Assembly: GCA_017936685.1 (NCBI GenBank)
Contig: JAGBFA010000001.1
Location: forward strand, 148,144-212,143
Source: Alistipes sp.
Lineage (GTDB): Bacteria; Bacteroidota; Bacteroidia; Bacteroidales; Rikenellaceae
Direction: 5' to 3'
DNA length: 64,000 nucleotides
The position numbers were made by a program, and so were the translations under genes. Each line of letters starts with the position of its first letter. Within the stretch, counting starts at the first letter, position 1. Shown here piece after piece: positions 1-64,000 of this stretch. Below the pieces are notes generated by a model. It saw only the letters and a list, made by a program, of their open reading frames with translations. It was not told where the DNA came from and did no database searches.

Positions 1-501
1 CTCGTGCGGAGCAAGATAGGGTATGATCTGGTCGCCCGGACGAAACTCGAAGCTGATATTTTCGATATGGTGGGTGCGCATGACGCTCTCCATGACCTTG
101 CGGTCGACCGTCAGCGGCACATACACCACCGTACCCTTGACCACCGCAGGCCAGTGCTGGTTGCCGATGGCATGTCCCAGTTCTACGGCTATGTGTATGA
201 TGGTTTCGGGGCTTTGCCGCGTCAGTGCGCCGAGATCGATGGACATGACCTCATTGAGACGTATGCGTATGACAGCCAATCTGCGCTGCTCGGGATCGTA
301 CTCCACGATGTCGCCGTCGGCGAGTTGCGCGCGACGCTCCAAAGCCACGGCGTACTTGTTGTTACGGTCGCCCGTGGCGACGAAGCGGCTCTTCTGCGCC
401 GTCCACTGATCGAGTTCTATATGCTCCACGTCGCAATCGGCCGCGCGGTCGCGCCACTCGGGCGACGAGAGATTTCCTATGATTCGGGTATATATCTTCA
501 T
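1..501 (-). CDS. ureE: Urease accessory protein UreE (partial, C-terminus off window)
   Basis: Nickel metallochaperone that delivers Ni to apo-urease in the cytoplasm together with UreF/UreG/UreD, which are not in this window. The ATG lies at 499-501 and the frame stays open for 167 codons to the left edge, so the C-terminus (often His-rich) is cut. The N-terminus starts MKIYTRIIGN; the central GHAIGNQHWP stretch and the later RTHHIEN and FEFRPGDQI stretches match the family's peptide-binding and metal-binding domains. It lies about 70 bases downstream of ureC on the same strand, with a hairpin between them, which fits the urease operon. The identification rests on the motifs and the position directly after ureC. 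Confidence 0.93.
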   Translation of the reverse strand, partial: MKIYTRIIGNLSSPEWRDRAADCDVEHIELDQWTAQKSRFVATGDRNNKYAVALERRAQLADGDIVEYDPEQRRLAVIRIRLNEVMSIDLGALTRQSPETIIHIAVELGHAIGNQHWPAVVKGTVVYVPLTVDRKVMESVMRTHHIENISFEFRPGDQIIPYLAPHE

Positions 502-527
502 CTTGTTTGTATTGCGTATTTAAACCG

Positions 528-562
528 TGTCGGGAGCACACTCCGAAGGCATGCTCCCGACA
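528..562. other. Intercistronic hairpin between ureC and ureE
   Basis: Perfect 11-bp inverted repeat (TGTCGGGAGCA / TGCTCCCGACA) with a 13-base loop in the ureC-ureE gap. No T-run follows on the minus strand, so it looks more like an RNA-processing or attenuation hairpin than a strong terminator. Confidence 0.55.
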
Positions 563-570
563 TGTGAATA

Positions 571-2289
571 TCAACTGAACCAGTAGAGCTGGCCGAGAGC
601 GAACTCCTTGGCCGGTTTGACATAGGCACGAACGCCGTTCACCATCACATCGAAGGTCTCGGGATTGACATCGATCTGCGGCAAGACATTGTTTCGGATC
701 ATGTCGAACTTGGTGAGCTGACGCGTGCGTCGCACGGGCAGCACCTGACGCTCCAAACCCAGTCGCTCCCTAACGCCCGACTGATAGGCCGCATGCGATA
801 CGAACGACACGCCGGTCGACTGCAATGCACGGCCGAAAGCACCGAACATCGGACGGTAGTAACAGGGTTGCGGGGTCATGAGCGATGCGTTGGGATCGCC
901 CATGTTCGACCAGTTTATCACACCGCCCTTGATCACCATCTTGGGTTTGGCTCCGAAGAACTGCGGCTCCCACAGCACCAGATCGGCTATTTTGCCCTTC
1001 TCGACCGATCCGAGATAGTCCGATACGCCGTAGGTGACGGCCGGATTGATCGTTATCTTGGCCAGATAGCGCAATACGCGGAAGTTATCGTTGCTGTCGC
1101 TGTCTTCGGCTAATTTGCCGCAGGCGTCCTTCATGAACGAAGCCATCTGGAACGTTCGCATGAACGACTCGCCGATGCGTCCCATAGCCTGCGAATCCGA
1201 AGATACCATCGACAGCACACCCAGGTCGTGCAGCACGTTCTCGGCAGCCTGTGTCTCGGGGCGCACACGGCTCTCGGCAAAGGCCACGTCCGACGGGATC
1301 TTGGGATTGAGGTTGTGGCAGACCATGATCATATCGAACAGCTCGGCCTGCGAGTTGATGCCGAACGGCAGGGTGGGATTGGTCGACGACGGCAGCACAT
1401 ACGACATCGAAGCCACCTTCAACAGGTCGGGCGCATGACCGCCACCGGCACCCTCGGTATGATAGGTGTGTATCGTGCGGCCGTCCATAGCGGCGATCGT
1501 ATCCTCGACGTAACCGCCCTCGTTGAGCGTGTCGGTGTGTATGGCCACCTGCACGTCGTAGCGGTCGGCCACGCCCAGTGCGGCACGGATAGCGGCAGGG
1601 GTCGAACCCCAGTCCTCGTGGATCTTCAAACCGCAGGCTCCGGCCTCGATCTGCTCTTCGAGAGGCTGGTCGAGCGAACAGTTGCCCTTGCCTAAAAGAC
1701 CGACATTCACCGGTATGCCCTCGAACGACTGCAATATGTGCTCGATATTCCATCTGCCCGATGTAATGGTGGTACCGTTGCTGCCGTCGGTCGGGCCTAC
1801 GCCGCCGCCGAATACGGTTGTAATACCGTTGCTCAGACATGCGTATGCCTGCTGCGGCGCAATCATGTGCACATGGCCGTCGATACCGGCAGCCGTCAAT
1901 ATGAGGTGCTCGCCCGATATGGCATCGGTAGCCGTACTCGTCACTAAATCGGGGTGCACGCCGTGCATGACATTGGGATTGCCGGCCTTGCCTATACCGG
2001 CTATTTTGCCGTCCTTGACACCGACATCGGCCTTGACTACACCGAGTATGGGATCGAGGACCGTAACATTGGTAATCACCAGATCGAGCGAACCCTCTTT
2101 CGAGGTCATGGTATTGGCCAGACCCATACCGTCGCGTATGGTTTTGCCGCCACCGTATATGACCTCGTCGCCATACTCGCGCAGATCCTTCTCGATCTCC
2201 ACATAGAGATCGGTATCGCCCAGACGTATCTTGTCGCCGACAGTCGGACCGAACAGGTTGTTATATTCCTGACGTGAAATTGTTGCCAT
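571..2289 (-). CDS. ureC: Urease subunit alpha (catalytic)
   Basis: Catalytic subunit of urease (urea to ammonia and carbamate). At 572 residues it is full length for the family. Visible active-site residues: Ni-binding His139 and His141 (GHVHM), the Lys222 that becomes carbamylated (CGLKIHEDWG), His251 (AIHTDT), His277 (TYHTEG), the mobile-flap catalytic His325 (MVCHNL) and Asp365 (SSDSQAMGR). The ATG at 2287-2289 gives the usual MATISRQEY start. It follows ureB by 6 bases and precedes ureE, so the structural genes form one minus-strand transcription unit. All key residues are present, so the enzyme should be functional if nickel assembly genes lie beyond the left edge. Confidence 0.98.
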   Translation of the reverse strand: MATISRQEYNNLFGPTVGDKIRLGDTDLYVEIEKDLREYGDEVIYGGGKTIRDGMGLANTMTSKEGSLDLVITNVTVLDPILGVVKADVGVKDGKIAGIGKAGNPNVMHGVHPDLVTSTATDAISGEHLILTAAGIDGHVHMIAPQQAYACLSNGITTVFGGGVGPTDGSNGTTITSGRWNIEHILQSFEGIPVNVGLLGKGNCSLDQPLEEQIEAGACGLKIHEDWGSTPAAIRAALGVADRYDVQVAIHTDTLNEGGYVEDTIAAMDGRTIHTYHTEGAGGGHAPDLLKVASMSYVLPSSTNPTLPFGINSQAELFDMIMVCHNLNPKIPSDVAFAESRVRPETQAAENVLHDLGVLSMVSSDSQAMGRIGESFMRTFQMASFMKDACGKLAEDSDSNDNFRVLRYLAKITINPAVTYGVSDYLGSVEKGKIADLVLWEPQFFGAKPKMVIKGGVINWSNMGDPNASLMTPQPCYYRPMFGAFGRALQSTGVSFVSHAAYQSGVRERLGLERQVLPVRRTRQLTKFDMIRNNVLPQIDVNPETFDVMVNGVRAYVKPAKEFALGQLYWFS

Positions 2290-2295
2290 ATCACT

Positions 2296-2826
2296 CTATT
2301 TTTTTACGTTATCACTCTTTTTCGATGCAGCGGCCGCTTTGGCTGCCGGCAGTTTGGCGTTCTTGAATCCGGCTTCGGTCATGCGGTGCATGGCGCGTAT
2401 ACGTGCCGGATAGTAGGCCGGAGCGTCCTCCTCGCCCGTATAGCCCATCACCAGGCCGTTGAATCCCATTATGCGACGCTTGCCCATATATGTCACCAGT
2501 TCGACCTCTTTCTGATCGCCCGGCTCGAAGCGAATGGCCGTCGTAGAGGGTATGTTCAGATGGCAGCCGAATGCCGCCTCGCGGTCGAATTCCAGATAGC
2601 GGTTGACCTCGAAGAAGTGGAAGTGCGACCCCACCTGTATGGGGCGGTCGCCAGTATTGCGAACCGTCACCTTCACGGTCTTGCGTCCGAGGTTATATTC
2701 TATCGGGTCGCTTTTCAGCACTACGCCTCCGACCGGCACTTGCGTCTGAGGCTTAAAACCCGGTTTGCCGGGATATAATTTATTTGGCTGCATCTTTGCA
2801 GCCGAAACCGTATTGTCTGTTTTCAT
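2296..2826 (-). CDS. ureB: Urease subunit beta
   Basis: Small structural subunit of urease. The core ([13 protein letters not shown], then [19 protein letters not shown], then [17 protein letters not shown]) is typical. I chose the ATG at 2824-2826 ([16 protein letters not shown], 176 residues). A TTG 48 bases upstream is in frame but has no support. The protein is longer than a minimal 100-residue UreB: about 30 extra residues precede the core and a tail of about 40 Ala/Lys-rich residues follows it. It is a separate gene, not fused to UreA. Confidence 0.95.
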
Positions 2827-2883
2827 AGCGATTTGATATTGGTTGTTGATATGTCGATATACAATATCGATCAATAGACGAAA

Positions 2884-3186
2884 CTACTTTATAGGGTGAT
2901 GTATGCTGACCAGACGCGAGCCGTCGGTGAACACGGCCTCGACCTGCAAAAGATCGATCATGTCCGCCACGCCCTCCATCACATCGCTCTTCTTCAATAC
3001 GCTCGCCGCGCCTTTCATTACCTCTTCCACGGTTTTACCCTCGCGGGCACCCTCCAATGCGGTTGCCGTGATATAGGCGACGGCCTCGGGATAGTTGAGC
3101 TTCAAACCCTTTTTCATGCGTCTCTCGGCAATCATGCCAAGCGACAGCAGCATCAACTTGTCGATCTCTCTCGGTGTCAAATGCAT
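2884..3186 (-). CDS. ureA: Urease subunit gamma
   Basis: Smallest structural subunit of urease, 100 residues, the normal length. It begins [14 protein letters not shown] and contains the typical [23 protein letters not shown] and [18 protein letters not shown] blocks. It is the first gene of the minus-strand urease operon; the ATG is at 3184-3186. The 183 bases upstream, shared divergently with the fluoride channel gene, must hold the urease promoter, but I could not identify a convincing one. Confidence 0.97.
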
Positions 3187-3245
3187 AATAGTATTATTTT
3201 ACGGTTAATTGGATTTTCTCGATCGGGAGCCGTCTGCCACGCATC

Positions 3246-3323
3246 GTGCAACGATCTCGAACTCGTTGCACCATAAGAAACAAATAATATGCCACGCGGC
3301 CGCAGCACTTCGGCACATGGCAT
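3246..3323. other. Two hairpins in the ureA-fluC divergent intergenic region
   Basis: A perfect 9-bp stem GTGCAACGA/TCGTTGCAC (3246-3271) is followed by a nested structure ATGCCA...TGGCAT (3289-3323) enclosing GCCG/CGGC. They lie upstream of the fluoride-channel gene and could be part of a structured leader. I could not match the fluoride riboswitch consensus, so the role is unknown. Confidence 0.4.
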
Positions 3324-3368
3324 CATATTTGGATTTTCGCTGCCGAGATCCAAAAACAATTCATATCT

Positions 3369-3740
3369 ATGATTAAAGCTATGTTGATCGCCGGCATGGG
3401 TGGATTTATCGGCACCTGCCTGCGTTTTCTGACCGGAAAACTGTGCCATGCGATATGTGTATCGGCCTTTCCGTGGGGCACATTTTCGGTCAACGTTATA
3501 GGAAGTTTTCTGATAGGCATACTCTTCGGTCTGGCAGAAAAGGGCAACCTCATCTCCTCGTCGATGAATCTGTTTCTGATAACGGGCTTCTGCGGAGGTT
3601 TCACCACATTCTCGTCGATGGCCGACGACATGTATCTGCTACTGCAACAGCGTCACTGGGGCTACTTCGGATTATACGTATCGCTGAGTTTCGCCCTCGG
3701 ACTCGTGTTGGTATGGCTCGGACGGTCGCTGGTAAAATAG
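3369..3740 (+). CDS. crcB: Fluoride efflux channel FluC/CrcB
   Basis: Small dimeric inner-membrane channel that exports fluoride. 123 residues with four hydrophobic segments, the normal size for a dual-topology Fluc subunit. Family signatures visible: GGFIGTCLRF near residues 11-20, NVIGSFLIG with Asn42, and GFCGGFTTFSS at about 73-83, which holds the pore Phe/Thr residues. It is transcribed divergently from urease and convergently with the acyl-CoA reductase. It is a single-copy type here, with no paired second subunit. Confidence 0.93.
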   Translation: MIKAMLIAGMGGFIGTCLRFLTGKLCHAICVSAFPWGTFSVNVIGSFLIGILFGLAEKGNLISSSMNLFLITGFCGGFTTFSSMADDMYLLLQQRHWGYFGLYVSLSFALGLVLVWLGRSLVK

Positions 3741-3751
3741 TCTGCAAACAT

Positions 3752-3780
3752 ATAAAGGCAGCTGCAAGAGCAGCCTTTAT
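3752..3780. terminator. Convergent terminator hairpin
   Basis: ATAAAGGC (3752-3759) pairs with GCCTTTAT (3773-3780), with extra GC pairs inside. It sits between the ends of crcB (+) and the LuxC-like gene (-), whose stop codon overlaps the right arm, and is flanked by A/T on both sides. It could serve both genes. Confidence 0.6.
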
Positions 3781-4763
3781 CATATCTTTTCGGTTAGGAA
3801 CGACATCGTGTCGACGCCGTCGGCATAATCCCCGAGAGCAGGGTATTGCGCCCTGCCCGGCAGCACCCGCCGTGGATGAGATACGACGGTCGAGACGACG
3901 CACTGCAACTCCTCGTCGTGCTCCGAGAGCCACTGCTCCACCTGCGAAAGATCGTCGTAGCGACTGTACGCCACGCAGCTCAATGCCGACGGGAAGGTCG
4001 TCTGCCAGACACAAAGAAATGCGCCGCAATCGACGAACTCGCGCCGCTGCATCGTAAGCATGGCACGCACAGCCACATAGTTGTTGTGCCGCTTGCCGCT
4101 ATCGCCCGGAAGGGCGAGCGAGTCCAAGCGAAAATCGCGAGGAACGAAGAGCATCGACACGCTGCGGCAGCCCAGACCCGAATACGACGTTATATCCTCC
4201 GCAATGCCGCGCAGCTCCGCCTCGCTCTCCCGGCCCGAGATGACGGCCACCGAGTGGCGGCTGCCGCGAAGCAGCGACCTGACTCCGGCAAAATGCGAAC
4301 GGAAATATCTGTTGGCCTCCTCTCCGCCTGTGGCGATAGCCATGTCGTAGCGGGCATCGGGATCGTATTCGAAGATCGGAATCGCAGGCTCTATCTCGCG
4401 CAACAGCCCGACGACATAGTCCATCATCACCCGATCCTTGCTCGACGGTTTGATGTGACACTCATTGCCGCTGGCCACCACGCACAGCAGATCGAAAAAT
4501 CCGACTAAGGGTATGTTGCCGGCCATGATGACGGCGACGCGCTTCGGAACCGACACGGGAGTGTAGCCGGAGAGCCACGACGTCAGGAGGTCGCGATCGA
4601 GCATCTCTGTGCGTATGGCCTCCACCGAACGGTGCAAATCGCGCTCGGTGAACCAGCCGTTGGCCTCCATAGACATGGCAATGCATCGCCGCGATTCGGA
4701 ATCGCTGCCGAACAGCCGCAGACGCTCGCCCAGAGCGGAGAATATATCGATGACAGAGAGCAT
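3780..4763 (-). CDS. LuxC-family acyl-CoA reductase
   Basis: Predicted NADPH-dependent acyl-CoA reductase (LuxC / aldehyde-dehydrogenase fold), 327 residues. The nucleotide-binding side is seen in VAVIMAGNIPLVGF and HIKPSSKDRVMM; the nucleophile is the Cys in SGLGCRSVSMLFVP, which matches the thioester-forming Cys of LuxC/ALDH enzymes. It is shorter than the luminescence LuxC proteins (about 480 residues) but fits the shorter Bacteroidota members. The ATG is at 4761-4763; only 3 bases separate it from the upstream exonuclease gene, so they are probably co-transcribed. The physiological acyl substrate cannot be read from the sequence. Confidence 0.8.
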   Translation of the reverse strand: MLSVIDIFSALGERLRLFGSDSESRRCIAMSMEANGWFTERDLHRSVEAIRTEMLDRDLLTSWLSGYTPVSVPKRVAVIMAGNIPLVGFFDLLCVVASGNECHIKPSSKDRVMMDYVVGLLREIEPAIPIFEYDPDARYDMAIATGGEEANRYFRSHFAGVRSLLRGSRHSVAVISGRESEAELRGIAEDITSYSGLGCRSVSMLFVPRDFRLDSLALPGDSGKRHNNYVAVRAMLTMQRREFVDCGAFLCVWQTTFPSALSCVAYSRYDDLSQVEQWLSEHDEELQCVVSTVVSHPRRVLPGRAQYPALGDYADGVDTMSFLTEKI

Positions 4764-4766
4764 GAG

Positions 4767-5261
4767 CTATAATATTTGCATGGCTATGACAGCGCAGGCC
4801 TCGGCATCAGCCAGCGCATGATGATGATGGTCGAGCACATACCCGCATGCCTGCGCCACCGTATGGAGCTGATGATTGGGCAGCGAGCGTCCGAACACGC
4901 GTCGCGAAGCGTGGCACGTGCAATAAAACTCGTAATGGGGATAGGGCATATCGTATAGTTCGTGCACCGCCCGCAGACACCCCTCATCGAAAGGCGAGTT
5001 ATGCGCAACTAACGGCAGACCGCCTATGTGCGGCTGTATCTCGCGCCACACCTGCGGAAAATCGGGAGCGGAATCGGTATCGCGCCGTGTCATGCCGTGC
5101 ACATCGGTGCAGAACGGCGAGTAGTAGTTGGGAGCCGGACGTATCAGACGATATATCGAATCGACGATGCGGCCGTCGCGCACGACGACCACACCCACCG
5201 AGCACACGCTCGATCGTTTGCCGTTGGCCGTCTCGAAGTCTATCGCTGCAAAATCCCGCAT
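4767..5261 (-). CDS. DnaQ-like (DEDDh) 3'-5' exonuclease
   Basis: 164-residue exonuclease domain protein like the DNA polymerase III epsilon subunit. ExoI motif AAIDFETA (Asp8, Glu10), ExoII VAHNSPFDEGCL and ExoIII HHHALADAEA (catalytic His and Asp) are all present, so the active site looks complete. There is no polymerase-binding tail, so it is probably a free-standing proofreading or RNA/DNA-trimming nuclease rather than the replicative DnaQ itself. The ATG at 5259-5261 is the first gene of a two-gene unit with the LuxC-like reductase. Confidence 0.88.
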   Translation of the reverse strand: MRDFAAIDFETANGKRSSVCSVGVVVVRDGRIVDSIYRLIRPAPNYYSPFCTDVHGMTRRDTDSAPDFPQVWREIQPHIGGLPLVAHNSPFDEGCLRAVHELYDMPYPHYEFYCTCHASRRVFGRSLPNHQLHTVAQACGYVLDHHHHALADAEACAVIAMQIL

Positions 5262-5295
5262 ACCTCACTCTTTGAAATCAAGGCGTAAAGTTACT

Positions 5296-5336
5296 AAAAT
5301 ATCGGGAGCGGACAATAAATCCGCTCCCGATATTTT
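5296..5336 (-). terminator. Strong intrinsic terminator
   Basis: Perfect 17-bp stem AAAATATCGGGAGCGGA (5296-5312) / its complement (5320-5336), loop CAATAAA, ending in a T-run on either strand. It lies just downstream of the lipoprotein gene and separates the TonB-receptor operon from the exonuclease operon. Confidence 0.85.
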
Positions 5337-5354
5337 CCTTCGCTGTCCGAGAGT

Positions 5355-5837
5355 TTACTCGACAGCGTATTCGTACATGGCAATGCCGGTATAGGTCAAC
5401 GGATATTTGCCGCATGTCATCGACAAGGTCATGCGGCCGTTTTCTATACGACCTTGCAAATCGGTGATGGTGTATTGTGGAAATTCTCCGCCCATGGCCA
5501 AAGGCACTATGCCGTCGCCCGATAACTCGATCGCACCGTCTGCGACAGTGAACTCGACAGCCGGAATGGTCATGTCGAGTTTCACGGGCATGGCCTCGGC
5601 AAACTGCACGCGATACATATATATGTTCATCGTAACAGGCGTTGCATCGGTATTCATCTCGTATCTCACCTGCACCTCCTGCTGGCGGAAAAACGTTCCG
5701 TCCGTCTGGTCGACCGACAGTTCACCAAGAAAAGTCTTGTCGACAGGTATCAGCACAGAATCGTCCTCCGACTTGTCGCAGGCCACCGCTAGAGACAGCG
5801 CGCAAGCAGCGCACAACATCATTTTAATCAATTTCAT
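5355..5837 (-). CDS. Lipoprotein, calycin-like beta-barrel
   Basis: 160-residue surface or periplasmic lipoprotein. A type II signal peptide ends at the lipobox LSLAVAC (Cys20), followed by an acidic DKSEDD stretch typical of Bacteroidota lipoprotein export signals. The rest is alternating short beta-strand sequence resembling the calycin-like domain common in Bacteroidales. It starts 12 bases after the TonB receptor gene and ends at a strong terminator, so it is probably the partner lipoprotein of that receptor. The ligand is unknown. Confidence 0.75.
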   Translation of the reverse strand: MKLIKMMLCAACALSLAVACDKSEDDSVLIPVDKTFLGELSVDQTDGTFFRQQEVQVRYEMNTDATPVTMNIYMYRVQFAEAMPVKLDMTIPAVEFTVADGAIELSGDGIVPLAMGGEFPQYTITDLQGRIENGRMTLSMTCGKYPLTYTGIAMYEYAVE

Positions 5838-5849
5838 AGAATTATCAAT

Positions 5850-8090
5850 TTATATGTTTACACTCAATTTGACTCCGAAGCTGACAGGTCGTCCCTTGCT
5901 GAAAAACGACCTCGACACCGACCGGAAATAGAACGTATCGTAGTCGGCATCGGTCAGATTGCGCCCCCACACCGACAGCGAAAAGCCGTTTTTCTCCAAC
6001 TCGACGTATGCCGACAGCAGCGAATAGAAGGGCTGCCACAGCGTATTCTCCTCGTTCCAGTAGATGCGCCCCACACCGCGCAACTGTGCACCGACGACAA
6101 CCCGGTCTAAAATACGGCCGCCGATATTCCACACATAAGCGGCACCGACAGCCAGCGTATTCCGCGGTGCATAAGGCAGAACATTGCCGTCGTAAGAGGC
6201 AACGCCGTCGTCGTACTCGGTAAAACGGGCATCGGTAAAACCGTAATCGGCCGTCAGCGATAGTCCGCCGACGCGGTATTCGGCCGACAGCTCCGCACCC
6301 ATGCTGCGCGCACGGCCTGCATTGGACATCATGCGCCCGGTATTATTGCCGTCGGGCAGCACCGTAACCTGCTGATTGCGGCACTCGATCAAAAATGCTG
6401 CCGCACTCACGCGCCAGTGCTCGCCCAGGCGCAGATGCGCACCCACTTCGAAATTCCAGCTCGTTTCGGGCTTGTAACGCGTGGCCGTGGCCGAATCGTA
6501 GCTCGCATCGCCCACTCCGGGAAGATAGACACCCAGATCGCCCATCATGCCGTTCATCATTCTCACCTGCAATATGTCGGAGAAGATCTGCGTATTGAAG
6601 CCTCCGGCCTTGTAGCCGCGCGTGGCGGTGGCATACAGTTCACCGCAGCGCATGGAATATTGCACCGCAAGTTTCGGAAGCACCTCGAAGAATGACTGCC
6701 GCTCCCGACCCGAGAACCGCGTTTGCAGGGTCTTGAAGTCGGTCATGGTCATGTTGAACATATAGCGTATATCGCTCCGTGAGTCGTATCGCATGGAGGT
6801 GTACTCGTAGTCGAAACGAATGCCTGCCGTGAGCCGCCACCGTCCCAGTGTCACGTCGGACTCGTGGTATAATGCCGCGCCGTAGACAGGTATGCGGAAG
6901 TCGCTGGCGATGATAAAATCGTCGCCGTCGATCAAGATGTCGTAGTCGGGAAACTGGGTGTGTATGCCGGCATTGGCATTGGCCAGTATCAGATCGTCGA
7001 TGCCGTCGCGCTTGAAAGTGACGGGCGACGACATGTCGAGCCACTTGCCGAACAGAAAGGCTCCGGTCAGCCACTGCCAGCGCGACCGCTCGTCGGCATT
7101 GCGGAGAACGATATCCTGCGTGAATGCGCATTCGCGCTGACTCTGCACGAGTGTGAACAGCGAGCGCGGCGTGAAATCCTGATCCAGAGTCATGCGATCG
7201 TCGAGATACTGGACACTGGTCACGCTCGACAGATGCACGCGCTCGCCGCGATGTTTTATCACCAGTCCCTCGCAGAGGTTCAGGCGGCGATAACCGCACG
7301 GATCATTATAATCGACAGGGGAGTAATCGCCCGTTGCATCGTCATAGAGACGGTAGGCATATCCGCCCTCGTCGGTAAAACTTACCGACAATGTGTTGTC
7401 GATGCTCAACGACGCCTTGGGCAGCCACTGCAACCTGACGCGTGCGCCGCCGTTATCGCTGCGATCGCACTTTTCGCCGCTGTATATGTTTGTGAAAAAG
7501 CCGTCGCTATGCGAGTAAGAAGCCGCTACCGAGTAGCCGAACCTCTCGCCCGTCGAGCCGTAATATGCGGCACGGGCGGCATACGATGCGGCCGACGAAT
7601 ACTCCATCGACAGGCGCGCGCCCTGCCACATAAGCGGCGACAAGGTGGATATGTTCATCACTCCGCCGCTCGTATTGCGGCCGTAGAGCGTGCCCTGAGG
7701 TCCGCGCAGCAAATCGATCTTGCGTATGTCGTAGAAATCGAAGTCGTAGGAGTTTTTGTTCATCAACGGCACATCGTCGACATTGACACCCAGCACAGGC
7801 TGGTCGATGCGCGAACCGAAACCGCGAACATATATCGACGAAGTCATCTTCGAGCCGTAGGCCGGCTGATAAAAGTTGGGCGCAACGGCCGACAGCTCCT
7901 TGATCGACTCGACGCCCTCTCTTTGCAGGCGATACATGCCCAGCTCGGTCGAAGACACCGGCTGTCGCCGAAGATCGTCGCGATGCTTCAACGATGCCGT
8001 AACCTCCACCTGTTCGATATGATAGAGTGTATCGACAGGCTCGGCAGGTTCGGAAACCAATAGAGGCAATACGGCAAAAAGAGTTTTCAT
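5850..8090 (-). CDS. TonB-dependent outer-membrane receptor
   Basis: 746-residue ligand-gated outer-membrane channel powered by TonB. After a short signal peptide comes a TonB box-like VEVTASL, the plug domain (about residues 35-150, with VRGFGSRIDQP and LRGPQGTLYGRNTSGGVMNI), then a 22-strand barrel ending in a C-terminal strand (SFGVKLSVNI). There is no N-terminal carboxypeptidase-like domain, unlike SusC, so it is more like a siderophore/cobalamin-type receptor than a glycan importer. It is followed by the 160-residue lipoprotein. A TACTTTTG -7 element at 8095-8102 (minus) sits only 5 bases before the ATG, suggesting a nearly leaderless mRNA. Substrate unknown. Confidence 0.9.
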   Translation of the reverse strand: MKTLFAVLPLLVSEPAEPVDTLYHIEQVEVTASLKHRDDLRRQPVSSTELGMYRLQREGVESIKELSAVAPNFYQPAYGSKMTSSIYVRGFGSRIDQPVLGVNVDDVPLMNKNSYDFDFYDIRKIDLLRGPQGTLYGRNTSGGVMNISTLSPLMWQGARLSMEYSSAASYAARAAYYGSTGERFGYSVAASYSHSDGFFTNIYSGEKCDRSDNGGARVRLQWLPKASLSIDNTLSVSFTDEGGYAYRLYDDATGDYSPVDYNDPCGYRRLNLCEGLVIKHRGERVHLSSVTSVQYLDDRMTLDQDFTPRSLFTLVQSQRECAFTQDIVLRNADERSRWQWLTGAFLFGKWLDMSSPVTFKRDGIDDLILANANAGIHTQFPDYDILIDGDDFIIASDFRIPVYGAALYHESDVTLGRWRLTAGIRFDYEYTSMRYDSRSDIRYMFNMTMTDFKTLQTRFSGRERQSFFEVLPKLAVQYSMRCGELYATATRGYKAGGFNTQIFSDILQVRMMNGMMGDLGVYLPGVGDASYDSATATRYKPETSWNFEVGAHLRLGEHWRVSAAAFLIECRNQQVTVLPDGNNTGRMMSNAGRARSMGAELSAEYRVGGLSLTADYGFTDARFTEYDDGVASYDGNVLPYAPRNTLAVGAAYVWNIGGRILDRVVVGAQLRGVGRIYWNEENTLWQPFYSLLSAYVELEKNGFSLSVWGRNLTDADYDTFYFRSVSRSFFSKGRPVSFGVKLSVNI

Positions 8091-8191
8091 GCGACAAAAG
8101 TAGGGTATTTGCCCTCACCTATCAGCCCTCATTTATAATAGTTTTGCGCTATCAGTATCCCCATTATCGGGGATTGGCAACACCGGAAACG

Positions 8192-8225
8192 CCTCTGAGC
8201 CGACATGGTAATGCCGGCTCAGAGG
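8192..8225. other. Perfect 11-bp hairpin downstream of small basic protein gene
   Basis: CCTCTGAGCCG (8192-8202) pairs with CGGCTCAGAGG (8215-8225), loop 12 bases. It lies between the TonB receptor promoter and the 3' end of the 63-residue protein gene. No T-run follows, so terminator function is only possible. Confidence 0.45.
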
Positions 8226-8254
8226 TTCTGCGTAGGGTCGAAAATCGCAGCCGA

Positions 8255-8446
8255 TTATCGATTGCCCGACTTCTTGGTGTACTGATTATGTCCCTCGGGA
8301 TTGTTATTGTGCGATGTACGCGACGACGAAGAGTTGCCGGCCGTAGTGCGGCAGTTGGTCTTTGCGGTGCTTCGCGACGAATCGGTCGTGCGAGACGACT
8401 TGCCCGTCTGCGAACGACTCGTAGTCTTGCTTGTAGAATCTTTCAT
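8255..8446 (-). CDS. Small Ser/Thr/Lys/Arg-rich protein, unknown function
   Basis: 63-residue open frame with an ATG at 8444-8446. The composition is extreme: mostly Ser, Thr, Lys, Arg, Asn and Gly, with no hydrophobic core, so it is predicted to be disordered and strongly basic; the C-terminus reads PEGHNQYTKKSGNR. I recognise no family with confidence. In an otherwise structured genome such short hydrophilic proteins are often stress-related or nucleic-acid-binding, but that is only a guess. A hairpin follows its stop codon. Confidence 0.5.
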   Translation of the reverse strand: MKDSTSKTTSRSQTGKSSRTTDSSRSTAKTNCRTTAGNSSSSRTSHNNNPEGHNQYTKKSGNR

Positions 8447-8567
8447 AACTCAAAAAAGGTTTAAATTTGACAAATCGGCCGCCGTGTGCGCCACAGCGGT
8501 CGTCACGATTAACGCAAATAACATACAAATCCGAATAGATTTCGTGCGCCGGCATAACCTCCGGCGG

Positions 8568-8591
8568 CTGTCGGCGGTGAGCCTCCGACAG
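8568..8591. other. Hairpin in 8447-8730 intergenic region
   Basis: CTGTCGGCGG (8568-8577) and CCTCCGACAG (8582-8591) form a 10-bp stem with one mismatch and a TGAG loop. The rest of this 284-base gap between two divergent small genes shows no open frame or recognised RNA. Confidence 0.4.
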
Positions 8592-8730
8592 TTCGCATGC
8601 CGTTTATTTTTTCAGGCCGAGAGACAACGTCGGCCGCCGGCAGACCGGCATCATTAATTGTTCTCACGGCATACCATATTGGAATGCGGTTTGCAGCACT
8701 CACGATGCCATTATTTAAAATAATATTGAT

Positions 8731-9165
8731 ATGAAAAGATTTTTATTATTCATCGCCTGTGCGGCCACGGCTTTCACCGCGAACGCCGCACCCCAGGAAG
8801 TAGACTTCGACAAACTGCCTAAAAACTCGCAGGAGTTCATACAAAAGAACTTCCCCGGCGAGAAGACAAAATCGGTGGAGATGGATCGCGAAGCCTCGTG
8901 GGACAAATACACCGTCTATTTCAACAGCGGCAACCAGGTATCGTTCGAGGGCGGCACGGGCGAGTGCTCGCAGATCATAATGAAAACCGGTGCTGTGCCC
9001 ATGACGGTGCTGCCGACCAAGGTGAAGAGCTATCTACTGGGCAAATATTCCAATTTGCAAGTGGTATCGTGGCAGACCACTGCCGACGGCAGCAAGGTAG
9101 GTTTGTCGGACAAGACATGGCTCGACTTCGACAAAGACGGAAACTTCGTCAAAGCCACGAAATAA
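8731..9165 (+). CDS. Secreted PepSY-like (DUF2874-type) protein
   Basis: 144 residues with a clear Sec signal peptide (cleavage near TANA-APQ, residue 20). The mature part resembles the PepSY-like, beta-lactamase-inhibitor-like family widespread in Bacteroidales: two similar alpha/beta units, each ending in a strand such as DKYTVYFNSGNQVSFEG and TWLDFDKDGNFVK, and the typical LPxxxxxxL helices (KLPKNSQEFI, VLPTKVKSYL). It is periplasmic or exported; the molecular role is not established. A rho-independent hairpin follows at 9187. Confidence 0.82.
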   Translation: MKRFLLFIACAATAFTANAAPQEVDFDKLPKNSQEFIQKNFPGEKTKSVEMDREASWDKYTVYFNSGNQVSFEGGTGECSQIIMKTGAVPMTVLPTKVKSYLLGKYSNLQVVSWQTTADGSKVGLSDKTWLDFDKDGNFVKATK

Positions 9166-9186
9166 CACCGCTATGGAAATGTCCGA

Positions 9187-9216
9187 GGGTCGCCCTGCAA
9201 AGGCGGCCCTTTTATT
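9187..9216 (+). terminator. Intrinsic terminator after PepSY-like gene
   Basis: GGGTCGCC (9187-9194) pairs with GGCGGCCC (9202-9209) with one G-T pair, followed by TTTTATT. Good rho-independent geometry on the + strand. Confidence 0.75.
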
Positions 9217-9236
9217 GTGTCCGTCAGCGGCGCAGG

Positions 9237-9268
9237 TTTGCTTATTCGCAGTAAATTCACTACCTTTA
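9237..9268 (+). promoter_or_regulatory. Bacteroidota-type promoter of LuxR-like gene
   Basis: TTTG at 9237-9240, 20-base spacer, then TACCTTTA at 9261-9268. This fits the TTTG/TAnnTTTG pattern (last base off). The ATG follows only 10 bases later, so the 5' leader should be just a few bases. Confidence 0.6.
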
Positions 9269-9277
9269 CCCTCGATT

Positions 9278-9868
9278 ATGAAACCACAGATCGCCGTCAT
9301 AGACAGCAACACGCTCAACTGCATGGCACTGCGCAGCATATTGTGCGACATGCTACCGTGGGCCGATGTTCTGACATACAACTCCATGGAGGAGTTCGGC
9401 TCGGAATCTCACGAAATGGTCGTCCACTACTTCGCAGGTGCGGAGATAGTGTTTCGCAACATGCCGATGTTTCAGGCCAACAAACGTCGCACGATAGTCA
9501 TCGTCGAGGGCGGCAGCAACACCTTTTCATTATCGGGATTCCGCACAATAGATGCCACCCAGAGCGAGGCCGGGATCGTCAAGGATATACTTCGCATACA
9601 CGAAAGCGGCCACCCAAGCGGACATCGCATGACCGCCGCACCAGCAGCGAACAATGCGGAGCACACCCTCTCGCAGCGCGAACGCGACGTGCTGGCACTG
9701 ATGGTCAAAGGTTATATCAACAAGGAGATCGCCGATCGGTTGAACATATCGACCACGACGGTCATATTCCACCGCAAGAACATATCTGAAAAACTCAACA
9801 CCCGCTCGATAGGACGACTGACGATCTACGCCGTCATCAACGGCATAGTGGATATTCGCGAGTTATAG
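9278..9868 (+). CDS. LuxR-type transcription regulator with degenerate receiver
   Basis: 196-residue protein. The N-terminal about 115 residues look like a receiver fold (IAVIDSNTLN at the start) but no acceptor Asp is evident in the expected position (the region reads FAGAEIVFRN), so it is probably not phosphorylated. The C-terminal LuxR/GerE helix-turn-helix is clear: LSQRERDVLALMVKGYINKEIADRLNIS, then TVIFHRKNISEKL. I chose the ATG at 9278 rather than upstream codons because it follows a good -7 element closely. Its stop overlaps the convergent HD gene by 6 bases. The target is unknown. Confidence 0.85.
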   Translation: MKPQIAVIDSNTLNCMALRSILCDMLPWADVLTYNSMEEFGSESHEMVVHYFAGAEIVFRNMPMFQANKRRTIVIVEGGSNTFSLSGFRTIDATQSEAGIVKDILRIHESGHPSGHRMTAAPAANNAEHTLSQRERDVLALMVKGYINKEIADRLNISTTTVIFHRKNISEKLNTRSIGRLTIYAVINGIVDIREL

Positions 9869-10501
9869 ACCGGCCGTAAGGGCATCGTATATGGCATCGA
9901 ACGCGCGGCGTATGCCCTCGCCGTCCTCTATCAGCCGGCGAAACTCCTCCAAACGACGGGCATTGTCCGATTCGGGAATCCACAACCGCAGATAACCCTC
10001 CCGCCCGTATTTTCCGACAAGATGCGACATGCAACGCTCGAAATTCTCGTCGCGCGTCATCTCGGGGTAGTGCGCCAAGGTGTATTGCACGGTGCGGCGC
10101 AGCGTCACCTCGGCATCTATCTGGCGGTCGGCCTCGGCCACGATGCGGCCGTAGATCGAACGGGGTTCGTGGTCGGAAGAGGCACGGTGATCCTCCGCCG
10201 CATCGGCCATGACGGCTATCTGAGCAGGCGTAAACCAGCGGCGCAGTTCACTGTCGGCGAGTATGATACACCGCGACACCTCATGATGATGTTCACGTCC
10301 CTCCGCCAGTCCCGTATCGTGATACGCGGCAATGGCATAGACCATGTTTTCGTCGACATCGTAGTGTTCGGCCAAAGCCATGCTTTGCGATATTACGGCG
10401 CGCACATGATCCTCGTCATGCGCCGCATCGAACGCCGAATAGCGCGGTATGATATTTTGTTCGATGTATTGTCTCAAATCCCTATCGACTCCCTTACACA
10501 T
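9863..10501 (-). CDS. HD-domain metal-dependent phosphohydrolase
   Basis: 212-residue HD-superfamily protein. Metal ligands visible: His27 and the HD pair in AAHDEDHV, HDTGLAE (about residues 61-67), EHHHEV, and an Asp near residue 123 (VAEADRQ). It is compact, single-domain, cytosolic. The family includes nucleotide and cyclic-nucleotide hydrolases; the substrate cannot be assigned. The ATG is at 10499-10501; the 3' end overlaps the LuxR-like gene tail to tail. Confidence 0.8.
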   Translation of the reverse strand: MCKGVDRDLRQYIEQNIIPRYSAFDAAHDEDHVRAVISQSMALAEHYDVDENMVYAIAAYHDTGLAEGREHHHEVSRCIILADSELRRWFTPAQIAVMADAAEDHRASSDHEPRSIYGRIVAEADRQIDAEVTLRRTVQYTLAHYPEMTRDENFERCMSHLVGKYGREGYLRLWIPESDNARRLEEFRRLIEDGEGIRRAFDAIYDALTAGL

Positions 10502-10659
10502 AAAACTTCTATTTTCTCAGAGACAAAAATAGTCAAAATTAACGACCGCAACAAACTGCGAAAGATATTAGTTAGGAGACTATTTTGATATCTTTTATTG
10601 TAATAAGGCTAATCGGAAATAAATTCCTATTTTATGAAAGGCAACTGAAATATTTTTAC

Positions 10660-10667
10660 TACCTTTG
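10660..10667 (+). promoter_or_regulatory. -7 promoter element of the glycan cluster
   Basis: TACCTTTG matches the Bacteroidota -7 consensus; no clear TTTG is seen 20 bases upstream. If used, the transcript has a leader of about 180 bases that includes the G9 tract. Confidence 0.5.
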
Positions 10668-10677
10668 CACATATATA

Positions 10678-10806
10678 ATGTATGGCAGAATGTATTGTTC
10701 AAAAAGTCTTTTAAAAATACGCAAACTCCTGATAATCACGAATCCGATCACTGTCACAATGGGGGGGGGTAATTCCGGCCGGAAACTGCTTGCAGTCATG
10801 TTTTAA
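10678..10806 (+). CDS. Possible 42-residue leader peptide read through the G9 tract
   Basis: An ATG lies 10 bases after the -7 element and opens a frame of 42 codons ending at the TAA at 10804-10806, 48 bases before wbpA. The frame begins MYGRMYCSKSLLK and passes the poly-G run (MGGGNSGRK). Gain or loss of one G would move the stop. No homologue is known to me; it may be a chance frame or a regulatory leader ORF. Confidence 0.3.
   Translation: MYGRMYCSKSLLKIRKLLIITNPITVTMGGGNSGRKLLAVMF
10761..10769 (+). repeat. Homopolymer G9 tract in the cluster leader
   Basis: Nine consecutive G within the 13-base string ATGGGGGGGGGTA. The same 13 bases occur inside the flippase gene (14563-14575). Runs of this length are prone to slipped-strand mispairing. 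Confidence 0.9.
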
Positions 10807-10854
10807 TTGCGGACAGTAATACAACTGGCGTATAGGAACAAAAAAGAATTAAAC

Positions 10855-12180
10855 ATGGCTTATAATAATACCGAAATTTTATTGAAGAAAATTGCCGATC
10901 GGCAAATCCGTGCAGGAGTCATAGGCCTTGGTTATGTCGGATTGCCGCTGGCCGTAGAGATAGCGAAAGCGGGCTTCAAGACTATCGGTTTCGATATTAA
11001 TGAAAAGAGAATCGATTCGGTCAATCAAGGGCGCAACTATATCGGAGATGTTGTCGACTCCGACTTGAAAATGCTTGTAGAGAAGGGCATGCTTGCCGCT
11101 ACGACAGATTGCAGCGAAATCGGCGAGGTCGATTTTGCGGCTATTTGCGTGCCCACACCGCTTGATGCGAACCGTCAGCCGGACATCAGTCATGTGGAAT
11201 CATCGGTAAAATCGATAGCAGAACATCTCCGCAAAGGAATGATAGTGGTTCTTGAATCGACCACATATCCCGGTACCACAGAGGAGGTGGTGAAGCCGAT
11301 CCTCGAATCATCGGGGCTGAAATGCGGCGAGGACTTCTATCTCGGCTTCTCTCCCGAGCGTGTCGATCCGGGCAACGCAATCTATAAAACCAAAAACATC
11401 ACCAAAGTGGTGGGCGGTCTGGGAGATGATGCCGGCTTCCTCATCTCTGCCATGTATGAGGCGGTGTTGGGAAATAAGGTATGCCGCGTCTCTTCTCCCA
11501 CCGTGGCAGAAATGACCAAAATGCTGGAAAACTCCTACCGCAACGTCAATATCGGACTAATCAACGAATTTGCCGTTTTCTGCAATAAAGTGGGTATCGA
11601 CATATGGGAAGTGATAGAAGCCGCAAAGACCAAACCCTTCGGCTTCGCCCCGTTCTATCCGGGTCCCGGATTAGGCGGTCAATGCATACCTGTCGATCCC
11701 CATTATCTGAATTATAAAGCGCACGCGGCGGATTACAAATTCTCGATAATAGAGGCATCGATCAAGATCAACAACAGTATGCCCGAATATTGTGTGAAAC
11801 GTATCGGAGAGATGCTCAGCCGCCGATTCGGCAAGACGCTCAACGGTTCAAGAGTGCTTATACTCGGCGTAACATACAAACAGGATATCGACGATTGCAG
11901 CGAGTCACCGGCAATCAAGATAATCGATAAGTTGCACGCAGAAGGTGCCGACACACTATTCTTCGACCCGTATATTTCTGAGTTCGTTCATCACGGCAAA
12001 GTATGCTATGGAGAGAAAGAGCTGACGTCCGAACTTATACGGAGCGTCGACATAGCGGTTATCGCCACCCCTCACAGTAAGGTGGACTACGGATTCGTGC
12101 AGCGTCATGCCAAGGCTATTCTCGACACCAGAAACGCGACAAGCCATCTTGCCGACAGAGACAATATAGAACTGCTTTAA
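10855..12180 (+). CDS. wbpA: UDP-N-acetylglucosamine 6-dehydrogenase (WbpA type)
   Basis: Oxidises UDP-GlcNAc to UDP-GlcNAc-uronate with two NAD+. 441 residues from the ATG at 10855 (MAYNNTEILL). Rossmann motif GLGYVGLP at residues 24-31; thioester-forming catalytic Cys277 in GLGGQCIPVDPHYL; C-terminal UDP-binding domain with VLILGVTYKQDIDD. The sequence is closer to the WbpA/WecC group than to UDP-glucose dehydrogenase, judged by these blocks and by the neighbouring wbpD/wbpE genes. First gene of the cluster; an upstream in-frame codon at 10807 is not used in my view because it adds an unrelated 16-residue leader. Confidence 0.92.
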   Translation: MAYNNTEILLKKIADRQIRAGVIGLGYVGLPLAVEIAKAGFKTIGFDINEKRIDSVNQGRNYIGDVVDSDLKMLVEKGMLAATTDCSEIGEVDFAAICVPTPLDANRQPDISHVESSVKSIAEHLRKGMIVVLESTTYPGTTEEVVKPILESSGLKCGEDFYLGFSPERVDPGNAIYKTKNITKVVGGLGDDAGFLISAMYEAVLGNKVCRVSSPTVAEMTKMLENSYRNVNIGLINEFAVFCNKVGIDIWEVIEAAKTKPFGFAPFYPGPGLGGQCIPVDPHYLNYKAHAADYKFSIIEASIKINNSMPEYCVKRIGEMLSRRFGKTLNGSRVLILGVTYKQDIDDCSESPAIKIIDKLHAEGADTLFFDPYISEFVHHGKVCYGEKELTSELIRSVDIAVIATPHSKVDYGFVQRHAKAILDTRNATSHLADRDNIELL

Positions 12181-12189
12181 TCATCGGAT

Positions 12190-12753
12190 ATGGAAGACAA
12201 GAGGTATTTTGTACACCCGTCGAGCTATATCGATGATAATGTGTCGGTGGGCGACGGCACGAAAATATGGTACTTTTGTCATGTGCAGTCGGGTGCATCG
12301 ATAGGACGCAACTGTTCTTTGGGACAGAACGTGAATATAGGCAACGGTGTAAAGATCGGTAATGGGGTGAGAATCCAAAACAATGTATCGGTCTATGAGG
12401 GCGTTGAACTTGAAGACAATGTATTTTGCGGTCCGTCTGTGGGATTTACCAACGTCAAAGCTCCGCGTGCGCATTTTCCGGCACATGGAGTATATGCCAG
12501 AACGCTCATAAAGCAAGGGGCATCGTTATGTGCGAACTGTACTATAATTTGCGGCCATACCGTAGGTCGCAGCGCAATGGTGGCCGCAGGTGCCGTGGTG
12601 ACGAAAGATGTCAAGGACTATGCGCTTATGGTCGGTGTGCCTGCCCGACAAGTAGGGTGGGTGTGCGAATGCGGCCGGAGGTTAGACGAAACCCTGGCAT
12701 GCCCGTGCGGAAGATCATACTATCTTGACGGAGAGTATTTAAAGATGTATTGA
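12190..12753 (+). CDS. wbpD: UDP-3-amino-GlcNAcA N-acetyltransferase (WbpD type)
   Basis: Left-handed beta-helix acyltransferase that acetylates the C3 amino group of UDP-2-acetamido-3-amino-2,3-dideoxyglucuronate. 187 residues; hexapeptide repeats run from about residue 10 to 140 (IGRNCSLGQNVNIGNGVKIGNG), followed by VFCGPSVGFTNVKAPRA, a hallmark of this subgroup. The tail carries CECG...CPCG, a possible metal-binding knuckle. It starts 9 bases after wbpA and ends 2 bases before wbpE, so translation is probably coupled. Confidence 0.9.
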   Translation: MEDKRYFVHPSSYIDDNVSVGDGTKIWYFCHVQSGASIGRNCSLGQNVNIGNGVKIGNGVRIQNNVSVYEGVELEDNVFCGPSVGFTNVKAPRAHFPAHGVYARTLIKQGASLCANCTIICGHTVGRSAMVAAGAVVTKDVKDYALMVGVPARQVGWVCECGRRLDETLACPCGRSYYLDGEYLKMY

Positions 12754-12755
12754 CT

Positions 12756-13919
12756 ATGCAGTTCAGGGATTTAAGCCGGCAGTATCAAGCCTTGAAAGCA
12801 GACATAGACAGGGCCATGCTCGACGTGGCGGCATCAAGTGCCTATATAATGGGACACCATGTGCAGGAACTCGAAAGAGAGCTTGCCGAATATGCGGGTA
12901 CGAGACACTGCATATCGTGCGCCAGCGGTACCGATGCCCTGACACTTGCTCTTAAAGCATGGGGCGTCAAACGGGGAGATGCCGTGTTTGTCCCCGATTT
13001 CACATTCTTTGCCTCGGCGGAAGCGGTCTCGCGTGAAGGGGCGACCCCTGTTTTTGTCGATATCGACCGCGAGACATTCAATATCGACCCCGCGGATCTC
13101 GAAAATAAAATCGAAGCGACGATTCGCAAAGGATTGTTGGTTCCCAAAGTAATAATCACGGTCGATCTGTTCGGGCTTCCCGCCAATTATCCTGTCATAC
13201 GCAGGATCGCCCGAAAACACCGTCTGCTCATACTCGAAGACGGTGCACAGGGTTTCGGCGGCAGTATAAACGGCAAACGCAACTGTTCGTTCGGCGACAT
13301 CTCGACCACCTCGTTCTTTCCGAGCAAGCCGCTCGGGTGCTATGGCGACGGAGGTGCCTGTTTCACCGACAACGACGAATGGGCTGCTCTGATGGACTCC
13401 TACCGCATGCACGGAAAAGGCTCCTCAAAATACGAGAATGTCCGCATAGGCATGAACTCACGTCTGGATACGATTCAGGCCTCGATCATTCAAGTCAAGC
13501 TGAAAGCCTTTGCCGAAGAGCTTGCGGCTGTCAACAAGGCTGCGGCAGAGTATACAGCCCGTCTGAAAAACATCGTGCAGACACCGGCTGTTCCGGCCGG
13601 CTTCATGTCGAGCTGGACGCAGTACACCATCAAACTGAACGACAAAACCGAACGCGACGGGTTGCAGGCATATCTCCACTCACAGGAGATACCGTCGAGG
13701 GTTTACTATCCTGCTCCGATACACAGGCAGGTTGCATACGCGAATCTCGGTATATCAGAGGCGGAGTGTCCGGTTGCCGACGAGTTGTGCGAGACTGTCC
13801 TCTCCCTGCCGATGCACCCCTATATTTCATTGGAGGAGATCGACGAGGTCTGCAACGCAATCGAACGGTTCCTGCATCGGAGAGAAGGTGCCGGAGAAAA
13901 TATGGCAGCACTCCGATAA
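12756..13919 (+). CDS. wbpE: DegT/DnrJ aminotransferase (WbpE type)
   Basis: PLP-dependent aminotransferase that installs the C3 amino group on the 3-keto UDP-GlcNAcA made by WbpB. 387 residues from the ATG at 12756. PLP contacts: CASGTDALTLAL (phosphate loop), Asp162 in LEDGAQGFG, and Schiff-base Lys191 in FFPSKPLGCYGDGG. Other family blocks: SRLDTIQASI and YYPAPIHRQ. It sits directly after wbpD; its partner oxidoreductase lies 4.6 kb downstream, with four transport/transferase genes between them. Confidence 0.92.
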   Translation: MQFRDLSRQYQALKADIDRAMLDVAASSAYIMGHHVQELERELAEYAGTRHCISCASGTDALTLALKAWGVKRGDAVFVPDFTFFASAEAVSREGATPVFVDIDRETFNIDPADLENKIEATIRKGLLVPKVIITVDLFGLPANYPVIRRIARKHRLLILEDGAQGFGGSINGKRNCSFGDISTTSFFPSKPLGCYGDGGACFTDNDEWAALMDSYRMHGKGSSKYENVRIGMNSRLDTIQASIIQVKLKAFAEELAAVNKAAAEYTARLKNIVQTPAVPAGFMSSWTQYTIKLNDKTERDGLQAYLHSQEIPSRVYYPAPIHRQVAYANLGISEAECPVADELCETVLSLPMHPYISLEEIDEVCNAIERFLHRREGAGENMAALR

Positions 13920-13942
13920 ACGACATAAACAGGCGCGCAAGT

Positions 13943-15211
13943 ATGAGATCCTATTCGGATAATACTCTTTTCGGGAATATCCTCAAACTTATATCGGGAG
14001 AGGCTATCGGCAGAGTCATCGGGTTCATGGCGGCACCAGTCATCACACGACTGTACACACCGTCGGACTTCGGCATACTTGCAGTCTTCACATCATTATG
14101 CGCTCTGTGCTATCCATTCGGTACGCTTAAATATAATCTGGCCATACCATTGCATTCCAATGAAAAGATCGGCATCAATTCATTGGCGGCGTGTATCATG
14201 ATACTGACCATCAATACTGCGATCATCGTTCTCGTCCTCGTTTTTTTCCATTCGCCGGTTCTTTCGTTTTTCTCGTCCGAAAGCATAGCGGCTTTCTGGT
14301 ATTTCATTCCATTGGCATTATTCTTTGGCGGAATGTCCGATATACTATCCTATTATTCCACCCGCTACCGCGACTTTTCAACTATTGCCAAAGTTACGGT
14401 CGTTCAAAAAGCTGTCGGGGCATTGACCAAAATAGTTCTCGGAGTGTTACGTTTCAATGTAATAGGTTTGCTCATAGGAAACATCTTGGCGGGAAGCGGA
14501 GGACTTGCCTTATATATACACACCTATTGGAAAAGATTGAAAGCCAGCGCACGCAATGTGACATGGGGGGGGGTACGGTTCGTACTTAAAAGATATATGG
14601 ATTTCCCATTATACCGGGTTCCGTCACAAATACTTGCCAATGCAGCGAAAAGCATTCCCATTCTATATTTTACGTGGCATTTCGGCACCGATACGACCGG
14701 CCAGATCAGTTTGGCAATAACCATGTTGTCCGTACCGATTGCAATCGCATGTACGACTGTGGGCAAAGCGTTCTATGGCGAGATCGCATCGTTGGGGATA
14801 AAACGCAGCAGGGAGATATCGGCTCTTACCGTGCGGATAATGATCAAGCTCTTTGCAATCGGCATCGTTCCTTTCACGCTTATCGTTTGTTTCGGACCGT
14901 GGATATTCCAAACCTTTTTCGGTGCCGAATGGACGCAGGCGGGAACTTTGGCGCGTTATCTCTGTTTTTATCTGATATTCCGGTTTGTTTACAGCCCGAT
15001 AAGCGACGGCATATTCAATGTGTTCGAGCGACAAAAGTTCGTATTCCGGTTAGAAGTGTCGCGTATTGCGATTGTCGCATCGAGCCTCTTCATATCCTAT
15101 TTCTACGACTTTTCCGTCGCCGGCACTATTATCATTTACAGTCTCGCACTTACGGTTCAATATATTCTCTCTATTATTCTTGTTTTTTATATTTTAAGAA
15201 AAACACGATGA
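13943..15211 (+). CDS. Wzx-type polysaccharide flippase
   Basis: 422-residue polytopic membrane protein of the oligosaccharide flippase (MOP) superfamily, predicted 12 membrane helices. It begins MRSYSDNTLFGNILKLISGEAIGR with the typical ITRLYTPSDFGILAVF block of Wzx/RfbX proteins. Expected role: moving undecaprenyl-linked repeat units across the inner membrane. The coding sequence contains nine consecutive G at 14565-14573, read here in frame as Trp-Gly-Gly-Val; any length change would truncate the protein near its middle. Its stop overlaps the next gene's ATG. No Wzy polymerase is found in the window. Confidence 0.88.
   Translation: MRSYSDNTLFGNILKLISGEAIGRVIGFMAAPVITRLYTPSDFGILAVFTSLCALCYPFGTLKYNLAIPLHSNEKIGINSLAACIMILTINTAIIVLVLVFFHSPVLSFFSSESIAAFWYFIPLALFFGGMSDILSYYSTRYRDFSTIAKVTVVQKAVGALTKIVLGVLRFNVIGLLIGNILAGSGGLALYIHTYWKRLKASARNVTWGGVRFVLKRYMDFPLYRVPSQILANAAKSIPILYFTWHFGTDTTGQISLAITMLSVPIAIACTTVGKAFYGEIASLGIKRSREISALTVRIMIKLFAIGIVPFTLIVCFGPWIFQTFFGAEWTQAGTLARYLCFYLIFRFVYSPISDGIFNVFERQKFVFRLEVSRIAIVASSLFISYFYDFSVAGTIIIYSLALTVQYILSIILVFYILRKTR
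14565..14573 (+). repeat. Homopolymer G9 tract inside the flippase gene
   Basis: Nine G inside codons for Trp-Gly-Gly-Val, about codon 208 of 422. It shares the 13-base string ATGGGGGGGGGTA with the leader tract at 10759-10771. In the given sequence the frame is intact (ON state). Confidence 0.92.
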
Positions 15212-16401
15212 TGAAGAAAACAATTATTCATGTCGCCCCATTCCCCATTCAGAATATGGGAAAAGGCAAAGGTAGAGTTTCCACTTTACTGCCTCTCAGA
15301 GGGTTAGTTGAAAATGGATATGACAACATCTATATAACCAATAGTCCTTATGCAAGTCCGAATGACTCGGAACAGGGGATAGAAGTCGTTAAAATAAAGG
15401 ATCCGTTTACAAAGACGAACTATGCCTACACGAGATTATATATGTGGTTTTTTTATTATCCAATAATTTATCCGCTTTTTCTATATCATGCCATAAGAAG
15501 GGGCAAAAGCAGGAATGTGGTTGCTGTCTGTTGCCATTCATATTATTTGGCTTTTGTGGGATACATACTTTCAAAAATATTTAAGGCAAAATATATTTCA
15601 AAATTCTATGGTATGGGAATGCCAAGTGCTCCCGGGCACCCTGACTTAGTGCGTAAGGCCGCTTGTTGGTATCCTACCGATTTGTTTATCATCACAAATG
15701 ATGGTTCAAATGGATATGAATATGCAAGGAAAAGAGGTGTACCTCCTCATAAAATAGCTTTCCTTCGTAATGGAATAGACAAACCGGAGAATCTGCGAAA
15801 GGACGAACGCTTGTATAAAGAGCTTGCACCGAACAATGAAAAACTTTTACTCTCTGTCTCGCGGTTAGTCAGTTCAAAAAATGTAGATAAAATAATAGAC
15901 GCGTTCTATGAAGTATCGAAAATCTTACCCAATACACGATTAGTTATTGTTGGCGATGGTTTGAAACGGAAGGAGTTGGAAATAAAGGCCTCCAAGTTGG
16001 GCATCTCTGATCGTATCAGTTTTGTCGGAGCAATCTATCATAAAGATGTATTCAGATATCAAAGTATAGCCGATCTGTTTATTAGTATGAATGGTATCAG
16101 CAGTCTTTCTAATCCTGTTTTTGAGGCAATGTCATGCGGGAAATGCGTTATAGCCTTAGATAGGGGTGCCACCCGCGAATTGATCAAAGACGGAGAAAAC
16201 GGAATCGTAATAACATCGCCCGAGGAGTTGAAAAACGCGATAATAAAACTTCTTTCTGATCCCGATCGGATTGCCCGATTGGGATTGGAAGCGAAAAAGA
16301 CAATCGCTTCATGGCCTTCTTGGGAAGAACGGGTTCAGCAGGAAGTAGAGATGATAAACCGTTTATGCGATAACAAAACTCCGTTGATTGTCAGCCGGTA
16401 G
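15208..16401 (+). CDS. Glycosyltransferase family 4 (GT-B fold)
   Basis: 397-residue cytosolic or membrane-associated glycosyltransferase. The C-terminal half is typical GT4: LLSVSRLVSSKNVDKIIDAF, LVIVGDGLKRKELE, RISFVGAI, and the nucleotide-sugar-binding SNPVFEAMSCGKCVIA with the E-x7-E pattern. Start is the ATGATG at 15208/15211; the first overlaps the flippase stop. The gene is clearly more AT-rich than its neighbours, with codon use such as AAA/ATA/TTT, suggesting separate acquisition. Sugar donor and acceptor cannot be deduced. Confidence 0.9.
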   Translation: MMKKTIIHVAPFPIQNMGKGKGRVSTLLPLRGLVENGYDNIYITNSPYASPNDSEQGIEVVKIKDPFTKTNYAYTRLYMWFFYYPIIYPLFLYHAIRRGKSRNVVAVCCHSYYLAFVGYILSKIFKAKYISKFYGMGMPSAPGHPDLVRKAACWYPTDLFIITNDGSNGYEYARKRGVPPHKIAFLRNGIDKPENLRKDERLYKELAPNNEKLLLSVSRLVSSKNVDKIIDAFYEVSKILPNTRLVIVGDGLKRKELEIKASKLGISDRISFVGAIYHKDVFRYQSIADLFISMNGISSLSNPVFEAMSCGKCVIALDRGATRELIKDGENGIVITSPEELKNAIIKLLSDPDRIARLGLEAKKTIASWPSWEERVQQEVEMINRLCDNKTPLIVSR

Positions 16402-16425
16402 ATCAAATTCAAATGCAGCAAGAAG

Positions 16426-17418
16426 ATGGAAAAAATAGATTTTGTGATAACATGGGTAGATTGCAACGACCCGATATGGCAGAAAGCGTTTCGCGCTTAT
16501 CTGCCTCAAAGACAATATACGGACGATGTCAGTTATATACGTTATCGCAATTGGGACAATCTGCGCTATTGGTTTCGCGGCGTGGAGAAGTTTGCGCCAT
16601 GGGTAAACAAGATACATTTCATTACCTGCGGACAAATACCGGACTGGTTGAACCTAAAAGCACCCAAGCTGCATTTTGTAAAACATTCGGATTATATCCC
16701 GAACGAATATCTGCCAACATTCAGCTCACGCCCCATAATGCTGAATATTCACCGCATAGAAGGATTGTCAGACCATTTCGTCTGTTTCGACGATGACTTC
16801 TTCTTGATCGATAAGGTTGAACCCGAAAGATTTTTTAGAAAAGGATTGCCATGTGACAAGGCGGCATTCGACGCTTTAAGTCCAAGCAGCACTTTTATGC
16901 ATAACATAGTAAATGATTTATGCGTAATAAATGCCTCTTTTAAAAAACACGAGATGATACGCAGGCATTTTTGGAAATGGTTCTCTCCTCAGGCGGGGAA
17001 CAAAGTGTTGCGCACACTGTTTTTATTACCGTGGCCGCACTTCACCGGTTTTTATAATCACCATCTTCCGCATGGCTATCTTAAATCCACTTTTGAAGAG
17101 GTATGGGAAAAGTATGAGGACATTTTGCTTCGCACCACAGCCTCACGTTTCAGAAGTATAGCTGACGTTCAATTGTGGCTGTTCCGCTATTGGCAGCTGG
17201 CCAAAGGAGATTTTGTCCCGCTCAATGTAAATAGAGACGGAGCCTATTTCTCGATATCCGATGATTCTTTAAGCAAAATTGTCAAGACCATAGAATACCA
17301 GAAGAAAAGGATCGTTTGTTTGAATGACGGGGAGGTGTCCTCCTTCGAGGCGGCCAAAGAGCGGATAAACGCTGCTTTCCAGAAGATCTTACCGGAGAAA
17401 TCGTCGTTCGAAAAATAA
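16426..17418 (+). CDS. Stealth-family sugar phosphotransferase
   Basis: 330 residues with the conserved regions of Stealth proteins, which transfer hexose-1-phosphate to build phosphodiester-linked capsules. CR1: IDFVITWVDCNDPIW at residues 4-18; CR2: YRNWDNLRYWFRGVEKFAPWV with IHFITCGQIPDWL, then SSRPIMLNIHRIEGLSDHFVCFDDDFF (acidic metal-binding cluster); CR3-like DLCVINASFKKHEM; CR4-like HFTGFYNHHLPHGY. It suggests that the glycan of this cluster contains phosphodiester-linked sugars. The gene is 24 bases after the GT4 gene. Confidence 0.9.
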   Translation: MEKIDFVITWVDCNDPIWQKAFRAYLPQRQYTDDVSYIRYRNWDNLRYWFRGVEKFAPWVNKIHFITCGQIPDWLNLKAPKLHFVKHSDYIPNEYLPTFSSRPIMLNIHRIEGLSDHFVCFDDDFFLIDKVEPERFFRKGLPCDKAAFDALSPSSTFMHNIVNDLCVINASFKKHEMIRRHFWKWFSPQAGNKVLRTLFLLPWPHFTGFYNHHLPHGYLKSTFEEVWEKYEDILLRTTASRFRSIADVQLWLFRYWQLAKGDFVPLNVNRDGAYFSISDDSLSKIVKTIEYQKKRIVCLNDGEVSSFEAAKERINAAFQKILPEKSSFEK

Positions 17419-17449
17419 CCGGCGCAAGCCGAACGGGTACATTAAAATG

Positions 17450-17557
17450 ATGGCAGGAAAGAATTTCGCATTGACCGGTATGGAGGGTCATATCGCACTG
17501 CGCCACATCGAGGCTATCGTCGATACGTTGTTTACGATCAAAATAATAATTGACTGA
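17450..17557 (+). pseudogene. Truncated relic of the 5' end of wbpB
   Basis: A 35-codon frame (ATG 17450, stop 17555-17557) whose first 26 codons match the start of the intact wbpB gene at 18560: 65 of 78 bases identical by my count, protein MAGKNFAL(T/I)G...RHI(E/K)AI. After codon 26 similarity stops and the frame ends. The bases just before both ATGs are also alike (AAAATGATGG versus AAAATAATGG). It lies precisely between the Stealth gene and the next glycosyltransferase gene, as expected for a scar left by insertion or recombination at the wbpB 5' end. Confidence 0.85.
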
Positions 17558-17558
17558 G

Positions 17559-18443
17559 ATGACAGGCAAACCGAAGACTTTGATAACCGCCATTTACGGT
17601 GAAATAATAAAGATATGTTGCAGACTGAATCTGATCGGTCCGCTATATCATATACCTCAGGATTCCGAAAAACGGCAAAGAGTCATAGTCTCCGTGACGA
17701 GCTACGGCAGACGTGTAAAGAGCGTATTGTCGTATTCTCTGATATCGTTGTTCAGACAGACCTACAAACCCGATATGATCGTCTTGTGGTTAGATGCCGA
17801 CAAATGGTCGGACAAAAACCTTCCCAAACAATTAACGCGTCTAAAAAAATATGGCCTTACCATACGTTACTGTCGGGAGCTCAAATCATACACGAAAATA
17901 ATCCCCTCTTTGAGAGCTTTTCCCGATGACCTGATAATCACATTTGATGATGACTGCTACTACCGTAATAATGCCGTTGAACGATTGGTTGCGGCATACA
18001 ATAGTGATCCGTCACGCATATATTGCCTCAGGGCACATAGAATCAAGATTAATTCCGACGGCATGTTGCTGCCATACAAGAAATGGGAAAAAGAGATTTA
18101 TGACGATAACAGCCGTTTGGTTTTCCCCACTGGCGTAGGCGGCGTTTTATACGACCTAAAACTGCTGCACGATGATGTTTGCAAAGAGAAGCTATTCATG
18201 TCATTGTCTCCAAAAGCAGATGACGTATGGCTCTATTTTATGGAGTATCTGAAAGGCACCCGATGTCGGGTGCTGCCGAACGAAGGGATATCACGTATCC
18301 CGTTAAATGTTTTCTATCGGCAACTCCATAAAAAAGAGTGTCTTGCTTATTCGAACATCTCAAAAGGAGGAAATGATCAGCAAATCAAAGCTGTCATGAA
18401 TCACTATTGCATTGACAGAATCCGGAACGACAGAGATAATTAG
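17559..18443 (+). CDS. Glycosyltransferase, GT-A/GT2-like
   Basis: 294-residue putative glycosyltransferase from the ATG at 17559, 1 base after the wbpB relic. The N-terminal VIVSVTSYGRRVKSV and SLISLFRQTYKPDMIVLWLD resemble the nucleotide-binding start of GT-A enzymes; the metal-binding DxD motif is IITFDDDCYY. Later ADDVWLYFMEYLKG matches the typical catalytic acidic region (AxDVWL) of bacterial proteins of this kind. Donor and acceptor unknown. It may have arrived as a cassette together with the wbpB duplication. Confidence 0.8.
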   Translation: MTGKPKTLITAIYGEIIKICCRLNLIGPLYHIPQDSEKRQRVIVSVTSYGRRVKSVLSYSLISLFRQTYKPDMIVLWLDADKWSDKNLPKQLTRLKKYGLTIRYCRELKSYTKIIPSLRAFPDDLIITFDDDCYYRNNAVERLVAAYNSDPSRIYCLRAHRIKINSDGMLLPYKKWEKEIYDDNSRLVFPTGVGGVLYDLKLLHDDVCKEKLFMSLSPKADDVWLYFMEYLKGTRCRVLPNEGISRIPLNVFYRQLHKKECLAYSNISKGGNDQQIKAVMNHYCIDRIRNDRDN

Positions 18444-18559
18444 CTATGATTTTGCGTCCACGCCTCCAATGATGCTCGATGCTCAACCGGCAACGCGTTG
18501 GGGTGGGGTAGAAGACGTTGGTATAAATTAATTATTACGACTTACTTACTAAAAAAATA
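18444..18559 (+). other. Gap with possible C-terminal gene remnant
   Basis: The 116 bases between the glycosyltransferase and wbpB hold a GC-rich stretch open in one frame and ending in TAA near 18529 (reading ...PPMMLDAQPATRWGGVEDVG-I-N), followed by an AT-rich 30 bases before the wbpB ATG. The composition differs from both neighbours. It may be the tail of a deleted gene, but I recognise no family. Confidence 0.3.
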
Positions 18560-19543
18560 ATGGCAGGAAAGAATTTTGCTTTGATCGGTGTGGCAGGCTA
18601 CATCGCACCGCGCCACATAAAGGCTATCGCCGATACGGGCAACAACCTTATGGCTGCCTACGATTGCTTCGACAGCGTCGGACGACTGGACGGCTCTTTC
18701 CCCGAATGCTACTTCTTTACAGAGCACGAGCAGTTCGACCGTTTCTGCATAGAACAGATGAAGACCGACAATCCGCTGCACTGGACGTCGATCTGTACGC
18801 CGAATCATACGCACGATGCTTTTATCCGTTACGGACTGCACCTCGGCACGAATGTCATTTGCGAAAAGCCTCTCGTGCTCGATCCGGATCAGATTGACAA
18901 TCTGATGGATATAGAGAAGCAGACCGGACACGAGGCATACACCGTACTGCAACTGCGTCTCCATGATTCGATCGTGGCCTTAAAGAAAAAAGTCGACCAA
19001 GACCCCACGGACAAAATCCATGATGTGGATCTGACATACATCACTTCGCGAGGGAAATGGTATTACGCCTCATGGAAGGGCGACATTCGCAAGAGCGGCG
19101 GCATCGCCACCAATATCGGGGTGCATTTCTACGATATGCTCCAATGGATATTCGGTGCGGTAAAACAGAATATCGTTCATGTGATGAGCTTCGACCGCGT
19201 TGCCGGCTATATGGAATTCGAAAAAGCGCGGGTGCGTTATTTCCTCAGCATCAACTCCGACTGCCTGCCGCAAAACGCCGTGCAGGGGGAAAAGAGGACT
19301 TACAGAAGCATCTGCATCGACGGCAGCGAGTTCGAATTCAGCACAGGTTTCACCGAGCTGCACACCGAAAGCTACCGTAAAATTCTGGCCGGCGAAGGCT
19401 TTCGCATCAGCGAGGCACGCAATAGCATACAGATCGTAAGCGACATACGCCATGCCGCGCCCATAGGTTTGAGGGGCGACTATCACCCGCTTGCGAAGCT
19501 GCCGCTCAGTGCCCACCCATTAGGTTGGAGCAATAAGTTATAA
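18560..19543 (+). CDS. wbpB: UDP-GlcNAc-uronate 3-dehydrogenase (WbpB type, Gfo/Idh/MocA)
   Basis: NAD-dependent oxidoreductase that oxidises C3 of UDP-GlcNAcA, paired with the aminotransferase WbpE. 327 residues: N-terminal Rossmann fold (FALIGVAGYIAPRHIKAI), the family CEKP motif at residues 101-104, and the substrate-site helix SGGIATNIGVHFYDML. It completes the WbpA-B-E-D set although it is separated from the other three by the flippase and transferase genes. A broken copy of its first 26 codons lies 1.1 kb upstream. Last gene of the cluster. Confidence 0.92.
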   Translation: MAGKNFALIGVAGYIAPRHIKAIADTGNNLMAAYDCFDSVGRLDGSFPECYFFTEHEQFDRFCIEQMKTDNPLHWTSICTPNHTHDAFIRYGLHLGTNVICEKPLVLDPDQIDNLMDIEKQTGHEAYTVLQLRLHDSIVALKKKVDQDPTDKIHDVDLTYITSRGKWYYASWKGDIRKSGGIATNIGVHFYDMLQWIFGAVKQNIVHVMSFDRVAGYMEFEKARVRYFLSINSDCLPQNAVQGEKRTYRSICIDGSEFEFSTGFTELHTESYRKILAGEGFRISEARNSIQIVSDIRHAAPIGLRGDYHPLAKLPLSAHPLGWSNKL

Positions 19544-19649
19544 TCGTTCCCGACGCATTGCTTATTGTCCGTATTATGATCTGCAAGTCTCAAATAACGT
19601 TCATAACTTATCGCTTGCGTCGGCAAACAAGACGAATCGAACAGCCAAA

Positions 19650-19679
19650 TTTGCATAATCGGAAATAATGTTATATTTT
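19650..19679 (+). promoter_or_regulatory. Promoter of the thiamine uptake operon
   Basis: TTTG at 19650-19653, an 18-base spacer, then TATATTTT at 19672-19679. Close to the Bacteroidota consensus and placed directly before the TPP riboswitch. Confidence 0.55.
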
Positions 19680-19689
19680 CGCTCCCGAT

Positions 19690-19796
19690 TTAGGGGTGCT
19701 GTCCGCGCCATGCGCGAGCGGCTGAGATTATACCCATAGAACCGGATACGGGTAATGCCGAGACCGGGACTGGCATATCTTACATACGACCCCTTT
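19690..19796 (+). ncRNA. TPP riboswitch (THI element)
   Basis: All core blocks of the thiamine pyrophosphate aptamer are visible: AGGGGTGCT at 19692-19700, GGCTGAGATTATACCC (pyrimidine-sensing helix, about 19720-19735), GAACCGGATACGGGTAATGCC (19739-19759), and a closing arm near GACCCCTTTT. The receptor ATG follows about 30 bases later. Expected effect: high TPP represses the downstream TonB receptor and PnuT permease. Confidence 0.95.
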
Positions 19797-19824
19797 TCAA
19801 ACTTAAACCGTTAAATTAATAAGT

Positions 19825-22098
19825 ATGAAAAGGAACCTTTACCTTGCGGCGGCATTAGCCATGATGACCCAAATGCCGCTATGGGCGCAGAAGCCCGACT
19901 ACGAGGTCGATTCGACCCGTGTCTATCAACTCCAACAGATCGAAGTGACGGCCACACGAGCCTCGAAATCGACGCCGATGGCTTACACTGACATTTCGCA
20001 GGAGCAGATCTCGCGCAACAACTACGGACTCGATGTGCCGTTCGTGCTGCAAATGACTCCGTCGTTCATCGCAACTTCGGAAACAGGTATCGGCATCGGT
20101 GCCACCTCGATGCGTCTGCGCGGAACCGACGCTTCGCGTCTCAACGTCACGGCCAACGGAGTGCCGATCAACAATCCCGACTCGCACGCCGTCTACTGGT
20201 ACGACACGCCCGACTTCATCTCGGCTGTCGGTACGGTGCAGGTGCAGCGCGGAGCCGGCACCTCGACCCACGGTACCGGTGCATTCGGCGGTGCTCTGAA
20301 CATGACCACCTCGCCGCTCACCACGCGCTTCGGCGGCGACGTATCGCTGTCTTACGGATCGTTCAACACCAACAAGCAGGCCGTGCATATCAGCTCGGGA
20401 CTCATGGGCGGACACTGGATCGTCGATGCCCGTCTGACGCACATAGGCTCCGACGGCTATGTCGACCGCGGCAAGACCGATCTGAAATCGTATATGTTGC
20501 AGGCCGGCTACTACTCGGGACGCACCTCCGTGAAGCTGTTGTCGTTCGGCGGTAAGGCCAAGACATATCTGACCTACACGGGCGTGACGAAAGAGGATAT
20601 GGAGCTTTACGGCCGCCGCTATCACACCGAAGGACAGTACGTGACCTCGGACGGCGAGCATGTCCTGGCCGACGGCACTCACGTGGGCTACTACGACGAC
20701 CACACCGATAACTACCTGCAAATCAACAACCAATTGATAATCAACCATCAAATCAACGACAAGTGGCGTCTCAACTTCACCGGATTCTACACCTACGGCG
20801 ACGGTTTTTACAAACAATATAAAGACAATGCCAAGTTGCTCGAAAACGGTTTCGCTCCGGAGTTCGCATTCGACGCAGGCGGCAGCAAGATACGCAAAGA
20901 TCTGATCCGCGAGAAGCTGATGCGCAACCACTTCGGAGGATTCAACGCCTCGGCCGACTACACCTCGCGAAGCCTCGATCTGGTGTTCGGCGGCTCGTAC
21001 AGCTATTACAGCTGCCCTCACTGGGGCGAGTTGGACTGGGTGCAGGACACTCCGGCAGGCTTCACTCCCGGCATGCACTGGTATGACAACGACGTCGACA
21101 AGCACGACGCCAATGCCTTCGTGAAGGCTGCATGGCGCGTAGCCGACGGTCTGACGCTGATGGGCGATCTGCAATACCGCTACGTGCACTACAAGGCCTG
21201 GGGCGTCAACGACAACTACGACGATGCCATCGACGGCATGCAGGTCATAGATGTCGACGAAACCTATCACTTCTTCAACCCGAAAGTGGGTATCAACTAC
21301 TCGCCCAACAAGCATCATCATCTCTACGCTTCGTTCGCAATAGCCCAGAAGGAGCCGACGCGCAGCGACTTCACCGACCGTTTCCGCCAGACGTTCCCCA
21401 CCTCGGAGAAGCTCTACGACTACGAGATCGGCTATCAGTACAACCACCCGATAGTAAGCGTCGGTGTCAACCTCTACTACATGTATTACAAGGATCAGCT
21501 GGTCAAGACCGGTCAGATCAACGAAAGCTACGACGCTCTGAATATCAATGTTCCGAAGAGCTATCGCCGCGGTATAGAGCTTTCGCTCGCCGTCAATCCG
21601 CTCAAATGGCTGAGTTTCGGCGGTAACCTCACGCTCAGCCAGAACAAGATCAAGGATTACGTCAACACGGTAGTGGACTACGACTCGTGGGACGAGGCCG
21701 CTAACTTCTACGGCTACCATACCGAGCAGATGGGCGACACACAGATCTCATACTCGCCCAACACCATAGCCAACTTCTTCATCAACTTCGACTATCGCGG
21801 TTTCGGTGCATCGATCACCACCCAATACGTCGGCGACCAATACTTCACCAACTACAAGAACGACAACATGAAGCTCGATGCCTATTGCGTGACAAACCTC
21901 AATCTGTCGTACACGATGAAGACTCGTTCGAGCCGCGAGGTGCGTTTCGGTGTGACGATATACAACCTCTTCGATGCCGAATACTGCAACAACGGCTACG
22001 GCTACTCGGAGTATTCGGGCGGCGAGCAGTACGATACTGCCTACTACTTCCCGCAGGCTACGATCCACGCGCTGGCCAACATAACCGTAAACTTCTAA
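19825..22098 (+). CDS. TonB-dependent receptor for thiamine (TPP-regulated)
   Basis: 757-residue outer-membrane receptor. Signal peptide (MKRNLYLAAALAMMTQMPLWAQ), TonB-box-like QIEVTATRASKS, plug domain about residues 45-150 with MRLRGTDASRLNVTANGVPINNPD and VQRGAGTSTHGTGAFGGALNM, then the barrel to a C-terminal strand ending in NITVNF. No carboxypeptidase-like domain. The assignment to thiamine or a thiamine precursor is inferred from the TPP riboswitch in its leader and from the PnuT-like permease 4 bases downstream, not from the protein itself. Confidence 0.9.
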   Translation: MKRNLYLAAALAMMTQMPLWAQKPDYEVDSTRVYQLQQIEVTATRASKSTPMAYTDISQEQISRNNYGLDVPFVLQMTPSFIATSETGIGIGATSMRLRGTDASRLNVTANGVPINNPDSHAVYWYDTPDFISAVGTVQVQRGAGTSTHGTGAFGGALNMTTSPLTTRFGGDVSLSYGSFNTNKQAVHISSGLMGGHWIVDARLTHIGSDGYVDRGKTDLKSYMLQAGYYSGRTSVKLLSFGGKAKTYLTYTGVTKEDMELYGRRYHTEGQYVTSDGEHVLADGTHVGYYDDHTDNYLQINNQLIINHQINDKWRLNFTGFYTYGDGFYKQYKDNAKLLENGFAPEFAFDAGGSKIRKDLIREKLMRNHFGGFNASADYTSRSLDLVFGGSYSYYSCPHWGELDWVQDTPAGFTPGMHWYDNDVDKHDANAFVKAAWRVADGLTLMGDLQYRYVHYKAWGVNDNYDDAIDGMQVIDVDETYHFFNPKVGINYSPNKHHHLYASFAIAQKEPTRSDFTDRFRQTFPTSEKLYDYEIGYQYNHPIVSVGVNLYYMYYKDQLVKTGQINESYDALNINVPKSYRRGIELSLAVNPLKWLSFGGNLTLSQNKIKDYVNTVVDYDSWDEAANFYGYHTEQMGDTQISYSPNTIANFFINFDYRGFGASITTQYVGDQYFTNYKNDNMKLDAYCVTNLNLSYTMKTRSSREVRFGVTIYNLFDAEYCNNGYGYSEYSGGEQYDTAYYFPQATIHALANITVNF

Positions 22099-22102
22099 AC
22101 CG

Positions 22103-22669
22103 ATGGACTGGGGACTCGTATTGCAGATCGTCGGCACGACGCTCGGACTCATCTACCTGTGGCTCGAATACCGTGCCGACATCTGGGTGTGGCTCGTGGG
22201 CATGATAATGCCCTTGGTGCACGGCGCACTCTATCTGAGTCGCGGCATATATGCCGATGCCGCCATGCAGCTCTACTACGTGGCGGCCGGCATATACGGC
22301 TGGATCGTATGGCGCAAGCGGCCGAAACATACGGCAGCCGGACGCATACGGCGCACACCCGCAAGGATTGCAGTGCGGCTCGCGGCGGCGTATGCCGTGT
22401 TGCACGTTGCAATATATATGTTTCTCTCATATTGCACCGACAGCCGTGTGCCGTTCTGGGACAGCATGTCGACGGCACTCAGCATAGTGGCCATGTTCAT
22501 GCTCTCGCGCAAATATGTCGAGCAGTGGCTCGTATGGCTGGCTGTGGACATGATCAGCGCAGGCCTGTATATGTATAAGGGTATCCCCATCACCTCAGGA
22601 CTCTATATCCTCTACTGCATACTTGCCGTGGCCGGTTACATGCGCTGGCGCAAAGAGCTGCAAAAGTGA
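22103..22669 (+). CDS. pnuT: PnuT-type thiamine transporter (PnuC family)
   Basis: 188-residue inner-membrane protein with about seven hydrophobic segments, the PnuC fold. Typical pieces: LGLIYLWLEYRADIWVWLVGMI near the start, and WLVWLAVDMISAGLYMYKGIPITSGLYILYCILAVAGYMRWRK at the end, with the substrate-site aromatic residues. PnuC proteins facilitate diffusion of vitamins that are trapped by phosphorylation; under a TPP riboswitch the member is PnuT for thiamine. The usual partner thiamine pyrophosphokinase gene is not next to it. A strong terminator follows. Confidence 0.9.
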   Translation: MDWGLVLQIVGTTLGLIYLWLEYRADIWVWLVGMIMPLVHGALYLSRGIYADAAMQLYYVAAGIYGWIVWRKRPKHTAAGRIRRTPARIAVRLAAAYAVLHVAIYMFLSYCTDSRVPFWDSMSTALSIVAMFMLSRKYVEQWLVWLAVDMISAGLYMYKGIPITSGLYILYCILAVAGYMRWRKELQK

Positions 22670-22692
22670 CGGCAGCAGGGTAGCAGGCAAAC

Positions 22693-22727
22693 AAAAATAG
22701 GTTGCGAATATGTCGCAACCTATTTTT
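22693..22727. terminator. Bidirectional terminator
   Basis: Perfect 15-bp stem AAAAATAGGTTGCGA / TCGCAACCTATTTTT with loop ATATG. It has A-run and T-run on opposite sides, so it can stop both the thiamine operon (+) and the convergent lipoprotein gene (-). Confidence 0.9.
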
Positions 22728-22746
22728 ATTTCTGATGTCCGATCGG

Positions 22747-24213
22747 CTACATCTTCACGCAGCGAATCGGGGCGGCATTGGCGCGTTGCAGTGCGCGCTG
22801 CGGCTCGTAACCGTTATAAGTGCGCGTCACGGTGTTCAGATCGAAGAACATAGCCTGCGCATTGTCGCCTGCCGTACCGCGAGTCCAATAGTAACCCGTC
22901 CACGGCAAAGGACGCTCCTCGTTGGAATTGACGTTGTCCAATACGCCGTTGAGATAGTTGCGCCGGCCTGCCGCCGAAAAGAAATATGTTTTGCCCGTAG
23001 CTATCTCCTCCAAATGCCAGCCATACATGGCCTTGGCCTCGGTCCAGTCGAGATCGTCGTCGGAAGCCGATATGGTGAATGCCTCGAACAAATCGCCGTC
23101 GGGCACGCGCCAGCCGTCGGGGCATGGATCGTTGTCGGTCTTGACGCTGCCCGCGCCCCAAAGCGCATTGTCGTGCTGCGAGCAGAGCCAGTCGTAGGCA
23201 TTATCCTTGGCACCCTTGATGAACGACATGGGGTGAGCCGCAGCATACTCCGCAGTACCCGTCTGCGCATCGTTGTCTTCATACTCGAAATATAGGCGGC
23301 GAGAGAGGGCGTTATAGACGCGGGCATCGGCATTGCCCTTGAAATTGTACTCGGCAGGGCCGACAAACGGGTCCTTGCGTCCCCACTGATAATAAAGACC
23401 GTATGACTCCAAAATCTTTTCGTCCTCCGTCTCTCCGTTGCTGTTGAGCTCGGCTCCGAGATTGCGGTTCATGACACTTCGGCCGGCCACGGTTATCGCA
23501 TCGGCGGCGGGATCGGTTGTCGTGACCCATATATGCCAGCTCCAAATAATGTCGCCGGCGGCGTTGCGCGCAGCTATGACGGCATTGCCAGGCACGACAG
23601 AATCGATCTCGTTGCCGTCGTCATCGGTATCTTTTTCGAGGTAGAACGACGCAACACCGTCCTCAAAAGTCAAGTATTTGATAAGGCCGCTCGATGTCTG
23701 CCACAGCAGCTCCACGCTGTCGGTATCGAGTCGTTCGCCGTTAGTGCCGCGCTTGAAGGGATCGAACAGATAGCGGGTCTCGGGCTTGGTCGCAACGAAA
23801 CAGTTTGATGGTGCCGACGTGAAATCGATGTCGGGATTCTGCAAAATCGCCACATGTATCGATACCGACTGCGTGGCACCCGTCGGAGTGTAGCCCACGA
23901 GGCTGATACTGCCCTCGGTCACCTCCTCGTTGTCGAACGACGACGGAGCGGTCACGGTTATCACGCCGCTGTACATGTCGATGCCGTCGACAGTCCAGCC
24001 CTCGGGACACGACGCAACACGTATCGAAGTGATATTATGCGAGTCGAACGTGGTCGAGCCAGTCTGTCCGGGCATGGTGAGCAGAATGCTGCCCGACGGT
24101 ACGACGAGTTCCTTGGTCTCTGTCTTCTCGCACGAAACGAGAGCCAAAAGCATGCAAACGGCCGTCAGACCGCACAAAAGATTTTTCATATATCTGATAT
24201 TAACTTTTTTCAT
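22747..24213 (-). CDS. Large lipoprotein with FISUMP-like C-terminal domain
   Basis: 488 residues from the ATG at 24213 (a second in-frame ATG at 24189 also gives a good signal peptide). The lipobox is LALVSC. About residues 40-140 form a BACON/Ig-like beta domain; the C-terminal half matches the FISUMP-type fold seen in many Bacteroidota surface proteins: VMNRNLGAEL, YYQWGRKDPF, NDPCPDGWRVPDGDLF, YYWTRG and APIRCVKM. Probably surface-exposed; no enzymatic function is known. A clear TACCTTTG -7 element (minus, 24233-24240) precedes it. Confidence 0.8.
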   Translation of the reverse strand: MKKVNIRYMKNLLCGLTAVCMLLALVSCEKTETKELVVPSGSILLTMPGQTGSTTFDSHNITSIRVASCPEGWTVDGIDMYSGVITVTAPSSFDNEEVTEGSISLVGYTPTGATQSVSIHVAILQNPDIDFTSAPSNCFVATKPETRYLFDPFKRGTNGERLDTDSVELLWQTSSGLIKYLTFEDGVASFYLEKDTDDDGNEIDSVVPGNAVIAARNAAGDIIWSWHIWVTTTDPAADAITVAGRSVMNRNLGAELNSNGETEDEKILESYGLYYQWGRKDPFVGPAEYNFKGNADARVYNALSRRLYFEYEDNDAQTGTAEYAAAHPMSFIKGAKDNAYDWLCSQHDNALWGAGSVKTDNDPCPDGWRVPDGDLFEAFTISASDDDLDWTEAKAMYGWHLEEIATGKTYFFSAAGRRNYLNGVLDNVNSNEERPLPWTGYYWTRGTAGDNAQAMFFDLNTVTRTYNGYEPQRALQRANAAPIRCVKM

Positions 24214-24232
24214 AATGATACAATATCTGGGC

Positions 24233-24240
24233 AAAGGTAC
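24233..24240 (-). promoter_or_regulatory. -7 element of the FISUMP-like lipoprotein gene
   Basis: CAAAGGTA on the + strand, i.e. TACCTTTG on the minus strand, 19 bases before the ATG at 24213. Matches the Bacteroidota -7 consensus exactly. Confidence 0.6.
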
Positions 24241-24336
24241 CAAAAATGAGTCAAAAAACCTACTTTCCGCTCTATTATTTCCGTATTAGGAACAATTCTT
24301 GTCGGACAGATAACGGTTTCAAACTGCAATTATTGT

Positions 24337-25104
24337 ATGACAAAGCTAAAAATCATGACAGGCTCGAAGAGAGCCGATGCAGGTTTTCACATCGCCATCG
24401 ACGAAAAAGGGCCGTATCTGGTCTACGGCCGCCCGCCCTTGGCACAACAATTCATCATGAATAACGACAAGGGCGAGAGCTGGTATTTCCAGGAGGGAAA
24501 GCACTTCTCGACCGAAAGCGAGCCGACGGCACTGTGCCGCTGCGGCGAGTCGCACCGCAAGCCGTATTGCGACGGATCGCACAAAAAAGCACAGTGGGAT
24601 CCCTCGATAGGGGACACCGAAGATCGTCTGCTCGACAACGTGGAGACGACCCGCGGCGGCACTGTCGACATAAGCGACAATCGCAAATATTGCGTATTCG
24701 CGCGTTTCTGCGACGCCGAAGGGGGAGTGTACGAGCTGGCCGAACAGTCCGACGATCCCGAGGCACGCCGTCTGGCCATACGCGAGGCATCGATGTGCCC
24801 ATCGGCACGTCTCACCGCCTGGGATACCGCCACCGAGCGACCTTACGAATACAAATACGAGCCGAGCCTCGGGCTGATCGAAGACCCAGCCATCGGCGCA
24901 AGCGGCGGATTGTGGGTGCGCGGCGGAATCACCGTACAGCGCGCCGACGGCCGGACGTTGGAGGTGCGCAACAGGGTAGTGCTGTGCCGCTGCGGACAGT
25001 CGGCCGACAAGCCCTACTGCGACGGCACTCACGCCGCCATAAAATGGCAGGACGAGTTGGAAGGCGAGCCAAAAGGCGAGACCGTACCGGAAGAGGTATA
25101 TTGA
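24337..25104 (+). CDS. Double-CDGSH iron-sulfur protein with central 4Fe-4S-like domain
   Basis: 255 residues, cytosolic. Two CDGSH [2Fe-2S] domains with the C-x-C-x8-C-x3-H pattern: Cys67/Cys69/Cys78/His82 (CRCGESHRKPYCDGSH) and Cys217/Cys219/Cys228/His232 (CRCGQSADKPYCDGTH). Between them residues about 110-165 resemble the divergent mono-cluster ferredoxin domain often fused to CDGSH (KYCVFARFCD, then REASMCPSARLTAWD). CDGSH proteins are redox or Fe-S transfer factors; the exact role in bacteria is unclear. Monocistronic, followed by a terminator. Confidence 0.9.
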   Translation: MTKLKIMTGSKRADAGFHIAIDEKGPYLVYGRPPLAQQFIMNNDKGESWYFQEGKHFSTESEPTALCRCGESHRKPYCDGSHKKAQWDPSIGDTEDRLLDNVETTRGGTVDISDNRKYCVFARFCDAEGGVYELAEQSDDPEARRLAIREASMCPSARLTAWDTATERPYEYKYEPSLGLIEDPAIGASGGLWVRGGITVQRADGRTLEVRNRVVLCRCGQSADKPYCDGTHAAIKWQDELEGEPKGETVPEEVY

Positions 25105-25109
25105 ATCGC

Positions 25110-25141
25110 AAAGGGGTGTCGGATAGATTCGACACCCCTTT
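25110..25141. terminator. Intrinsic terminator, convergent pair
   Basis: AAAGGGGTGTCG (25110-25121) and CGACACCCCTTT (25130-25141) form a perfect 12-bp stem with an 8-base loop, ending in TTTT. It lies between the CDGSH gene (+) and the DUF4294-type gene (-). Confidence 0.88.
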
Positions 25142-25155
25142 TCAATTCTTGCCTG

Positions 25156-25737
25156 TCACAACAGTCCGGCTTCATAATACTTGACGATCTGTTCGAGCAT
25201 GGCATCTTCGCCCGAAGGGTCGTAGCGCAGTTTCAGATTGTTGCCGAAGAGCTTGGCGACCATCTGCCAGAAACCGGCCGTAAATCCGCTGCGGAACTCC
25301 TGTATGATGCGGTAGGCCGTATGATCGGTCTGACGATCGAGCAGTTTCAACAATATGCGTCCCTCGTAGCGCGTCATCTTGAACAGCACGGGCGACAGCT
25401 CCTCTTTTAGAGCCTTCTCTATGCTGCGGGTATATTGCCGGCGGTCCTTGCGACGATCCATCATCGACAAGGTATCATCGAGATTCTCCATGCGCCGCGC
25501 AGCCTCCACGGCTAACGGATAGACCTTCTTCACGGCGCGTATCATCTTCTGATAACGCCGCAGATCGGCCTTGCGGTTGAATACGTAGACCGGCAGCGAG
25601 GTGATGTGCAGCACGGAGTCGCCGCCCGACACATGCTCCCACTCCACGCGGCTGGCACCGCGCACACGCACGCTCTGCGCCGGAAGATCGGCTGCGACGA
25701 ACAGCAGCAGAGACAATATGATCGGAATCGTTTTCAT
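25156..25737 (-). CDS. Secreted DUF4294-type protein
   Basis: 193 residues from the ATG at 25735-25737. Signal peptide with cleavage near ADLPAQ. The mature region has the conserved PVYVFNRKADLRRYQKMIRAVKKVYPLA and RRQYTRSIEKALKEEL blocks and the end GNNLKLRYDPSGEDAMLEQIV that characterise this Bacteroidota-only family. Predicted mainly helical and periplasmic. Function not known. The first 13 codons of the longer open frame were excluded because they do not resemble a signal peptide. Confidence 0.8.
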   Translation of the reverse strand: MKTIPIILSLLLFVAADLPAQSVRVRGASRVEWEHVSGGDSVLHITSLPVYVFNRKADLRRYQKMIRAVKKVYPLAVEAARRMENLDDTLSMMDRRKDRRQYTRSIEKALKEELSPVLFKMTRYEGRILLKLLDRQTDHTAYRIIQEFRSGFTAGFWQMVAKLFGNNLKLRYDPSGEDAMLEQIVKYYEAGLL

Positions 25738-25831
25738 GGCATCGTCACCGCAAAGATAAGCAATTATCGGACGCATATTGCGCGATTCGGATTTTTATCG
25801 CTACATTTGTCTTATCAAAACCTATATCATC

Positions 25832-26209
25832 ATGTTGAAAGAAGGATTATATTTCCAGACTCAGATGGTCGTCTCGCCCGGCAATACGGCCGAATATATC
25901 GGCTCGGGCGACATGGCGGTGCTGGCCACACCGGCCATGATAGCCTTGATGGAGAATGCCGCCATGCTTGCTGTTGCGCCCTATCTGCCCGAAGGCTCCA
26001 CCACCGTGGGATCGAGCATATCCGCATCGCACCTCCGCCCCTCGGCCGTAGGTGCCACCGTAGCGGCGCGTGCCGAGCTGACCAAGGTCGACGGCCGCAT
26101 GCTCACATTCCGCGTCGAGGCATACGAAGCAGAGACCAAGATAGGCGAGGGCGAACACGTGCGCTGCATAGTCGACCGGGAGAAGTTCCTCGCACGTCTG
26201 GGCAAATAA
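25832..26209 (+). CDS. Hotdog-fold thioesterase (FlK-like)
   Basis: 125-residue single hotdog domain. It resembles fluoroacetyl-CoA thioesterase-like proteins of Bacteroidota: VSPGNTAEYIGSGDMAVLATPAMIALMENAA (Thr and Glu in the active-site helix), then GSSISASHLRPSAVGATVAARAEL and VEAYEAETKIGEGEHVRCIVD. Likely hydrolyses a small acyl-CoA in the cytosol; the natural substrate is unknown. The start at 25832 follows a TACATTTG -7 element (25802-25809) with a 22-base leader. Confidence 0.85.
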   Translation: MLKEGLYFQTQMVVSPGNTAEYIGSGDMAVLATPAMIALMENAAMLAVAPYLPEGSTTVGSSISASHLRPSAVGATVAARAELTKVDGRMLTFRVEAYEAETKIGEGEHVRCIVDREKFLARLGK

Positions 26210-26245
26210 AGGGTGTGTGCGACCGAGGGAATTTCAGCCTAAAAT

Positions 26246-26276
26246 TTTGCCGTTTCAAAACTTTACACTATCTTTG
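26246..26276 (+). promoter_or_regulatory. Promoter of tRNA-Gln
   Basis: TTTG at 26246-26249, a 19-base spacer and TATCTTTG at 26269-26276: a textbook match to the Bacteroidota primary-sigma pattern, 21 bases before the tRNA. Confidence 0.8.
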
Positions 26277-26297
26277 CCGTGCTTTCGAGCAAATGAT

Positions 26298-26368
26298 TGA
26301 GCTATGGTGTAATGGTAACACAGCAGATTTTGGTTCTGTCGTTCTGAGTTCGAATCTCGGTAGCTCAA
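26298..26368 (+). tRNA. tRNA-Gln (anticodon TTG)
   Basis: Acceptor stem TGAGCTA/TAGCTCA, D arm GTGT/ACAC, anticodon stem GCAGA/TCTGT with loop TTTTGGT (anticodon TTG), T arm with TTCGAAT. The CCA end is not encoded. Confidence 0.95.
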
Positions 26369-26434
26369 CCAAGCAGATCAAAGCCCGGCGTAATTGTCGG
26401 GTTTTGTTGTTTTTCGAATAAAACCCGTTTGCGT

Positions 26435-27352
26435 ATGCCTTTCCCCATCGAAAACAAGCTCGTCGTGGCAGTCTCTTCGTCGGCACTGTTCGATCTGTCG
26501 GAGTCCGACCGAATATACAACGAACACGGCCTGGCCGAGTACCGCCGCTATCAGGAGACCAACATCGACAACCCGCTCGGGAAAGGTGTGGCCTTTCCGT
26601 TCGTCAAGCGACTGCTCAGCTTCAACGAGATATTCCCCGACGAGCAGCCCGTGGAGGTGGTCCTGCTGTCGCGCAACTCGCCCGAGACGGGATTGCGCGT
26701 ATTCCGCACCATAGCCCACTACGGACTGAGCATCACGCGAGCCTCGTTCTTCTCGGGCGAATCGCCCTACAAGTATTTGCCGGCATTCAACGCTTCGCTG
26801 TTCCTGTCGGCCTCCGAGAGCGACGTGCGCAACGCATGCGACGCCGGTTATGCCGCCGGACGCGTACTCGACAGCAAGGTGCTCGACGACGAATCGGACG
26901 GCGAGCTGCGCATAGCTTTCGACTTCGACGGCGTGATAGCCGACGACGAGAGCGAGAAGATCTACAAGGAGCAGGGGCTTTCGGCATTTCACCGCCACGA
27001 GTCGGCCACCAGCAAGCCGCTCGACCCGGGACCGCTGGCCGATCTTCTGAAAAAAATATCCAATCTGCAACGGCTCGAAACCTCGCGTATCGATGTCGAC
27101 CCCTCGCACCGGAGACGGTTGAAGATATCGATAGTCACGGCACGCAACGCACCGGCGCACGAACGCGTGGTCAACACGCTGAAAAGCTGGGGCGTAGAGG
27201 TGACCGAAGCATTCTTCCTCGGCGGCATATCCAAAGACCGTGTGCTGGAAATCATGCGTCCGCACATATTCTTCGACGACCAGATGTCGCATCTCAACCA
27301 CCTGCACAACATTCCGGCGGTGCATATTCCCATGGGCATAGCCAATGAATAG
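26435..27352 (+). CDS. 5'-nucleotidase (cytosolic NT5C1-like)
   Basis: 305 residues, HAD-superfamily nucleoside-monophosphate phosphatase. It begins PFPIENKLVVAVSSSALFDLSESDRIY and contains the family blocks NPLGKGVAFPFVKRLL, SRNSPETGLRVF, and the HAD catalytic motif FDFDGVIADDESEKIY (nucleophile Asp and +2 Asp) at about residue 160-175; the end DRVLEIMRPHIFFDDQMSHL holds the metal-binding acidic pair. The start ATG 26435 is 66 bases after tRNA-Gln. Acts in the cytosol on AMP/IMP-like substrates. Confidence 0.9.
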   Translation: MPFPIENKLVVAVSSSALFDLSESDRIYNEHGLAEYRRYQETNIDNPLGKGVAFPFVKRLLSFNEIFPDEQPVEVVLLSRNSPETGLRVFRTIAHYGLSITRASFFSGESPYKYLPAFNASLFLSASESDVRNACDAGYAAGRVLDSKVLDDESDGELRIAFDFDGVIADDESEKIYKEQGLSAFHRHESATSKPLDPGPLADLLKKISNLQRLETSRIDVDPSHRRRLKISIVTARNAPAHERVVNTLKSWGVEVTEAFFLGGISKDRVLEIMRPHIFFDDQMSHLNHLHNIPAVHIPMGIANE

Positions 27353-27431
27353 ATGCACCGGAAGCGGTGACAAGCAGACAAATAAATCGCAAGTTTTCGG
27401 GGCAATGGTGCCTAAACATTATTTTTTATTG

Positions 27432-27439
27432 TATATTTG
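27432..27439 (+). promoter_or_regulatory. -7 element before the 48-residue peptide gene
   Basis: TATATTTG matches TAnnTTTG and lies 21 bases before the ATG at 27461. No clear -33 TTTG. Confidence 0.5.
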
Positions 27440-27460
27440 TACAACATAATATTAGTACAG

Positions 27461-27607
27461 ATGTATGATAATCCCCGCGAAGAGTATATCTCTCCGCAAA
27501 TCGAAGTCACGGCCGTCGAGGTCGAATGCACCAACATAAGCGACAGCGGATCGGAAATGAGCGATATCGATCCGGTATACGAAAACCAATTCGACGAAAT
27601 ACTATGA
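27461..27607 (+). CDS. 48-residue acidic peptide coupled to a lipoprotein gene
   Basis: Frame of 48 codons, MYDNPREEYISPQIEVTAVE at the start, highly acidic, no signal peptide, one Cys. The PQIEV motif near the N-terminus recalls short Bacteroidales proteins found before surface lipoprotein or fimbrillin-type genes. Its TGA overlaps the ATG of the next gene (ATGA at 27604-27607), indicating translational coupling, and a -7 element lies just upstream. Function unknown; it could be a leader, a chaperone-like partner or a peptide substrate. Confidence 0.65.
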   Translation: MYDNPREEYISPQIEVTAVEVECTNISDSGSEMSDIDPVYENQFDEIL

Positions 27608-28974
27608 GACCGACAGCACTCATCACCGCATGCCTGCTGTCGATCGCAGCGGCCTCGTGCACCTGCAATATCGAAGAGACTCCCGCCAGCCGACGGGTGC
27701 AATTCCGCATCGAAGCCTCGGCAGACGATACGCGAACGCAGTGGAGCCAAACCCACACAAGCCCATATCGTATGGAGTGGTGTGCCGACGACCGGCTGAG
27801 AATCGTTCTCTCCACTACCGACAACATGGCCGAGGCCACGATCGGGCAGCTCTCCGACGACAGACTGTCGGCATCGTTCGATGTCGATATAGAGTTGGCA
27901 TCTATGCCCGACAAGTACCGTCTTTACGCCTGCTGTCCCGCCTCGGCATTCGAGGGAATAACGACGGCAGAGGACGATCCGCAGCAAACGCCGCGGCTCG
28001 ACTTCACCGTCCCGACACACCAGCGACCCTCCGCGCAATCGTTCGATCCGGCCGCCGCCGTGATATTCGGCAGCTCGGCAGGCGACATTGCACCGGCATC
28101 GTCCGTCGCAATGAAATTCACCTCGATAGTGGCTTACGGCAAGATAACGGTCAAAGATCTTCCTTTGGACGACGGCGAGCGGGTAAGATCGATAACGCTT
28201 GCGGCCTCACAGCCCATATCGGGATCGGCCGCATATAGCTTCGACGAAGAGACTCCGCACACTACGGCCGCACAATCGGCATCGGGCAGCATAGAGATGG
28301 AGTATGCAACCGCCGAGGGCACGTTCTCCGCATGGTTTGCGGCAATACCGGCTTCGCTTCGCGACGGCTGGCTTTGCGTGTGCGTCAAGACCGACCGCGG
28401 GCGATACGAGAAGCTGATAGATCTGAGCGGCAAGGAGTTCACCTTCGAACATAACCGCATATTGTCGTTCACCGTAGACATGAGCCCGACCGTCCGTTCG
28501 GAGCACCCCGTATGGCATCGCATATCGTCGCCCAAGACGATCTGCAACGGTGTGCACATCATCGTCTGCGACGGATTCTACTGCTCCAACAGCGAACAGA
28601 CATTAGGCCACCCGCAGGCAACGCCGCTCTCCGATGCCGGCATCACGGTCGACGGCAACACTCTCAGCGGCACAGTCGGCGACTCCGCCAAGTGGGACTT
28701 CTCGCTCAGCGATACGGGCGAGGTGGTCATAAGCAAATACGGCGACAGCGACACATGGCTCTATGCGGCCAACACCAACAACGGCATATATGCCGACAAC
28801 GACGTCAACCGCCGCTATCCCTGGCGATTCTCCACCGCCGACGGAGCCTTGCGCGCCGTCTGCAACACACGCTATCTCGGCATTGCCGCTGCGGGCTGGC
28901 GGTCATACACCTCTTACACCAACGCCAACTACATATCGAGTGCGATAGAGCTGTTCGGGTTATATGTGGAGTAG
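27604..28974 (+). CDS. Fimbrillin-like surface lipoprotein
   Basis: 456 residues. Lipobox in CLLSIAAASC, Cys19. The N-terminal about 290 residues follow the fimbrillin/Mfa-type layout of Bacteroidales lipoproteins (VQFRIEASADDTRTQWSQ, DRLRIVLST, FTSIVAYGKITVKDLP, FEHNRILSFTVDMS). The C-terminal about 150 residues (from HRISSPKTICNGVHIIV) look like a separate domain with a repeated SSAIELFGLYVE-type end. Exported to the outer membrane, possibly a pilus component or adhesin. ATGA overlap with the preceding peptide gene. Confidence 0.72.
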   Translation: MRPTALITACLLSIAAASCTCNIEETPASRRVQFRIEASADDTRTQWSQTHTSPYRMEWCADDRLRIVLSTTDNMAEATIGQLSDDRLSASFDVDIELASMPDKYRLYACCPASAFEGITTAEDDPQQTPRLDFTVPTHQRPSAQSFDPAAAVIFGSSAGDIAPASSVAMKFTSIVAYGKITVKDLPLDDGERVRSITLAASQPISGSAAYSFDEETPHTTAAQSASGSIEMEYATAEGTFSAWFAAIPASLRDGWLCVCVKTDRGRYEKLIDLSGKEFTFEHNRILSFTVDMSPTVRSEHPVWHRISSPKTICNGVHIIVCDGFYCSNSEQTLGHPQATPLSDAGITVDGNTLSGTVGDSAKWDFSLSDTGEVVISKYGDSDTWLYAANTNNGIYADNDVNRRYPWRFSTADGALRAVCNTRYLGIAAAGWRSYTSYTNANYISSAIELFGLYVE

Positions 28975-29114
28975 GAAGAATTATACCGGCTGCATTGTTG
29001 TATTTTCGATCTTAAATAACTATCTTTATGACGTATTGCTTCGTTGCACAACGATACTATCAACCCTATATATGCACAATAGCATAAATAAATGTTTAAC
29101 CAATTAACAACATT

Positions 29115-29606
29115 ATGAAAAGACTATTTATCCTCCTGACTGCCGTCGCAATAGGCATCGGCTCGCTCCAAGCAAAAACTCCGATCAAATATCACGGAGA
29201 GGTCGATCTGGGATACTCCATCGGCGTGGGGACATTCGCAACTGGCCGTGTCAATATCCACACCATTCAGGGTGTGGAGATAGGCAAATACTTCTCTACG
29301 GGCATCGGCATCGGCGCAGACATATATCACGAGTTTCCCGATGTCATGGTACCGATATACCTCAACCTTAAAGGATACCTTCCCGTATCAAAGATAGTCA
29401 AACCGTATGTATCGGTGGATATCGGCGGCGGCATCGGTGCCTCGGAGGGTTTCAGCGGCCTGTCGGGTTCGACATATACCATTGCTGTCGGTGTCAAGGC
29501 AAAGATGTTCAAGGCACAGTTAGGCTATAACGTACAGCGATTGTCGGAGTCGGGCATAGGCATCAATATGAATGCCGTGCAGATAAAGCTTGGTGTAATG
29601 TTCTGA
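29115..29606 (+). CDS. Small outer-membrane beta-barrel protein
   Basis: 163 residues: signal peptide (cleavage near SLQA-KTP), then alternating amphipathic strands rich in Gly and aromatic residues, ending in a strand with C-terminal Phe (AVQIKLGVMF), the OMP assembly signal. Eight strands are plausible, as in OmpA/OmpW-like barrels. No periplasmic domain. Function unknown. A very strong terminator follows. Confidence 0.8.
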   Translation: MKRLFILLTAVAIGIGSLQAKTPIKYHGEVDLGYSIGVGTFATGRVNIHTIQGVEIGKYFSTGIGIGADIYHEFPDVMVPIYLNLKGYLPVSKIVKPYVSVDIGGGIGASEGFSGLSGSTYTIAVGVKAKMFKAQLGYNVQRLSESGIGINMNAVQIKLGVMF

Positions 29607-29620
29607 TATCATGCGCTATA

Positions 29621-29662
29621 AATGAAGTTGTGCCGAAATGTGGATTTCGGCACAACTTCATT
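29621..29662. terminator. Very strong bidirectional terminator
   Basis: Perfect 19-bp stem AATGAAGTTGTGCCGAAAT with its complement, loop GTGG. It separates the beta-barrel gene (+) from the convergent ogt gene (-), whose stop codon lies just beyond it. Confidence 0.9.
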
Positions 29663-29663
29663 A

Positions 29664-30161
29664 TCATATTGCTCCTTCGTCGGAGAGTATGCGACGTTTC
29701 ATCTCCGAACCCCAGTAGTATTGCCCTATGGAGCCGTCGCGGCGCACGATGCGATGACACGGGACTAAGAGAGTGATAGGGTTGTCGCCGACGGCCGAAG
29801 CGGCAGCTCTGACGGCCTCGGCATGACCGGCACGCCGGGCAAGTTCGGAATAGCATATCGTCTCTCCGCGTCCGACTTCGAGCAATGCGCGCCACACGTC
29901 GATCTGAAAAGGCGTACCGATAAGATGCAGCGTAAGGTCGGGCACAAAGATGTCCCTTTCCGTAACCGACTCCGCAAGCCGCATATTGGGATAAATCGCT
30001 TTGACATGCGCCAGCACCGTCTCCCGATCGGGCAAGGCGAAGCCCAAATAGCACAACCCTTTGGACGAGAACACTCCGATCATCTCGCCGTAAGGCGAAT
30101 CCGCAAAAGCATATTCGGCATCGAAAGCCTCGCGGCGATCGTATGAAACATCGATATTCAT
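29664..30161 (-). CDS. ogt: Methylated-DNA--cysteine methyltransferase
   Basis: Suicide repair enzyme that removes O6-methyl from guanine. 165 residues: N-terminal ribonuclease-like domain, then the DNA-binding/active-site domain with GTPFQIDVWRALLEVGRGETICYSELA, the Arg-finger region EAVRAAASAVGDNP and the acceptor Cys135 in VPCHRIV. Full length for the Ogt type, with no Ada regulatory domain. Separately transcribed. Confidence 0.93.
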   Translation of the reverse strand: MNIDVSYDRREAFDAEYAFADSPYGEMIGVFSSKGLCYLGFALPDRETVLAHVKAIYPNMRLAESVTERDIFVPDLTLHLIGTPFQIDVWRALLEVGRGETICYSELARRAGHAEAVRAAASAVGDNPITLLVPCHRIVRRDGSIGQYYWGSEMKRRILSDEGAI

Positions 30162-30190
30162 AGTACAATCTTCATTAATACGAACAAAAA

Positions 30191-30213
30191 GATCCGGCCT
30201 GACAGACCGGATC
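30191..30213 (-). terminator. Intrinsic terminator of S1/P1 nuclease gene
   Basis: GATCCGG (30191-30197) and CCGGATC (30207-30213); on the minus strand the stem is followed by TTTTTG. It lies 28 bases after the nuclease stop codon. Confidence 0.8.
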
Positions 30214-30240
30214 GTAGTTATACAAGACGAAGTCTGTCGA

Positions 30241-31020
30241 TTATCGTCCGCCGTAGATCGATTCGAGCAGAGCCGCCAGACGAAGACCGCCTTTCAGGAA
30301 CTGCTCCTCGATGACGGGAGTATATTTGTTGACATAGTCGAACGAGATCTCCACACCGGCCGGAGAGTCGAAATAGATCTGACGGCTCAGCACGACTGTC
30401 TCCTCGATCCACTCTTCGGGTGTGCCGGCCACGATTGTCTCGATCTGCTCGGGCGTGGCGCGATCGATCTGATACTGCCATTCCGAATAGCTCCACTTGT
30501 GCGCCGAGTCCACGATCTTGGTATCCCACACACTGTGCAGTTTGGCATTCGAATAGAAATACTTCACCTGAATGGTGTTACCGCCTAAGTCGCATTTGTG
30601 ACCTGCGTGCATCGGACAGTGCATGTCTCCGACAAGATGTATCAGCATCATCAGATCGGTCTTCTCCTGCTCGGGCGACAGACCTCCCTCTTTAAGACGT
30701 GCGACGATCTCGTTGATCGCAACCACCACATCGCCTTTCGACTCCTTCTTCGACTTGGCATAGGTGCGCTCGTTCTCGTCGACATTGACATAGTGCCACG
30801 TCTTGGTATGGGCGTACTCGGGAGTGTGGCTGGCATTGTCGAGCCAGTTGGCGTAATATACGAGCGAGTGGCCGTCGAGCAGAGCCGTAACCTTCGATGC
30901 CACCTCGGGCGAAAGGTGATTCTCGGCGATATATGCCACGGTGTCGTGCCCCTTTTGTCCCCAGCCGAAAGCATTTGTGACGGCCGCAAGACACAATAAC
31001 GATACGATCAGTCTCTTCAT
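30241..31020 (-). CDS. S1/P1-family zinc nuclease
   Basis: 259-residue secreted single-strand nuclease/3'-nucleotidase. Signal peptide cleaved before Trp20, which becomes the N-terminal zinc ligand as in P1 nuclease (FG-WGQKGHD). Further ligands: His in QKGHDTVAYIAE, ASHTPEYAHTKTWHYVN, LVGDMHCPMHAGHKCDLGGN (H-x3-D/H cluster) and HSVWDTKIV. All three-zinc site motifs appear present. Periplasmic or extracellular nucleic-acid scavenging is likely. It follows rho on the same strand with a 21-base gap, and has its own terminator. Confidence 0.92.
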   Translation of the reverse strand: MKRLIVSLLCLAAVTNAFGWGQKGHDTVAYIAENHLSPEVASKVTALLDGHSLVYYANWLDNASHTPEYAHTKTWHYVNVDENERTYAKSKKESKGDVVVAINEIVARLKEGGLSPEQEKTDLMMLIHLVGDMHCPMHAGHKCDLGGNTIQVKYFYSNAKLHSVWDTKIVDSAHKWSYSEWQYQIDRATPEQIETIVAGTPEEWIEETVVLSRQIYFDSPAGVEISFDYVNKYTPVIEEQFLKGGLRLAALLESIYGGR

Positions 31021-31041
31021 AATCGGGTTTGTATTTAAGGT

Positions 31042-32670
31042 TTATTGATTCATCGTCGCGAGGAACTCCTCGTTGCTGTCGGTCATGTTCATCTGCTTTT
31101 GCAGGAACTCCATAGCCTCGACCGTGGTCATGTCCGACAGATATTTGCGAAGAATCCACGTGCGGCTCATCACATTCGACGACAGCAGCAGATCCTCGCG
31201 GCGCGTACCCGACGCAATGACATCGACAGCAGGGTAGATACGTTTGTTAGACAACTTGCGATCGAGCTGCAACTCCATGTTGCCCGTACCCTTGAACTCC
31301 TCGAATATCACCTCGTCCATCTTCGAGCCGGTGTCGATCAACGCCGTGGCTATGATGGTCAGCGAACCCTTCTCCTCGGTGTTTCGCGCAGCACCGAAGA
31401 AGCGTTTGGGCTTGTGCAGCGCATTGGCATCGACACCGCCCGAGAGCACCTTGCCCGAGGCAGGCTGCACCGAGTTGTAGGCACGCGCAAGACGGGTGAT
31501 CGAATCGAGGAAGATGACCACATCGTGGCCGCACTCCACCATACGCTTGGCCTTCTCCAACACCATCTCTGCCACCTTCACATGGCGCGAAGCCTGCTCG
31601 TCGAATGTCGAGGCCACGACCTCGGCCTTGACGTTGCGCGCCATCTCGGTCACCTCCTCCGGACGTTCGTCGATCAGCAGGACGATCATATATACCTCGG
31701 GGTGATTGTCGGCAATGGCGTTGGCTATCGACTGCAACAGCATGGTCTTACCCGTCTTGGGCTGCGCCACGATCAAGGCACGCTGTCCCTTGCCGATGGG
31801 CGAAAAGAGATCGATGATACGGTTCGACAGAGAGTTGTGGCCGTTGCCCGTCAGATTGAATTTCTCGCTCGGGAACAGAGGTGTCATATACTCGAACTGC
31901 ACACGGTCGCGGATATATTCGGGTTTCAAGCCGTTGATCTCCGATATGTGCACCAGCGGGAAATACTTTTCACCCTCCTTGGGCGGGCGTATCGTACCGC
32001 TCACCGTATCGCCAGGCTTCAAGCCGAATAGCTTGATCTGCGACGGCGACACATATATGTCATCGGGAGAATTGAGATAGTTGTAATCGGCCGAGCGCAG
32101 GAAACCGTAGCCGTCGGGCATGATCTCCAACACGCCCTCGCCGTCGATCTCGGCCGCGAAATCGTCTTTGGTCACTACGTCCGACGGCAGACCGTCGTCG
32201 TACATCATATTGCCGTCTATGTCGTCCAAGGAATCCTCCGCAATATCCGGTTCATCGAAAATCCGGTCGTCTTCCATCGGCATGGCAGCCTCCGCGACGG
32301 GTGTGACTGTCGCATTCTTCGGTTTGCGTCCGCGTCGTTTGGGTGCGGGACGCTCCGCAGCCTCTTCGGCAACAGCCTGCTCGACCGACGGTGCAGCCTG
32401 GACGGCAGGCTCCTCGCGGCGGCCATGCGCATCGTCAGGTCTGCGCACCGGCGCACCGACCTTGACACCGCCCACACGCGGACGACGTCCGCGTTTTGCA
32501 GGCTGTTGTACAACAGGTTCGGTCTCACCCGCCGGAGCATCGTTGGCTACCGCAGCGATCTTATCCAACAGCTCCCTCTTTTTCATAGAGGTCCCGTCGA
32601 TACCGAGCACTTTGCCGATAGCGCGCAGTTCAGCAATCGTCTTGCTCTGTAATGCAGTTAAATCTTGCAT
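31042..32670 (-). CDS. rho: Transcription termination factor Rho
   Basis: Hexameric RNA helicase that terminates transcription. 542 residues: N-terminal helical SAP-like region 1-45, then a long Ala/Pro/Arg-rich and acidic insertion (about 46-165, with RGRRPRVGG and KRRGRKPKN basic patches), the cold-shock RNA-binding domain with DGYGFLR at 186-192, Walker A AQPKTGKT at 302-309, Walker [16 protein letters not shown] and the Q/R-loop region [20 protein letters not shown]. It is longer than E. coli Rho (419) because of the insertion, which is normal for Bacteroidota. Confidence 0.97.
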
Positions 32671-32827
32671 ATATGTAAAAATTGTTATGTATTCGTGATT
32701 ATATGAACGGAATCATTATCCCACCGAAAGCAGTGCAAATATAATACATTTTTTATTATTACCAATATTTTTCATAACAATTATACATATTTAACCGCAC
32801 CTGACGGGGTTTTATTATAAAAAATAG

Positions 32828-32835
32828 TACATTTG
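32828..32835 (+). promoter_or_regulatory. -7 element before the pRiA4b-ORF-3-like gene
   Basis: TACATTTG, 30 bases before the ATG at 32866. The rest of the 195-base rho divergent gap is AT-rich and shows no other feature. Confidence 0.5.
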
Positions 32836-32865
32836 CGTTACATTTATTAACGACACACTGCAACT

Positions 32866-33372
32866 ATGGATTTGGTTTTAAGATACCGCATGCTGAGCGA
32901 CGAAAGCGACCACTTCGTGCGCGACTTTGAGGTGCGTCCCGAGATGACGCTCGCCGAGTTCCACCGCTTCATCATCGAATCGCTCGGATACGACGACTGC
33001 ATGGCATCGATCTTCAAGTCGGACTCCCAATGGAACAAACATCAGGAGTATACGCAGATGGATATGGGTATCGATTTCGAATCGGCACCGATTGCCATGG
33101 ACAAGGTGCATCTGTTAGAGGTGACAAGCGAATTGCACGACCGCATGATCTATCTCTTCGACATGCTCAACGAACGTGCATTCTACATAGAATTAGTAGA
33201 GGTCAAACGCGCCGAGCAGGATATGGACTATCCGCGAGTGGCGTTCGAGCACGCCACGGCACCCGATCAATACGACCCCGAGATCACGGTCGACGACGGT
33301 TCGATCTTCGAGGAGATGATGGGTGAGTTCGGCGAGTTCGAGGGCGACGACAACTATGACGACGAATATTGA
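32866..33372 (+). CDS. pRiA4b ORF-3-like protein
   Basis: 168-residue cytosolic protein of the family named after plasmid pRiA4b ORF-3 / IS1096 passenger TnpR. Typical start MDLVLRYRMLSDESDHFVRDFEVRPEMTLAEFHRFI and central ELHDRMIYLFDMLNERAFYIELVEV; acidic Asp/Glu-rich tail. Despite the name it is a chromosomal protein in Bacteroidales with no known activity. It overlaps miaA by 17 bases in another frame, so both are co-transcribed. Confidence 0.82.
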   Translation: MDLVLRYRMLSDESDHFVRDFEVRPEMTLAEFHRFIIESLGYDDCMASIFKSDSQWNKHQEYTQMDMGIDFESAPIAMDKVHLLEVTSELHDRMIYLFDMLNERAFYIELVEVKRAEQDMDYPRVAFEHATAPDQYDPEITVDDGSIFEEMMGEFGEFEGDDNYDDEY

Positions 33373-34279
33373 CCGTCCGACCCTCATCGTAGTGGCCGGA
33401 CCCACCGGATCGGGCAAAACGGATCTGAGCATACGCCTTGCGCAACACTATGCGGCACCCATTCTGTCGACCGACTCGCGACAGATGTATATAGGCATGC
33501 CCATCGGAACGGCACAGCCCACGCCGGAGCAGCTGCGCAGTGTGGAGCACCACTTCATAGCCGACCGCATGCCCGACAGGGAGTTCAACTGCGGCCAATA
33601 CGAGATCGAGGCACTGGCACGGCTCGAAGAGTTGTTCGCGCGCCACAGATATGTGGTCGCCGTAGGCGGTTCGGGACTATACATACAGGCTTTGTGCGAG
33701 GGTATGGACGAGCTGCCGCAAGCCGATGACGACCTGCGGCGGGAGCTGCACCGCCGGCTCGAACAGGAGGGTTTGCAATCGCTCGTCGAGCAGCTGCGCG
33801 AACTCGATCCACAATGCTGTTCGACGATCGATCTCTGCAACCCTGCGCGCGTGATGCGCGCTTTGGAGGTGTGCCTGCTGAGCGGCCGTCCCTGCTCGGA
33901 GCAGCGTGTGGGACACCGGCGAGAGCGGCCGTTCCGCATAGTCAAGATAGGTACACTGATCGATCGTCCGACGCTGTACGAACGTATCGACCGCAGGGTA
34001 GATCAGATGATCGCCGACGGGCTGGAACAGGAGGTCGAATCGATGCTGCCGTTCAGAAACTGCAACGCGCTGCAAACAGTGGGCTATCGCGAACTCTTCG
34101 CATACATAGACGGCAAGTGCACGCGCGAGGAGGCCATAGAGCTTGTCAAGCGCAACTCGCGCCGCTATGCCAAACGCCAAATGACATGGTTCCGCCGCGA
34201 TGCGGAGATCGCATGGTTTGCCCCTACCGACACCGAGGCCATAATAGAATATATAGACAGAAAGGTTTTGCAGAATTAA
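33356..34279 (+). CDS. miaA: tRNA dimethylallyltransferase
   Basis: Adds dimethylallyl to A37 of tRNAs reading UNN codons. 307 residues. P-loop GPTGSGKT at residues 15-22, STDSRQMYIGMPIGTAQP, VGGSGLYIQALCEG, and the C-terminal AIELVKRNSRRYAKRQMTWFRR tRNA-binding helix. Start ATG 33356 lies inside the preceding gene (17-base overlap). A tRNA-Leu with UAA anticodon, itself a substrate class, follows immediately downstream. Confidence 0.95.
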   Translation: MTTNIDRPTLIVVAGPTGSGKTDLSIRLAQHYAAPILSTDSRQMYIGMPIGTAQPTPEQLRSVEHHFIADRMPDREFNCGQYEIEALARLEELFARHRYVVAVGGSGLYIQALCEGMDELPQADDDLRRELHRRLEQEGLQSLVEQLRELDPQCCSTIDLCNPARVMRALEVCLLSGRPCSEQRVGHRRERPFRIVKIGTLIDRPTLYERIDRRVDQMIADGLEQEVESMLPFRNCNALQTVGYRELFAYIDGKCTREEAIELVKRNSRRYAKRQMTWFRRDAEIAWFAPTDTEAIIEYIDRKVLQN

Positions 34280-34297
34280 ATAAAAATACTACTTTTG
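34267..34297 (+). promoter_or_regulatory. Promoter of tRNA-Leu
   Basis: TTTG at 34267-34270, 19-base spacer, TACTTTTG at 34290-34297, 24 bases before the tRNA. Same geometry as the tRNA-Gln promoter. The -33 box lies within the end of miaA. Confidence 0.75.
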
Positions 34298-34321
34298 CAG
34301 TGTCGCTCAAGCGACATGGAG

Positions 34322-34407
34322 GCTCGAATGGTGGAATAGGTAGACACGCCGGACTTAAAATCCTGTGACCAGTAATGGTCGTGCCGGTTCGACCCCGGCT
34401 TCGAGTA
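34322..34407 (+). tRNA. tRNA-Leu (anticodon TAA)
   Basis: 86 bases with a long variable arm (GACCAGTAATGGTC), as in type II tRNAs. Acceptor GCTCGAA/TTCGAGT (first pair G-T), D arm with GGTAGACACG, anticodon loop CTTAAAA, T loop TTCGACC. CCA not encoded. Confidence 0.95.
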
Positions 34408-34433
34408 CAACGAGTCTGTGGCTCGCCCGAATG

Positions 34434-34468
34434 CCCGAAAGCGGTTATCTCGCTTTCGGGTGTTTTTT
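34434..34468 (+). terminator. Intrinsic terminator after tRNA-Leu
   Basis: CCCGAAAGCG (34434-34443) / CGCTTTCGGG (34451-34460), perfect 10-bp stem, followed by TGTTTTTTATT. Confidence 0.9.
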
Positions 34469-34559
34469 ATTGCGGCCGCATTTGCCTACGCGCCATCGCC
34501 GTGCAATATAGAAATCCCGAACGGCTAATTGCGCACGATTTCTCGCTGACGATAAATGA

Positions 34560-34867
34560 CCTTGCGTGTCATGTTGAACGAAGTGAAATCTGGTTGGGGT
34601 AAACAGAACCACTCTGTCACTCCGAGAGAGGGCGCATGCCCGACCGTGGGAGTCTCGCGGGTGGGAAAGCGGTGTCGGCGGAAGCCTGTCGACCAAAACA
34701 GAGATTCTCACGTCGCGTACTACGCACGCTCCTCAGAATGACAGACCCTCCCCGTCATGTTGAGCGTTAGCGAAACATCTGGTTGGGGACAATAAGGTTT
34801 ATCGCCCTTGCACATATTCCCCAACCAGATTCTTCACCCCGCGTTGCTCCGTTCAGAATGACAGAGT
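34560..34867. repeat. Family A repeat island 1
   Basis: Part of the 747-base gene-free stretch 34408-35154. It contains a partial A1 unit from 34567 (TGTCATGTTGAACG...CTGGTTGGGG), a complete A2 unit (34614-34744: CTGTCACTCCGAG...CCTCAGAATGACAG) and a complete A1 unit (34753-34864) whose inner arms CTGGTTGGGG / CCCCAACCAG are inverted. The same units recur at 47.0-47.6, 48.77-48.88 and 63.56-63.81 kb. No convincing reading frame. Confidence 0.85.
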
Positions 34868-34897
34868 AAAAAAGCGACCTAAGCCCTACCAACCGCA

Positions 34898-35018
34898 TTT
34901 TTCGTCAAAAGCGGTATTATACCACGCAAACGAAGATCCGCCGGATAGGTTGTACTTGGCGTACTACCTATTCGGCGGAGCAAGTGCGCGGCAGTAGAAT
35001 GCCGCTTTTCACGGAAAA
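34898..35018. repeat. Family B palindromic repeat, copy 1
   Basis: 121 bp from TTTTTCGTC to ACGGAAAA; outer arms AAAGCGGTATT / AATGCCGCTTTT. The central hairpin pairs TCCGCCGGATAGG with CCTATTCGGCGGA (13 bp, one G-T pair) and is topped by GTAC-TTGGC-GTAC. Copy 2 begins 144 bases later. Confidence 0.88.
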
Positions 35019-35041
35019 CCTCCAAAGAACCACCAACCCAA

Positions 35042-35164
35042 TTTTTCGTCAAAAGGCGTTAGTAGCGGTGCCGACATGAAATTGGCACGGATAGGCTGTA
35101 CTCACCGTACTGCCTATTCGCGCCAATGATTGAGGTGCCACTAATGACGCCTTTTCACGAAAAA
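35042..35164. repeat. Family B palindromic repeat, copy 2 (overlaps end of lytTR gene)
   Basis: 123 bp, TTTTTCGTC ... CACGAAAAA. Outer arms GGCGTTAGT / ACTAATGACGCC; central hairpin GGCACGGATAGGC / GCCTATTCGCGCC with apical GTAC-TCACC-GTAC. The right end supplies the last three codons and the TGA stop (35155-35157, minus) of the response-regulator gene. Confidence 0.88.
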
Positions 35165-35916
35165 GACAACCACTGCTTAAACTCCGGCACACGAGCCTTC
35201 GAGATGATGATGCGCTCGGGAGTATCGACCAAGAGATTGAGGGCAAGACGGCTGCCGAACCATACGGCAATATCCTTGACGGCGCGGCGCGAGATGATGA
35301 ATTGACGGTTGGCGCGGAAAAATTCGTCGTCGGCAAGCATGCCTTGCAGGGTCTCCAAAGTCTTATCGACGGGATAGCTGTCGCCCGAAAGGGTAGTGAG
35401 GGATACTTTCTCGGCAAAGGTATAAAAATAGGCTATCTGATCGACGGACACGGGAATGATCTTATCCTTGAATCGCACTAAAATGACACGCGGACGCTCC
35501 GCCTGCGAGGCGACCATCTCGTCGACACGCGCCTTATGTTGAGAGCGGTCGGCAGCCGAGAGCCGCGACAGTTTATCCAAGGCACGTTGCAGATCCTCCT
35601 CCTTGAAGGGTTTGAGCAGATAATCGATGCTGTTGACCTTGAACGCTCGGAGCGCATATTGGTCGTAGGCGGTGGTGAACACGACAGGAGCCTCGATATC
35701 GACACTGTCGAAGATGCGGAACGACTCGCCGTCGGCAAGATGTATATCCATAAACACCAGATCGATACGGCTCTTATCCGTCGTAAAGAACTCGACGCTC
35801 TCCTCGACACTCTCCAACACGGCCACGATCTCGGCATCGGGCACGACATGCTGCAACATGCTGCGCAGGTTGATTGCGGCAGCCGTTTCGTCTTCTATAA
35901 TCAGGATTCTCATCAT
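35155..35916 (-). CDS. LytTR-family response regulator
   Basis: 253 residues. Receiver domain 1-120 with the acidic pocket IIEDE, phospho-acceptor Asp57 in LVFMDIHLADG, and Lys in YLLKPF; LytTR DNA-binding domain about 140-250 (ILVRFKDKIIPVSVDQIAYF, FFRANRQFIISRRAVKDI). Its start overlaps the stop of the histidine-kinase gene (ATGA), so the pair forms one operon. The final residues and stop codon fall inside a family B repeat, so the C-terminal tail may be shorter or altered relative to homologues. Confidence 0.93.
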   Translation of the reverse strand: MMRILIIEDETAAAINLRSMLQHVVPDAEIVAVLESVEESVEFFTTDKSRIDLVFMDIHLADGESFRIFDSVDIEAPVVFTTAYDQYALRAFKVNSIDYLLKPFKEEDLQRALDKLSRLSAADRSQHKARVDEMVASQAERPRVILVRFKDKIIPVSVDQIAYFYTFAEKVSLTTLSGDSYPVDKTLETLQGMLADDEFFRANRQFIISRRAVKDIAVWFGSRLALNLLVDTPERIIISKARVPEFKQWLSFS

Positions 35917-37265
35917 GGTTTGGGTTTTTGCAGCGGCAGACGGACGATGAAATCGGTCTCGGTATTCTCGACTACTATATCGCGGCCGGTGATTATATGC
36001 CAGCGGCTGCGCAGATTGTCCAGTCCTATGCCCGTCGAGGGTTCGGGTTCCAGCTTGGGGTGTTTGCGGTTAGCCACGACGAGCATGTCGTCCTCGGTGC
36101 GGATCGAGACATGCAGCGGATTGCGCGTGGTGATGGTATTGTGCTTGACGGCATTGCCTATCAACGGCTGCATCGACAGAGCCGGCAGCGTCCAATCGTC
36201 GTAACGAGGATCGATGTCGATATCGAAAAAGAGCTTGTCGGCATAGCGAATCTTATAGAGGTAGATATAGGCCTTGGCCGACTCCATCTCCTCGGCAAGC
36301 GACATCATGGTGTTCTGTCCGTTCTGGATAGTGTAACGGAAAGTGTATGATAGCTGCTCGATATACTCCAACGCACGCTCGTCGTCGTGCTCGCGCACGA
36401 GCATCGACAACGAATTGAGCGAGTTGAAGAGGAAATGGGGATTGATCTGCCCCACGAGCATATTGTAACGCGTGGTCAGATACTCGTTTTTCAGCCGTTC
36501 GTTCTCGACGGTCATGGCCTCGCGCTGACGCATGAGAGCGTATATGCGCGAGTAGAGAGCCGCCACCACCCACATGAACAGACACTTCAACATCACGACC
36601 ATGTAATCCATCGGGTGCAGATTGGCCTGAAATACGGGCACTATGCGATTAGGGTGGAAGCATACCACCGGAGCGACAAGAAACATAACTCCCATAAGCA
36701 GTAAGCTCAGGGCAAGACGGCGGACGAATGTCCACGTCGTCCATTTGCCCGATCTCGGGCGCAGAGTCATGACCATGAGCAACATGAACGATACCACGGC
36801 ATAGTAGAGCATCTGCCATACCATGTCGTAGGCACGGCTCGGACGGTCGTATATGGCCTCGAAATCGAATGGCTCGCCGTTGCGGCGCACCACATCGTGC
36901 AGGCGGTCATGCGCACGGGCGATCTGCTCCGCGGTGACATTATCGCCCGACAGCGGCTGCACCTTGACAACAAGACGGTCGCCGTCGGCGAGTTTCAGAA
37001 AACCGATCTGCCACGACGAGGCATATACGCTGTCGGCCGTATCGTCGTAGACGATATAGCCGTGCATATCGTCGGAAATATGCAATACACCCTCCCGATC
37101 TATCAATCGGGTATTGTCGGCATTGCGCCGCGAACGCGAATCCACACCGCCGCGCTGGGTTATGAGCGGCATCAACAGATAGGAGAAATTGATGACGAGA
37201 CTCAACGCCACGGCCACCAGCAGATGCAGTCCTATCGGGTTGTTATGTTTTCCGAATATCGTCAT
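35913..37265 (-). CDS. LytS-type sensor histidine kinase
   Basis: 450 residues from the ATG at 37263-37265 (MTIFGKHNN). Membrane part: one N-terminal helix, an extracytoplasmic loop of about 110 residues, then three more helices (to about residue 245). Cytoplasmic part: coiled linker, the His-kinase box QINPHFLFNSLNSLS with the phosphorylated His, and the HATPase domain with a GIGLDNLRSRW G-box. Partner of the overlapping LytTR response regulator. Signal unknown; in this family cell-envelope or small-molecule cues are common. Confidence 0.93.
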   Translation of the reverse strand: MTIFGKHNNPIGLHLLVAVALSLVINFSYLLMPLITQRGGVDSRSRRNADNTRLIDREGVLHISDDMHGYIVYDDTADSVYASSWQIGFLKLADGDRLVVKVQPLSGDNVTAEQIARAHDRLHDVVRRNGEPFDFEAIYDRPSRAYDMVWQMLYYAVVSFMLLMVMTLRPRSGKWTTWTFVRRLALSLLLMGVMFLVAPVVCFHPNRIVPVFQANLHPMDYMVVMLKCLFMWVVAALYSRIYALMRQREAMTVENERLKNEYLTTRYNMLVGQINPHFLFNSLNSLSMLVREHDDERALEYIEQLSYTFRYTIQNGQNTMMSLAEEMESAKAYIYLYKIRYADKLFFDIDIDPRYDDWTLPALSMQPLIGNAVKHNTITTRNPLHVSIRTEDDMLVVANRKHPKLEPEPSTGIGLDNLRSRWHIITGRDIVVENTETDFIVRLPLQKPKP

Positions 37266-37299
37266 GGGTCGGCAGTTTTTCAATCGTTTGCAACGCAGT

Positions 37300-37827
37300 C
37301 TACTCCTCGTACCACGAGGCATACATGCGGTAGTCGTGAGCTATGCGGCGTATGATCTCGTCGCGCTGCTCGGGCGTTACGTCCTTGACCTTCTTGGCCG
37401 GAACGCCGGCATAGACCGAGTTAGGCTCCAAATGCTGGTTCGACAACACCAAGGCATTGGCCGCCACGATGCAGCCTGTTGCCACGACGGCGTTGTCGAG
37501 CACCGTCGCACCCATTCCTATAAGGCAGTTGTCCTCTATTATGGCACCGTGTATGGTGGCGTTGTGTCCGACCGACACGTAGCTGCCTATGTGTGTCTGC
37601 GACGGGTGTTTCGAACCGTCGTAAAGCGTGTGAATGACCGTACCGTCCTGAATGTTGGTATGGTCGCCGATGGTGATGCTGTTGACATCGCCGCGCAACA
37701 CGGTATTGTACCATATCGAGCAGTCGCGGCCGATCTTCACGTCACCTATCAGAACGGCCGTCTCGGCCAGAAAAGTATTCTCTCCCACCTCGGGGCGGTG
37801 TCCGCGCACCTCTTTGAATAAAGCCAT
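37300..37827 (-). CDS. Gamma-carbonic-anhydrase-like hexapeptide protein (YrdA/PaaY type)
   Basis: 175-residue left-handed beta-helix protein. Metal-binding His residues are visible in the typical spacing: DGTVIHTLYDGSKHPSQTHIG...VGHNATIHGAIIEDNCLIGMGA. Start MALFKEVRGHRPEVG; C-terminal helix ASWYEE. Family members bind zinc and are carbonic-anhydrase-like, but many have unproven activity. It sits between the histidine kinase and mazG, all on the minus strand with short gaps. Confidence 0.9.
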   Translation of the reverse strand: MALFKEVRGHRPEVGENTFLAETAVLIGDVKIGRDCSIWYNTVLRGDVNSITIGDHTNIQDGTVIHTLYDGSKHPSQTHIGSYVSVGHNATIHGAIIEDNCLIGMGATVLDNAVVATGCIVAANALVLSNQHLEPNSVYAGVPAKKVKDVTPEQRDEIIRRIAHDYRMYASWYEE

Positions 37828-37848
37828 AATATACGTGAAATTAATCGT

Positions 37849-38628
37849 TTACAAATCCTGCTTGGCCTGCTGCCACAGCTCCTCCATCTCGTCGGTCGAC
37901 AGCTCGTGCAGCGTGTGTCCCCGCTCGACGGCCTTCGACTCCATATAGTTGAAGCGCGAGATGAACTTCTTGTTGGTGCGCTCCAATGCCGCTTCGGGAT
38001 CGATGCCGTAGAGGCGGCACATGTTGACCAGCGAAAACAGCAGGTCGCCGATCTCGGCCTCGGTGTCTCCGGCATCGCCGCGGCGCATCTCCGTCTCGAC
38101 CTCGGCTATCTCCTCCCTGACCTTGTCCCACACATCGTCGCGCTCGCGCCAGTCGAAACCCGTGGCCGCAGCCTTCTCGCCTATGCGATAGGCCTTGACC
38201 ATCGACGGCAGGCTACGCGGCACGCCGCCCAAAGTACCGCTCTTGCGGTTCTTCTTACGCAATTTAAGTGCCTCCCAATTCTCCTTGACCTCCGCCGGCG
38301 TATCGGCATGAATATCGCCGTAGACATGCGGGTGACGATAGATCAGCTTGTCGCACACGCCGTTCACCACATCGGTATAGTCGAACGCATGGCGTTCGTC
38401 GCCTAACTTCGAGTAGAATACCACATGCAGCATCAAATCGCCAAGCTCCTCCTTGATGCCGTCCATATTGCCGTCGACGATGGCGTCGGCCAACTCGTAT
38501 GTCTCCTCTATGGTATTGTGTCTCAATGAATCGAATGTCTGTTCCCTGTCCCACGGACACTTCTCGCGCAGAGTGTCCATGATCTCTATTAGTCGGGCGG
38601 TAGCCTCCCGAGCCTTGTTCATATCCAT
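37849..38628 (-). CDS. mazG: Nucleoside triphosphate pyrophosphohydrolase MazG
   Basis: 259 residues from the ATG at 38626-38628 (another in frame at 38622). Two tandem MazG helical domains: the first with LREKCPWDREQTFDSLRHNTIEETYELADAI and EELGDLMLHVVF, the second with KVREEIAEVETEM and AEIGDLLFSLVNM, each carrying the EExxE...ExxD magnesium motif. Hydrolyses (d)NTPs to monophosphates, a house-cleaning role. A -7 element TATCTTTG (minus, 38662-38669) precedes it by 33 bases. Confidence 0.95.
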   Translation of the reverse strand: MDMNKAREATARLIEIMDTLREKCPWDREQTFDSLRHNTIEETYELADAIVDGNMDGIKEELGDLMLHVVFYSKLGDERHAFDYTDVVNGVCDKLIYRHPHVYGDIHADTPAEVKENWEALKLRKKNRKSGTLGGVPRSLPSMVKAYRIGEKAAATGFDWRERDDVWDKVREEIAEVETEMRRGDAGDTEAEIGDLLFSLVNMCRLYGIDPEAALERTNKKFISRFNYMESKAVERGHTLHELSTDEMEELWQQAKQDL

Positions 38629-38661
38629 ATCCGTACTTATATTTAAGGTATTAACCCGATG

Positions 38662-38669
38662 CAAAGATA
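38662..38669 (-). promoter_or_regulatory. -7 element of mazG
   Basis: CAAAGATA on the + strand (TATCTTTG on the minus strand), 33 bases before the mazG ATG. Confidence 0.55.
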
Positions 38670-38710
38670 AAAATTATATCGATAGCATCGGTTATTCTGC
38701 CTGAAAATAT

Positions 38711-38718
38711 TACCTTTG
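38711..38718 (+). promoter_or_regulatory. -7 element of the GH20 gene
   Basis: TACCTTTG, 22 bases before the ATG at 38741. No clear -33 box. Confidence 0.5.
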
Positions 38719-38740
38719 TAGAGGTATAAAGCACGTATTT

Positions 38741-40903
38741 ATGAGACTCAAACTACTACTTCTGACACTGATTGCCGCACAGGCGGCGACGGCCCGGCCG
38801 ATCATTCCGCAGCCGGCCGCATACCGGCACTGCGACGGCAAGTTCACCATAAACGACTCGACACGCATCACCTGTCCGCCCGAATTGGAGCGGCTGGCCG
38901 TCTATCTCGCCGATTATCTGCCGCTCGGCATCGAACCTTCCGACAATGCCGCCGCCGGGCACATAGCCTTGCGCATCGACTCTGCAATCGCCGGCGAAGC
39001 CTACCGGCTCGATGTATCTCAGCAGGGCATCGTCATCTCGGCCGGAACATACGCAGGTGCGTTCAACGGCGTGGAGACCCTGTTGCAGCTGCTTCCGGCG
39101 GCCGTCTACTCGCAAACCGTCCTGCCCATGGAGGTCGATTGTTGCAGCATCGACGATGCACCGCGTTACGGCTATCGGGGATTCATGTTAGACGTATGCC
39201 GCACATGGATCGACAAGGATAAGGTGAAACATTATATAACGATCCTCGCCCACCACAAGATCAATAAGTTGCACATTCATCTGAGCGACGATGAGGCATG
39301 GCGCATAGAGATCAAGTCGCACCCCGAGCTGGCCGAGATCGGAGGGTTTCGTGGCGGCGACAGCCCCATCTGGCCCCGTTACGGCAAGTGGAACGAGCGT
39401 TACGGCGGCTATTTCACACAGGAGGATATGCGCGAGATAATCGAGTTCGCCGCCATACGCAACATAGAGATAATACCCGAGATCGACCTGCCCGGCCACA
39501 GCCTGTGTCTGGCCACGATGCACCCCGAGGTGCTGTGCGACTATAAGCCCGATCTGTCGGCCTCGCTCGGCTACGACACCCGCTCGGCACTGTGCGCCAC
39601 CAAAGAGAGCAACTATCGGCTCATAGAGGACATATTGGGCGAGTTGTGCGATCTGTTCCCGTCGGAGTATATTCATGTCGGCGGCGACGAGGTAGAGATG
39701 ACGCAGTGGAAAAGCTGCCCGTCATGCCGCCGGTTCATGCAGGAGCAGGGTATGGACGACCCGCACGAGTTGGAGGCATATTTCATGTCGCGCGTGGAGA
39801 AGATGCTCCGCTCGAAGGGCAAGTACGCCGCCGTATGGAACGAGGCCGTAAACGGCGGCAGGCTCGATGCCGCCACGCACGTCTACGGCTGGGAGAGCAT
39901 AGATGCCTGCCGCAAAGCCACCGCGGCAGGATACTCGACCGTAGTGATGCCTGGAGCCTATTTCTACTTCGACATGAAGCAGTCGCCGCGCGAACCCGGA
40001 CACGACTGGGCGGCCATATTCGACTGTCGCAAGGTCTATTCGTTCTCTGCGGACGACGCGGGATTCTCGCCCGAACAGCAGAGCAACATATCGGGATTCG
40101 AGGCGACGTTTTTCAGCGAGGCATACGCTTCGCGCACACCCGAAAACACGGAGTACATCGAGTATCAGACATTTCCGCGCGTATGCGCTCTGGCAGAGAT
40201 AGCATGGAGCGCAGCGCCGAAAGACTGGGACGCTTTCTACGACAGGCTGCGCCGTCACTACCGACGCATGACGGCGATGAACATTCACTTCCGCCTCTTC
40301 CCTCCGGTTGTCACATACGCCGACGGTGTGCTGACGGCTGAGATCGACGACAACAGCACGATATACTATCGTCGCGAGCCGCTCGACGAGTATATACGCT
40401 ACACCGCGCCGATCGCCACCGACTCTCCTGCGGAGTATTCGTTCGTCAGCCGCTACTTCACCGCCACCAGCCCCGAAGCAGGCACGGAAGCACACTTCAA
40501 GACCATAACGCCGTCATTCGTCATAACATCGTCGATGCCCGAGAGCGAGACGTTCTCGTTCGCAAAGGCACAGAACTACGGCCGTCTGGCACGCACCGCG
40601 CGCGCGGCCGACGCGGGCGACTGGGTGCAGTTCACATTCGACAAACCGGTCGCATGCCGCCGCATGAAGGTGGCCACGGGCAACTTCCAGCTGCCGCGGT
40701 TCATCTTCGAGAACGGCTATGTGGAGATAAGCTACGACGGCTCGACGTTCCATCGCGCAGGCGACCTGACGGCCGGAGCGTACACGATAGAGTATCCCGC
40801 GCGCCCGATCAAGGCCGTGCGCATAACATGCACCTCGCGCGGCAACGGCGCGGCGTTCGTATCGATCCAGCCTCCGACCATATATCCGCTGTTGACAAAA
40901 TAA
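38741..40903 (+). CDS. Beta-N-acetylhexosaminidase, GH20
   Basis: 720-residue exported hexosaminidase. Signal peptide (cleavage near ATARP), GH20b N-terminal domain about 20-135, catalytic barrel about 140-490 starting PRYGYRGFMLDVCRTWI, with the catalytic Asp316-Glu317 pair in HVGGDEVEMTQW and substrate-binding Trp residues (YGWES, IAWSAAP). The C-terminal about 200 residues contain a small beta domain and an F5/8-type-C-like module (GDWVQFTFDKPVACRRMKV). Likely cleaves terminal GlcNAc/GalNAc from mucin or other host glycans in the periplasm. Confidence 0.93.
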   Translation: MRLKLLLLTLIAAQAATARPIIPQPAAYRHCDGKFTINDSTRITCPPELERLAVYLADYLPLGIEPSDNAAAGHIALRIDSAIAGEAYRLDVSQQGIVISAGTYAGAFNGVETLLQLLPAAVYSQTVLPMEVDCCSIDDAPRYGYRGFMLDVCRTWIDKDKVKHYITILAHHKINKLHIHLSDDEAWRIEIKSHPELAEIGGFRGGDSPIWPRYGKWNERYGGYFTQEDMREIIEFAAIRNIEIIPEIDLPGHSLCLATMHPEVLCDYKPDLSASLGYDTRSALCATKESNYRLIEDILGELCDLFPSEYIHVGGDEVEMTQWKSCPSCRRFMQEQGMDDPHELEAYFMSRVEKMLRSKGKYAAVWNEAVNGGRLDAATHVYGWESIDACRKATAAGYSTVVMPGAYFYFDMKQSPREPGHDWAAIFDCRKVYSFSADDAGFSPEQQSNISGFEATFFSEAYASRTPENTEYIEYQTFPRVCALAEIAWSAAPKDWDAFYDRLRRHYRRMTAMNIHFRLFPPVVTYADGVLTAEIDDNSTIYYRREPLDEYIRYTAPIATDSPAEYSFVSRYFTATSPEAGTEAHFKTITPSFVITSSMPESETFSFAKAQNYGRLARTARAADAGDWVQFTFDKPVACRRMKVATGNFQLPRFIFENGYVEISYDGSTFHRAGDLTAGAYTIEYPARPIKAVRITCTSRGNGAAFVSIQPPTIYPLLTK

Positions 40904-40933
40904 CAGCTCCGATCCGGCCTATCCGACCGAAAC

Positions 40934-40970
40934 AAAAATGGATTGCCCCTCACCGGAGCAATCCATTTTT
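40934..40970. terminator. Bidirectional terminator
   Basis: AAAAATGGATTGC (40934-40946) and GCAATCCATTTTT (40958-40970), perfect 13-bp stem, 11-base loop. It serves GH20 (+) and pheT (-). Confidence 0.88.
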
Positions 40971-40988
40971 CATTAGCCGATCCGCAGG

Positions 40989-43457
40989 TTATTTCCTTAT
41001 CTCGGCACCGACCTGCTTCTCGAACTGAGTCTGCAACGTGGTCATCACACGCTCGATCTGCTTGTCGGTAAGCGTCTGCGACTTGTCTTCCAGCACGAAG
41101 CTCAGCGCATACGACTTCTTGCCCTCGGGCAGTTTGTCGCCCTCGTAGACATCGAACAGCGATACGCTCTTCAACAGCTTCTTCTCCGAAGCAAAAGCAA
41201 TGTTGCGCAACTGAGAGAACTTCACGCTCTTGTCGATCAGAAGAGCCAGGTCGCGACGCACCTCGGGGAACTTCGACAGCTCCGAGAAGGCGACCTTGTG
41301 TTTGCGGGTGGCCTTGACCAACTGCTCGAAGTTCATCTCTATGAAGAATACGTCCTGTTTAAGATCGAAGCGACGGCGCAGGGCGGGTGCCACGACACCC
41401 ATCTGCAACAGCTCCTTGCCGTTGATCGACATGGTGACGGCATCGGCGAAGAGGTCGCTCTCCAACGTATCGCATTTCAAGTCGAAGATCTCGACTCCGA
41501 AACGGCGCAACAGCTTCTCGACCATTGCCCGCAGCGTGAAGAACGATGCGGCATCGGCCTTCGTATTCCACGAAAGCGGGGTAGCCACGCCTGTCACGGC
41601 AATGGCCAGGCGGTAAGTCTCTGTATAGGGAGCCAGAGCGTTATCCTCCACCGCGCGAGCGGCATCGTATGAGTAGCAGTTACCGAACTCATAGATGCGC
41701 AGGTCGCCGTTGCGACGGTTGGCATTCAGCTCGACGGCCTCCAACGTATTGAACAGCAGAGTCTGACGCATGACGTTGAGATCGGCACTCAGCGGGTTCA
41801 TGATCTTCACGCAGTTCTCGGCCTTGTATGACTCCAAACCCTCGTAATACGCGCCTTTGGTCAGCGAATTGGACATGATCTCCGTATAACCGTTCGACGA
41901 GAGGAAATCGGAAGCTATATTGACCAACTTGCTGCGGTCGGGTTTGGGAGCATACGACAGCGTGGAGTTGACATGCTCGGGAATCTCCACATTGTTGTAG
42001 CCGTAGATTCGCAGAATATCCTCGATAAGATCGGCCTCGCGCTGCACGTCGACACGATAGGGCGGTACGGCAACCGTCAGAACGCCGTCGCGTTCGTCGA
42101 GCACCTCTACCTCCAATGCCGACAATATCGCACGCACCGTCTGCTCGGGAATCTCCTTGCCGATCAGGCGGTTGGTTCTATCGAGCGACAGATCGAAGAC
42201 GAACGGGCGGGCGGGCGTGGGGTTGATGTCGATGATCTCGCTCGATATTTCGCCGCCGGCCAGCTCCTTCATCAGCAGAGCGGCACGCTTCAAGGCATAG
42301 ACCTGAATATTGGGATCGATGCCGCGCTCGAAGCGGAACGAAGCATCGGTGTTAAGGCCGAAACGCTTGGCCGTCTTGCGGATCCACACGGGATTGAAAT
42401 AGGCACTCTCCAAGAATACGTTGGTCGTATCGTCGCCGATACCCGAATCCAGACCTCCATACACGCCGGCAATGCACATAGGACGCTCGGCCGAGCAGAT
42501 CATCAGATCGGCAGCGGTCAATTTGCGCTCCACGCCGTCGAGCGTCACGAAAGGCGTACCCTCGGCGCATGTCTTGACAATCACGCGGCCGCCCTCGATC
42601 TTATCGGCATCGAAAGCATGCAGGGGCTGTCCCAACTCGAAGAGCACGTAGTTGGTTATGTCGACCAGATTGTTCTTGGGGTGAATGCCGGCCGCACGCA
42701 GTTCGTTCTGCAACCAGTCGGGCGACGGGGCGATCTTGCAGTTGCTGACCGTCACAGCCGCATAACGCGGGGCAGCCTCCTGATTCTCCACCGTAACACC
42801 GATGGTCAGATCATGGTTATCGACCTTGAAGTCATCGACCGACGGCAATATCAGACGGGCGTTCTCGTCGCCGCAGCTGCGCAAGTAGGCAGCCAAATCG
42901 CGGGCCACACCTATATGCGAGGCGGCATCGACACGGTTGGGTGTAAGGCCTATCGAGATCAGATAGTCGTCCTCGATATGCAGGTACTCCTTGGCCGTGG
43001 TGCCGACAACAGCATCGGAGGGCAGCTCCATAATACCGTCGTGGCTCTCGCCTATACCTAACTCGTCCTCGGCGCAAAGCATGCCGAGCGACTCCACGCC
43101 GCGAATCTTGCTGCGCTTGATCTTGAACTCCTCCTCGCCGCCATTGGGATAGAGCACGCTGCCCACCGTAGCGCACAGCACCTTCAAGCCCTTGCGGCAG
43201 TTGGGTGCGCCGCACACGATCTGCAACGGAGCCTCGCCGCCGACATCGACTGTGGTTATGTGCAGGTGATCCGAATCGGGGTGATCTTCGCATGTCAGCA
43301 CCTCGCCGACAACCACACCCGACAATCCGCCGCGGATAGTCTCTATCTTGCGAAATCCCTCGACCTCCAAACCTATGTCGGTCAGGATCTCGGCCACACG
43401 CTCGGCCGAAAGATCGGTTGCGATATAGTGTTTTAACCAGTTGTATGAAATATCCAT
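40989..43457 (-). CDS. pheT: Phenylalanine--tRNA ligase beta subunit
   Basis: 822 residues, full length for the bacterial beta subunit. N-terminal EMAP-II-like tRNA-binding domain (about 40-150), B3/B4 editing domain (about 210-390, ending GGLDSGIGDDTTNVFLESAYF), B5 domain (about 410-480), catalytic-like core, and the C-terminal anticodon-binding FDX-ACB domain (FSELSKFPEVRRDLALLIDK, last about 95 residues). The alpha subunit pheS is elsewhere. A TACCTTTG -7 element lies upstream on the minus strand. Confidence 0.97.
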   Translation of the reverse strand: MDISYNWLKHYIATDLSAERVAEILTDIGLEVEGFRKIETIRGGLSGVVVGEVLTCEDHPDSDHLHITTVDVGGEAPLQIVCGAPNCRKGLKVLCATVGSVLYPNGGEEEFKIKRSKIRGVESLGMLCAEDELGIGESHDGIMELPSDAVVGTTAKEYLHIEDDYLISIGLTPNRVDAASHIGVARDLAAYLRSCGDENARLILPSVDDFKVDNHDLTIGVTVENQEAAPRYAAVTVSNCKIAPSPDWLQNELRAAGIHPKNNLVDITNYVLFELGQPLHAFDADKIEGGRVIVKTCAEGTPFVTLDGVERKLTAADLMICSAERPMCIAGVYGGLDSGIGDDTTNVFLESAYFNPVWIRKTAKRFGLNTDASFRFERGIDPNIQVYALKRAALLMKELAGGEISSEIIDINPTPARPFVFDLSLDRTNRLIGKEIPEQTVRAILSALEVEVLDERDGVLTVAVPPYRVDVQREADLIEDILRIYGYNNVEIPEHVNSTLSYAPKPDRSKLVNIASDFLSSNGYTEIMSNSLTKGAYYEGLESYKAENCVKIMNPLSADLNVMRQTLLFNTLEAVELNANRRNGDLRIYEFGNCYSYDAARAVEDNALAPYTETYRLAIAVTGVATPLSWNTKADAASFFTLRAMVEKLLRRFGVEIFDLKCDTLESDLFADAVTMSINGKELLQMGVVAPALRRRFDLKQDVFFIEMNFEQLVKATRKHKVAFSELSKFPEVRRDLALLIDKSVKFSQLRNIAFASEKKLLKSVSLFDVYEGDKLPEGKKSYALSFVLEDKSQTLTDKQIERVMTTLQTQFEKQVGAEIRK

Positions 43458-43493
43458 ATCGTTATATTTTTGATTATTTGCACTTCAATCGAG

Positions 43494-43525
43494 CAAAGGT
43501 AGCAAAATTTCCTCTAAATATGCAA
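43494..43525 (-). promoter_or_regulatory. Promoter of pheT
   Basis: On the minus strand: TTG (43523-43525), 21-base spacer, TACCTTTG (43494-43501), 36 bases before the pheT ATG. Confidence 0.6.
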
Positions 43526-43555
43526 TTTTGCGCGCCGTTTCATCGCCTGCGCGCG

Positions 43556-44452
43556 CTATTTGCTGCCTATATACAGCAACGCCATGCCCGCGAGTATCAA
43601 CAGCAGATCGATGAATTTGGCACGCAGGTTACGTTCGCCGAAGAGCAACGCGCCGCATGCGAACGACACCACCACCGACGAGCGGCGCACCATCGAGACG
43701 ATCGAGATCATGGCATCGGGGCCGCTCAACGCCTGATAGTAGCAGAAATCGGCGCACGAGATGAATACCGAAATAAGCGGTATGGCCCAATTCCACCTGA
43801 AAGGCGAACGGCGGCGGTGGGGCAGCCACATGACAGCCACCATGACCAACATCATCACGAACTGATAGAGGCAAAACCAGCTCTGCACGAAGACCGGATC
43901 GAGCTGCCCGACGACATATTTGTCGTAGAGTCCGCTGGCTGCGCCTAATACCGTAGCGGCGGCAAGCGACCATATCCACACATTGCGGCGGAAATCCACG
44001 CCTTCGCGACGGCTCGAACGCCCCAGAAGATAGAGCGAGAACACGGCAAGCACGACACCCGCCCACTGCCACAGATTGAGACGCTCGCCGAAAAAGAGCA
44101 TGGCACCGACGAGCACCATTATCGGGCGTGTGGCATTGACCGGACCGACGATCGTAAGCGGCAGATGCTTTATGGCATAATAACCGAATATCCACGACGA
44201 CAGCACCAAAGCCGCCTTGGCGACGATCAGCAGATGATCGTGCAGCGACCCGACCGACGATTCCAAAATAGTCGAATCGAACCACCCCAACGAGAACTGC
44301 GCGCTCACGAGCGGCGGCAGAAAGATAAGCGAGCAGAAAAACGTATTGAGCAGCAACACCGGCAGGACGGCGTTATCGGCCAAAGCACGCTTCTTGGCCA
44401 CATCGTAGAGACCGAGCAGCATGGCCGATGCGAATGCCAACGACAACCACAT
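43556..44452 (-). CDS. EamA-family DMT transporter
   Basis: 298 residues with ten predicted membrane helices arranged as two EamA repeats (about 1-140 and 155-298). Typical end-of-repeat sequences: PIMVLVGAMLFFGERLNLWQWAGVVLAVFSLYLL and SSVVVSFACGALLFGERNLRAKFIDLLLILAGMALLYI. The start is the ATG at 44450-44452; an upstream TTG is less likely. The drug/metabolite transported cannot be predicted. It lies 18 bases after the UbiA-family gene, same strand. Confidence 0.9.
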   Translation of the reverse strand: MWLSLAFASAMLLGLYDVAKKRALADNAVLPVLLLNTFFCSLIFLPPLVSAQFSLGWFDSTILESSVGSLHDHLLIVAKAALVLSSWIFGYYAIKHLPLTIVGPVNATRPIMVLVGAMLFFGERLNLWQWAGVVLAVFSLYLLGRSSRREGVDFRRNVWIWSLAAATVLGAASGLYDKYVVGQLDPVFVQSWFCLYQFVMMLVMVAVMWLPHRRRSPFRWNWAIPLISVFISCADFCYYQALSGPDAMISIVSMVRRSSVVVSFACGALLFGERNLRAKFIDLLLILAGMALLYIGSK

Positions 44453-44470
44453 AATCAATCAGCTAAAACG

Positions 44471-45334
44471 TCAAATCGTCATATCGGCTATCAGGCATAC
44501 GGCCAGCAGGGTGCTGGCTAAACCGTTGAGCGTGCCGAACGCAATGCCTATGTTGCGCTGGCGCGACGGGGTCACGAGTATATGCTCCAAGACTATGATG
44601 GCGGCGAAGAGTCCGCAGCCCGCGTACAGGAGCCAATGCCGCGGCAGATACCCTGCAAACCACACGAGTGCAGCCACGCTCACCGCATGCAGGCCGATGC
44701 TTATGGCAAGCGACGTGCGCGCCGAGAAGCGGGAGGGTATGGAGTGCAGCGAGTGGCTGCGGTCAAACTCGGCGTCCTGCAACGCATAGATTATGTCGAA
44801 TCCGCCACACCATGTCATCACCAGCAGCGACAGAATGCACGGAGCCGCAGCGAACTCACCCGCCACCGAAAGATATGCTCCCACGGGGGCTATGCCCAGC
44901 GACAAGCCGAGCACGAGGTGCGCCAGCGACGTGAAACGCTTGCAGTAGCTGTAAAACATCACTACGGCCAATGCCACGGGCGAGAGGGCTGCCGTCAGCG
45001 TGTTGATCGTCGAGGCGAGAAAGATGAAGCACAGCGCATTGACCGCCACGAACCACAATGCAGCGCGCGGCGACACCACGCCTGCGGGAATCTCACGCGA
45101 GGCCGTGCGAGGGTTCTGCGCATCGATCTTGCGGTCGGCCCAGCGGTTGAATCCCATGGCGACGTTGCGGGCGAAGACCATGCAGCCGACGACCTGCAAC
45201 AGCAGCAGCGGCAGCGACAGCGACGAGGTGTCGCACGTCTTCCATGCGTAGACGAACGAAATCAACGCAAAGGGCATTGCAAATATGGTATGCGAGAACT
45301 TTACGAGTCTGAGATAATCTATAAAAGATGCCAT
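44471..45334 (-). CDS. UbiA-family prenyltransferase (MqnP-like)
   Basis: 287 residues, eight to nine membrane helices, aromatic prenyltransferase superfamily. The first Asp-rich motif reads ARNVAMGFNRWADRKIDAQNPRTASREIPAG, with the N-R-x-x-D-x-x-x-D form and the NPRT extension seen in the 4-hydroxybenzoate/futalosine-pathway (MqnP-type) group rather than MenA; the second is DIIYALQDAEFDR. It likely attaches a prenyl chain to a quinone precursor. MqnP versus another UbiA paralogue cannot be settled without the other pathway genes. Confidence 0.82.
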   Translation of the reverse strand: MASFIDYLRLVKFSHTIFAMPFALISFVYAWKTCDTSSLSLPLLLLQVVGCMVFARNVAMGFNRWADRKIDAQNPRTASREIPAGVVSPRAALWFVAVNALCFIFLASTINTLTAALSPVALAVVMFYSYCKRFTSLAHLVLGLSLGIAPVGAYLSVAGEFAAAPCILSLLVMTWCGGFDIIYALQDAEFDRSHSLHSIPSRFSARTSLAISIGLHAVSVAALVWFAGYLPRHWLLYAGCGLFAAIIVLEHILVTPSRQRNIGIAFGTLNGLASTLLAVCLIADMTI

Positions 45335-45374
45335 ATATCAATCTTTTACCTACATGATGAATAACGCATTGAGC

Positions 45375-46616
45375 CTATCGTTTCGCTGCCGTGCGGCGGC
45401 GCGCCCACTCCATGACATTCGACGGCGGACGGCGGTGCGCCAGCTCGTTGCGCATGAAATCCATATAGGGTGCCACATGGTCGAAAAACTTGTAATAGCC
45501 CTTGCACAGATAGTTCAAACCCGGCTCGCCCTCGCGGGTCGAAACGAAACGGTTGCGCGGACACTCGCCGTTGCAGGCGAAACGATAGCGGCAGCGGCGG
45601 CACTGTCCGGGCAGCGAGCGCAGTTTGGCATCGCCGAACTCGGTCTGCGTGCGGCTGCGCATCAGCTCGCCGATGGGGGTTTGCAAGATATTGCCGAGCC
45701 TGTATTCCGGAAACACGAAGTGGTCGCAGGCATACAGATCGCCGTTGAACTCCAAGGCTCCGGCGTGTCCACATATCTTCGACAGGGTACACATGCCCGG
45801 GGCCTCGCCCACCCAGTTGGCCAGCGTGGCATCGAACATCTGCACGAATATGCGTCCCACGTCCTCTACGACCCAACGATCGAACAGCCGGCACAGGAAA
45901 CGTCCCCATTGCTCGGGCGTAACGGAGAAGTCGGCCAAGGCAGAACTGCGATCGGCAGCCGAGGCCAGCCACCGGCCGTCGGCATGATGCTCTATACGCT
46001 CCACGACAGGCGTAAATTGCAGATAACGACAGCCTATTGATCGGAAGAACTCGTAGAACCCTATCGGGTCGTCGCCGTTGGCACGATTCACCACGGCCAG
46101 AGCGTTCCACTCCACGTTATGTTTGACAAGCAACTCCACGCCGCGCATCACATCGTCGAAAGTGCCGCTGCCGTCACGGTGCAGACGATAGCGGTCGTGG
46201 TACTGCTTGGGACCGTCGATGGATATGCCTACCAGCCAGCCGTTCTCGCGGAAGAATTCGCACCACGCATCGGTGAGCAGAGTGCCGTTGGTCTGCACCG
46301 AATTTTCGATCGTGCGGTCGGCTCCGTATTTGCGCTGCAACTCGATGACCCGGCGATAGAACGCCTCCGAGCGCAGCAGCGTCTCGCCGCCGTGCCACGA
46401 AAAGACGACATACTGCGAGGGCTGGGCTGCAATGTAATCGCGTATGAAACGCTCCAGCAGCTCGTCGCTCATCGTCTGCGACGGCTGCTGGGCATACATC
46501 TTGCTTTTTTCCAAATAGTAACAGTACTCGCAGGCCAGATTGCAGCGCGCACCGGCCGGCTTCGACATCACATAAATGGGTCTTACATATTGTTGAAACG
46601 ATATTCTCTCCTCCAT
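45375..46616 (-). CDS. Anaerobic sulfatase-maturating enzyme (radical SAM/SPASM)
   Basis: 413 residues from the ATG at 46614-46616 (MEERISFQQY). Radical-SAM cluster Cys25-x3-Cys29-x2-Cys32 (CNLACEYC), then YVVFSWHGGETLL; SPASM auxiliary-cluster cysteines in the C-terminal part (CTLSKICG, YACDHFVFPEY, CRRCRYRFACNGECPRNRF). These match anSME, which oxidises the catalytic Ser or Cys of sulfatases to formylglycine in the cytosol before export. A Ser-type sulfatase lies 2.4 kb away on the same strand. The upstream open frame is repeat sequence and not coding. A TATCTTTG/TTTG promoter precedes it. Confidence 0.93.
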   Translation of the reverse strand: MEERISFQQYVRPIYVMSKPAGARCNLACEYCYYLEKSKMYAQQPSQTMSDELLERFIRDYIAAQPSQYVVFSWHGGETLLRSEAFYRRVIELQRKYGADRTIENSVQTNGTLLTDAWCEFFRENGWLVGISIDGPKQYHDRYRLHRDGSGTFDDVMRGVELLVKHNVEWNALAVVNRANGDDPIGFYEFFRSIGCRYLQFTPVVERIEHHADGRWLASAADRSSALADFSVTPEQWGRFLCRLFDRWVVEDVGRIFVQMFDATLANWVGEAPGMCTLSKICGHAGALEFNGDLYACDHFVFPEYRLGNILQTPIGELMRSRTQTEFGDAKLRSLPGQCRRCRYRFACNGECPRNRFVSTREGEPGLNYLCKGYYKFFDHVAPYMDFMRNELAHRRPPSNVMEWARRRTAAKR

Positions 46617-46658
46617 AATCTTCGCAACGGCGCATCGTCCTGCGCCCAAAAGCATGTG

Positions 46659-46690
46659 CAAAGATACGAATAAGCGAGGGCAAAAGCAAA
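46659..46690 (-). promoter_or_regulatory. Promoter of the sulfatase maturase gene
   Basis: Minus strand: TTTG (46687-46690), 20-base spacer, TATCTTTG (46659-46666), 42 bases before the ATG. It is embedded in the first of two tandem 57-bp repeats. Confidence 0.65.
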
Positions 46691-46798
46691 CTTGTTTGCA
46701 TTTTGCCGAGCGGCAGTATCTTCGGCGTAGCCAAAGTACGCATAAGCGAGGGCAAAAGCAAACTTGTTTACATTTTGCCGAGCGGGAGTATCTTCGGC
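46670..46798. repeat. Tandem duplication carrying a promoter-like segment
   Basis: Two copies, starting at 46670 and 46742 (72-base period), of a 57-bp unit beginning ATAAGCGAGGGCAAAAGC and ending AGTATCTTCGGC; only 2 of 57 bases differ. Each contains the 12-base palindrome-like CAAACTTGTTTG (second copy CAAACTTGTTTA). The copy nearer the maturase gene supplies its -33 region; the distal copy is followed by a degraded -7 box (TACTTTGG on the minus strand). Confidence 0.88.
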
Positions 46799-46859
46799 AA
46801 AGAAAACCAATATCGACCACAAAGCTACGGCTTGCGCCGTTATACAATTCTGACCCCAC

Positions 46860-47830
46860 CCCAAACCCCTCCCTCGGGAGGGGCTTTTGTCGCGCGATTT
46901 ATCGCGCTCCATGTGGGGCGTGGCGGACTTATCGCCATATTCCGAGGTGGGGCGTGGCAGGCTGCGTCTTGCGTCCCGTGGTGGGGCGTTGGCAGGTGGT
47001 CTGTCATTCTGAACGTAGTGAAGAATCCGGTTATGGCAGAATGGGCATATCGGACTCGCACGTAGTCCCCAACCAGATTCTTCGCTACGCGTTGCTTCGC
47101 TCAGAATGGCAGGACAGTGGAAACAATCACACACAGATTTCTCGCTCGCGCTCGAAATGACACATCGCTGTCACTCCGAGGAGCCGCAGGCGACGTGGGA
47201 GTCTCGCCGGGGGGAGCGTGGTCACCGCACGGGGATTTGTCGCACAAAACAGAGATTCTCACGTCGGACGTTCCGTCCTCCTCAGAATGACAGTCCCGAC
47301 GTGTCATGTTGAACGCAGTGAAACATCTGGTTGGGAAAGATTAGGCTTGTCGTCCATGCACATAGTCCCCAACCGGATTCTTCGCTACGCGTTGCTTCAC
47401 TCAGAATGACAGGACAGTGGAAACAATCACACACAGATTTCTCGCTCGCGCTCGAAATGACACATCGCTGTCACTCCGAGGAGCAACGCAGTTGCGACGT
47501 GGGAGTCTCGCGAACGGGAGCGCACATGCCGACCAAAACAGAGATTCTCGCGTAGCGGCCGACGGCCGCTCCTCAGAATGACAGAGCGGATATGCCTCGC
47601 ACGCACAAATTCCACAACCGGATTCTTGACCTGCGGTCTTCCTCCTTCGCGTCTCGACATAAGAAATAAATTTCTTCTGTTCTCGACTTGGCGTCGGTTC
47701 GTTTCACTCAGAATGACAGGGCAAACAGGCATGTCTCGCACAGATTTCTCGCTTACGCTCGAAATGACATGACGAGCGGTTTTATCGTCCACAACCAAAT
47801 TCTTCGCTATCGCCCAGAATAGCAACAAAT
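46860..47830. repeat. Family A repeat island 2
   Basis: The gene-free stretch 46617-47922 (1306 bases) is mostly repeats. After a GC-rich segment with hairpin CCCCTCCC/GGGAGGGG (46868-46886) come A1 units at 47001-47112 and 47302-47412, A2 units at 47168-47293 and 47468-47584, and short A3 units (ACACAGATTTCTCGCTCGCG) near 47131, 47431 and 47748. A 117-bp block at 47068-47184 recurs at 47368-47484 with only about three differences, an exact 300-bp period. No family B element here. Several short open frames exist but are repeat-derived. Confidence 0.85.
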
Positions 47831-47922
47831 TCGCAATATATTATCGAAAATAAATAAGCGGCAACAAATCATCAAAGATTTGCTGCCGCCTGCAATTTTA
47901 CAGACTACCGTTCGCCGTCATG

Positions 47923-48534
47923 CTATTCTGAGACAGGCCGGACACTATACCCGTAGTTGCGGTATTCCAAATGCATGAGGAGATCGCCGCTATCGTCGCT
48001 GGCGAAGTCGAGGATGCGCGCGTACTGCGTATCGATCTCGAAGGGCGTGGAACTCCAATAACCACCTATCACTCCGGCGTAGTCGAGCGACGATTCGTTG
48101 TACAAACCGGCGGCAGGGAGGAAGATAGAGTTGCCGTTGATTTTACTCGTTACCTCGTAGCCGTTATGTCCGTCCCGACTTGTCCATGTCCATGTACAAT
48201 TATCGACCAATTCTTCCATCTCGGCCTGCGTGGGCATGCGCCACGAACCTCCCCAATTGGCACACGCAGCATCGTATTCAGGATTACCGGCGATATTTTT
48301 CATGTTCTTGTCGAAGGTATTGCTATTTTCCTGCGTGTAATCCGCCTTAGGTGTGATTTCGCCCCATGCGAAATAGTCTCCGTAGTCCGACGGTGACGAT
48401 GCTCCCACATTGCATGTCGCCCACTTGACGCTCAAACCCAAATCAACCGCCTCGTGTTTGACATCGGTTTTGGACGAGCACCCCACGGCGAGCGACACAC
48501 CGGCAATAGTTGCTATTAATGTTGATTTCTTCAT
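47923..48534 (-). CDS. Small FISUMP-like lipoprotein
   Basis: 203 residues; lipobox ending VSLAVGC (Cys19). The mature part is a single FISUMP-type domain: VDLGLSVKWATCNVGASSPSDYGDYFAWGE, NWGGSWRMPTQAEMEELVDNCTWTW, IFLPAAGLY, YWSSTPFE, YGYSVRPV. Similar blocks end the larger lipoprotein at 22747. Surface or periplasmic; function unknown. It is isolated between two repeat islands with no operon partner. Confidence 0.82.
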   Translation of the reverse strand: MKKSTLIATIAGVSLAVGCSSKTDVKHEAVDLGLSVKWATCNVGASSPSDYGDYFAWGEITPKADYTQENSNTFDKNMKNIAGNPEYDAACANWGGSWRMPTQAEMEELVDNCTWTWTSRDGHNGYEVTSKINGNSIFLPAAGLYNESSLDYAGVIGGYWSSTPFEIDTQYARILDFASDDSGDLLMHLEYRNYGYSVRPVSE

Positions 48535-48689
48535 AGTAATGATTTTTATATTTAATTTCTGTTAAACAAAGATATGAAAAAAAATCCCCGCCCCTTCAAA
48601 ATTTTCGAAATAAAAATTCCACAGACACATGATTTTCTATTTTAACGGGCTTATTTCCATGATTCGCGACAGGGCATTTTCTGCATATT

Positions 48690-48893
48690 GTTATTCTTCG
48701 TTTCACTCGGAATGATAGGACAAGCAGGCATGTCTTGCACAGATTTCTCGCTGACGCTCGAAATGACAAACACTGTCACTCCGAGGAGCCAAAGGCGACG
48801 TGGGAGTCTCGCGGACGGGAGCGCACATGCCGACCAAAACAGAGATTCTCACGTCGGACATGCCGTCCTCCTCAGAATGACAGCGTGGTGGAA
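48690..48893. repeat. Family A repeat island 3
   Basis: Within the 507-base gap 48535-49041. Contains an A1 tail (TTTCACTCGGAATGATAGGACA), an A3 unit near 48738 and a complete A2 unit at 48773-48883 (CTGTCACTCCGAGGAG ... CTCAGAATGACAG). The preceding 150 bases (48535-48690) are AT-rich and featureless. A family B element follows directly. Confidence 0.82.
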
Positions 48894-48919
48894 ATAGGTT
48901 CCAAAACACCACTACCTAA

Positions 48920-49041
48920 TTTTTCGTAAAAAGCGGTTAGTTGCAACGCGCAACGAAAATTGGGCGGACGGGCTGTACTTGTCGTACTGCCCGTTCACCC
49001 AATTGAGCAAGCGGAAGCAAATGACCGCTTTTCACGAAAAA
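48920..49041. repeat. Family B palindromic repeat, copy 3
   Basis: 122 bp, TTTTTCGT ... CACGAAAAA. Outer arms GCGGTTAGTTGC / GCAAATGACCGC; central hairpin ATTGGGCGGACGGGC / GCCCGTTCACCCAAT with apical GTAC-TTGTC-GTAC. Its right end touches the TAA stop codon (49042-49044, minus) of the sulfatase gene. Confidence 0.88.
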
Positions 49042-50583
49042 TTACATAGGGATTGACATCTTAAACATAGGATTCTCCGGCTCGGTGTGAGACTCACGGA
49101 TAAACTTCCACATCTTGGCCACTATCTCGGGGTGCTCGGCAGCAAGGTCGTGCTCCTCATGCAGATCGGTAGAGATGTCGAAAAGCTCCATCTTGGTGTT
49201 GCCCTCCTTGACATTGCGCAGCAAGCCCTTCCAGTTGCCGTAACGGACAGCGACCCAGCCCTTGCCGCCGGGGAACTCCCAGTAGAGGAACTCGTGCTGC
49301 TTCTGGCGTTTCTCCTTACCCATGATGGTGGGCAGCAACGAGATACCGTCGGTCTGAGGCGTTTTGACACCGGCAATATCGCACAGCGTAGGCATCACAT
49401 CGGGGAAGAAGCCGACGTGCTCGCATACCTGCGGCGTGAGACGATCGCCCCATGTCACGATAAACGGCATGCGGATACCGCCCTCGCGCAACGATGCTTT
49501 GCCCCAGCCCTTGCCGCTGCGGAACGGCGCGGCACTCTGGAACCACTCGGTCGACGAGCACGAGTTGGCCGCCGGACCGTTGTCGCTGGTGATGAAGATG
49601 ATGGTGTTGTCCCACAAGCCCAGACGCTTAAGCTCCTCCACAAGACCGCCGATCTGCTTGTCGATATGCGAGATCATGGCAGCATAAGTGGCATGAGGCC
49701 AACGCGAGGGGAAATAGCCCTTGCCCTCGATGGGATCCTCGTCGCCGAACTTGCGGACATAGTATTGCACCTCGTCGCCCGGGGCCTGCATGGGGCTGTG
49801 GGGGATAGGAGTGGTCCACATCAGGAAGAAGGGATTTTCCCGATTGTCGTTAACAAACTCCAAAACTCGTTCATACATCAGATCGGGGCTGTAAGTATTC
49901 TGAGTATATTTGTCATAGCTGGCCGGATCGTATGGGTCGGCACCCTCGTCGATCGGCGTGCCGGGAGGCAGCAGCTGATTGTCGAGATAGACGCGATGAT
50001 CGTTTTCCCAAAGGAAAGGAGGGTAGTAGCAGTGAGCCTGACGCTGGCAGATGCAGCCGAAATAGTATTCGAATCCCATCTTGTTGGGCGTGCTCTCGCT
50101 GCCGGGACTGCCGACGCCCCACTTGCCGATCATGGCAGTGCGGTATCCTGCACGTTTCATCTCGCTGCCGAGCGTCGGCGTGCCGGCGCGCATGGGAGCC
50201 TGACCTTCGAGGGTGGAGTCGCGCAGCATCTCGGCATGGTTCCACACGTCGCCGCGCCACGTCATCTCGTCGTTGGCACGGATCTGCGCATGTCCCGAGT
50301 GCATGCCCGTCAGCAGGCCGCAGCGGGCCGGCGACGACAGGGGAGCAGCCGAATACATGTCGGTGAAGCGCAGACCGCGGGCAGCCAGCGCATCGATGTT
50401 GGGCGTCTCCGTGCGACTCTGGCCGTAACAGCCGAAATCGCCGTAGCCGGCATCGTCCAACAGAATGAAAATAACGTTCGGTTTCTCGGGTTTTGCAGCC
50501 ATGGCTTCGCTGCCCGGCACTAACGACAGGGCCGGAGCGGCAGCTGCACCCAAGAAGAGGGCTTTACTTAGCGAATGGTTCAT
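49042..50583 (-). CDS. Sulfatase, family S1, Ser-type
   Basis: 513 residues, alkaline-phosphatase-superfamily sulfatase. Exported (N-terminal hydrophobic stretch, cleavage near AMAA). Metal Asp43-Asp44 in LLDDAGYGDFG; the formylglycine motif is S83-S-P-A-R87 (LSSPARCGLLTG), i.e. the Ser form that needs the anaerobic maturase found 2.4 kb away; Lys/His residues in MIGKWGVG and TPIPHSPM; the second metal pair in FITSDNGPA. Likely desulfates mucin or glycosaminoglycan sugars in the periplasm. The substrate subfamily cannot be assigned. Its stop codon abuts a family B repeat. Confidence 0.93.
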   Translation of the reverse strand: MNHSLSKALFLGAAAAPALSLVPGSEAMAAKPEKPNVIFILLDDAGYGDFGCYGQSRTETPNIDALAARGLRFTDMYSAAPLSSPARCGLLTGMHSGHAQIRANDEMTWRGDVWNHAEMLRDSTLEGQAPMRAGTPTLGSEMKRAGYRTAMIGKWGVGSPGSESTPNKMGFEYYFGCICQRQAHCYYPPFLWENDHRVYLDNQLLPPGTPIDEGADPYDPASYDKYTQNTYSPDLMYERVLEFVNDNRENPFFLMWTTPIPHSPMQAPGDEVQYYVRKFGDEDPIEGKGYFPSRWPHATYAAMISHIDKQIGGLVEELKRLGLWDNTIIFITSDNGPAANSCSSTEWFQSAAPFRSGKGWGKASLREGGIRMPFIVTWGDRLTPQVCEHVGFFPDVMPTLCDIAGVKTPQTDGISLLPTIMGKEKRQKQHEFLYWEFPGGKGWVAVRYGNWKGLLRNVKEGNTKMELFDISTDLHEEHDLAAEHPEIVAKMWKFIRESHTEPENPMFKMSIPM

Positions 50584-50756
50584 TTTGTTTCGTTTTATAG
50601 TAGATGTTTTCTTTTAAGCTATATTTAGAAGTGCATATCATGATGCAAATGTAACATTTTTATATCAAATTGCAAAAGATTGTTCATACATTATAATATA
50701 AAAGACTATCTATTATCGTCGGGAATAATATTTGACGGCTAAATTATTGCACCGAG

Positions 50757-50788
50757 TTTGCTCTTTTGACATATTTTACCTAATTTTG
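50757..50788 (+). promoter_or_regulatory. Promoter of lepA
   Basis: TTTG at 50757-50760, 20-base spacer, TAATTTTG at 50781-50788, 26 bases before the ATG. The remainder of the 231-base gap 50584-50814 is AT-rich with no other feature. Confidence 0.65.
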
Positions 50789-50814
50789 CAACTCGTAAAA
50801 CGGAGTATAAGACG

Positions 50815-52605
50815 ATGAAGAATATTCGCAATTTCTGTATCATTGCCCATATTGACCACGGTAAGAGCACCTTGGCCGATCGTCTGTTGGAGAAAACCCA
50901 CACTCTGAATCAGCGCGAGATGCAGGATCAGGTGCTCGACGACATGGATCTCGAACGCGAGAAGGGAATCACCATAAAGAGCCATGCCATACAGATGGAG
51001 TATGCGGCCCGCAACGGAGAGACATATACGCTCAACTTGATCGACACTCCGGGACACGTGGACTTCTCATACGAGGTATCGCGCGCCATAGCTTCGTGCG
51101 AGGGGGCATTGCTCGTAGTCGATGCCACGCAGGGCATACAGGCGCAGACCATATCCAATCTCTATCTGGCACTCGGTCAGGATTTGGAGATTATCCCCGT
51201 GATGAACAAGATAGATTGCGACGCAGCCATGATCGACGAGGTCAGAGACCAGATCATCGATCTTATCGGCTGCAAGGAGGAGGATATTCTGCTGGCCTCG
51301 GGCAAGACGGGACAGGGCGTGGAGGAGATATTGGAGGCCATTGTGGAGCGTATTCCCGCTCCGAAGGGCGACGACGATGCACCGTTGCAGGCCTTGATAT
51401 TCGACTCGGTATTCAACCCGTTCCGCGGTGTCATAGCATATTTCCGCATATTCAACGGCACTCTGCGCAAGGGAGAGCACGTCAAGTTCTTCAATACGGG
51501 CAGCGAATACGATGCCGACGAAATAGGTGTCCTGAAATTGAAGATGTCGCCGCGCACCGAGATCAAATCGGGCGACGTGGGCTACATCTGTTCGGGCATC
51601 AAGACCTCGACCGACGTCAAGGTGGGCGATACCATCACCACCGTGGCGCGTCCGTGCGAGCAGGCCATAGCCGGCTTCGAAGATGTCAAGCCGATGGTCT
51701 TCGCGGGCGTATATCCCGTCGAGGCCGACCAGTACGAGGATCTGCGCGCTTCGCTGGAAAAGTTGCAGCTCAACGATGCCTCGCTGACGTTCGAGCCGGA
51801 GAGCTCGCTGGCGCTGGGCTTCGGTTTCCGATGCGGATTCCTCGGCCTGCTGCACATGGAGATCATACAGGAGCGTCTCTATCGCGAGTTCGACATGGAC
51901 GTCATAACCACCGTCCCCAACGTCTCGTATCGCATTACGACCACTTCGGGCGAAGAATTGGAGGTGCACAACCCCTCGGGACTGCCCGAGATCACCAAGG
52001 TCGCCAAGATCGAGGAGCCTTATATACTTGCACAGATCATAACCAAGGCGGATTTTCTGGGCAACGTCATCAAGCTCTGCATCGACAAGCGCGGCGTGAT
52101 GAAGAACCAGACGTTCATCACGCAGGACCGTGTGGAGATCAATTTCGAGATGCCGCTGTCGGAGATCGTGTTCGATTTCTACGACAAGTTGAAGAGCATA
52201 TCGAAGGGATACGCCTCGTTCGACTATCACCGCACGGGCTACCAGCCCAGCAAACTCGCCAAGCTGGATATTCTGCTCAACGGCGAACCTGTCGACGCAT
52301 TGTCATCGCTCATATATGCCGATCACGCCTACGACTTCGGCCGCCGCATGTGCGAGAAGCTCAAAGAGCTGATCCCGCGCCAGCAGTTCGACATAGCCAT
52401 ACAGGCTGCCATCGGAGCCAAGATCATAGCTCGCGAGACAGTCAAGGCCGTGCGCAAGGACGTTACGGCGAAGTGTTACGGCGGCGACATATCACGTAAG
52501 CGCAAACTGCTCGAAAAACAGAAGGCCGGCAAGAAGCGCATGCGTCAGATCGGTTCGGTGCAGGTGCCGCAGTCGGCATTCCTTGCGGTATTGAAGATGG
52601 ATTAA
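50815..52605 (+). CDS. lepA: Elongation factor 4 (LepA)
   Basis: Ribosome-associated translational GTPase. 596 residues, the usual length. G1 [14 protein letters not shown] near residue 10-24, switch [15 protein letters not shown]4 NKIDCD, then EF-G-like domains and the LepA-specific C-terminal domain rich in basic residues ([33 protein letters not shown]). Monocistronic with its own promoter, followed by tRNA-Gly. Confidence 0.98.
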
Positions 52606-52690
52606 ACATCGTCGGCGCAAGTAGCGACAGGGTAGCTACCCAAAGAGGGTAGCACTGCAACGGTCTGCAACGGCGAATATAGAATATATT

Positions 52691-52763
52691 GCGGCAGTAG
52701 CTCAGTCGGTAGAGCATCGGCTTCCCAAGCCGAGGGTCACGGGTTCGAGTCCCGCTTGCCGCT
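52691..52763 (+). tRNA. tRNA-Gly (anticodon CCC)
   Basis: 73 bases. Acceptor GCGGCAG/TTGCCGC, D arm with AGTCGGTAGAGC, anticodon stem TCGGC/GCCGA with loop TTCCCAA (anticodon CCC), T arm CGGGTTCGAGTCCCG. CCA not encoded. Confidence 0.95.
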
Positions 52764-52828
52764 CACAAACGCAACGGTCGTTATGGGTCGCAACCTGTAA
52801 CGGTCGTTTCGTTTATAATCTGCCAAAA

Positions 52829-52867
52829 AAGGAGCGTGCCGAGATATTGGACCTCGGCGCGCTCCTT
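52829..52867 (-). terminator. Intrinsic terminator after floA
   Basis: On the minus strand AAGGAGCGCGCCGAG pairs with CTCGGCACGCTCCTT (one mismatch-type pair), followed by TTTTTGG. Located 20 bases after the floA stop, it ends the floA operon. Confidence 0.82.
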
Positions 52868-52887
52868 CTCATGATACCCGAGCGATA

Positions 52888-53856
52888 CTATTTCTTCTCG
52901 CCGCGCGCAAGGCTCTCGCGCATCTGCGTATCGGCCATCACATTCTTCATCTTGTAGTAGTCCATGATGCCGAGATTGCCGCTGCGGAACGCTTCGGCCA
53001 TAGCCAACGGCACCTCGGCCTCGGCCAGGATAACCTTGGCGCGAGCCTCCTGCGCCTTTGCCTTGTTCTCCTGCTCCAATGCCACGGCCATAGCGCGACG
53101 CTCCTCAGCCTTGGCCTGTGCGATATTCTTATCGGCGTTGGCCTGGTCCATCTGCAACTGGGCACCGATGTTCTTACCCACATCGATATCGGCTATATCG
53201 ATCGAGAGGATCTCGAATGCCGTACCGGCATCGAGTCCCTTGTCGAGCACCACGCGCGAGATAGAATCGGGATTCTCCAAAACCACCTTATGGGTCTCGG
53301 CCGAACCGATCGACGATACTATGCCCTCACCCACACGCGCCAGTACGGTCTCCTCGCCCGCGCCGCCGACAAGTTGGCGGATATTGGCACGCACCGTGAC
53401 ACGCGCCTTGGCGATGAGCTGTATGCCGTCCTTTGCCACAGCTGCCACGGGAGGAGTGTTTATGACCTTAGGGTTGACAGACATCTGCACGGCCTCGAAC
53501 ACGTCGCGGCCAGCCAGATCGATGGCCGTCGCCATATCGAACGACAGAGCGATATTAGCCTTCTGGGCCGACACGAGAGCATGTACGACATTTGTAACAT
53601 TGCCTCCGGCAAGATAGTGCGCCTCCAACTCGTTGGCATTGAGTTTAAGTCCGGCCTTCGTACCCTCGATCATCGACGACACGATCTTCGAGGGCGGCAC
53701 CTTGCGCCAACGCATCAGCACCAACTGCAACAGGCTGATACGCACGCCCGACACCAATGCCGAGAACCACAATCCCACGGGGATAAAATAGAATATAAGC
53801 CATATTGCCGCCAGCACGAGAGCAGCGACAACAGCGATCATTTGACCTTCAGTCAT
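52888..53856 (-). CDS. floA: Flotillin-like protein FloA
   Basis: Membrane-microdomain scaffold. 322 residues: N-terminal hydrophobic segment (about 5-28), a second re-entrant hydrophobic stretch, SPFH/band-7-like domain, then a C-terminal Ala/Glu/Lys-rich coiled coil ([26 protein letters not shown]). The characteristic [27 protein letters not shown] and [15 protein letters not shown] blocks of FloA (YqfA/UPF0365) are present. It is translated just after the NfeD-like partner gene on the same strand. Confidence 0.96.
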
Positions 53857-53863
53857 AATCTTT

Positions 53864-54322
53864 TTATTTAATTGGTTTTACAATCAACGAGAAATCGTCG
53901 AAGCCGACAACCTCCACCTCGGCTCCGGCATCGATATATCCGGTTTGCGACTTGGCCTCGTAGATACGGCCGCCGAACTCGGCCCTGCCCACAGGAGCCA
54001 GCCGCGATACGCTGCGCCCGCGCTCACCGACCGAGACGGCCGATACATCGTTGCCGCTCGACGAAGTGATCTTCTGTTCGAGCGACAGCCGCCGCCATGT
54101 CTTGGCACGCAGCGATATGACGATGACAATCAAAGAGAGAACAACAATGGCCGCAATGCACCACGCGCCCGTGGCAGCGGAGTACCGGTCGAATGCCACA
54201 TAGAGAGCACCGCCATAACAGATCAGCGAGAGGAATGCGCCGACCGACAGGCCGGGCAGCAGCAGCAGTTCGGCGAACAGAAACACCAAACCCAATACGA
54301 CGAGCAAAACTATTATCCACAT
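53864..54322 (-). CDS. NfeD-like membrane protein
   Basis: 152 residues from the ATG at 54320-54322. Three membrane helices (about 3-75), then a C-terminal OB-fold (NfeD) domain with [54 protein letters not shown]. This truncated NfeD type lacks the ClpP-like protease domain and usually pairs with flotillin, as here 7 bases before floA. Role: membrane-domain organisation. Confidence 0.93.
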
Positions 54323-54346
54323 AGGCCACACATATTTAAGCGGTTA

Positions 54347-55909
54347 TTACTCCAATACTATCTCCGACACCTTGGCTTCGAGCGTCGAATCCGCATCGGC
54401 AATCAAGCCGGCGAGTTTGTCGGCAACGGCACGATCGGAATAGGTGCCTATGACGAACGCACTGTCGCCCACACGAGAAATCTCTCTGCCATCGCCGTTT
54501 GCAGCGATTATGTTACGTATGTCTTCGCTCAGTTCGCCATTCGATGATACTTCGACGACATATCTGACACCCACGACCTCTGCCGGTCGCTCTTCATCGG
54601 CCTCTTCGAGCGTGAGATTGGTCATCTCGCCATCGACCCATCGGCATATCTGCGGAGCACGGAAGCCCTTTTCGCGCAACAGCTGCTGCGCCTCGTCGGC
54701 CTCGGCACGCGTGGCGTAGCCGCCGGCATGGTAGCAATACATCTGCTCGTCGTTGCGGCTGATATAGAGCGGATATACGCCCTTGAAGAGGGTCATGGGC
54801 TGTCGGGCCTTGAACGACCCGAGCAGTATGCGATAGATCGTGCCCTCGTCGTAGACCTTCAATGTAGGCAGCGGATTGCGGGCATTATAATAGGTTGTCC
54901 GGCCGAAAGCCACCGGCTGATAATCGAGGAACAGGCGGCGTTTAAGCTCGATCCGATCGAGACTGTAATCGCACTGCGGCAGAGCCTTGGCGACGGCTGC
55001 AAGCGAATCTGCTGCCTTGTCGAGCGACATTGCCTCGGCGAAGCGGCGTTCGTAATCGATCATGAACGGCTTGCCGATGGCATAGTGCGCCAATCCGTCG
55101 GAGAAGAACCGTCCCTCGGCGGCGGCATACTGCCGGCGCATCTCGACGAACCGAGACTCGATGTCGTTGAGTATATCGTTATGATCGGATTTTTCCAAAA
55201 CAAAACCGTATGCGAATGTCTTGGCATCGACTATATGCGACCACTTTTCGGCAACGCGCTGCGACAGCGAGTCGGCACGGTCGCGCAATGTCAGACAGCC
55301 CGCATATATCGAATCGGCCATCAACTCGTCCGTAGCCTCACCGTATGCAGCCGCCGCAGATTGCAGGCGTCGATAAAGGGCGAGCAACGAGTCGACATCA
55401 CCCATAAGACTCTGCTCATCGGCATGAGCGCGCAACAGATCGGCATAATCGTCGGCACCCAACTCCTCGCGCAGGCAGTCGTTATCGACCAGATTGCGCC
55501 GCACCACGATGCGCCGTTCGGGCTGTGCGGGTTCCTCCGCCTCCTCGGGGAGTTGCACATCACGGCTCAGTCGCGACAGCACCCACTCCTGCTCGATGGT
55601 GTTGATACGGTCGGCTATAAGCCCCTTGGCCTTGCGGATCTCGAAGATCTTTTGTTCGAGATCGACTATATAGTTGGCGAACTCGTCGCGGGCATCGGTC
55701 TGACCGGCAAACCGCTCGCGGGCTGTATTGATGAGGTTGACTACCGAGTCCTCACGGTATTGCAGTGTCTCGTTGTCGTGCAACAGCGACATATATTCGT
55801 CGTTGGTCTCCAATCCGGCGATACGCGCCGTGACGGTTTGCGCCGTGGCAGCAGACGAGCAGACGATAAGCGATATGAGGGTCAGTATGGTATTTCTCAG
55901 GTTATTCAT
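54347..55909 (-). CDS. Exported protein with SPOR-like C-terminus
   Basis: 520 residues. Signal peptide (MNNLRNTILTLISLIVCSSAATAQ), a helical, coiled-coil-prone N-terminal two-thirds (many Glu/Asp/Arg heptads), and C-terminal regions resembling SPOR repeats: YRILLGSFKARQPMTLFKGVYPLYI...YATRAEADEAQQLLREKGFRAPQI and a second, weaker VRYVVEVSSNGELS...SAFVIGTYSDRAVADKLAGLI. SPOR domains bind denuded peptidoglycan. It lies between nfeD and trkH in the same operon; the specific role is unknown. Confidence 0.78.
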   Translation of the reverse strand: MNNLRNTILTLISLIVCSSAATAQTVTARIAGLETNDEYMSLLHDNETLQYREDSVVNLINTARERFAGQTDARDEFANYIVDLEQKIFEIRKAKGLIADRINTIEQEWVLSRLSRDVQLPEEAEEPAQPERRIVVRRNLVDNDCLREELGADDYADLLRAHADEQSLMGDVDSLLALYRRLQSAAAAYGEATDELMADSIYAGCLTLRDRADSLSQRVAEKWSHIVDAKTFAYGFVLEKSDHNDILNDIESRFVEMRRQYAAAEGRFFSDGLAHYAIGKPFMIDYERRFAEAMSLDKAADSLAAVAKALPQCDYSLDRIELKRRLFLDYQPVAFGRTTYYNARNPLPTLKVYDEGTIYRILLGSFKARQPMTLFKGVYPLYISRNDEQMYCYHAGGYATRAEADEAQQLLREKGFRAPQICRWVDGEMTNLTLEEADEERPAEVVGVRYVVEVSSNGELSEDIRNIIAANGDGREISRVGDSAFVIGTYSDRAVADKLAGLIADADSTLEAKVSEIVLE

Positions 55910-57355
55910 TTATTTCCAATAGCGTATAAAGAACAGTTGAATGAATCCGAATATCTCCAAACGGCCGAGCAGCATCAGCAGCGCACCGTTGAATTTAAGT
56001 ATCGACGGGAAGGCGGAGTAGTTGTTCATCGATCCCACATCGCCGAAGCCGGGGCCGACATTGCTCGTGCAGGCCACCGATGCCGAGAAACCGGTCATAA
56101 GATCCAGTCCGAACATCGTATTGATGATAGTGCCGATGAGTATCAGCATTATATAGGCCACCACGAATATGACGACCGTGTTGAGTACCGAATCGTCCTG
56201 CACGATGCCGTCGACCTTGGTGCGGATCACGGCATTGGGGTGTTGTTGCAATTTGAGCCGGTTGCGGATCATCTTGCCCGACAAAAGCAGTCGGTCGACC
56301 TTCATGCCGCCCGATGTCGAGCCGGCACATGCACAGATCGTAGAACACGATATGAGCAGTATCACGGCCAGCGATGTCCACGTATTGGTATCGGCTATGG
56401 CGAAACCCGATGTGGTCGTCACCGACACCACATGAAATGCCGATCGCCGCAACGCCTCGGGGAACGACGGATATATGTCCTGCCCCCACAGGCTCATGGC
56501 TATGACGATCGATATGACGAGCATCATGCAGAGATATACACGCACCACCTCCGAGCGGAATATGTTGTTGCGCCGGCCGATGATAGTGGCGTAGAGCAGA
56601 CCGAAATGGATACCGGCCAATGTCATGGCCGCCATAAGAATGATCTCGACAGACAAGCTGTCGAAGAACGCCACGCTGGTATTCTTCGTACCGAATCCGC
56701 AGGTGCTGCAAGCCGACATGGCGTGGGTCACGGCATCGAACCAGCACATGCCGGAGAGTTTGAGCAGCAGGGTAGTCACGAGAGTCAATCCAACATAGAC
56801 GAAGATCAGAATGCGCAGGATAACCTGCGTGCGATACCGGTAGTTGTCCTTGGCGATGGTCGACAGCTCGACATTCGACAGCAGCAGTTTGTTCTTGCCC
56901 ATCGACGGCAATATGACAAGTGCGAACATCACCACGCCCACACCGCCGATCCACGCCGTAGACATACGCCAGAAGAGCAATCCGCGCGGCAGATCCTCCA
57001 CATCGTTCAGGATCGAGGCTCCGGTGGTCGTGAAGCCCGACACGCTCTCGAACCATGCGTTCATCGGCGAAAACTCGCCGCCCCAGATAAGATAGGGGAA
57101 CATGCCGACGATACAGGCCACCAGCCACGAGCCGACGACTATGCAATAACCCTCCTTGGTCTTGATCTGTTCGGCGCGCGGCACGAATATCAGCGGGAAC
57201 ACGCCAAGAAGTGCGGTCAAGAACGACGACAACAGCAACGGATAGTAGGCCGAATCGGTATCGTTGACCAGCGACACGCCGGCCGAGGCCAGCATGAAGG
57301 CGGCGATGAACACCAGCACCATACCGATATATCGTATTACGACGTGTACTCTCAT
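55910..57355 (-). CDS. trkH: Trk/Ktr-type potassium uptake protein TrkH
   Basis: 481-residue potassium channel-like transporter with four M1-P-M2 repeats. The first selectivity filter is visible in FESVSGFTTTGASIL, the second in THAMSACSTCGFG; others near VVSVTTTSGFAIAD and SVACTSNVGPGFG. The regulatory NAD-binding partner TrkA is not in the window. One stop base away from the SPOR-like gene start, so co-transcribed. The ATG is at 57353-57355. Confidence 0.95.
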   Translation of the reverse strand: MRVHVVIRYIGMVLVFIAAFMLASAGVSLVNDTDSAYYPLLLSSFLTALLGVFPLIFVPRAEQIKTKEGYCIVVGSWLVACIVGMFPYLIWGGEFSPMNAWFESVSGFTTTGASILNDVEDLPRGLLFWRMSTAWIGGVGVVMFALVILPSMGKNKLLLSNVELSTIAKDNYRYRTQVILRILIFVYVGLTLVTTLLLKLSGMCWFDAVTHAMSACSTCGFGTKNTSVAFFDSLSVEIILMAAMTLAGIHFGLLYATIIGRRNNIFRSEVVRVYLCMMLVISIVIAMSLWGQDIYPSFPEALRRSAFHVVSVTTTSGFAIADTNTWTSLAVILLISCSTICACAGSTSGGMKVDRLLLSGKMIRNRLKLQQHPNAVIRTKVDGIVQDDSVLNTVVIFVVAYIMLILIGTIINTMFGLDLMTGFSASVACTSNVGPGFGDVGSMNNYSAFPSILKFNGALLMLLGRLEIFGFIQLFFIRYWK

Positions 57356-57394
57356 AACTGCCTGTATGCGTTCCGATCGGGATCCGTTAAACGT

Positions 57395-58165
57395 TTATTG
57401 CATTCGCGATATGAGTGCCATGATGCGCTCCTTCAACTCCACTAATTCGTCACGCAGCGTAACGCCCACGTCGAACGGCACTTTGAAAGTAAGGTAGTCG
57501 CCCAGGCTCTTGTTCATTCGCAACACAGGCCGGACATAGTAGACCGACAGGAAATAGTAGAACATGAGCACCACCACCAGCATCACAACTAACGATATGA
57601 ACACGGGGGTCACGGCGCGATAGGCCGTGCGGCTCAGACGGTTGACCTCGGGGCCGAGAGTGCTCTGCGCACCGGTCATGTATTTGGTGATGTGAGATGC
57701 CACATTGAGATATTCGTCCTTGTAGGAGTCGACATACCAGTCACGCGACGAATACTCCTCGGTAAGCATCAGATTGCCTTCGAGATAATCCGTCACCATT
57801 GTGTTGAGAATATTGGAGTGTATGATCAACGAATCGACGATGCCGCCCTCCTCTACCAGTCCGACGGCATTGGTGAGCCGCTCGATCGATCTTTTGCACG
57901 CTTCGCGGTATCCGTCCGACGAATCGCCTATGACCGACATGCAGATCACGGCATCGTTTTGTTCGTTCAGAGCCGAGATCATCTCGCCGGCAAGCTCTAC
58001 GTTGGATTTGCTCGCAAGCAATATCTCCTCCGTATCGTTGCTCACACGCCCCAGTTCGAACAGCGATACCATGCCCGAAAAGAACAGCAGCAGAATGATG
58101 CTCAGAAATCCCACAAACATGCGTTTGCGCATTCCGGTAATTGTGAGTAATTTGAATCGCGACAT
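57395..58165 (-). CDS. Membrane protein with four-helix-bundle MCP-type sensor domain
   Basis: 256 residues. First membrane helix about 15-38 (MFVGFLSIILLLFFSGMVSLFEL), a helical periplasmic domain about 40-180 resembling the 4HB_MCP sensor, a second membrane helix about 185-210 (PVFISLVVMLVVVLMFYYFLSV), then only about 45 cytoplasmic residues forming a HAMP-like helix (YYVRPVLRMNKSLGDYL, ELVELKERIMALI). No kinase, cyclase or chemotaxis signalling domain follows. It is probably a partner subunit or truncated sensor. It heads the TrkH-SPOR-NfeD-FloA operon and has a good promoter. Confidence 0.78.
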   Translation of the reverse strand: MSRFKLLTITGMRKRMFVGFLSIILLLFFSGMVSLFELGRVSNDTEEILLASKSNVELAGEMISALNEQNDAVICMSVIGDSSDGYREACKRSIERLTNAVGLVEEGGIVDSLIIHSNILNTMVTDYLEGNLMLTEEYSSRDWYVDSYKDEYLNVASHITKYMTGAQSTLGPEVNRLSRTAYRAVTPVFISLVVMLVVVLMFYYFLSVYYVRPVLRMNKSLGDYLTFKVPFDVGVTLRDELVELKERIMALISRMQ

Positions 58166-58191
58166 TTTTTAACTTTTAGTTAAAATTCCTA

Positions 58192-58222
58192 CAAAGATAA
58201 CATCTTCCCGACAATTATCCAA
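58192..58222 (-). promoter_or_regulatory. Promoter of the sensor-trkH-floA operon
   Basis: On the minus strand: TTG (58220-58222), 20-base spacer, TATCTTTG (58192-58199), 26 bases before the ATG at 58165. The -33 part lies within the end of mtaB. Confidence 0.65.
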
Positions 58223-59513
58223 TAATTTCGGCGGTTATATCGTGGTTTTCGTTCATCTCCAACAATCGGACGCGGCAGATGTCGTTGATCCGGCTGCGAT
58301 CGTAGGGAGCGCATACGCGCAAATAGTTCTCCGTATAGCCGAACATCAGTCCGCCGTGCATGGTGCTCTCGAACAATACGTTCGCTTCGGAGCCTACATA
58401 TCGGCCGCAAAACTCTCCGTGGAGACGTTCGCACAACGTCTCCAACGCCTTCACCCGTTCGGTGGCCACCGACGGCCGCACCTTGCCGGGCATGTCTACG
58501 GCAGGGGTGCCCGGACGCTCCGAAAATGGGAAAATATGCAGAAACGACGGGCGTATCTCCGACAGAAAATCGTAGGTGCGGGCGAACTCCGCATCGTCCT
58601 CGCCGGGGAATCCGACAATCACGTCTATGCCGATGAAGGCATCGGGCATGAGCGAACGGATCTTGGCGATGCGGTCGGCGTATTTGGCCGTCGTGTAACG
58701 TCGGCGCATCAAGCCGAGTATGCGATCCGATCCGCTCTGCAACGGGATATGGAAGTGAGGCTGGAATTTAGGTGACTCGGCACAAAACTCTATTATTTCA
58801 TCTGTTAGCAGATTGGGCTCGATACTCGAAATACGATAGCGTTCTATGCCGTCGACATCGTTCAATGCTCGCAGCAAATCGACGAAACGCTCACCGGTAG
58901 TACGACCGAAATCACCGGTGTTTACTCCCGTTATGACGATCTCCTTCTGCCCGCCGGCAGCTATCTGCCGAGCTTGGGCGACTACTTCGGCAATGGAAAT
59001 ATTGCGGCTTGCTCCGCGCGCATAATGTATCGTGCAATATGCGCATTTATAGTCACAGCCGTCCTGTACTTTCAGAAAAGCGCGGGTGCGGTCACCGCTC
59101 GAAAACGCCGCGAAGAATCGCGTCAGCTCGCTTACATCGCAACAATAGACGCTCGCAGCTCGTTTGCCGGACAGCTCTACCACACGTTTATATAAATCAC
59201 CTTTATCGTTGTTGCCCAAAACTATATCCACACCATCGATGGCAGCTATCTCATGCGGTTTGAGCTGTGCATAACACCCCGTCACGGCTATAATGGCCTC
59301 GGGGTTGCGGCGATGGATCTTGCGGATTATGTTGCGGCACTTCTTGTCGGCATGCTCGGTCACCGAACAGCTGTTGATGACGGCGATATCGGTCGGGGCA
59401 TCGGCCGCGACACGCACGAAACCGCCGCGCTCGAACTCGCGGGCGAGCGTCGATGTCTCCGAGAAATTGAGCTTGCAGCCCAATGTATGAAAATTTACTC
59501 GTCTACTCTCCAT
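58215..59513 (-). CDS. mtaB: tRNA N6-threonylcarbamoyladenosine methylthiotransferase MtaB
   Basis: Radical-SAM enzyme that converts t6A37 to ms2t6A37 in tRNA. 432 residues from the ATG at 59511-59513 (MESRRVNFHTLGCKLN). N-terminal UPF0004 domain with three cluster cysteines (LGCKLN, NSCSVTEHADKKC, TGCYAQ), radical-SAM motif GCDYKCAYCTI, GVNTGDFG, SSIEPNLL, IIVGFPGEDD, and a C-terminal TRAM-like region. An upstream longer open frame adds no conserved sequence. Confidence 0.93.
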   Translation of the reverse strand: MESRRVNFHTLGCKLNFSETSTLAREFERGGFVRVAADAPTDIAVINSCSVTEHADKKCRNIIRKIHRRNPEAIIAVTGCYAQLKPHEIAAIDGVDIVLGNNDKGDLYKRVVELSGKRAASVYCCDVSELTRFFAAFSSGDRTRAFLKVQDGCDYKCAYCTIHYARGASRNISIAEVVAQARQIAAGGQKEIVITGVNTGDFGRTTGERFVDLLRALNDVDGIERYRISSIEPNLLTDEIIEFCAESPKFQPHFHIPLQSGSDRILGLMRRRYTTAKYADRIAKIRSLMPDAFIGIDVIVGFPGEDDAEFARTYDFLSEIRPSFLHIFPFSERPGTPAVDMPGKVRPSVATERVKALETLCERLHGEFCGRYVGSEANVLFESTMHGGLMFGYTENYLRVCAPYDRSRINDICRVRLLEMNENHDITAEIIG

Positions 59514-59593
59514 ATAACATACGGCCGCAAGCGGCTTAGTATCGGTTGAAAATCGGGCGAAGTTACAAAAAGTTGCACGAAAGTGGAAAAAGT

Positions 59594-59626
59594 TTTGTGC
59601 CAATCGCAGAAAAAACGATAAATTTG
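59594..59626 (+). promoter_or_regulatory. Promoter of the ABC permease operon
   Basis: TTTG at 59594-59597, 21-base spacer, TAAATTTG at 59619-59626, 20 bases before the likely TTG start codon at 59647. Confidence 0.6.
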
Positions 59627-59646
59627 CAAAATTAATCGCCTGCGGT

Positions 59647-60489
59647 TTGGAGCTGATAAACGACATATTACAATACGATTTTCTGCGCAATGCCCTGCTT
59701 GCCTGCATTTTGTCGGGCATAACATGCGGTATAGCAGGCACATATATCGTAGCGCGGCGCATGGTGTTTCTCTCGGGCGGCATCACGCACGCATCGTTCG
59801 GAGGCCTCGGAATAGCGTTTTACTACGGCTTCAACCCTTTGGCCGGAGCACTCTGTTTCGCAGGCATATCGGCCGTCGGAATAGAGTGGGCATCACGACG
59901 CGGAAAGATCAGGGAGGATTCGGCAATAGGCATAATATGGTCGGTCGGAATGGCCATAGGCGCATTGTTCATGACTCTGCGCCCGGGTTACGCCTCCGAT
60001 CTGACGAGCTATCTGTTCGGCAGTATCCTGTTAGTCGACAAAAGCGACATATTATATTTAGGCATAGCTACGATCGTTGTCGTCATCGGAGCCATACTGT
60101 GGCTTCGTCCCATAATGTACATGACTTTCGACAACGATTACGCTGCCAGCCAAGGCATAGCCACATCGTCCGTATCGTATATCATGGCGGCCTTGACAGC
60201 GGTAGTCATCGTATTGTCGATCAAGATAATGGGCATTATTCTCCTGCTGTCGCTGCTGACAATGCCGGCGGTCATAGTCAACTCATTGTCTAAATCCTAC
60301 ACGACCATCGCCGTATGGTCGGCCGTGATAGCCGTTATCGGCAATATCGCGGGATTCGCAGCAAGCTATCATCTCAACATACCGACAGGCAGCTGCATAA
60401 TATTTACATTCTGCACGGTGTTGGCAGTGGTAAAACTATTAACTTTGCACAAGAAACCACAAGGGCAGGGCAATGAAAAAAATATATAA
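59647..60489 (+). CDS. Metal ABC transporter permease (ZnuB/TroC type)
   Basis: 280-residue inner-membrane permease of zinc/manganese ABC importers, eight or more helices. Family blocks: GTYIVARRMVFLSGGITHASFGGLGIAFYYGF, SAIGIIWSVGMAIGALF, GIATSSVSYIMAALTAVVIVLSIKIMGIILLLSLLTMPA. The only start in a sensible position is TTG at 59647 (TTG GAG CTG ATA AAC); no ATG is available before conserved sequence begins. The ATPase and binding protein are not in the window. Overlaps the following gene by 17 bases. Confidence 0.9.
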   Translation: MELINDILQYDFLRNALLACILSGITCGIAGTYIVARRMVFLSGGITHASFGGLGIAFYYGFNPLAGALCFAGISAVGIEWASRRGKIREDSAIGIIWSVGMAIGALFMTLRPGYASDLTSYLFGSILLVDKSDILYLGIATIVVVIGAILWLRPIMYMTFDNDYAASQGIATSSVSYIMAALTAVVIVLSIKIMGIILLLSLLTMPAVIVNSLSKSYTTIAVWSAVIAVIGNIAGFAASYHLNIPTGSCIIFTFCTVLAVVKLLTLHKKPQGQGNEKNI

Positions 60490-61969
60490 GTTAGTATTGA
60501 AAGCCTATGTCGGGCCGTTGATGATAACGTTCTTCATCGTACAGTTCGTACTGATGATGAACTTCGTATGGCGGTATATCGACGATCTTGTGGGCAAAGG
60601 TCTCGACGTGAGCGTCATCATCGAGCTTATAGCGTGCGCTACGGCCAACATGATCCCTTTGGGGCTGCCGCTGGCGATGCTGCTGTCGGCCATAATGGCA
60701 ATGGGCAATCTGGGCGAGAGCTACGAGCTGCTGGCCATGAAATCGGCCGGCATGTCGCTGCCAAAAATCCTGCGGCCGCTGATCATCATCGTAGGCTGCA
60801 TAGCCATCGGCAGTTTCTTCATAGTCAACAATCTGGTTCCGTTCGCCAACCAGCGCATGTTCGAGATATTCTATGACATACGTCAGCAACGACAGGAGAT
60901 GGAGTTCAAAGACGGCATGTTCTTCAACGGATTGGAGGGCATGAGCATACGCGTAGGCAAGCAGGAGAAGACGAGCAAGCTGCTGCACGACGTGCTGATA
61001 TTCGACACACGCGCCGCCAACGGCGACATGAACACAACCATAGCCGACTCGGGATACATAAAGATGTCGGACGACAAGAACTACCTGTATGTCACGCTGT
61101 TCGACGGCGAGACATACGAGCAGACCCGAGGTGCGCAGTGGTACGACCGCAATGCGTTGCGCCACCACCTGTTCGAGCGTCAGGACGGCACTATACCCAT
61201 CTCCAACATCTCGGCAGGCGACCAGCAAAACAAATACAATGAAGCGCAAACGCGCAACATGAATGAGTTGCAGGTATTGATCGATTCGTTGCAGATAGAG
61301 GCCGACCAAGCCAATTCGATGTCATACGCGCCACTTATAAAAGAACAGATATTCATTCACGACTCTTCGCTGCTGCCCGACGACACCCTGCATATAGACC
61401 GAAGCGGATTCAAACCGTTCGACATATACGACTCGATAGCCACGCTCGACACCCGTGCCAAATACCGCGTCTACAACGCAGCAAGCAATGCCGCACGCAA
61501 CTCGCGAGGCATCTACTCGTTCGATGAGCAGTCGTCGAAAATAGCCCTCATGCAGCTATACAAGGCACGTAACGAGTGGCACCGCAAACTGGCTCTGCCC
61601 ATATCGATCCTCGTATTCTTCCTGATCGGAGCACCCTTAGGCGCAATCATTCGCAAAGGCGGATTAGGTACGCCGATCGTGATTTCGGTGATATTCTTCG
61701 TCATATATTACGTCATAAGTCTTACCGGCGAGAAACTGGCCAAAGAGGGTACGTGGGATTCGCTCTACGGCATGTGGCTGCCCATATTCATATTGACACC
61801 CGTCGCGCTCTACCTCACGCGCAAGGCCACCAACGACTCGTCGCTATTAGACACCGACTGGTACGAAGCGCAATTCAAACGGATTCGCAAACAGTTCCGC
61901 AAACGCATGCAAAGTATCACGGAGTGGTGGGCGGCACATTGTCCGTGGAACCGCAACAAAAAGCAGTAA
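60473..61969 (+). CDS. LptF/LptG-family permease
   Basis: 498-residue inner-membrane component of the lipopolysaccharide export ABC transporter (YjgP/YjgQ family). Three N-terminal helices, with IPLGLPLAMLLSAIMAMGNLGESYELLAMKSAGMSLPKILRPL (coupling helix), a large periplasmic beta-jellyroll domain (about 150-390), then three C-terminal helices beginning RKLALPISILVFFLIGAPLGAIIRKGG. It is larger than E. coli LptF (366), as usual in Bacteroidota, because of an expanded periplasmic region. Overlaps the metal permease gene and precedes fmt by 17 bases. Confidence 0.92.
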   Translation: MKKIYKLVLKAYVGPLMITFFIVQFVLMMNFVWRYIDDLVGKGLDVSVIIELIACATANMIPLGLPLAMLLSAIMAMGNLGESYELLAMKSAGMSLPKILRPLIIIVGCIAIGSFFIVNNLVPFANQRMFEIFYDIRQQRQEMEFKDGMFFNGLEGMSIRVGKQEKTSKLLHDVLIFDTRAANGDMNTTIADSGYIKMSDDKNYLYVTLFDGETYEQTRGAQWYDRNALRHHLFERQDGTIPISNISAGDQQNKYNEAQTRNMNELQVLIDSLQIEADQANSMSYAPLIKEQIFIHDSSLLPDDTLHIDRSGFKPFDIYDSIATLDTRAKYRVYNAASNAARNSRGIYSFDEQSSKIALMQLYKARNEWHRKLALPISILVFFLIGAPLGAIIRKGGLGTPIVISVIFFVIYYVISLTGEKLAKEGTWDSLYGMWLPIFILTPVALYLTRKATNDSSLLDTDWYEAQFKRIRKQFRKRMQSITEWWAAHCPWNRNKKQ

Positions 61970-61986
61970 TAAATAAAATAACGGAT

Positions 61987-62952
61987 ATGAACGCCAAAGA
62001 TCTGCGCATAGTATTCATGGGAACGCCCGAGTTTGCAGCTACGTCGCTCAAACGTCTTGCGGCCGAAGGTTACAACATCGTGGCAGTAGTCACATCGGTC
62101 GACAAGCCCGCCGGCCGCGGACAGCGGCTGCACCAAAGCGATGTCAAGATTGCAGCCGCAGAACTCGGACTGCCCGTGCTGCAACCCGAGAAGCTGCGTG
62201 CGGAGGAGTTCGTCGGGGCCATGCGGCAGCTCGCCCCCGATCTGGGCATCGTCATAGCGTTCCGCATGCTTCCCGAGGTGATATGGTCGATGCCGCGTCT
62301 GGGCACATTCAACCTCCACGCCTCGCTACTGCCGCAATACAGAGGCGCGGCACCCATCAACTGGGCCATAATCAACGGCGAGACACAAACCGGCGTGACG
62401 ACCTTCCTGCTCAACAGCGAGATCGACAAAGGTGCCATCATCGACCAAACTGCCATCGATATCGCCGACGACGATAATGTCGGCACCATATACGACAAGC
62501 TGATGCACATCGGTGCCGATCTTGTAATAGACACCGTCGAGAAAGTCGCATCGGGCAACTACACTCCCATCGGGCAGATGCACATCGACGAAGCAACGCT
62601 CAAACCCGCTCCCAAAATCTTCAAGGAGGATTGTCTTATCGACTGGACTGCGACAGGCAAGCGTATCGTCGATCTGATTCGCGGATTATCGCCCTATCCG
62701 GCAGCATGGACGTATATACACAGACCCGAAGGCGAGCCGACCACATGCAAGATAACGGCGGCGCGATTCGAGCCTTCGGCAGGCAACGCCCCCGCAGGCA
62801 CCGTCACCACCGACGGCAAATCGTGGCTCGGCGTACAGTGCGCCGACGGCAGGGTATTGATCGAACAGTTGCAGATGGCCGGCAAACGGTCGATGTCTAT
62901 ACGCGAGGCACTTGCAGGGTGGCGCGATGCGGCCGACTGCATCATGAAATAG
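61987..62952 (+). CDS. fmt: Methionyl-tRNA formyltransferase
   Basis: Formylates initiator Met-tRNA. 321 residues, full length, from the ATG at 61987 (MNAKDLRIVFMGTPEFA). Folate-dependent catalytic motif FNLHASLLPQYRGAAPINWAI with Asn109 and His111, followed by GVTTFLLNSEIDKGAII (catalytic Asp), and the C-terminal OB domain (GTVTTDGKSWLGVQCADGRVLIEQLQMAGKRSM). Third gene of the + strand operon with the two permeases. Confidence 0.97.
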   Translation: MNAKDLRIVFMGTPEFAATSLKRLAAEGYNIVAVVTSVDKPAGRGQRLHQSDVKIAAAELGLPVLQPEKLRAEEFVGAMRQLAPDLGIVIAFRMLPEVIWSMPRLGTFNLHASLLPQYRGAAPINWAIINGETQTGVTTFLLNSEIDKGAIIDQTAIDIADDDNVGTIYDKLMHIGADLVIDTVEKVASGNYTPIGQMHIDEATLKPAPKIFKEDCLIDWTATGKRIVDLIRGLSPYPAAWTYIHRPEGEPTTCKITAARFEPSAGNAPAGTVTTDGKSWLGVQCADGRVLIEQLQMAGKRSMSIREALAGWRDAADCIMK

Positions 62953-62971
62953 CACCTCCGCAAGAGGCCGG

Positions 62972-63286
62972 CTATTTACACGACAAACGGCCGACAGCCG
63001 CAGCAGCAGCTTTCACCGCCGACTCCCAGCCGTAATTGAAAAAGAAATCGCGATATTCGGCAGGTGTTGCCCGTCTGACCGTGCGATATATCGACGGCAA
63101 ACAGATATCGCTCTGAAAACAGAGCATATCGATCGAACATATTTCGAGAATTATATTCGTGTCGTCATATTGCCCATATACACCCGAGAGTCCCTTGCAA
63201 ATCTCTCCGTCAGCCAACAGTTCTCTGTCCGGTTCGAAAACATACAACACCCCCGGTTCAAAAACAAAATTACAGATACTATCCAT
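62972..63286 (-). CDS. Hypothetical protein, 104 residues
   Basis: Open frame of 104 codons with ATG at 63284-63286 and TAG at 62972-62974, convergent with fmt at 19 bases. No signal peptide or membrane helix; four Cys in the N-terminal two-thirds, then a helical end RRATPAEYRDFFFNYGWESAVKAAAAAVG. The sequence is even in composition and looks like a real folded domain rather than a shadow, but I do not recognise its family. Confidence 0.5.
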   Translation of the reverse strand: MDSICNFVFEPGVLYVFEPDRELLADGEICKGLSGVYGQYDDTNIILEICSIDMLCFQSDICLPSIYRTVRRATPAEYRDFFFNYGWESAVKAAAAAVGRLSCK

Positions 63287-63558
63287 ATCGCGGTTAGAAA
63301 TTACTTCGAACCAATCTCCCCAATCCTATATGTATTGCCGCAATCGTCTCTCACCACGAAAAACGATATGCTCTATCCATTGAGAACTTGGTTCTTGTAA
63401 ATAAGACTATCTCGGTTATCGCATAAGCAAAGTAGTCGGATCGGTTACAAATATAGCAATTATTTCGACATCTGCAAACGAATAGCACTGATTTATTTAC
63501 TGTTACAACTTTATATTGTAGACACAAGCTTCGTTTGCGACAGATAATACAATTCATT
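63287..63558. other. AT-rich gene-free stretch
   Basis: Part of the 714-base gap from 63287 to the right edge. AT-rich, with only very short open frames; no tRNA, promoter pair or repeat recognised before the family A island starts at 63560. Confidence 0.6.
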
Positions 63559-63559
63559 A

Positions 63560-63808
63560 TGTCACTCCGAGGGAGAGCGCAGCCCGACTGTGGGAGTCTC
63601 GCGGGCGGAAGCGCGATTCGGCGTGCAGCAGCTTGTCGACCAAAAGAGATTCTCACGTCGCGGCGGTTTGCCGCTCCTCAGAATGACAGGACAGAGGTGT
63701 CATGTTGAGCGGAGCGAAACATCTGGTTGGGGAAGACAAGACATATCGTCCTCGCACATCGTCCCCAACCGGATTCTTCGTTACACTACGTTTCACTCAG
63801 AATGACAG
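63560..63808. repeat. Family A repeat island 4
   Basis: A complete A2 unit at 63560-63689 (TGTCACTCCGAGGG ... CTCCTCAGAATGACAG) followed by a complete A1 unit at 63698-63808 (TGTCATGTTGAGCGG ... TCAGAATGACAG) with inner arms ATCTGGTTGGGG and CCCCAACCGGAT. Same order (A2 then A1) as island 1. Confidence 0.85.
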
Positions 63809-63844
63809 GACAGAAGAAATAAGTTCCCAAGCACCACTACCATC

Positions 63845-63966
63845 TTTTTCGTCAAAAGTGGTTAGTTGCAACGCGCAACGAAAATTGGGCGGACGGGCTG
63901 TACTAATCGTACTGCCCGTTCGCCCAATCGAGCGAGCGGCCGCAAATGACCGCTTTTCACGGAAAA
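63845..63966. repeat. Family B palindromic repeat, copy 4
   Basis: 122 bp, TTTTTCGTC ... CACGGAAAA. Outer arms GTGGTTAGTTGC / GCAAATGACCGC; the central hairpin ATTGGGCGGACGGGC / GCCCGTTCGCCCAAT is fully paired apart from one G-T pair; apical GTAC-TAATC-GTAC. Nearly identical to copy 3. Confidence 0.9.
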
Positions 63967-63989
63967 CAACCCAAGCACCACCAACCATC

Positions 63990-64000
63990 TTTTTCGTCAA
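63990..64000. repeat. Start of a further family B repeat, cut by the window
   Basis: TTTTTCGTCAA, the family B left end, begins 145 bases after the left end of copy 4, preceded by the same linker (CACCACCAACC) that separates copies 1 and 2. A tandem array therefore continues beyond the window. Confidence 0.8.

Follow-up and report, generated by a model that had tools for sequence, protein, structure and literature searches.

Family B copies in the window

The stretch of Alistipes sp. DNA analysed here (64,000 nucleotides, referred to below as the window) contains several copies of a long palindromic repeat, family B, whose two arms change together from copy to copy, and the question is what kind of element keeps its fold in this way. 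Copy 1 (34898..35018) is a 121-bp hairpin with the apex GTACTTGGCGTAC at 34952-34964 and a score of 132.3 bits, and it stands in tandem with copy 2 (35042..35164; 123 bp, apex 35098-35110, 106.9 bits) across a 23-nt linker (35019..35041, + strand) of a kind that recurs between other tandem copies of the source genome. Copy 2 overlaps the 3' end of the frame of a minus-strand response regulator gene (Response_reg + LytTR, 35155..35916), which stops at a TGA inside the copy at an offset of -10. Copy 3 (48920..49041; 122 bp, apex 48975-48987, 122.1 bits) is followed directly on its 3' side by TTA, the TAA stop of a minus-strand sulfatase gene (49042..50583) that abuts the copy with a gap of 0. 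Copy 4 (63845..63966; 122 bp, apex 63900-63912, 125.3 bits) has its 3' neighbour gene beyond the contig end, which coincides with the end of the window (contig C12 of the 2.28 Mb source assembly) and cuts a fifth copy after its first 11 bases (63990..64000, + strand). Copies 1-4 all lie on the + strand and are imperfect palindromes of 121-123 bp.

Rereading of the sequence bore out the initial annotation for the positions of the four full copies and of the start of the fifth at 63990, for the arm pairs and outer arms, and for the apical GTAC-T-NNN-C-GTAC, the fixed G.T pair and the end sequences. The T-T mismatch below the apex, which had been counted in three copies, is present in 4/4. When both strands were tested against dinucleotide shuffles, each of the four copies folded as one long hairpin, with z-scores of -7.7 to -9.3 as RNA and -5.1 to -8.1 as DNA. 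No window copy matched Rfam 15 at the gathering threshold, and a laxer scan of the loci of five relatives returned only four weak microRNA-family matches, far under their cut-offs. One of these (L046, E 0.013, 30 bits vs a cut-off of 230) overlies a family B copy and is taken as chance. A known Rfam family was rejected, as neither the window copies at the gathering score nor the five relatives' loci gave a true match.

Copies in the source genome

A DNA search of the source genome returned 70 matching pieces. Thirty source-genome loci and the window held 66 candidates, from which one false match (C8:149218) was dropped, leaving 65 genuine copies, 63 of them distinct. Units are 120-124 bp long in the source genome and about 107-127 nt family-wide, and many of the source-genome copies form tandem arrays joined by short linkers. 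The covariance model trained on this set matched every candidate that was scored (150/150, E <= 6.4e-19, all >= 95 bits; one match is cut by a contig end). The wrong-strand readings of source copies that we saw score at most 73.5 bits, and the 150 matches are therefore taken as separate places. With 150 of 1100 first-look candidates scored, family B occupies at least 150 places in the 2.28 Mb source genome, a MAG of 88.8% completeness. Its length and structure suggest that family B is non-coding.

Covariation of the arms

Between species the arms differ almost completely in sequence while their pairing is kept. In an alignment of 119 copies (A3), which was drawn from 81 sources picked by hand and fitted to the structure and so leans towards it, 95.9% of cells are paired, as compared to 74.8% in shuffled alignments, and 33/39 modelled pairs have members that changed on either side. 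For the 119 rows the covariation score is 0.553, against 0.163 when shuffled and at most 0.079 when the partners are slid. Three of the 119 rows are on the wrong strand; they were kept for covariation and removed for the strand and crossover tests (116 rows). Collecting the copies with a covariance model, the check proposed in the initial annotation, thus supported its view that the repeats are a structured family whose folded single strand is under selection, the covariation being far above both the shuffled and the slid controls.

The constant parts are the apex RTAC-T-NNN-C-GTAY, whose conservation is inflated by the choice of the relatives' A3 loci with the apex pattern, a mismatch just below the apex, and one G.T pair kept in 113/119 aligned rows and 62/63 source-genome copies. 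The source-genome set (A1) and the loci of the first-model genus scan were chosen without the apex pattern; 120 apex-pattern stretches, including L131-L170, were used in the gene-end, strand and terminator analyses. The loop triplet enclosed by T and C is highly variable, even among near-identical copies (e.g. TGG, CGA, CAC, AAT, GAT), and across species it shows a T/A bias at its first position and a G bias at its third.

Strand bias of the fold

The mismatches tolerated in the stem differ sharply between the strands. On the + strand of 116 copies we counted 366 G.T cells vs 30 A.C cells and 118 G.A cells vs 4 C.T cells, 82 of the G.A cells coming from one internal-loop column. The source genome alone gave G.T 186 vs A.C 18, and 62 vs 18 when the three most wobble-rich pairs were removed. 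Fold energies, a comparison independent of the model-based alignment and its lean towards the modelled strand, agree: the + strand folds better in 113/116 copies, with a median gain of 15.9 kcal/mol, and in 59/63 source-genome copies. Because a double-stranded role would give equal numbers of G.T and A.C, the large excess of G.T argues for selection on one single strand. Plain duplication with neutral drift, the contrary explanation named in the initial annotation, does not predict so strong a bias of mismatch types in double-stranded DNA. The better-folding + strand is the template strand of the gene that the copy follows, which speaks against a hairpin kept as part of the mRNA of that gene. 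Counting G.T against A.C mismatches offers an easy way to tell which strand is under selection.

Position behind stop codons

Family B copies are found predominantly behind genes. Among array-terminal copies of the source genome, 36/37 have the stop of an opposite-strand ORF at -10 to +98 nt from the 3' end of the copy, and 66/72 array-terminal copies of relatives have a convergent ORF stop at -10 to +126 nt; for the relatives' copies chosen without the apex pattern, the stop lies at -10 to +21 nt in 18/19. Seen from the genes, a sense-oriented apex follows 154/1026 mechanically called ORFs (some of them duplicated between overlapping loci) with a sharp peak at 54 nt, and the opposite orientation alone follows 26/1026, scattered. 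The gap to the stop is 0 in 83/141 non-redundant cases, with 15 lacking a measurable gap. TAA stops are enriched at copies (111/141 vs 341/615; odds ratio 3, p 2e-7); simple targeting of TAA is insufficient as an explanation, since a gap of 0 is also seen at TAG (5/17) and TGA (6/13). The C-termini encoded beside copies, for example those of GroEL, DnaK and GAPDH, look native when read by eye, which suggests that the proteins before copies are generally not truncated. Ten copies from copy-poor genomes of the genus are placed less uniformly: the stop is within 1-4 nt in three, the nearest stop is 176 and 384 nt off in two, and for five no convergent ORF could be read in the 83-555 nt of sequence at hand. 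The stop at 384 nt is that nearest to a copy at GroEL in a sparse genome and belongs to another gene.

Many copies, though not all, have a tail of about 13 nt, TTGGGTNGTGSTG, 3' of the hairpin in the sense of the gene (e.g. L051, L062 and L069); the tail is absent at the L243/L244 site. The copies at L211 (G070) and L213 (G079) are both followed by TTACTTRCCCATA, readable in each case as the last codons of one and the same gene (..MGK*). At L211 the open frame with the ..MGK* ending lies another 176 nt away, suggestive of a duplicated or broken gene end.

The place behind the stop is also that of the transcription terminator. A simple custom finder located ordinary stem-plus-T-run terminators at 54/280 copy-free transcription-unit ends (2/280 when shuffled) and after 6/100 family B copies (1/100 when shuffled). 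Inside the elements, a GC hairpin with a T-run on the strand of the gene was found in 0/114 by a simple custom finder, and a canonical intrinsic terminator was rejected on this count. Orthologues of element-bearing genes carry the element in 58/118 ordered pairs, as compared to 60/337 for other genes, and 58/118 is too low because some of the 60 partners scored as element-free show a variant element that the apex pattern missed. The terminator and orthologue counts fit either insertion into the terminator slot or use of the element as a 3' end. With 55 convergent and 53 co-directional neighbours at element gene ends, an antisense terminator serving convergent neighbours was rejected as well.

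Distribution of family B

The first covariance model found matches in 20/36 further genomes of the genus (MAGs submitted under Alistipes sp. or Rikenellaceae) and in 0/24 genomes of other families, with 59 candidates scored in each. A broader model matched in 41/61 genus genomes, ranging from 0 to all 58 candidates scored; these figures are matches rather than copies, as both strands of one copy may count. Three 99%-complete genomes (G019, G023 and G084) gave no match with the broader model. In an order-wide sample with 18 candidates scored per genome, matches occurred in the source genome and in 1/197 others. All these scans scored the best candidates only (150, 59, 58 or 18 each), and the lack of a match is accordingly not proof of absence. 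The one other genome, G202 from another family, has four weak matches (E 4e-6 to 8e-5) with the same architecture, and the two of its sites with enough room have convergent ORF stops at offsets of -1 and 3.

A search for the exact apex pattern gave at least 120 stretches, of which the 80 listed are all from records of Alistipes sp. or Rikenellaceae bacterium and, judged by the record titles, mostly from herbivore hindgut MAGs; this is not a census. The exact pattern occurred in 0 viral contigs, window copies 1-2 had no match in the plasmid collection, and a search of open-licence papers found no description of family B.

Gain of sites and exchange of inner hairpins

We traced one spacer by its flanking genes, the query matching in 108/121 genomes, and fetched 30 loci, 28 of which were readable. 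Two sister species alone have a family B copy in the spacer, placed 4-5 nt after the stop; in the other 26 loci it measures 25-118 nt in 20 and is longer in 6. A new slot was thus gained in one lineage.

The sister species G021 and G270 have copies in both genomes at 21 orthologous slots, drawn from 55 distinct G021 and 44 distinct G270 copy loci, slots lost in one species being uncounted. The inner part of the hairpin is the same in 5 of these slots (identity >= 0.85), different in 14 (< 0.72) and intermediate in 2, the choice of the partner copy being partly arbitrary where one side is a tandem array (L297, L310 and L315). Five slots have one aligned flank only (L303/L294, L310b/L284c, L315/L347, L332/L363 and L335/L368), and a hand recount of the remaining 16 alone gave 4 same, 11 different and 1 intermediate. 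Wherever the inner hairpin differs (14/21), both arms have been replaced. The outer 18 nt are more alike at orthologous slots (identity 0.83) than between non-orthologous copies (0.745; permutation p 4e-4), and L303/L294 and L321/L352 combine identical or nearly identical, uncommon outer ends with unrelated inner hairpins. At 4/21 slots the outer ends are dissimilar as well (identity <= 0.61); replacement of the entire copy or independent insertion therefore occurs too.

Changes on a smaller scale were seen at two pairs of loci. At L313/L299 a mid-stem of 4-5 bp has changed in both arms, with the inner and outer parts largely unchanged, and at L038/L296 one outer pair has gone from C:G to T:A on both sides and another stretch has lost pairing. 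The initial annotation had read the joint changes of the arms as compensatory. One compensated pair is indeed seen at L038/L296, but the joint arm changes among the window copies look mostly like whole hairpin modules exchanged as units and less like compensation pair by pair, in line with the 14/21 slots above. Arms changing together between repeats can therefore stem from cassette exchange.

Hybrids with mispaired halves are rare, the lowest paired fractions among 63 copies being 0.77 and 0.87. A few copies fold weakly (-38.8 to -44.0 in three), and random crossovers at the apex give a median fold of -40.3 vs the -62.6 kcal/mol observed. In two source-genome copies, at L012 (near 1480-1540) and L010 (minus strand, near the apex at 1771), one short, unrelated sequence (..CTTTGCCGCGGCGAGAAAAAGTGCATG..) replaces or interrupts the 5' arm, which looks like the insertion of another small element at a shared module border.

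Search for a mobilising enzyme

The Y1-type transposase acting from elsewhere that the initial annotation had suggested did not emerge from the search for it: PF01797 was over its cut-off in 0/61 genus genomes, with two weak sub-cut-off matches, and gave no match in the source genome at E <= 1, with 10/14 control genomes positive. A reverse transcriptase (RVT_1) was found in 21/61 genus genomes and was not found in many copy-rich ones, e.g. G017, G021, G062, G068, G075, G080 and G083 (MAGs 80-94% complete), and it was rejected as the common factor because its presence does not track the copies. For the integron integrase, TIGR02249 was over cut-off in 0/61 genus genomes and in no control genome either, the sub-cut-off matches in 61/61 genus genomes and 14/14 controls being taken to be general tyrosine recombinases; the integrase was rejected on the 0/61, without a positive control.

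No transposase or partner gene was noticed among the ORFs read by eye beside copies in sparse genomes, and no full-length transposon with the same ends was noticed in the fetched loci or beside those copies. Reading of 138 copy flanks and of one filled/empty site by eye recognised no consistent target-site duplication. The alternative of a MITE-like repeat, also raised in the initial annotation, may still apply, with presence and absence shown at one site but no target duplication recognised by eye and no transposase found.

A proposed mobile hairpin cassette and its rivals

Family B copies are strand-specific, covarying hairpins that stand mostly at stop codons, include a gained site and carry differing inner hairpins at shared slots. 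The explanation we favour, giving it slightly less than an even chance, is that they make up an extensive family of mobile, non-autonomous hairpin cassettes with a putative single-stranded intermediate and an enzyme that would act in trans. The moving unit would be a single + strand of DNA or RNA, predicted to be recognised by that enzyme at the apex RTAC-T-NNN-C-GTAY, the mismatch below it and the fixed G.T pair. We propose that only folding copies can be mobilised, in which case the fold would be kept despite turnover of almost all bases outside the apex. An incoming strand may also anneal to the outer arms of a resident copy and take the place of its inner part, which would account for old outer stems that enclose new inner hairpins. 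Mobility is supported by the patchy presence in the genus (41/61) and by the copy in one spacer of two sister species only; counting against this explanation are the enzyme searches that gave no candidate, the target duplication that was not recognised by eye, the looser placement in copy-poor genomes, the 4/21 slots with dissimilar outer ends and the insufficiency of simple TAA targeting, and copies replace ordinary terminators, which also suits a host function. More doubtful, and put forward tentatively, is the fuller proposal that family B is a new kind of bacterial mobile hairpin that would insert right behind stop codons, exchange whole inner hairpins at fixed slots via a + single strand and use an enzyme outside the Y1, integron-integrase and reverse-transcriptase classes, with slots that outlast their cassettes.

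The main rival, which we consider unlikely, is a host 3'-end element, its hairpin defining, terminating or protecting the 3' end of the mRNA of the upstream gene and being kept for that use. Copies do occupy the terminator slot directly behind stop codons, ordinary terminators are present at 54/280 copy-free ends and only 6/100 ends after copies, and orthologous gene ends share the element above expectation (58/118 vs 60/337). However, this rival is weakened by the strand bias, the sense (mRNA) strand folding poorly with A.C where the other strand has G.T, as well as by the 0/114 elements with an internal T-run terminator and by the patchiness in the genus, where the 99%-complete G019, G023 and G084 are without a match. 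The same bias bears on the notion of neutral double-stranded palindromes (MITE relics) whose arms would agree since whole units are copied; ordinary gene conversion or ectopic recombination, perhaps triggered where palindromes break, would spread and homogenise them. A symmetric process in double-stranded DNA cannot yield G.T 366 vs A.C 30; mispaired hybrids are rare, pairing holds while the arms diverge almost completely between species, and the mid-stem of 4-5 bp at L313/L299 changed in both arms. Such copying would fit the wholesale exchange of inner cassettes with outer ends more alike than chance, the near-identical copies at unrelated genes and a recombinant with mispaired halves (L029:1363-1485), and we regard it as already disfavoured and quite improbable.

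Ranking next, and improbable too, is an RNA-intermediate (SINE-like) element in which + strand RNA would be copied back into DNA at gene ends. It would account for the RNA-type strand bias with its G.U wobbles and recurrent G.A mismatches and for the enrichment of TAA at the junction beside the element's 3' end; against it, RVT_1 is in 21/61 genomes and not found in many copy-rich ones, and no conserved region past the ~13-nt tail is apparent by eye to hold a promoter. Integron attC sites are the least probable reading and are disfavoured. Their geometry does match, with a position behind the stop codon and folding of the strand opposite to the gene, whereas the outer ends of family B covary without a fixed core, and TIGR02249 is over cut-off in 0/61 genomes, no control being positive either. 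Scarcely more credible are REP/REPIN elements mobilised by a RAYT (Y1) transposase, a reading effectively refuted for the genus, barring an unrecognised Y1 homologue, by PF01797 (over cut-off in 0/61 genomes, none in the source genome at E <= 1, 10/14 controls positive) and at odds with units that are 3-4 times longer than REPs and have no unpaired GTAG tag. What recommends it is the likeness to REPs as these reports describe them, namely strand-specific, high-copy, intergenic stem-mismatch hairpins downstream of genes (PMC3733652, PMC8266576).

Relation to known repeats

REP/REPIN elements with their RAYT (TnpA-REP) are described as high-copy intergenic palindromes whose folded single-stranded DNA is recognised via mismatches and the loop, and which often lie near gene 3' ends, some even supplying the stop codon (PMC3733652, PMC8266576). 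Family B shares with them the strand-specific folded form (G.T 366 vs A.C 30), binding being only predicted. It differs in that nearly all of its arm sequence is variable with pairing kept, and in its ~122 bp, the lack of such a tag and the absence of a Y1 match over cut-off in 61 genomes, where REPs are described with 20-40 bp, an unpaired GTAG tag and a Y1 transposase. CGTC-tagged REPs have been reported in Bacteroidetes too, without a dedicated transposase (PMC3733652), and source-genome copies start with TTTTTCGTC followed by an A/T-rich stem start, resembling the CGTC tag. The stems of CGTC REPs measure 8-9 bp and their tag is unpaired; the family B stem has 39 modelled pairs, and its CGT, unlike theirs, is paired, covaries and varies between copies (TTGTC, GCGTC, TGATTAG).

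ERIC (RU-1), a 127-bp dispersed enterobacterial repeat, and YPAL (~167 bp) form stable stem-loops, and no protein of their own was originally reported (PMC2759123). That account gives them a terminal TA and a TA target duplication, none of which was recognised by eye in family B, and its description of ERIC/YPAL does not include the strand-asymmetric fold or the strict one-orientation anchoring at stop codons (PMC2759123). With ERIC-like MITEs family B shares its shortness, terminal inverted repeats, multiple copies and mobility, the last at one lineage-gained site. We know of no dedicated transposase for ERIC.

Integron attC sites are likewise located after stop codons, fold on the strand opposite to the gene and depend more on structure than on sequence. 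Family B differs from them in having no integron integrase over cut-off in 61 genomes, no conserved R' core and an outermost stem that covaries, and the copies observed follow ordinary genes at dispersed places. With REP-like elements, which lie near gene ends and are bound as folded single strands (PMC3733652, PMC8266576), and ERIC on record, the general kind to which family B belongs is, as far as these descriptions go, already known; the combination of features and the absence of a Y1 enzyme make what is new in it. The genus amounts to a natural experiment, with copy-rich species and species in which none was detected, a strand-specific likely substrate, and sister species with different hairpins in the same slot, which makes it feasible to look for the enzyme by gene association and to test binding directly.

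Other repeats beside family B

Other palindromic repeats adjoin family B in the window at 34700-34860, 47000-48880 and 63640-63800, with the motifs GTCATTCTGA / TCAGAATGAC, GTCATGTTGAG and AGATTCTY, and at several source-genome loci they come after family B, on its gene-distal side; these intergenic regions are thus mosaics of two kinds of repeat. The window also contains a match to Rfam 5_ureB_sRNA (RF02514) at 1841-2135 (67.8 bits vs a cut-off of 40), which overlaps a long minus-strand ORF (571-2289). Several of the 6 longer spacers among the traced loci contain unrelated repeats when read by eye. In the gene A-pepT spacer of L245, L253, L260, L263 and L266 these are species-specific, e.g. 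AAGGTCTTAAGG-type units, and as they occur in the same spacer, slots of this kind seem to be shared by several repeat families in the genus.
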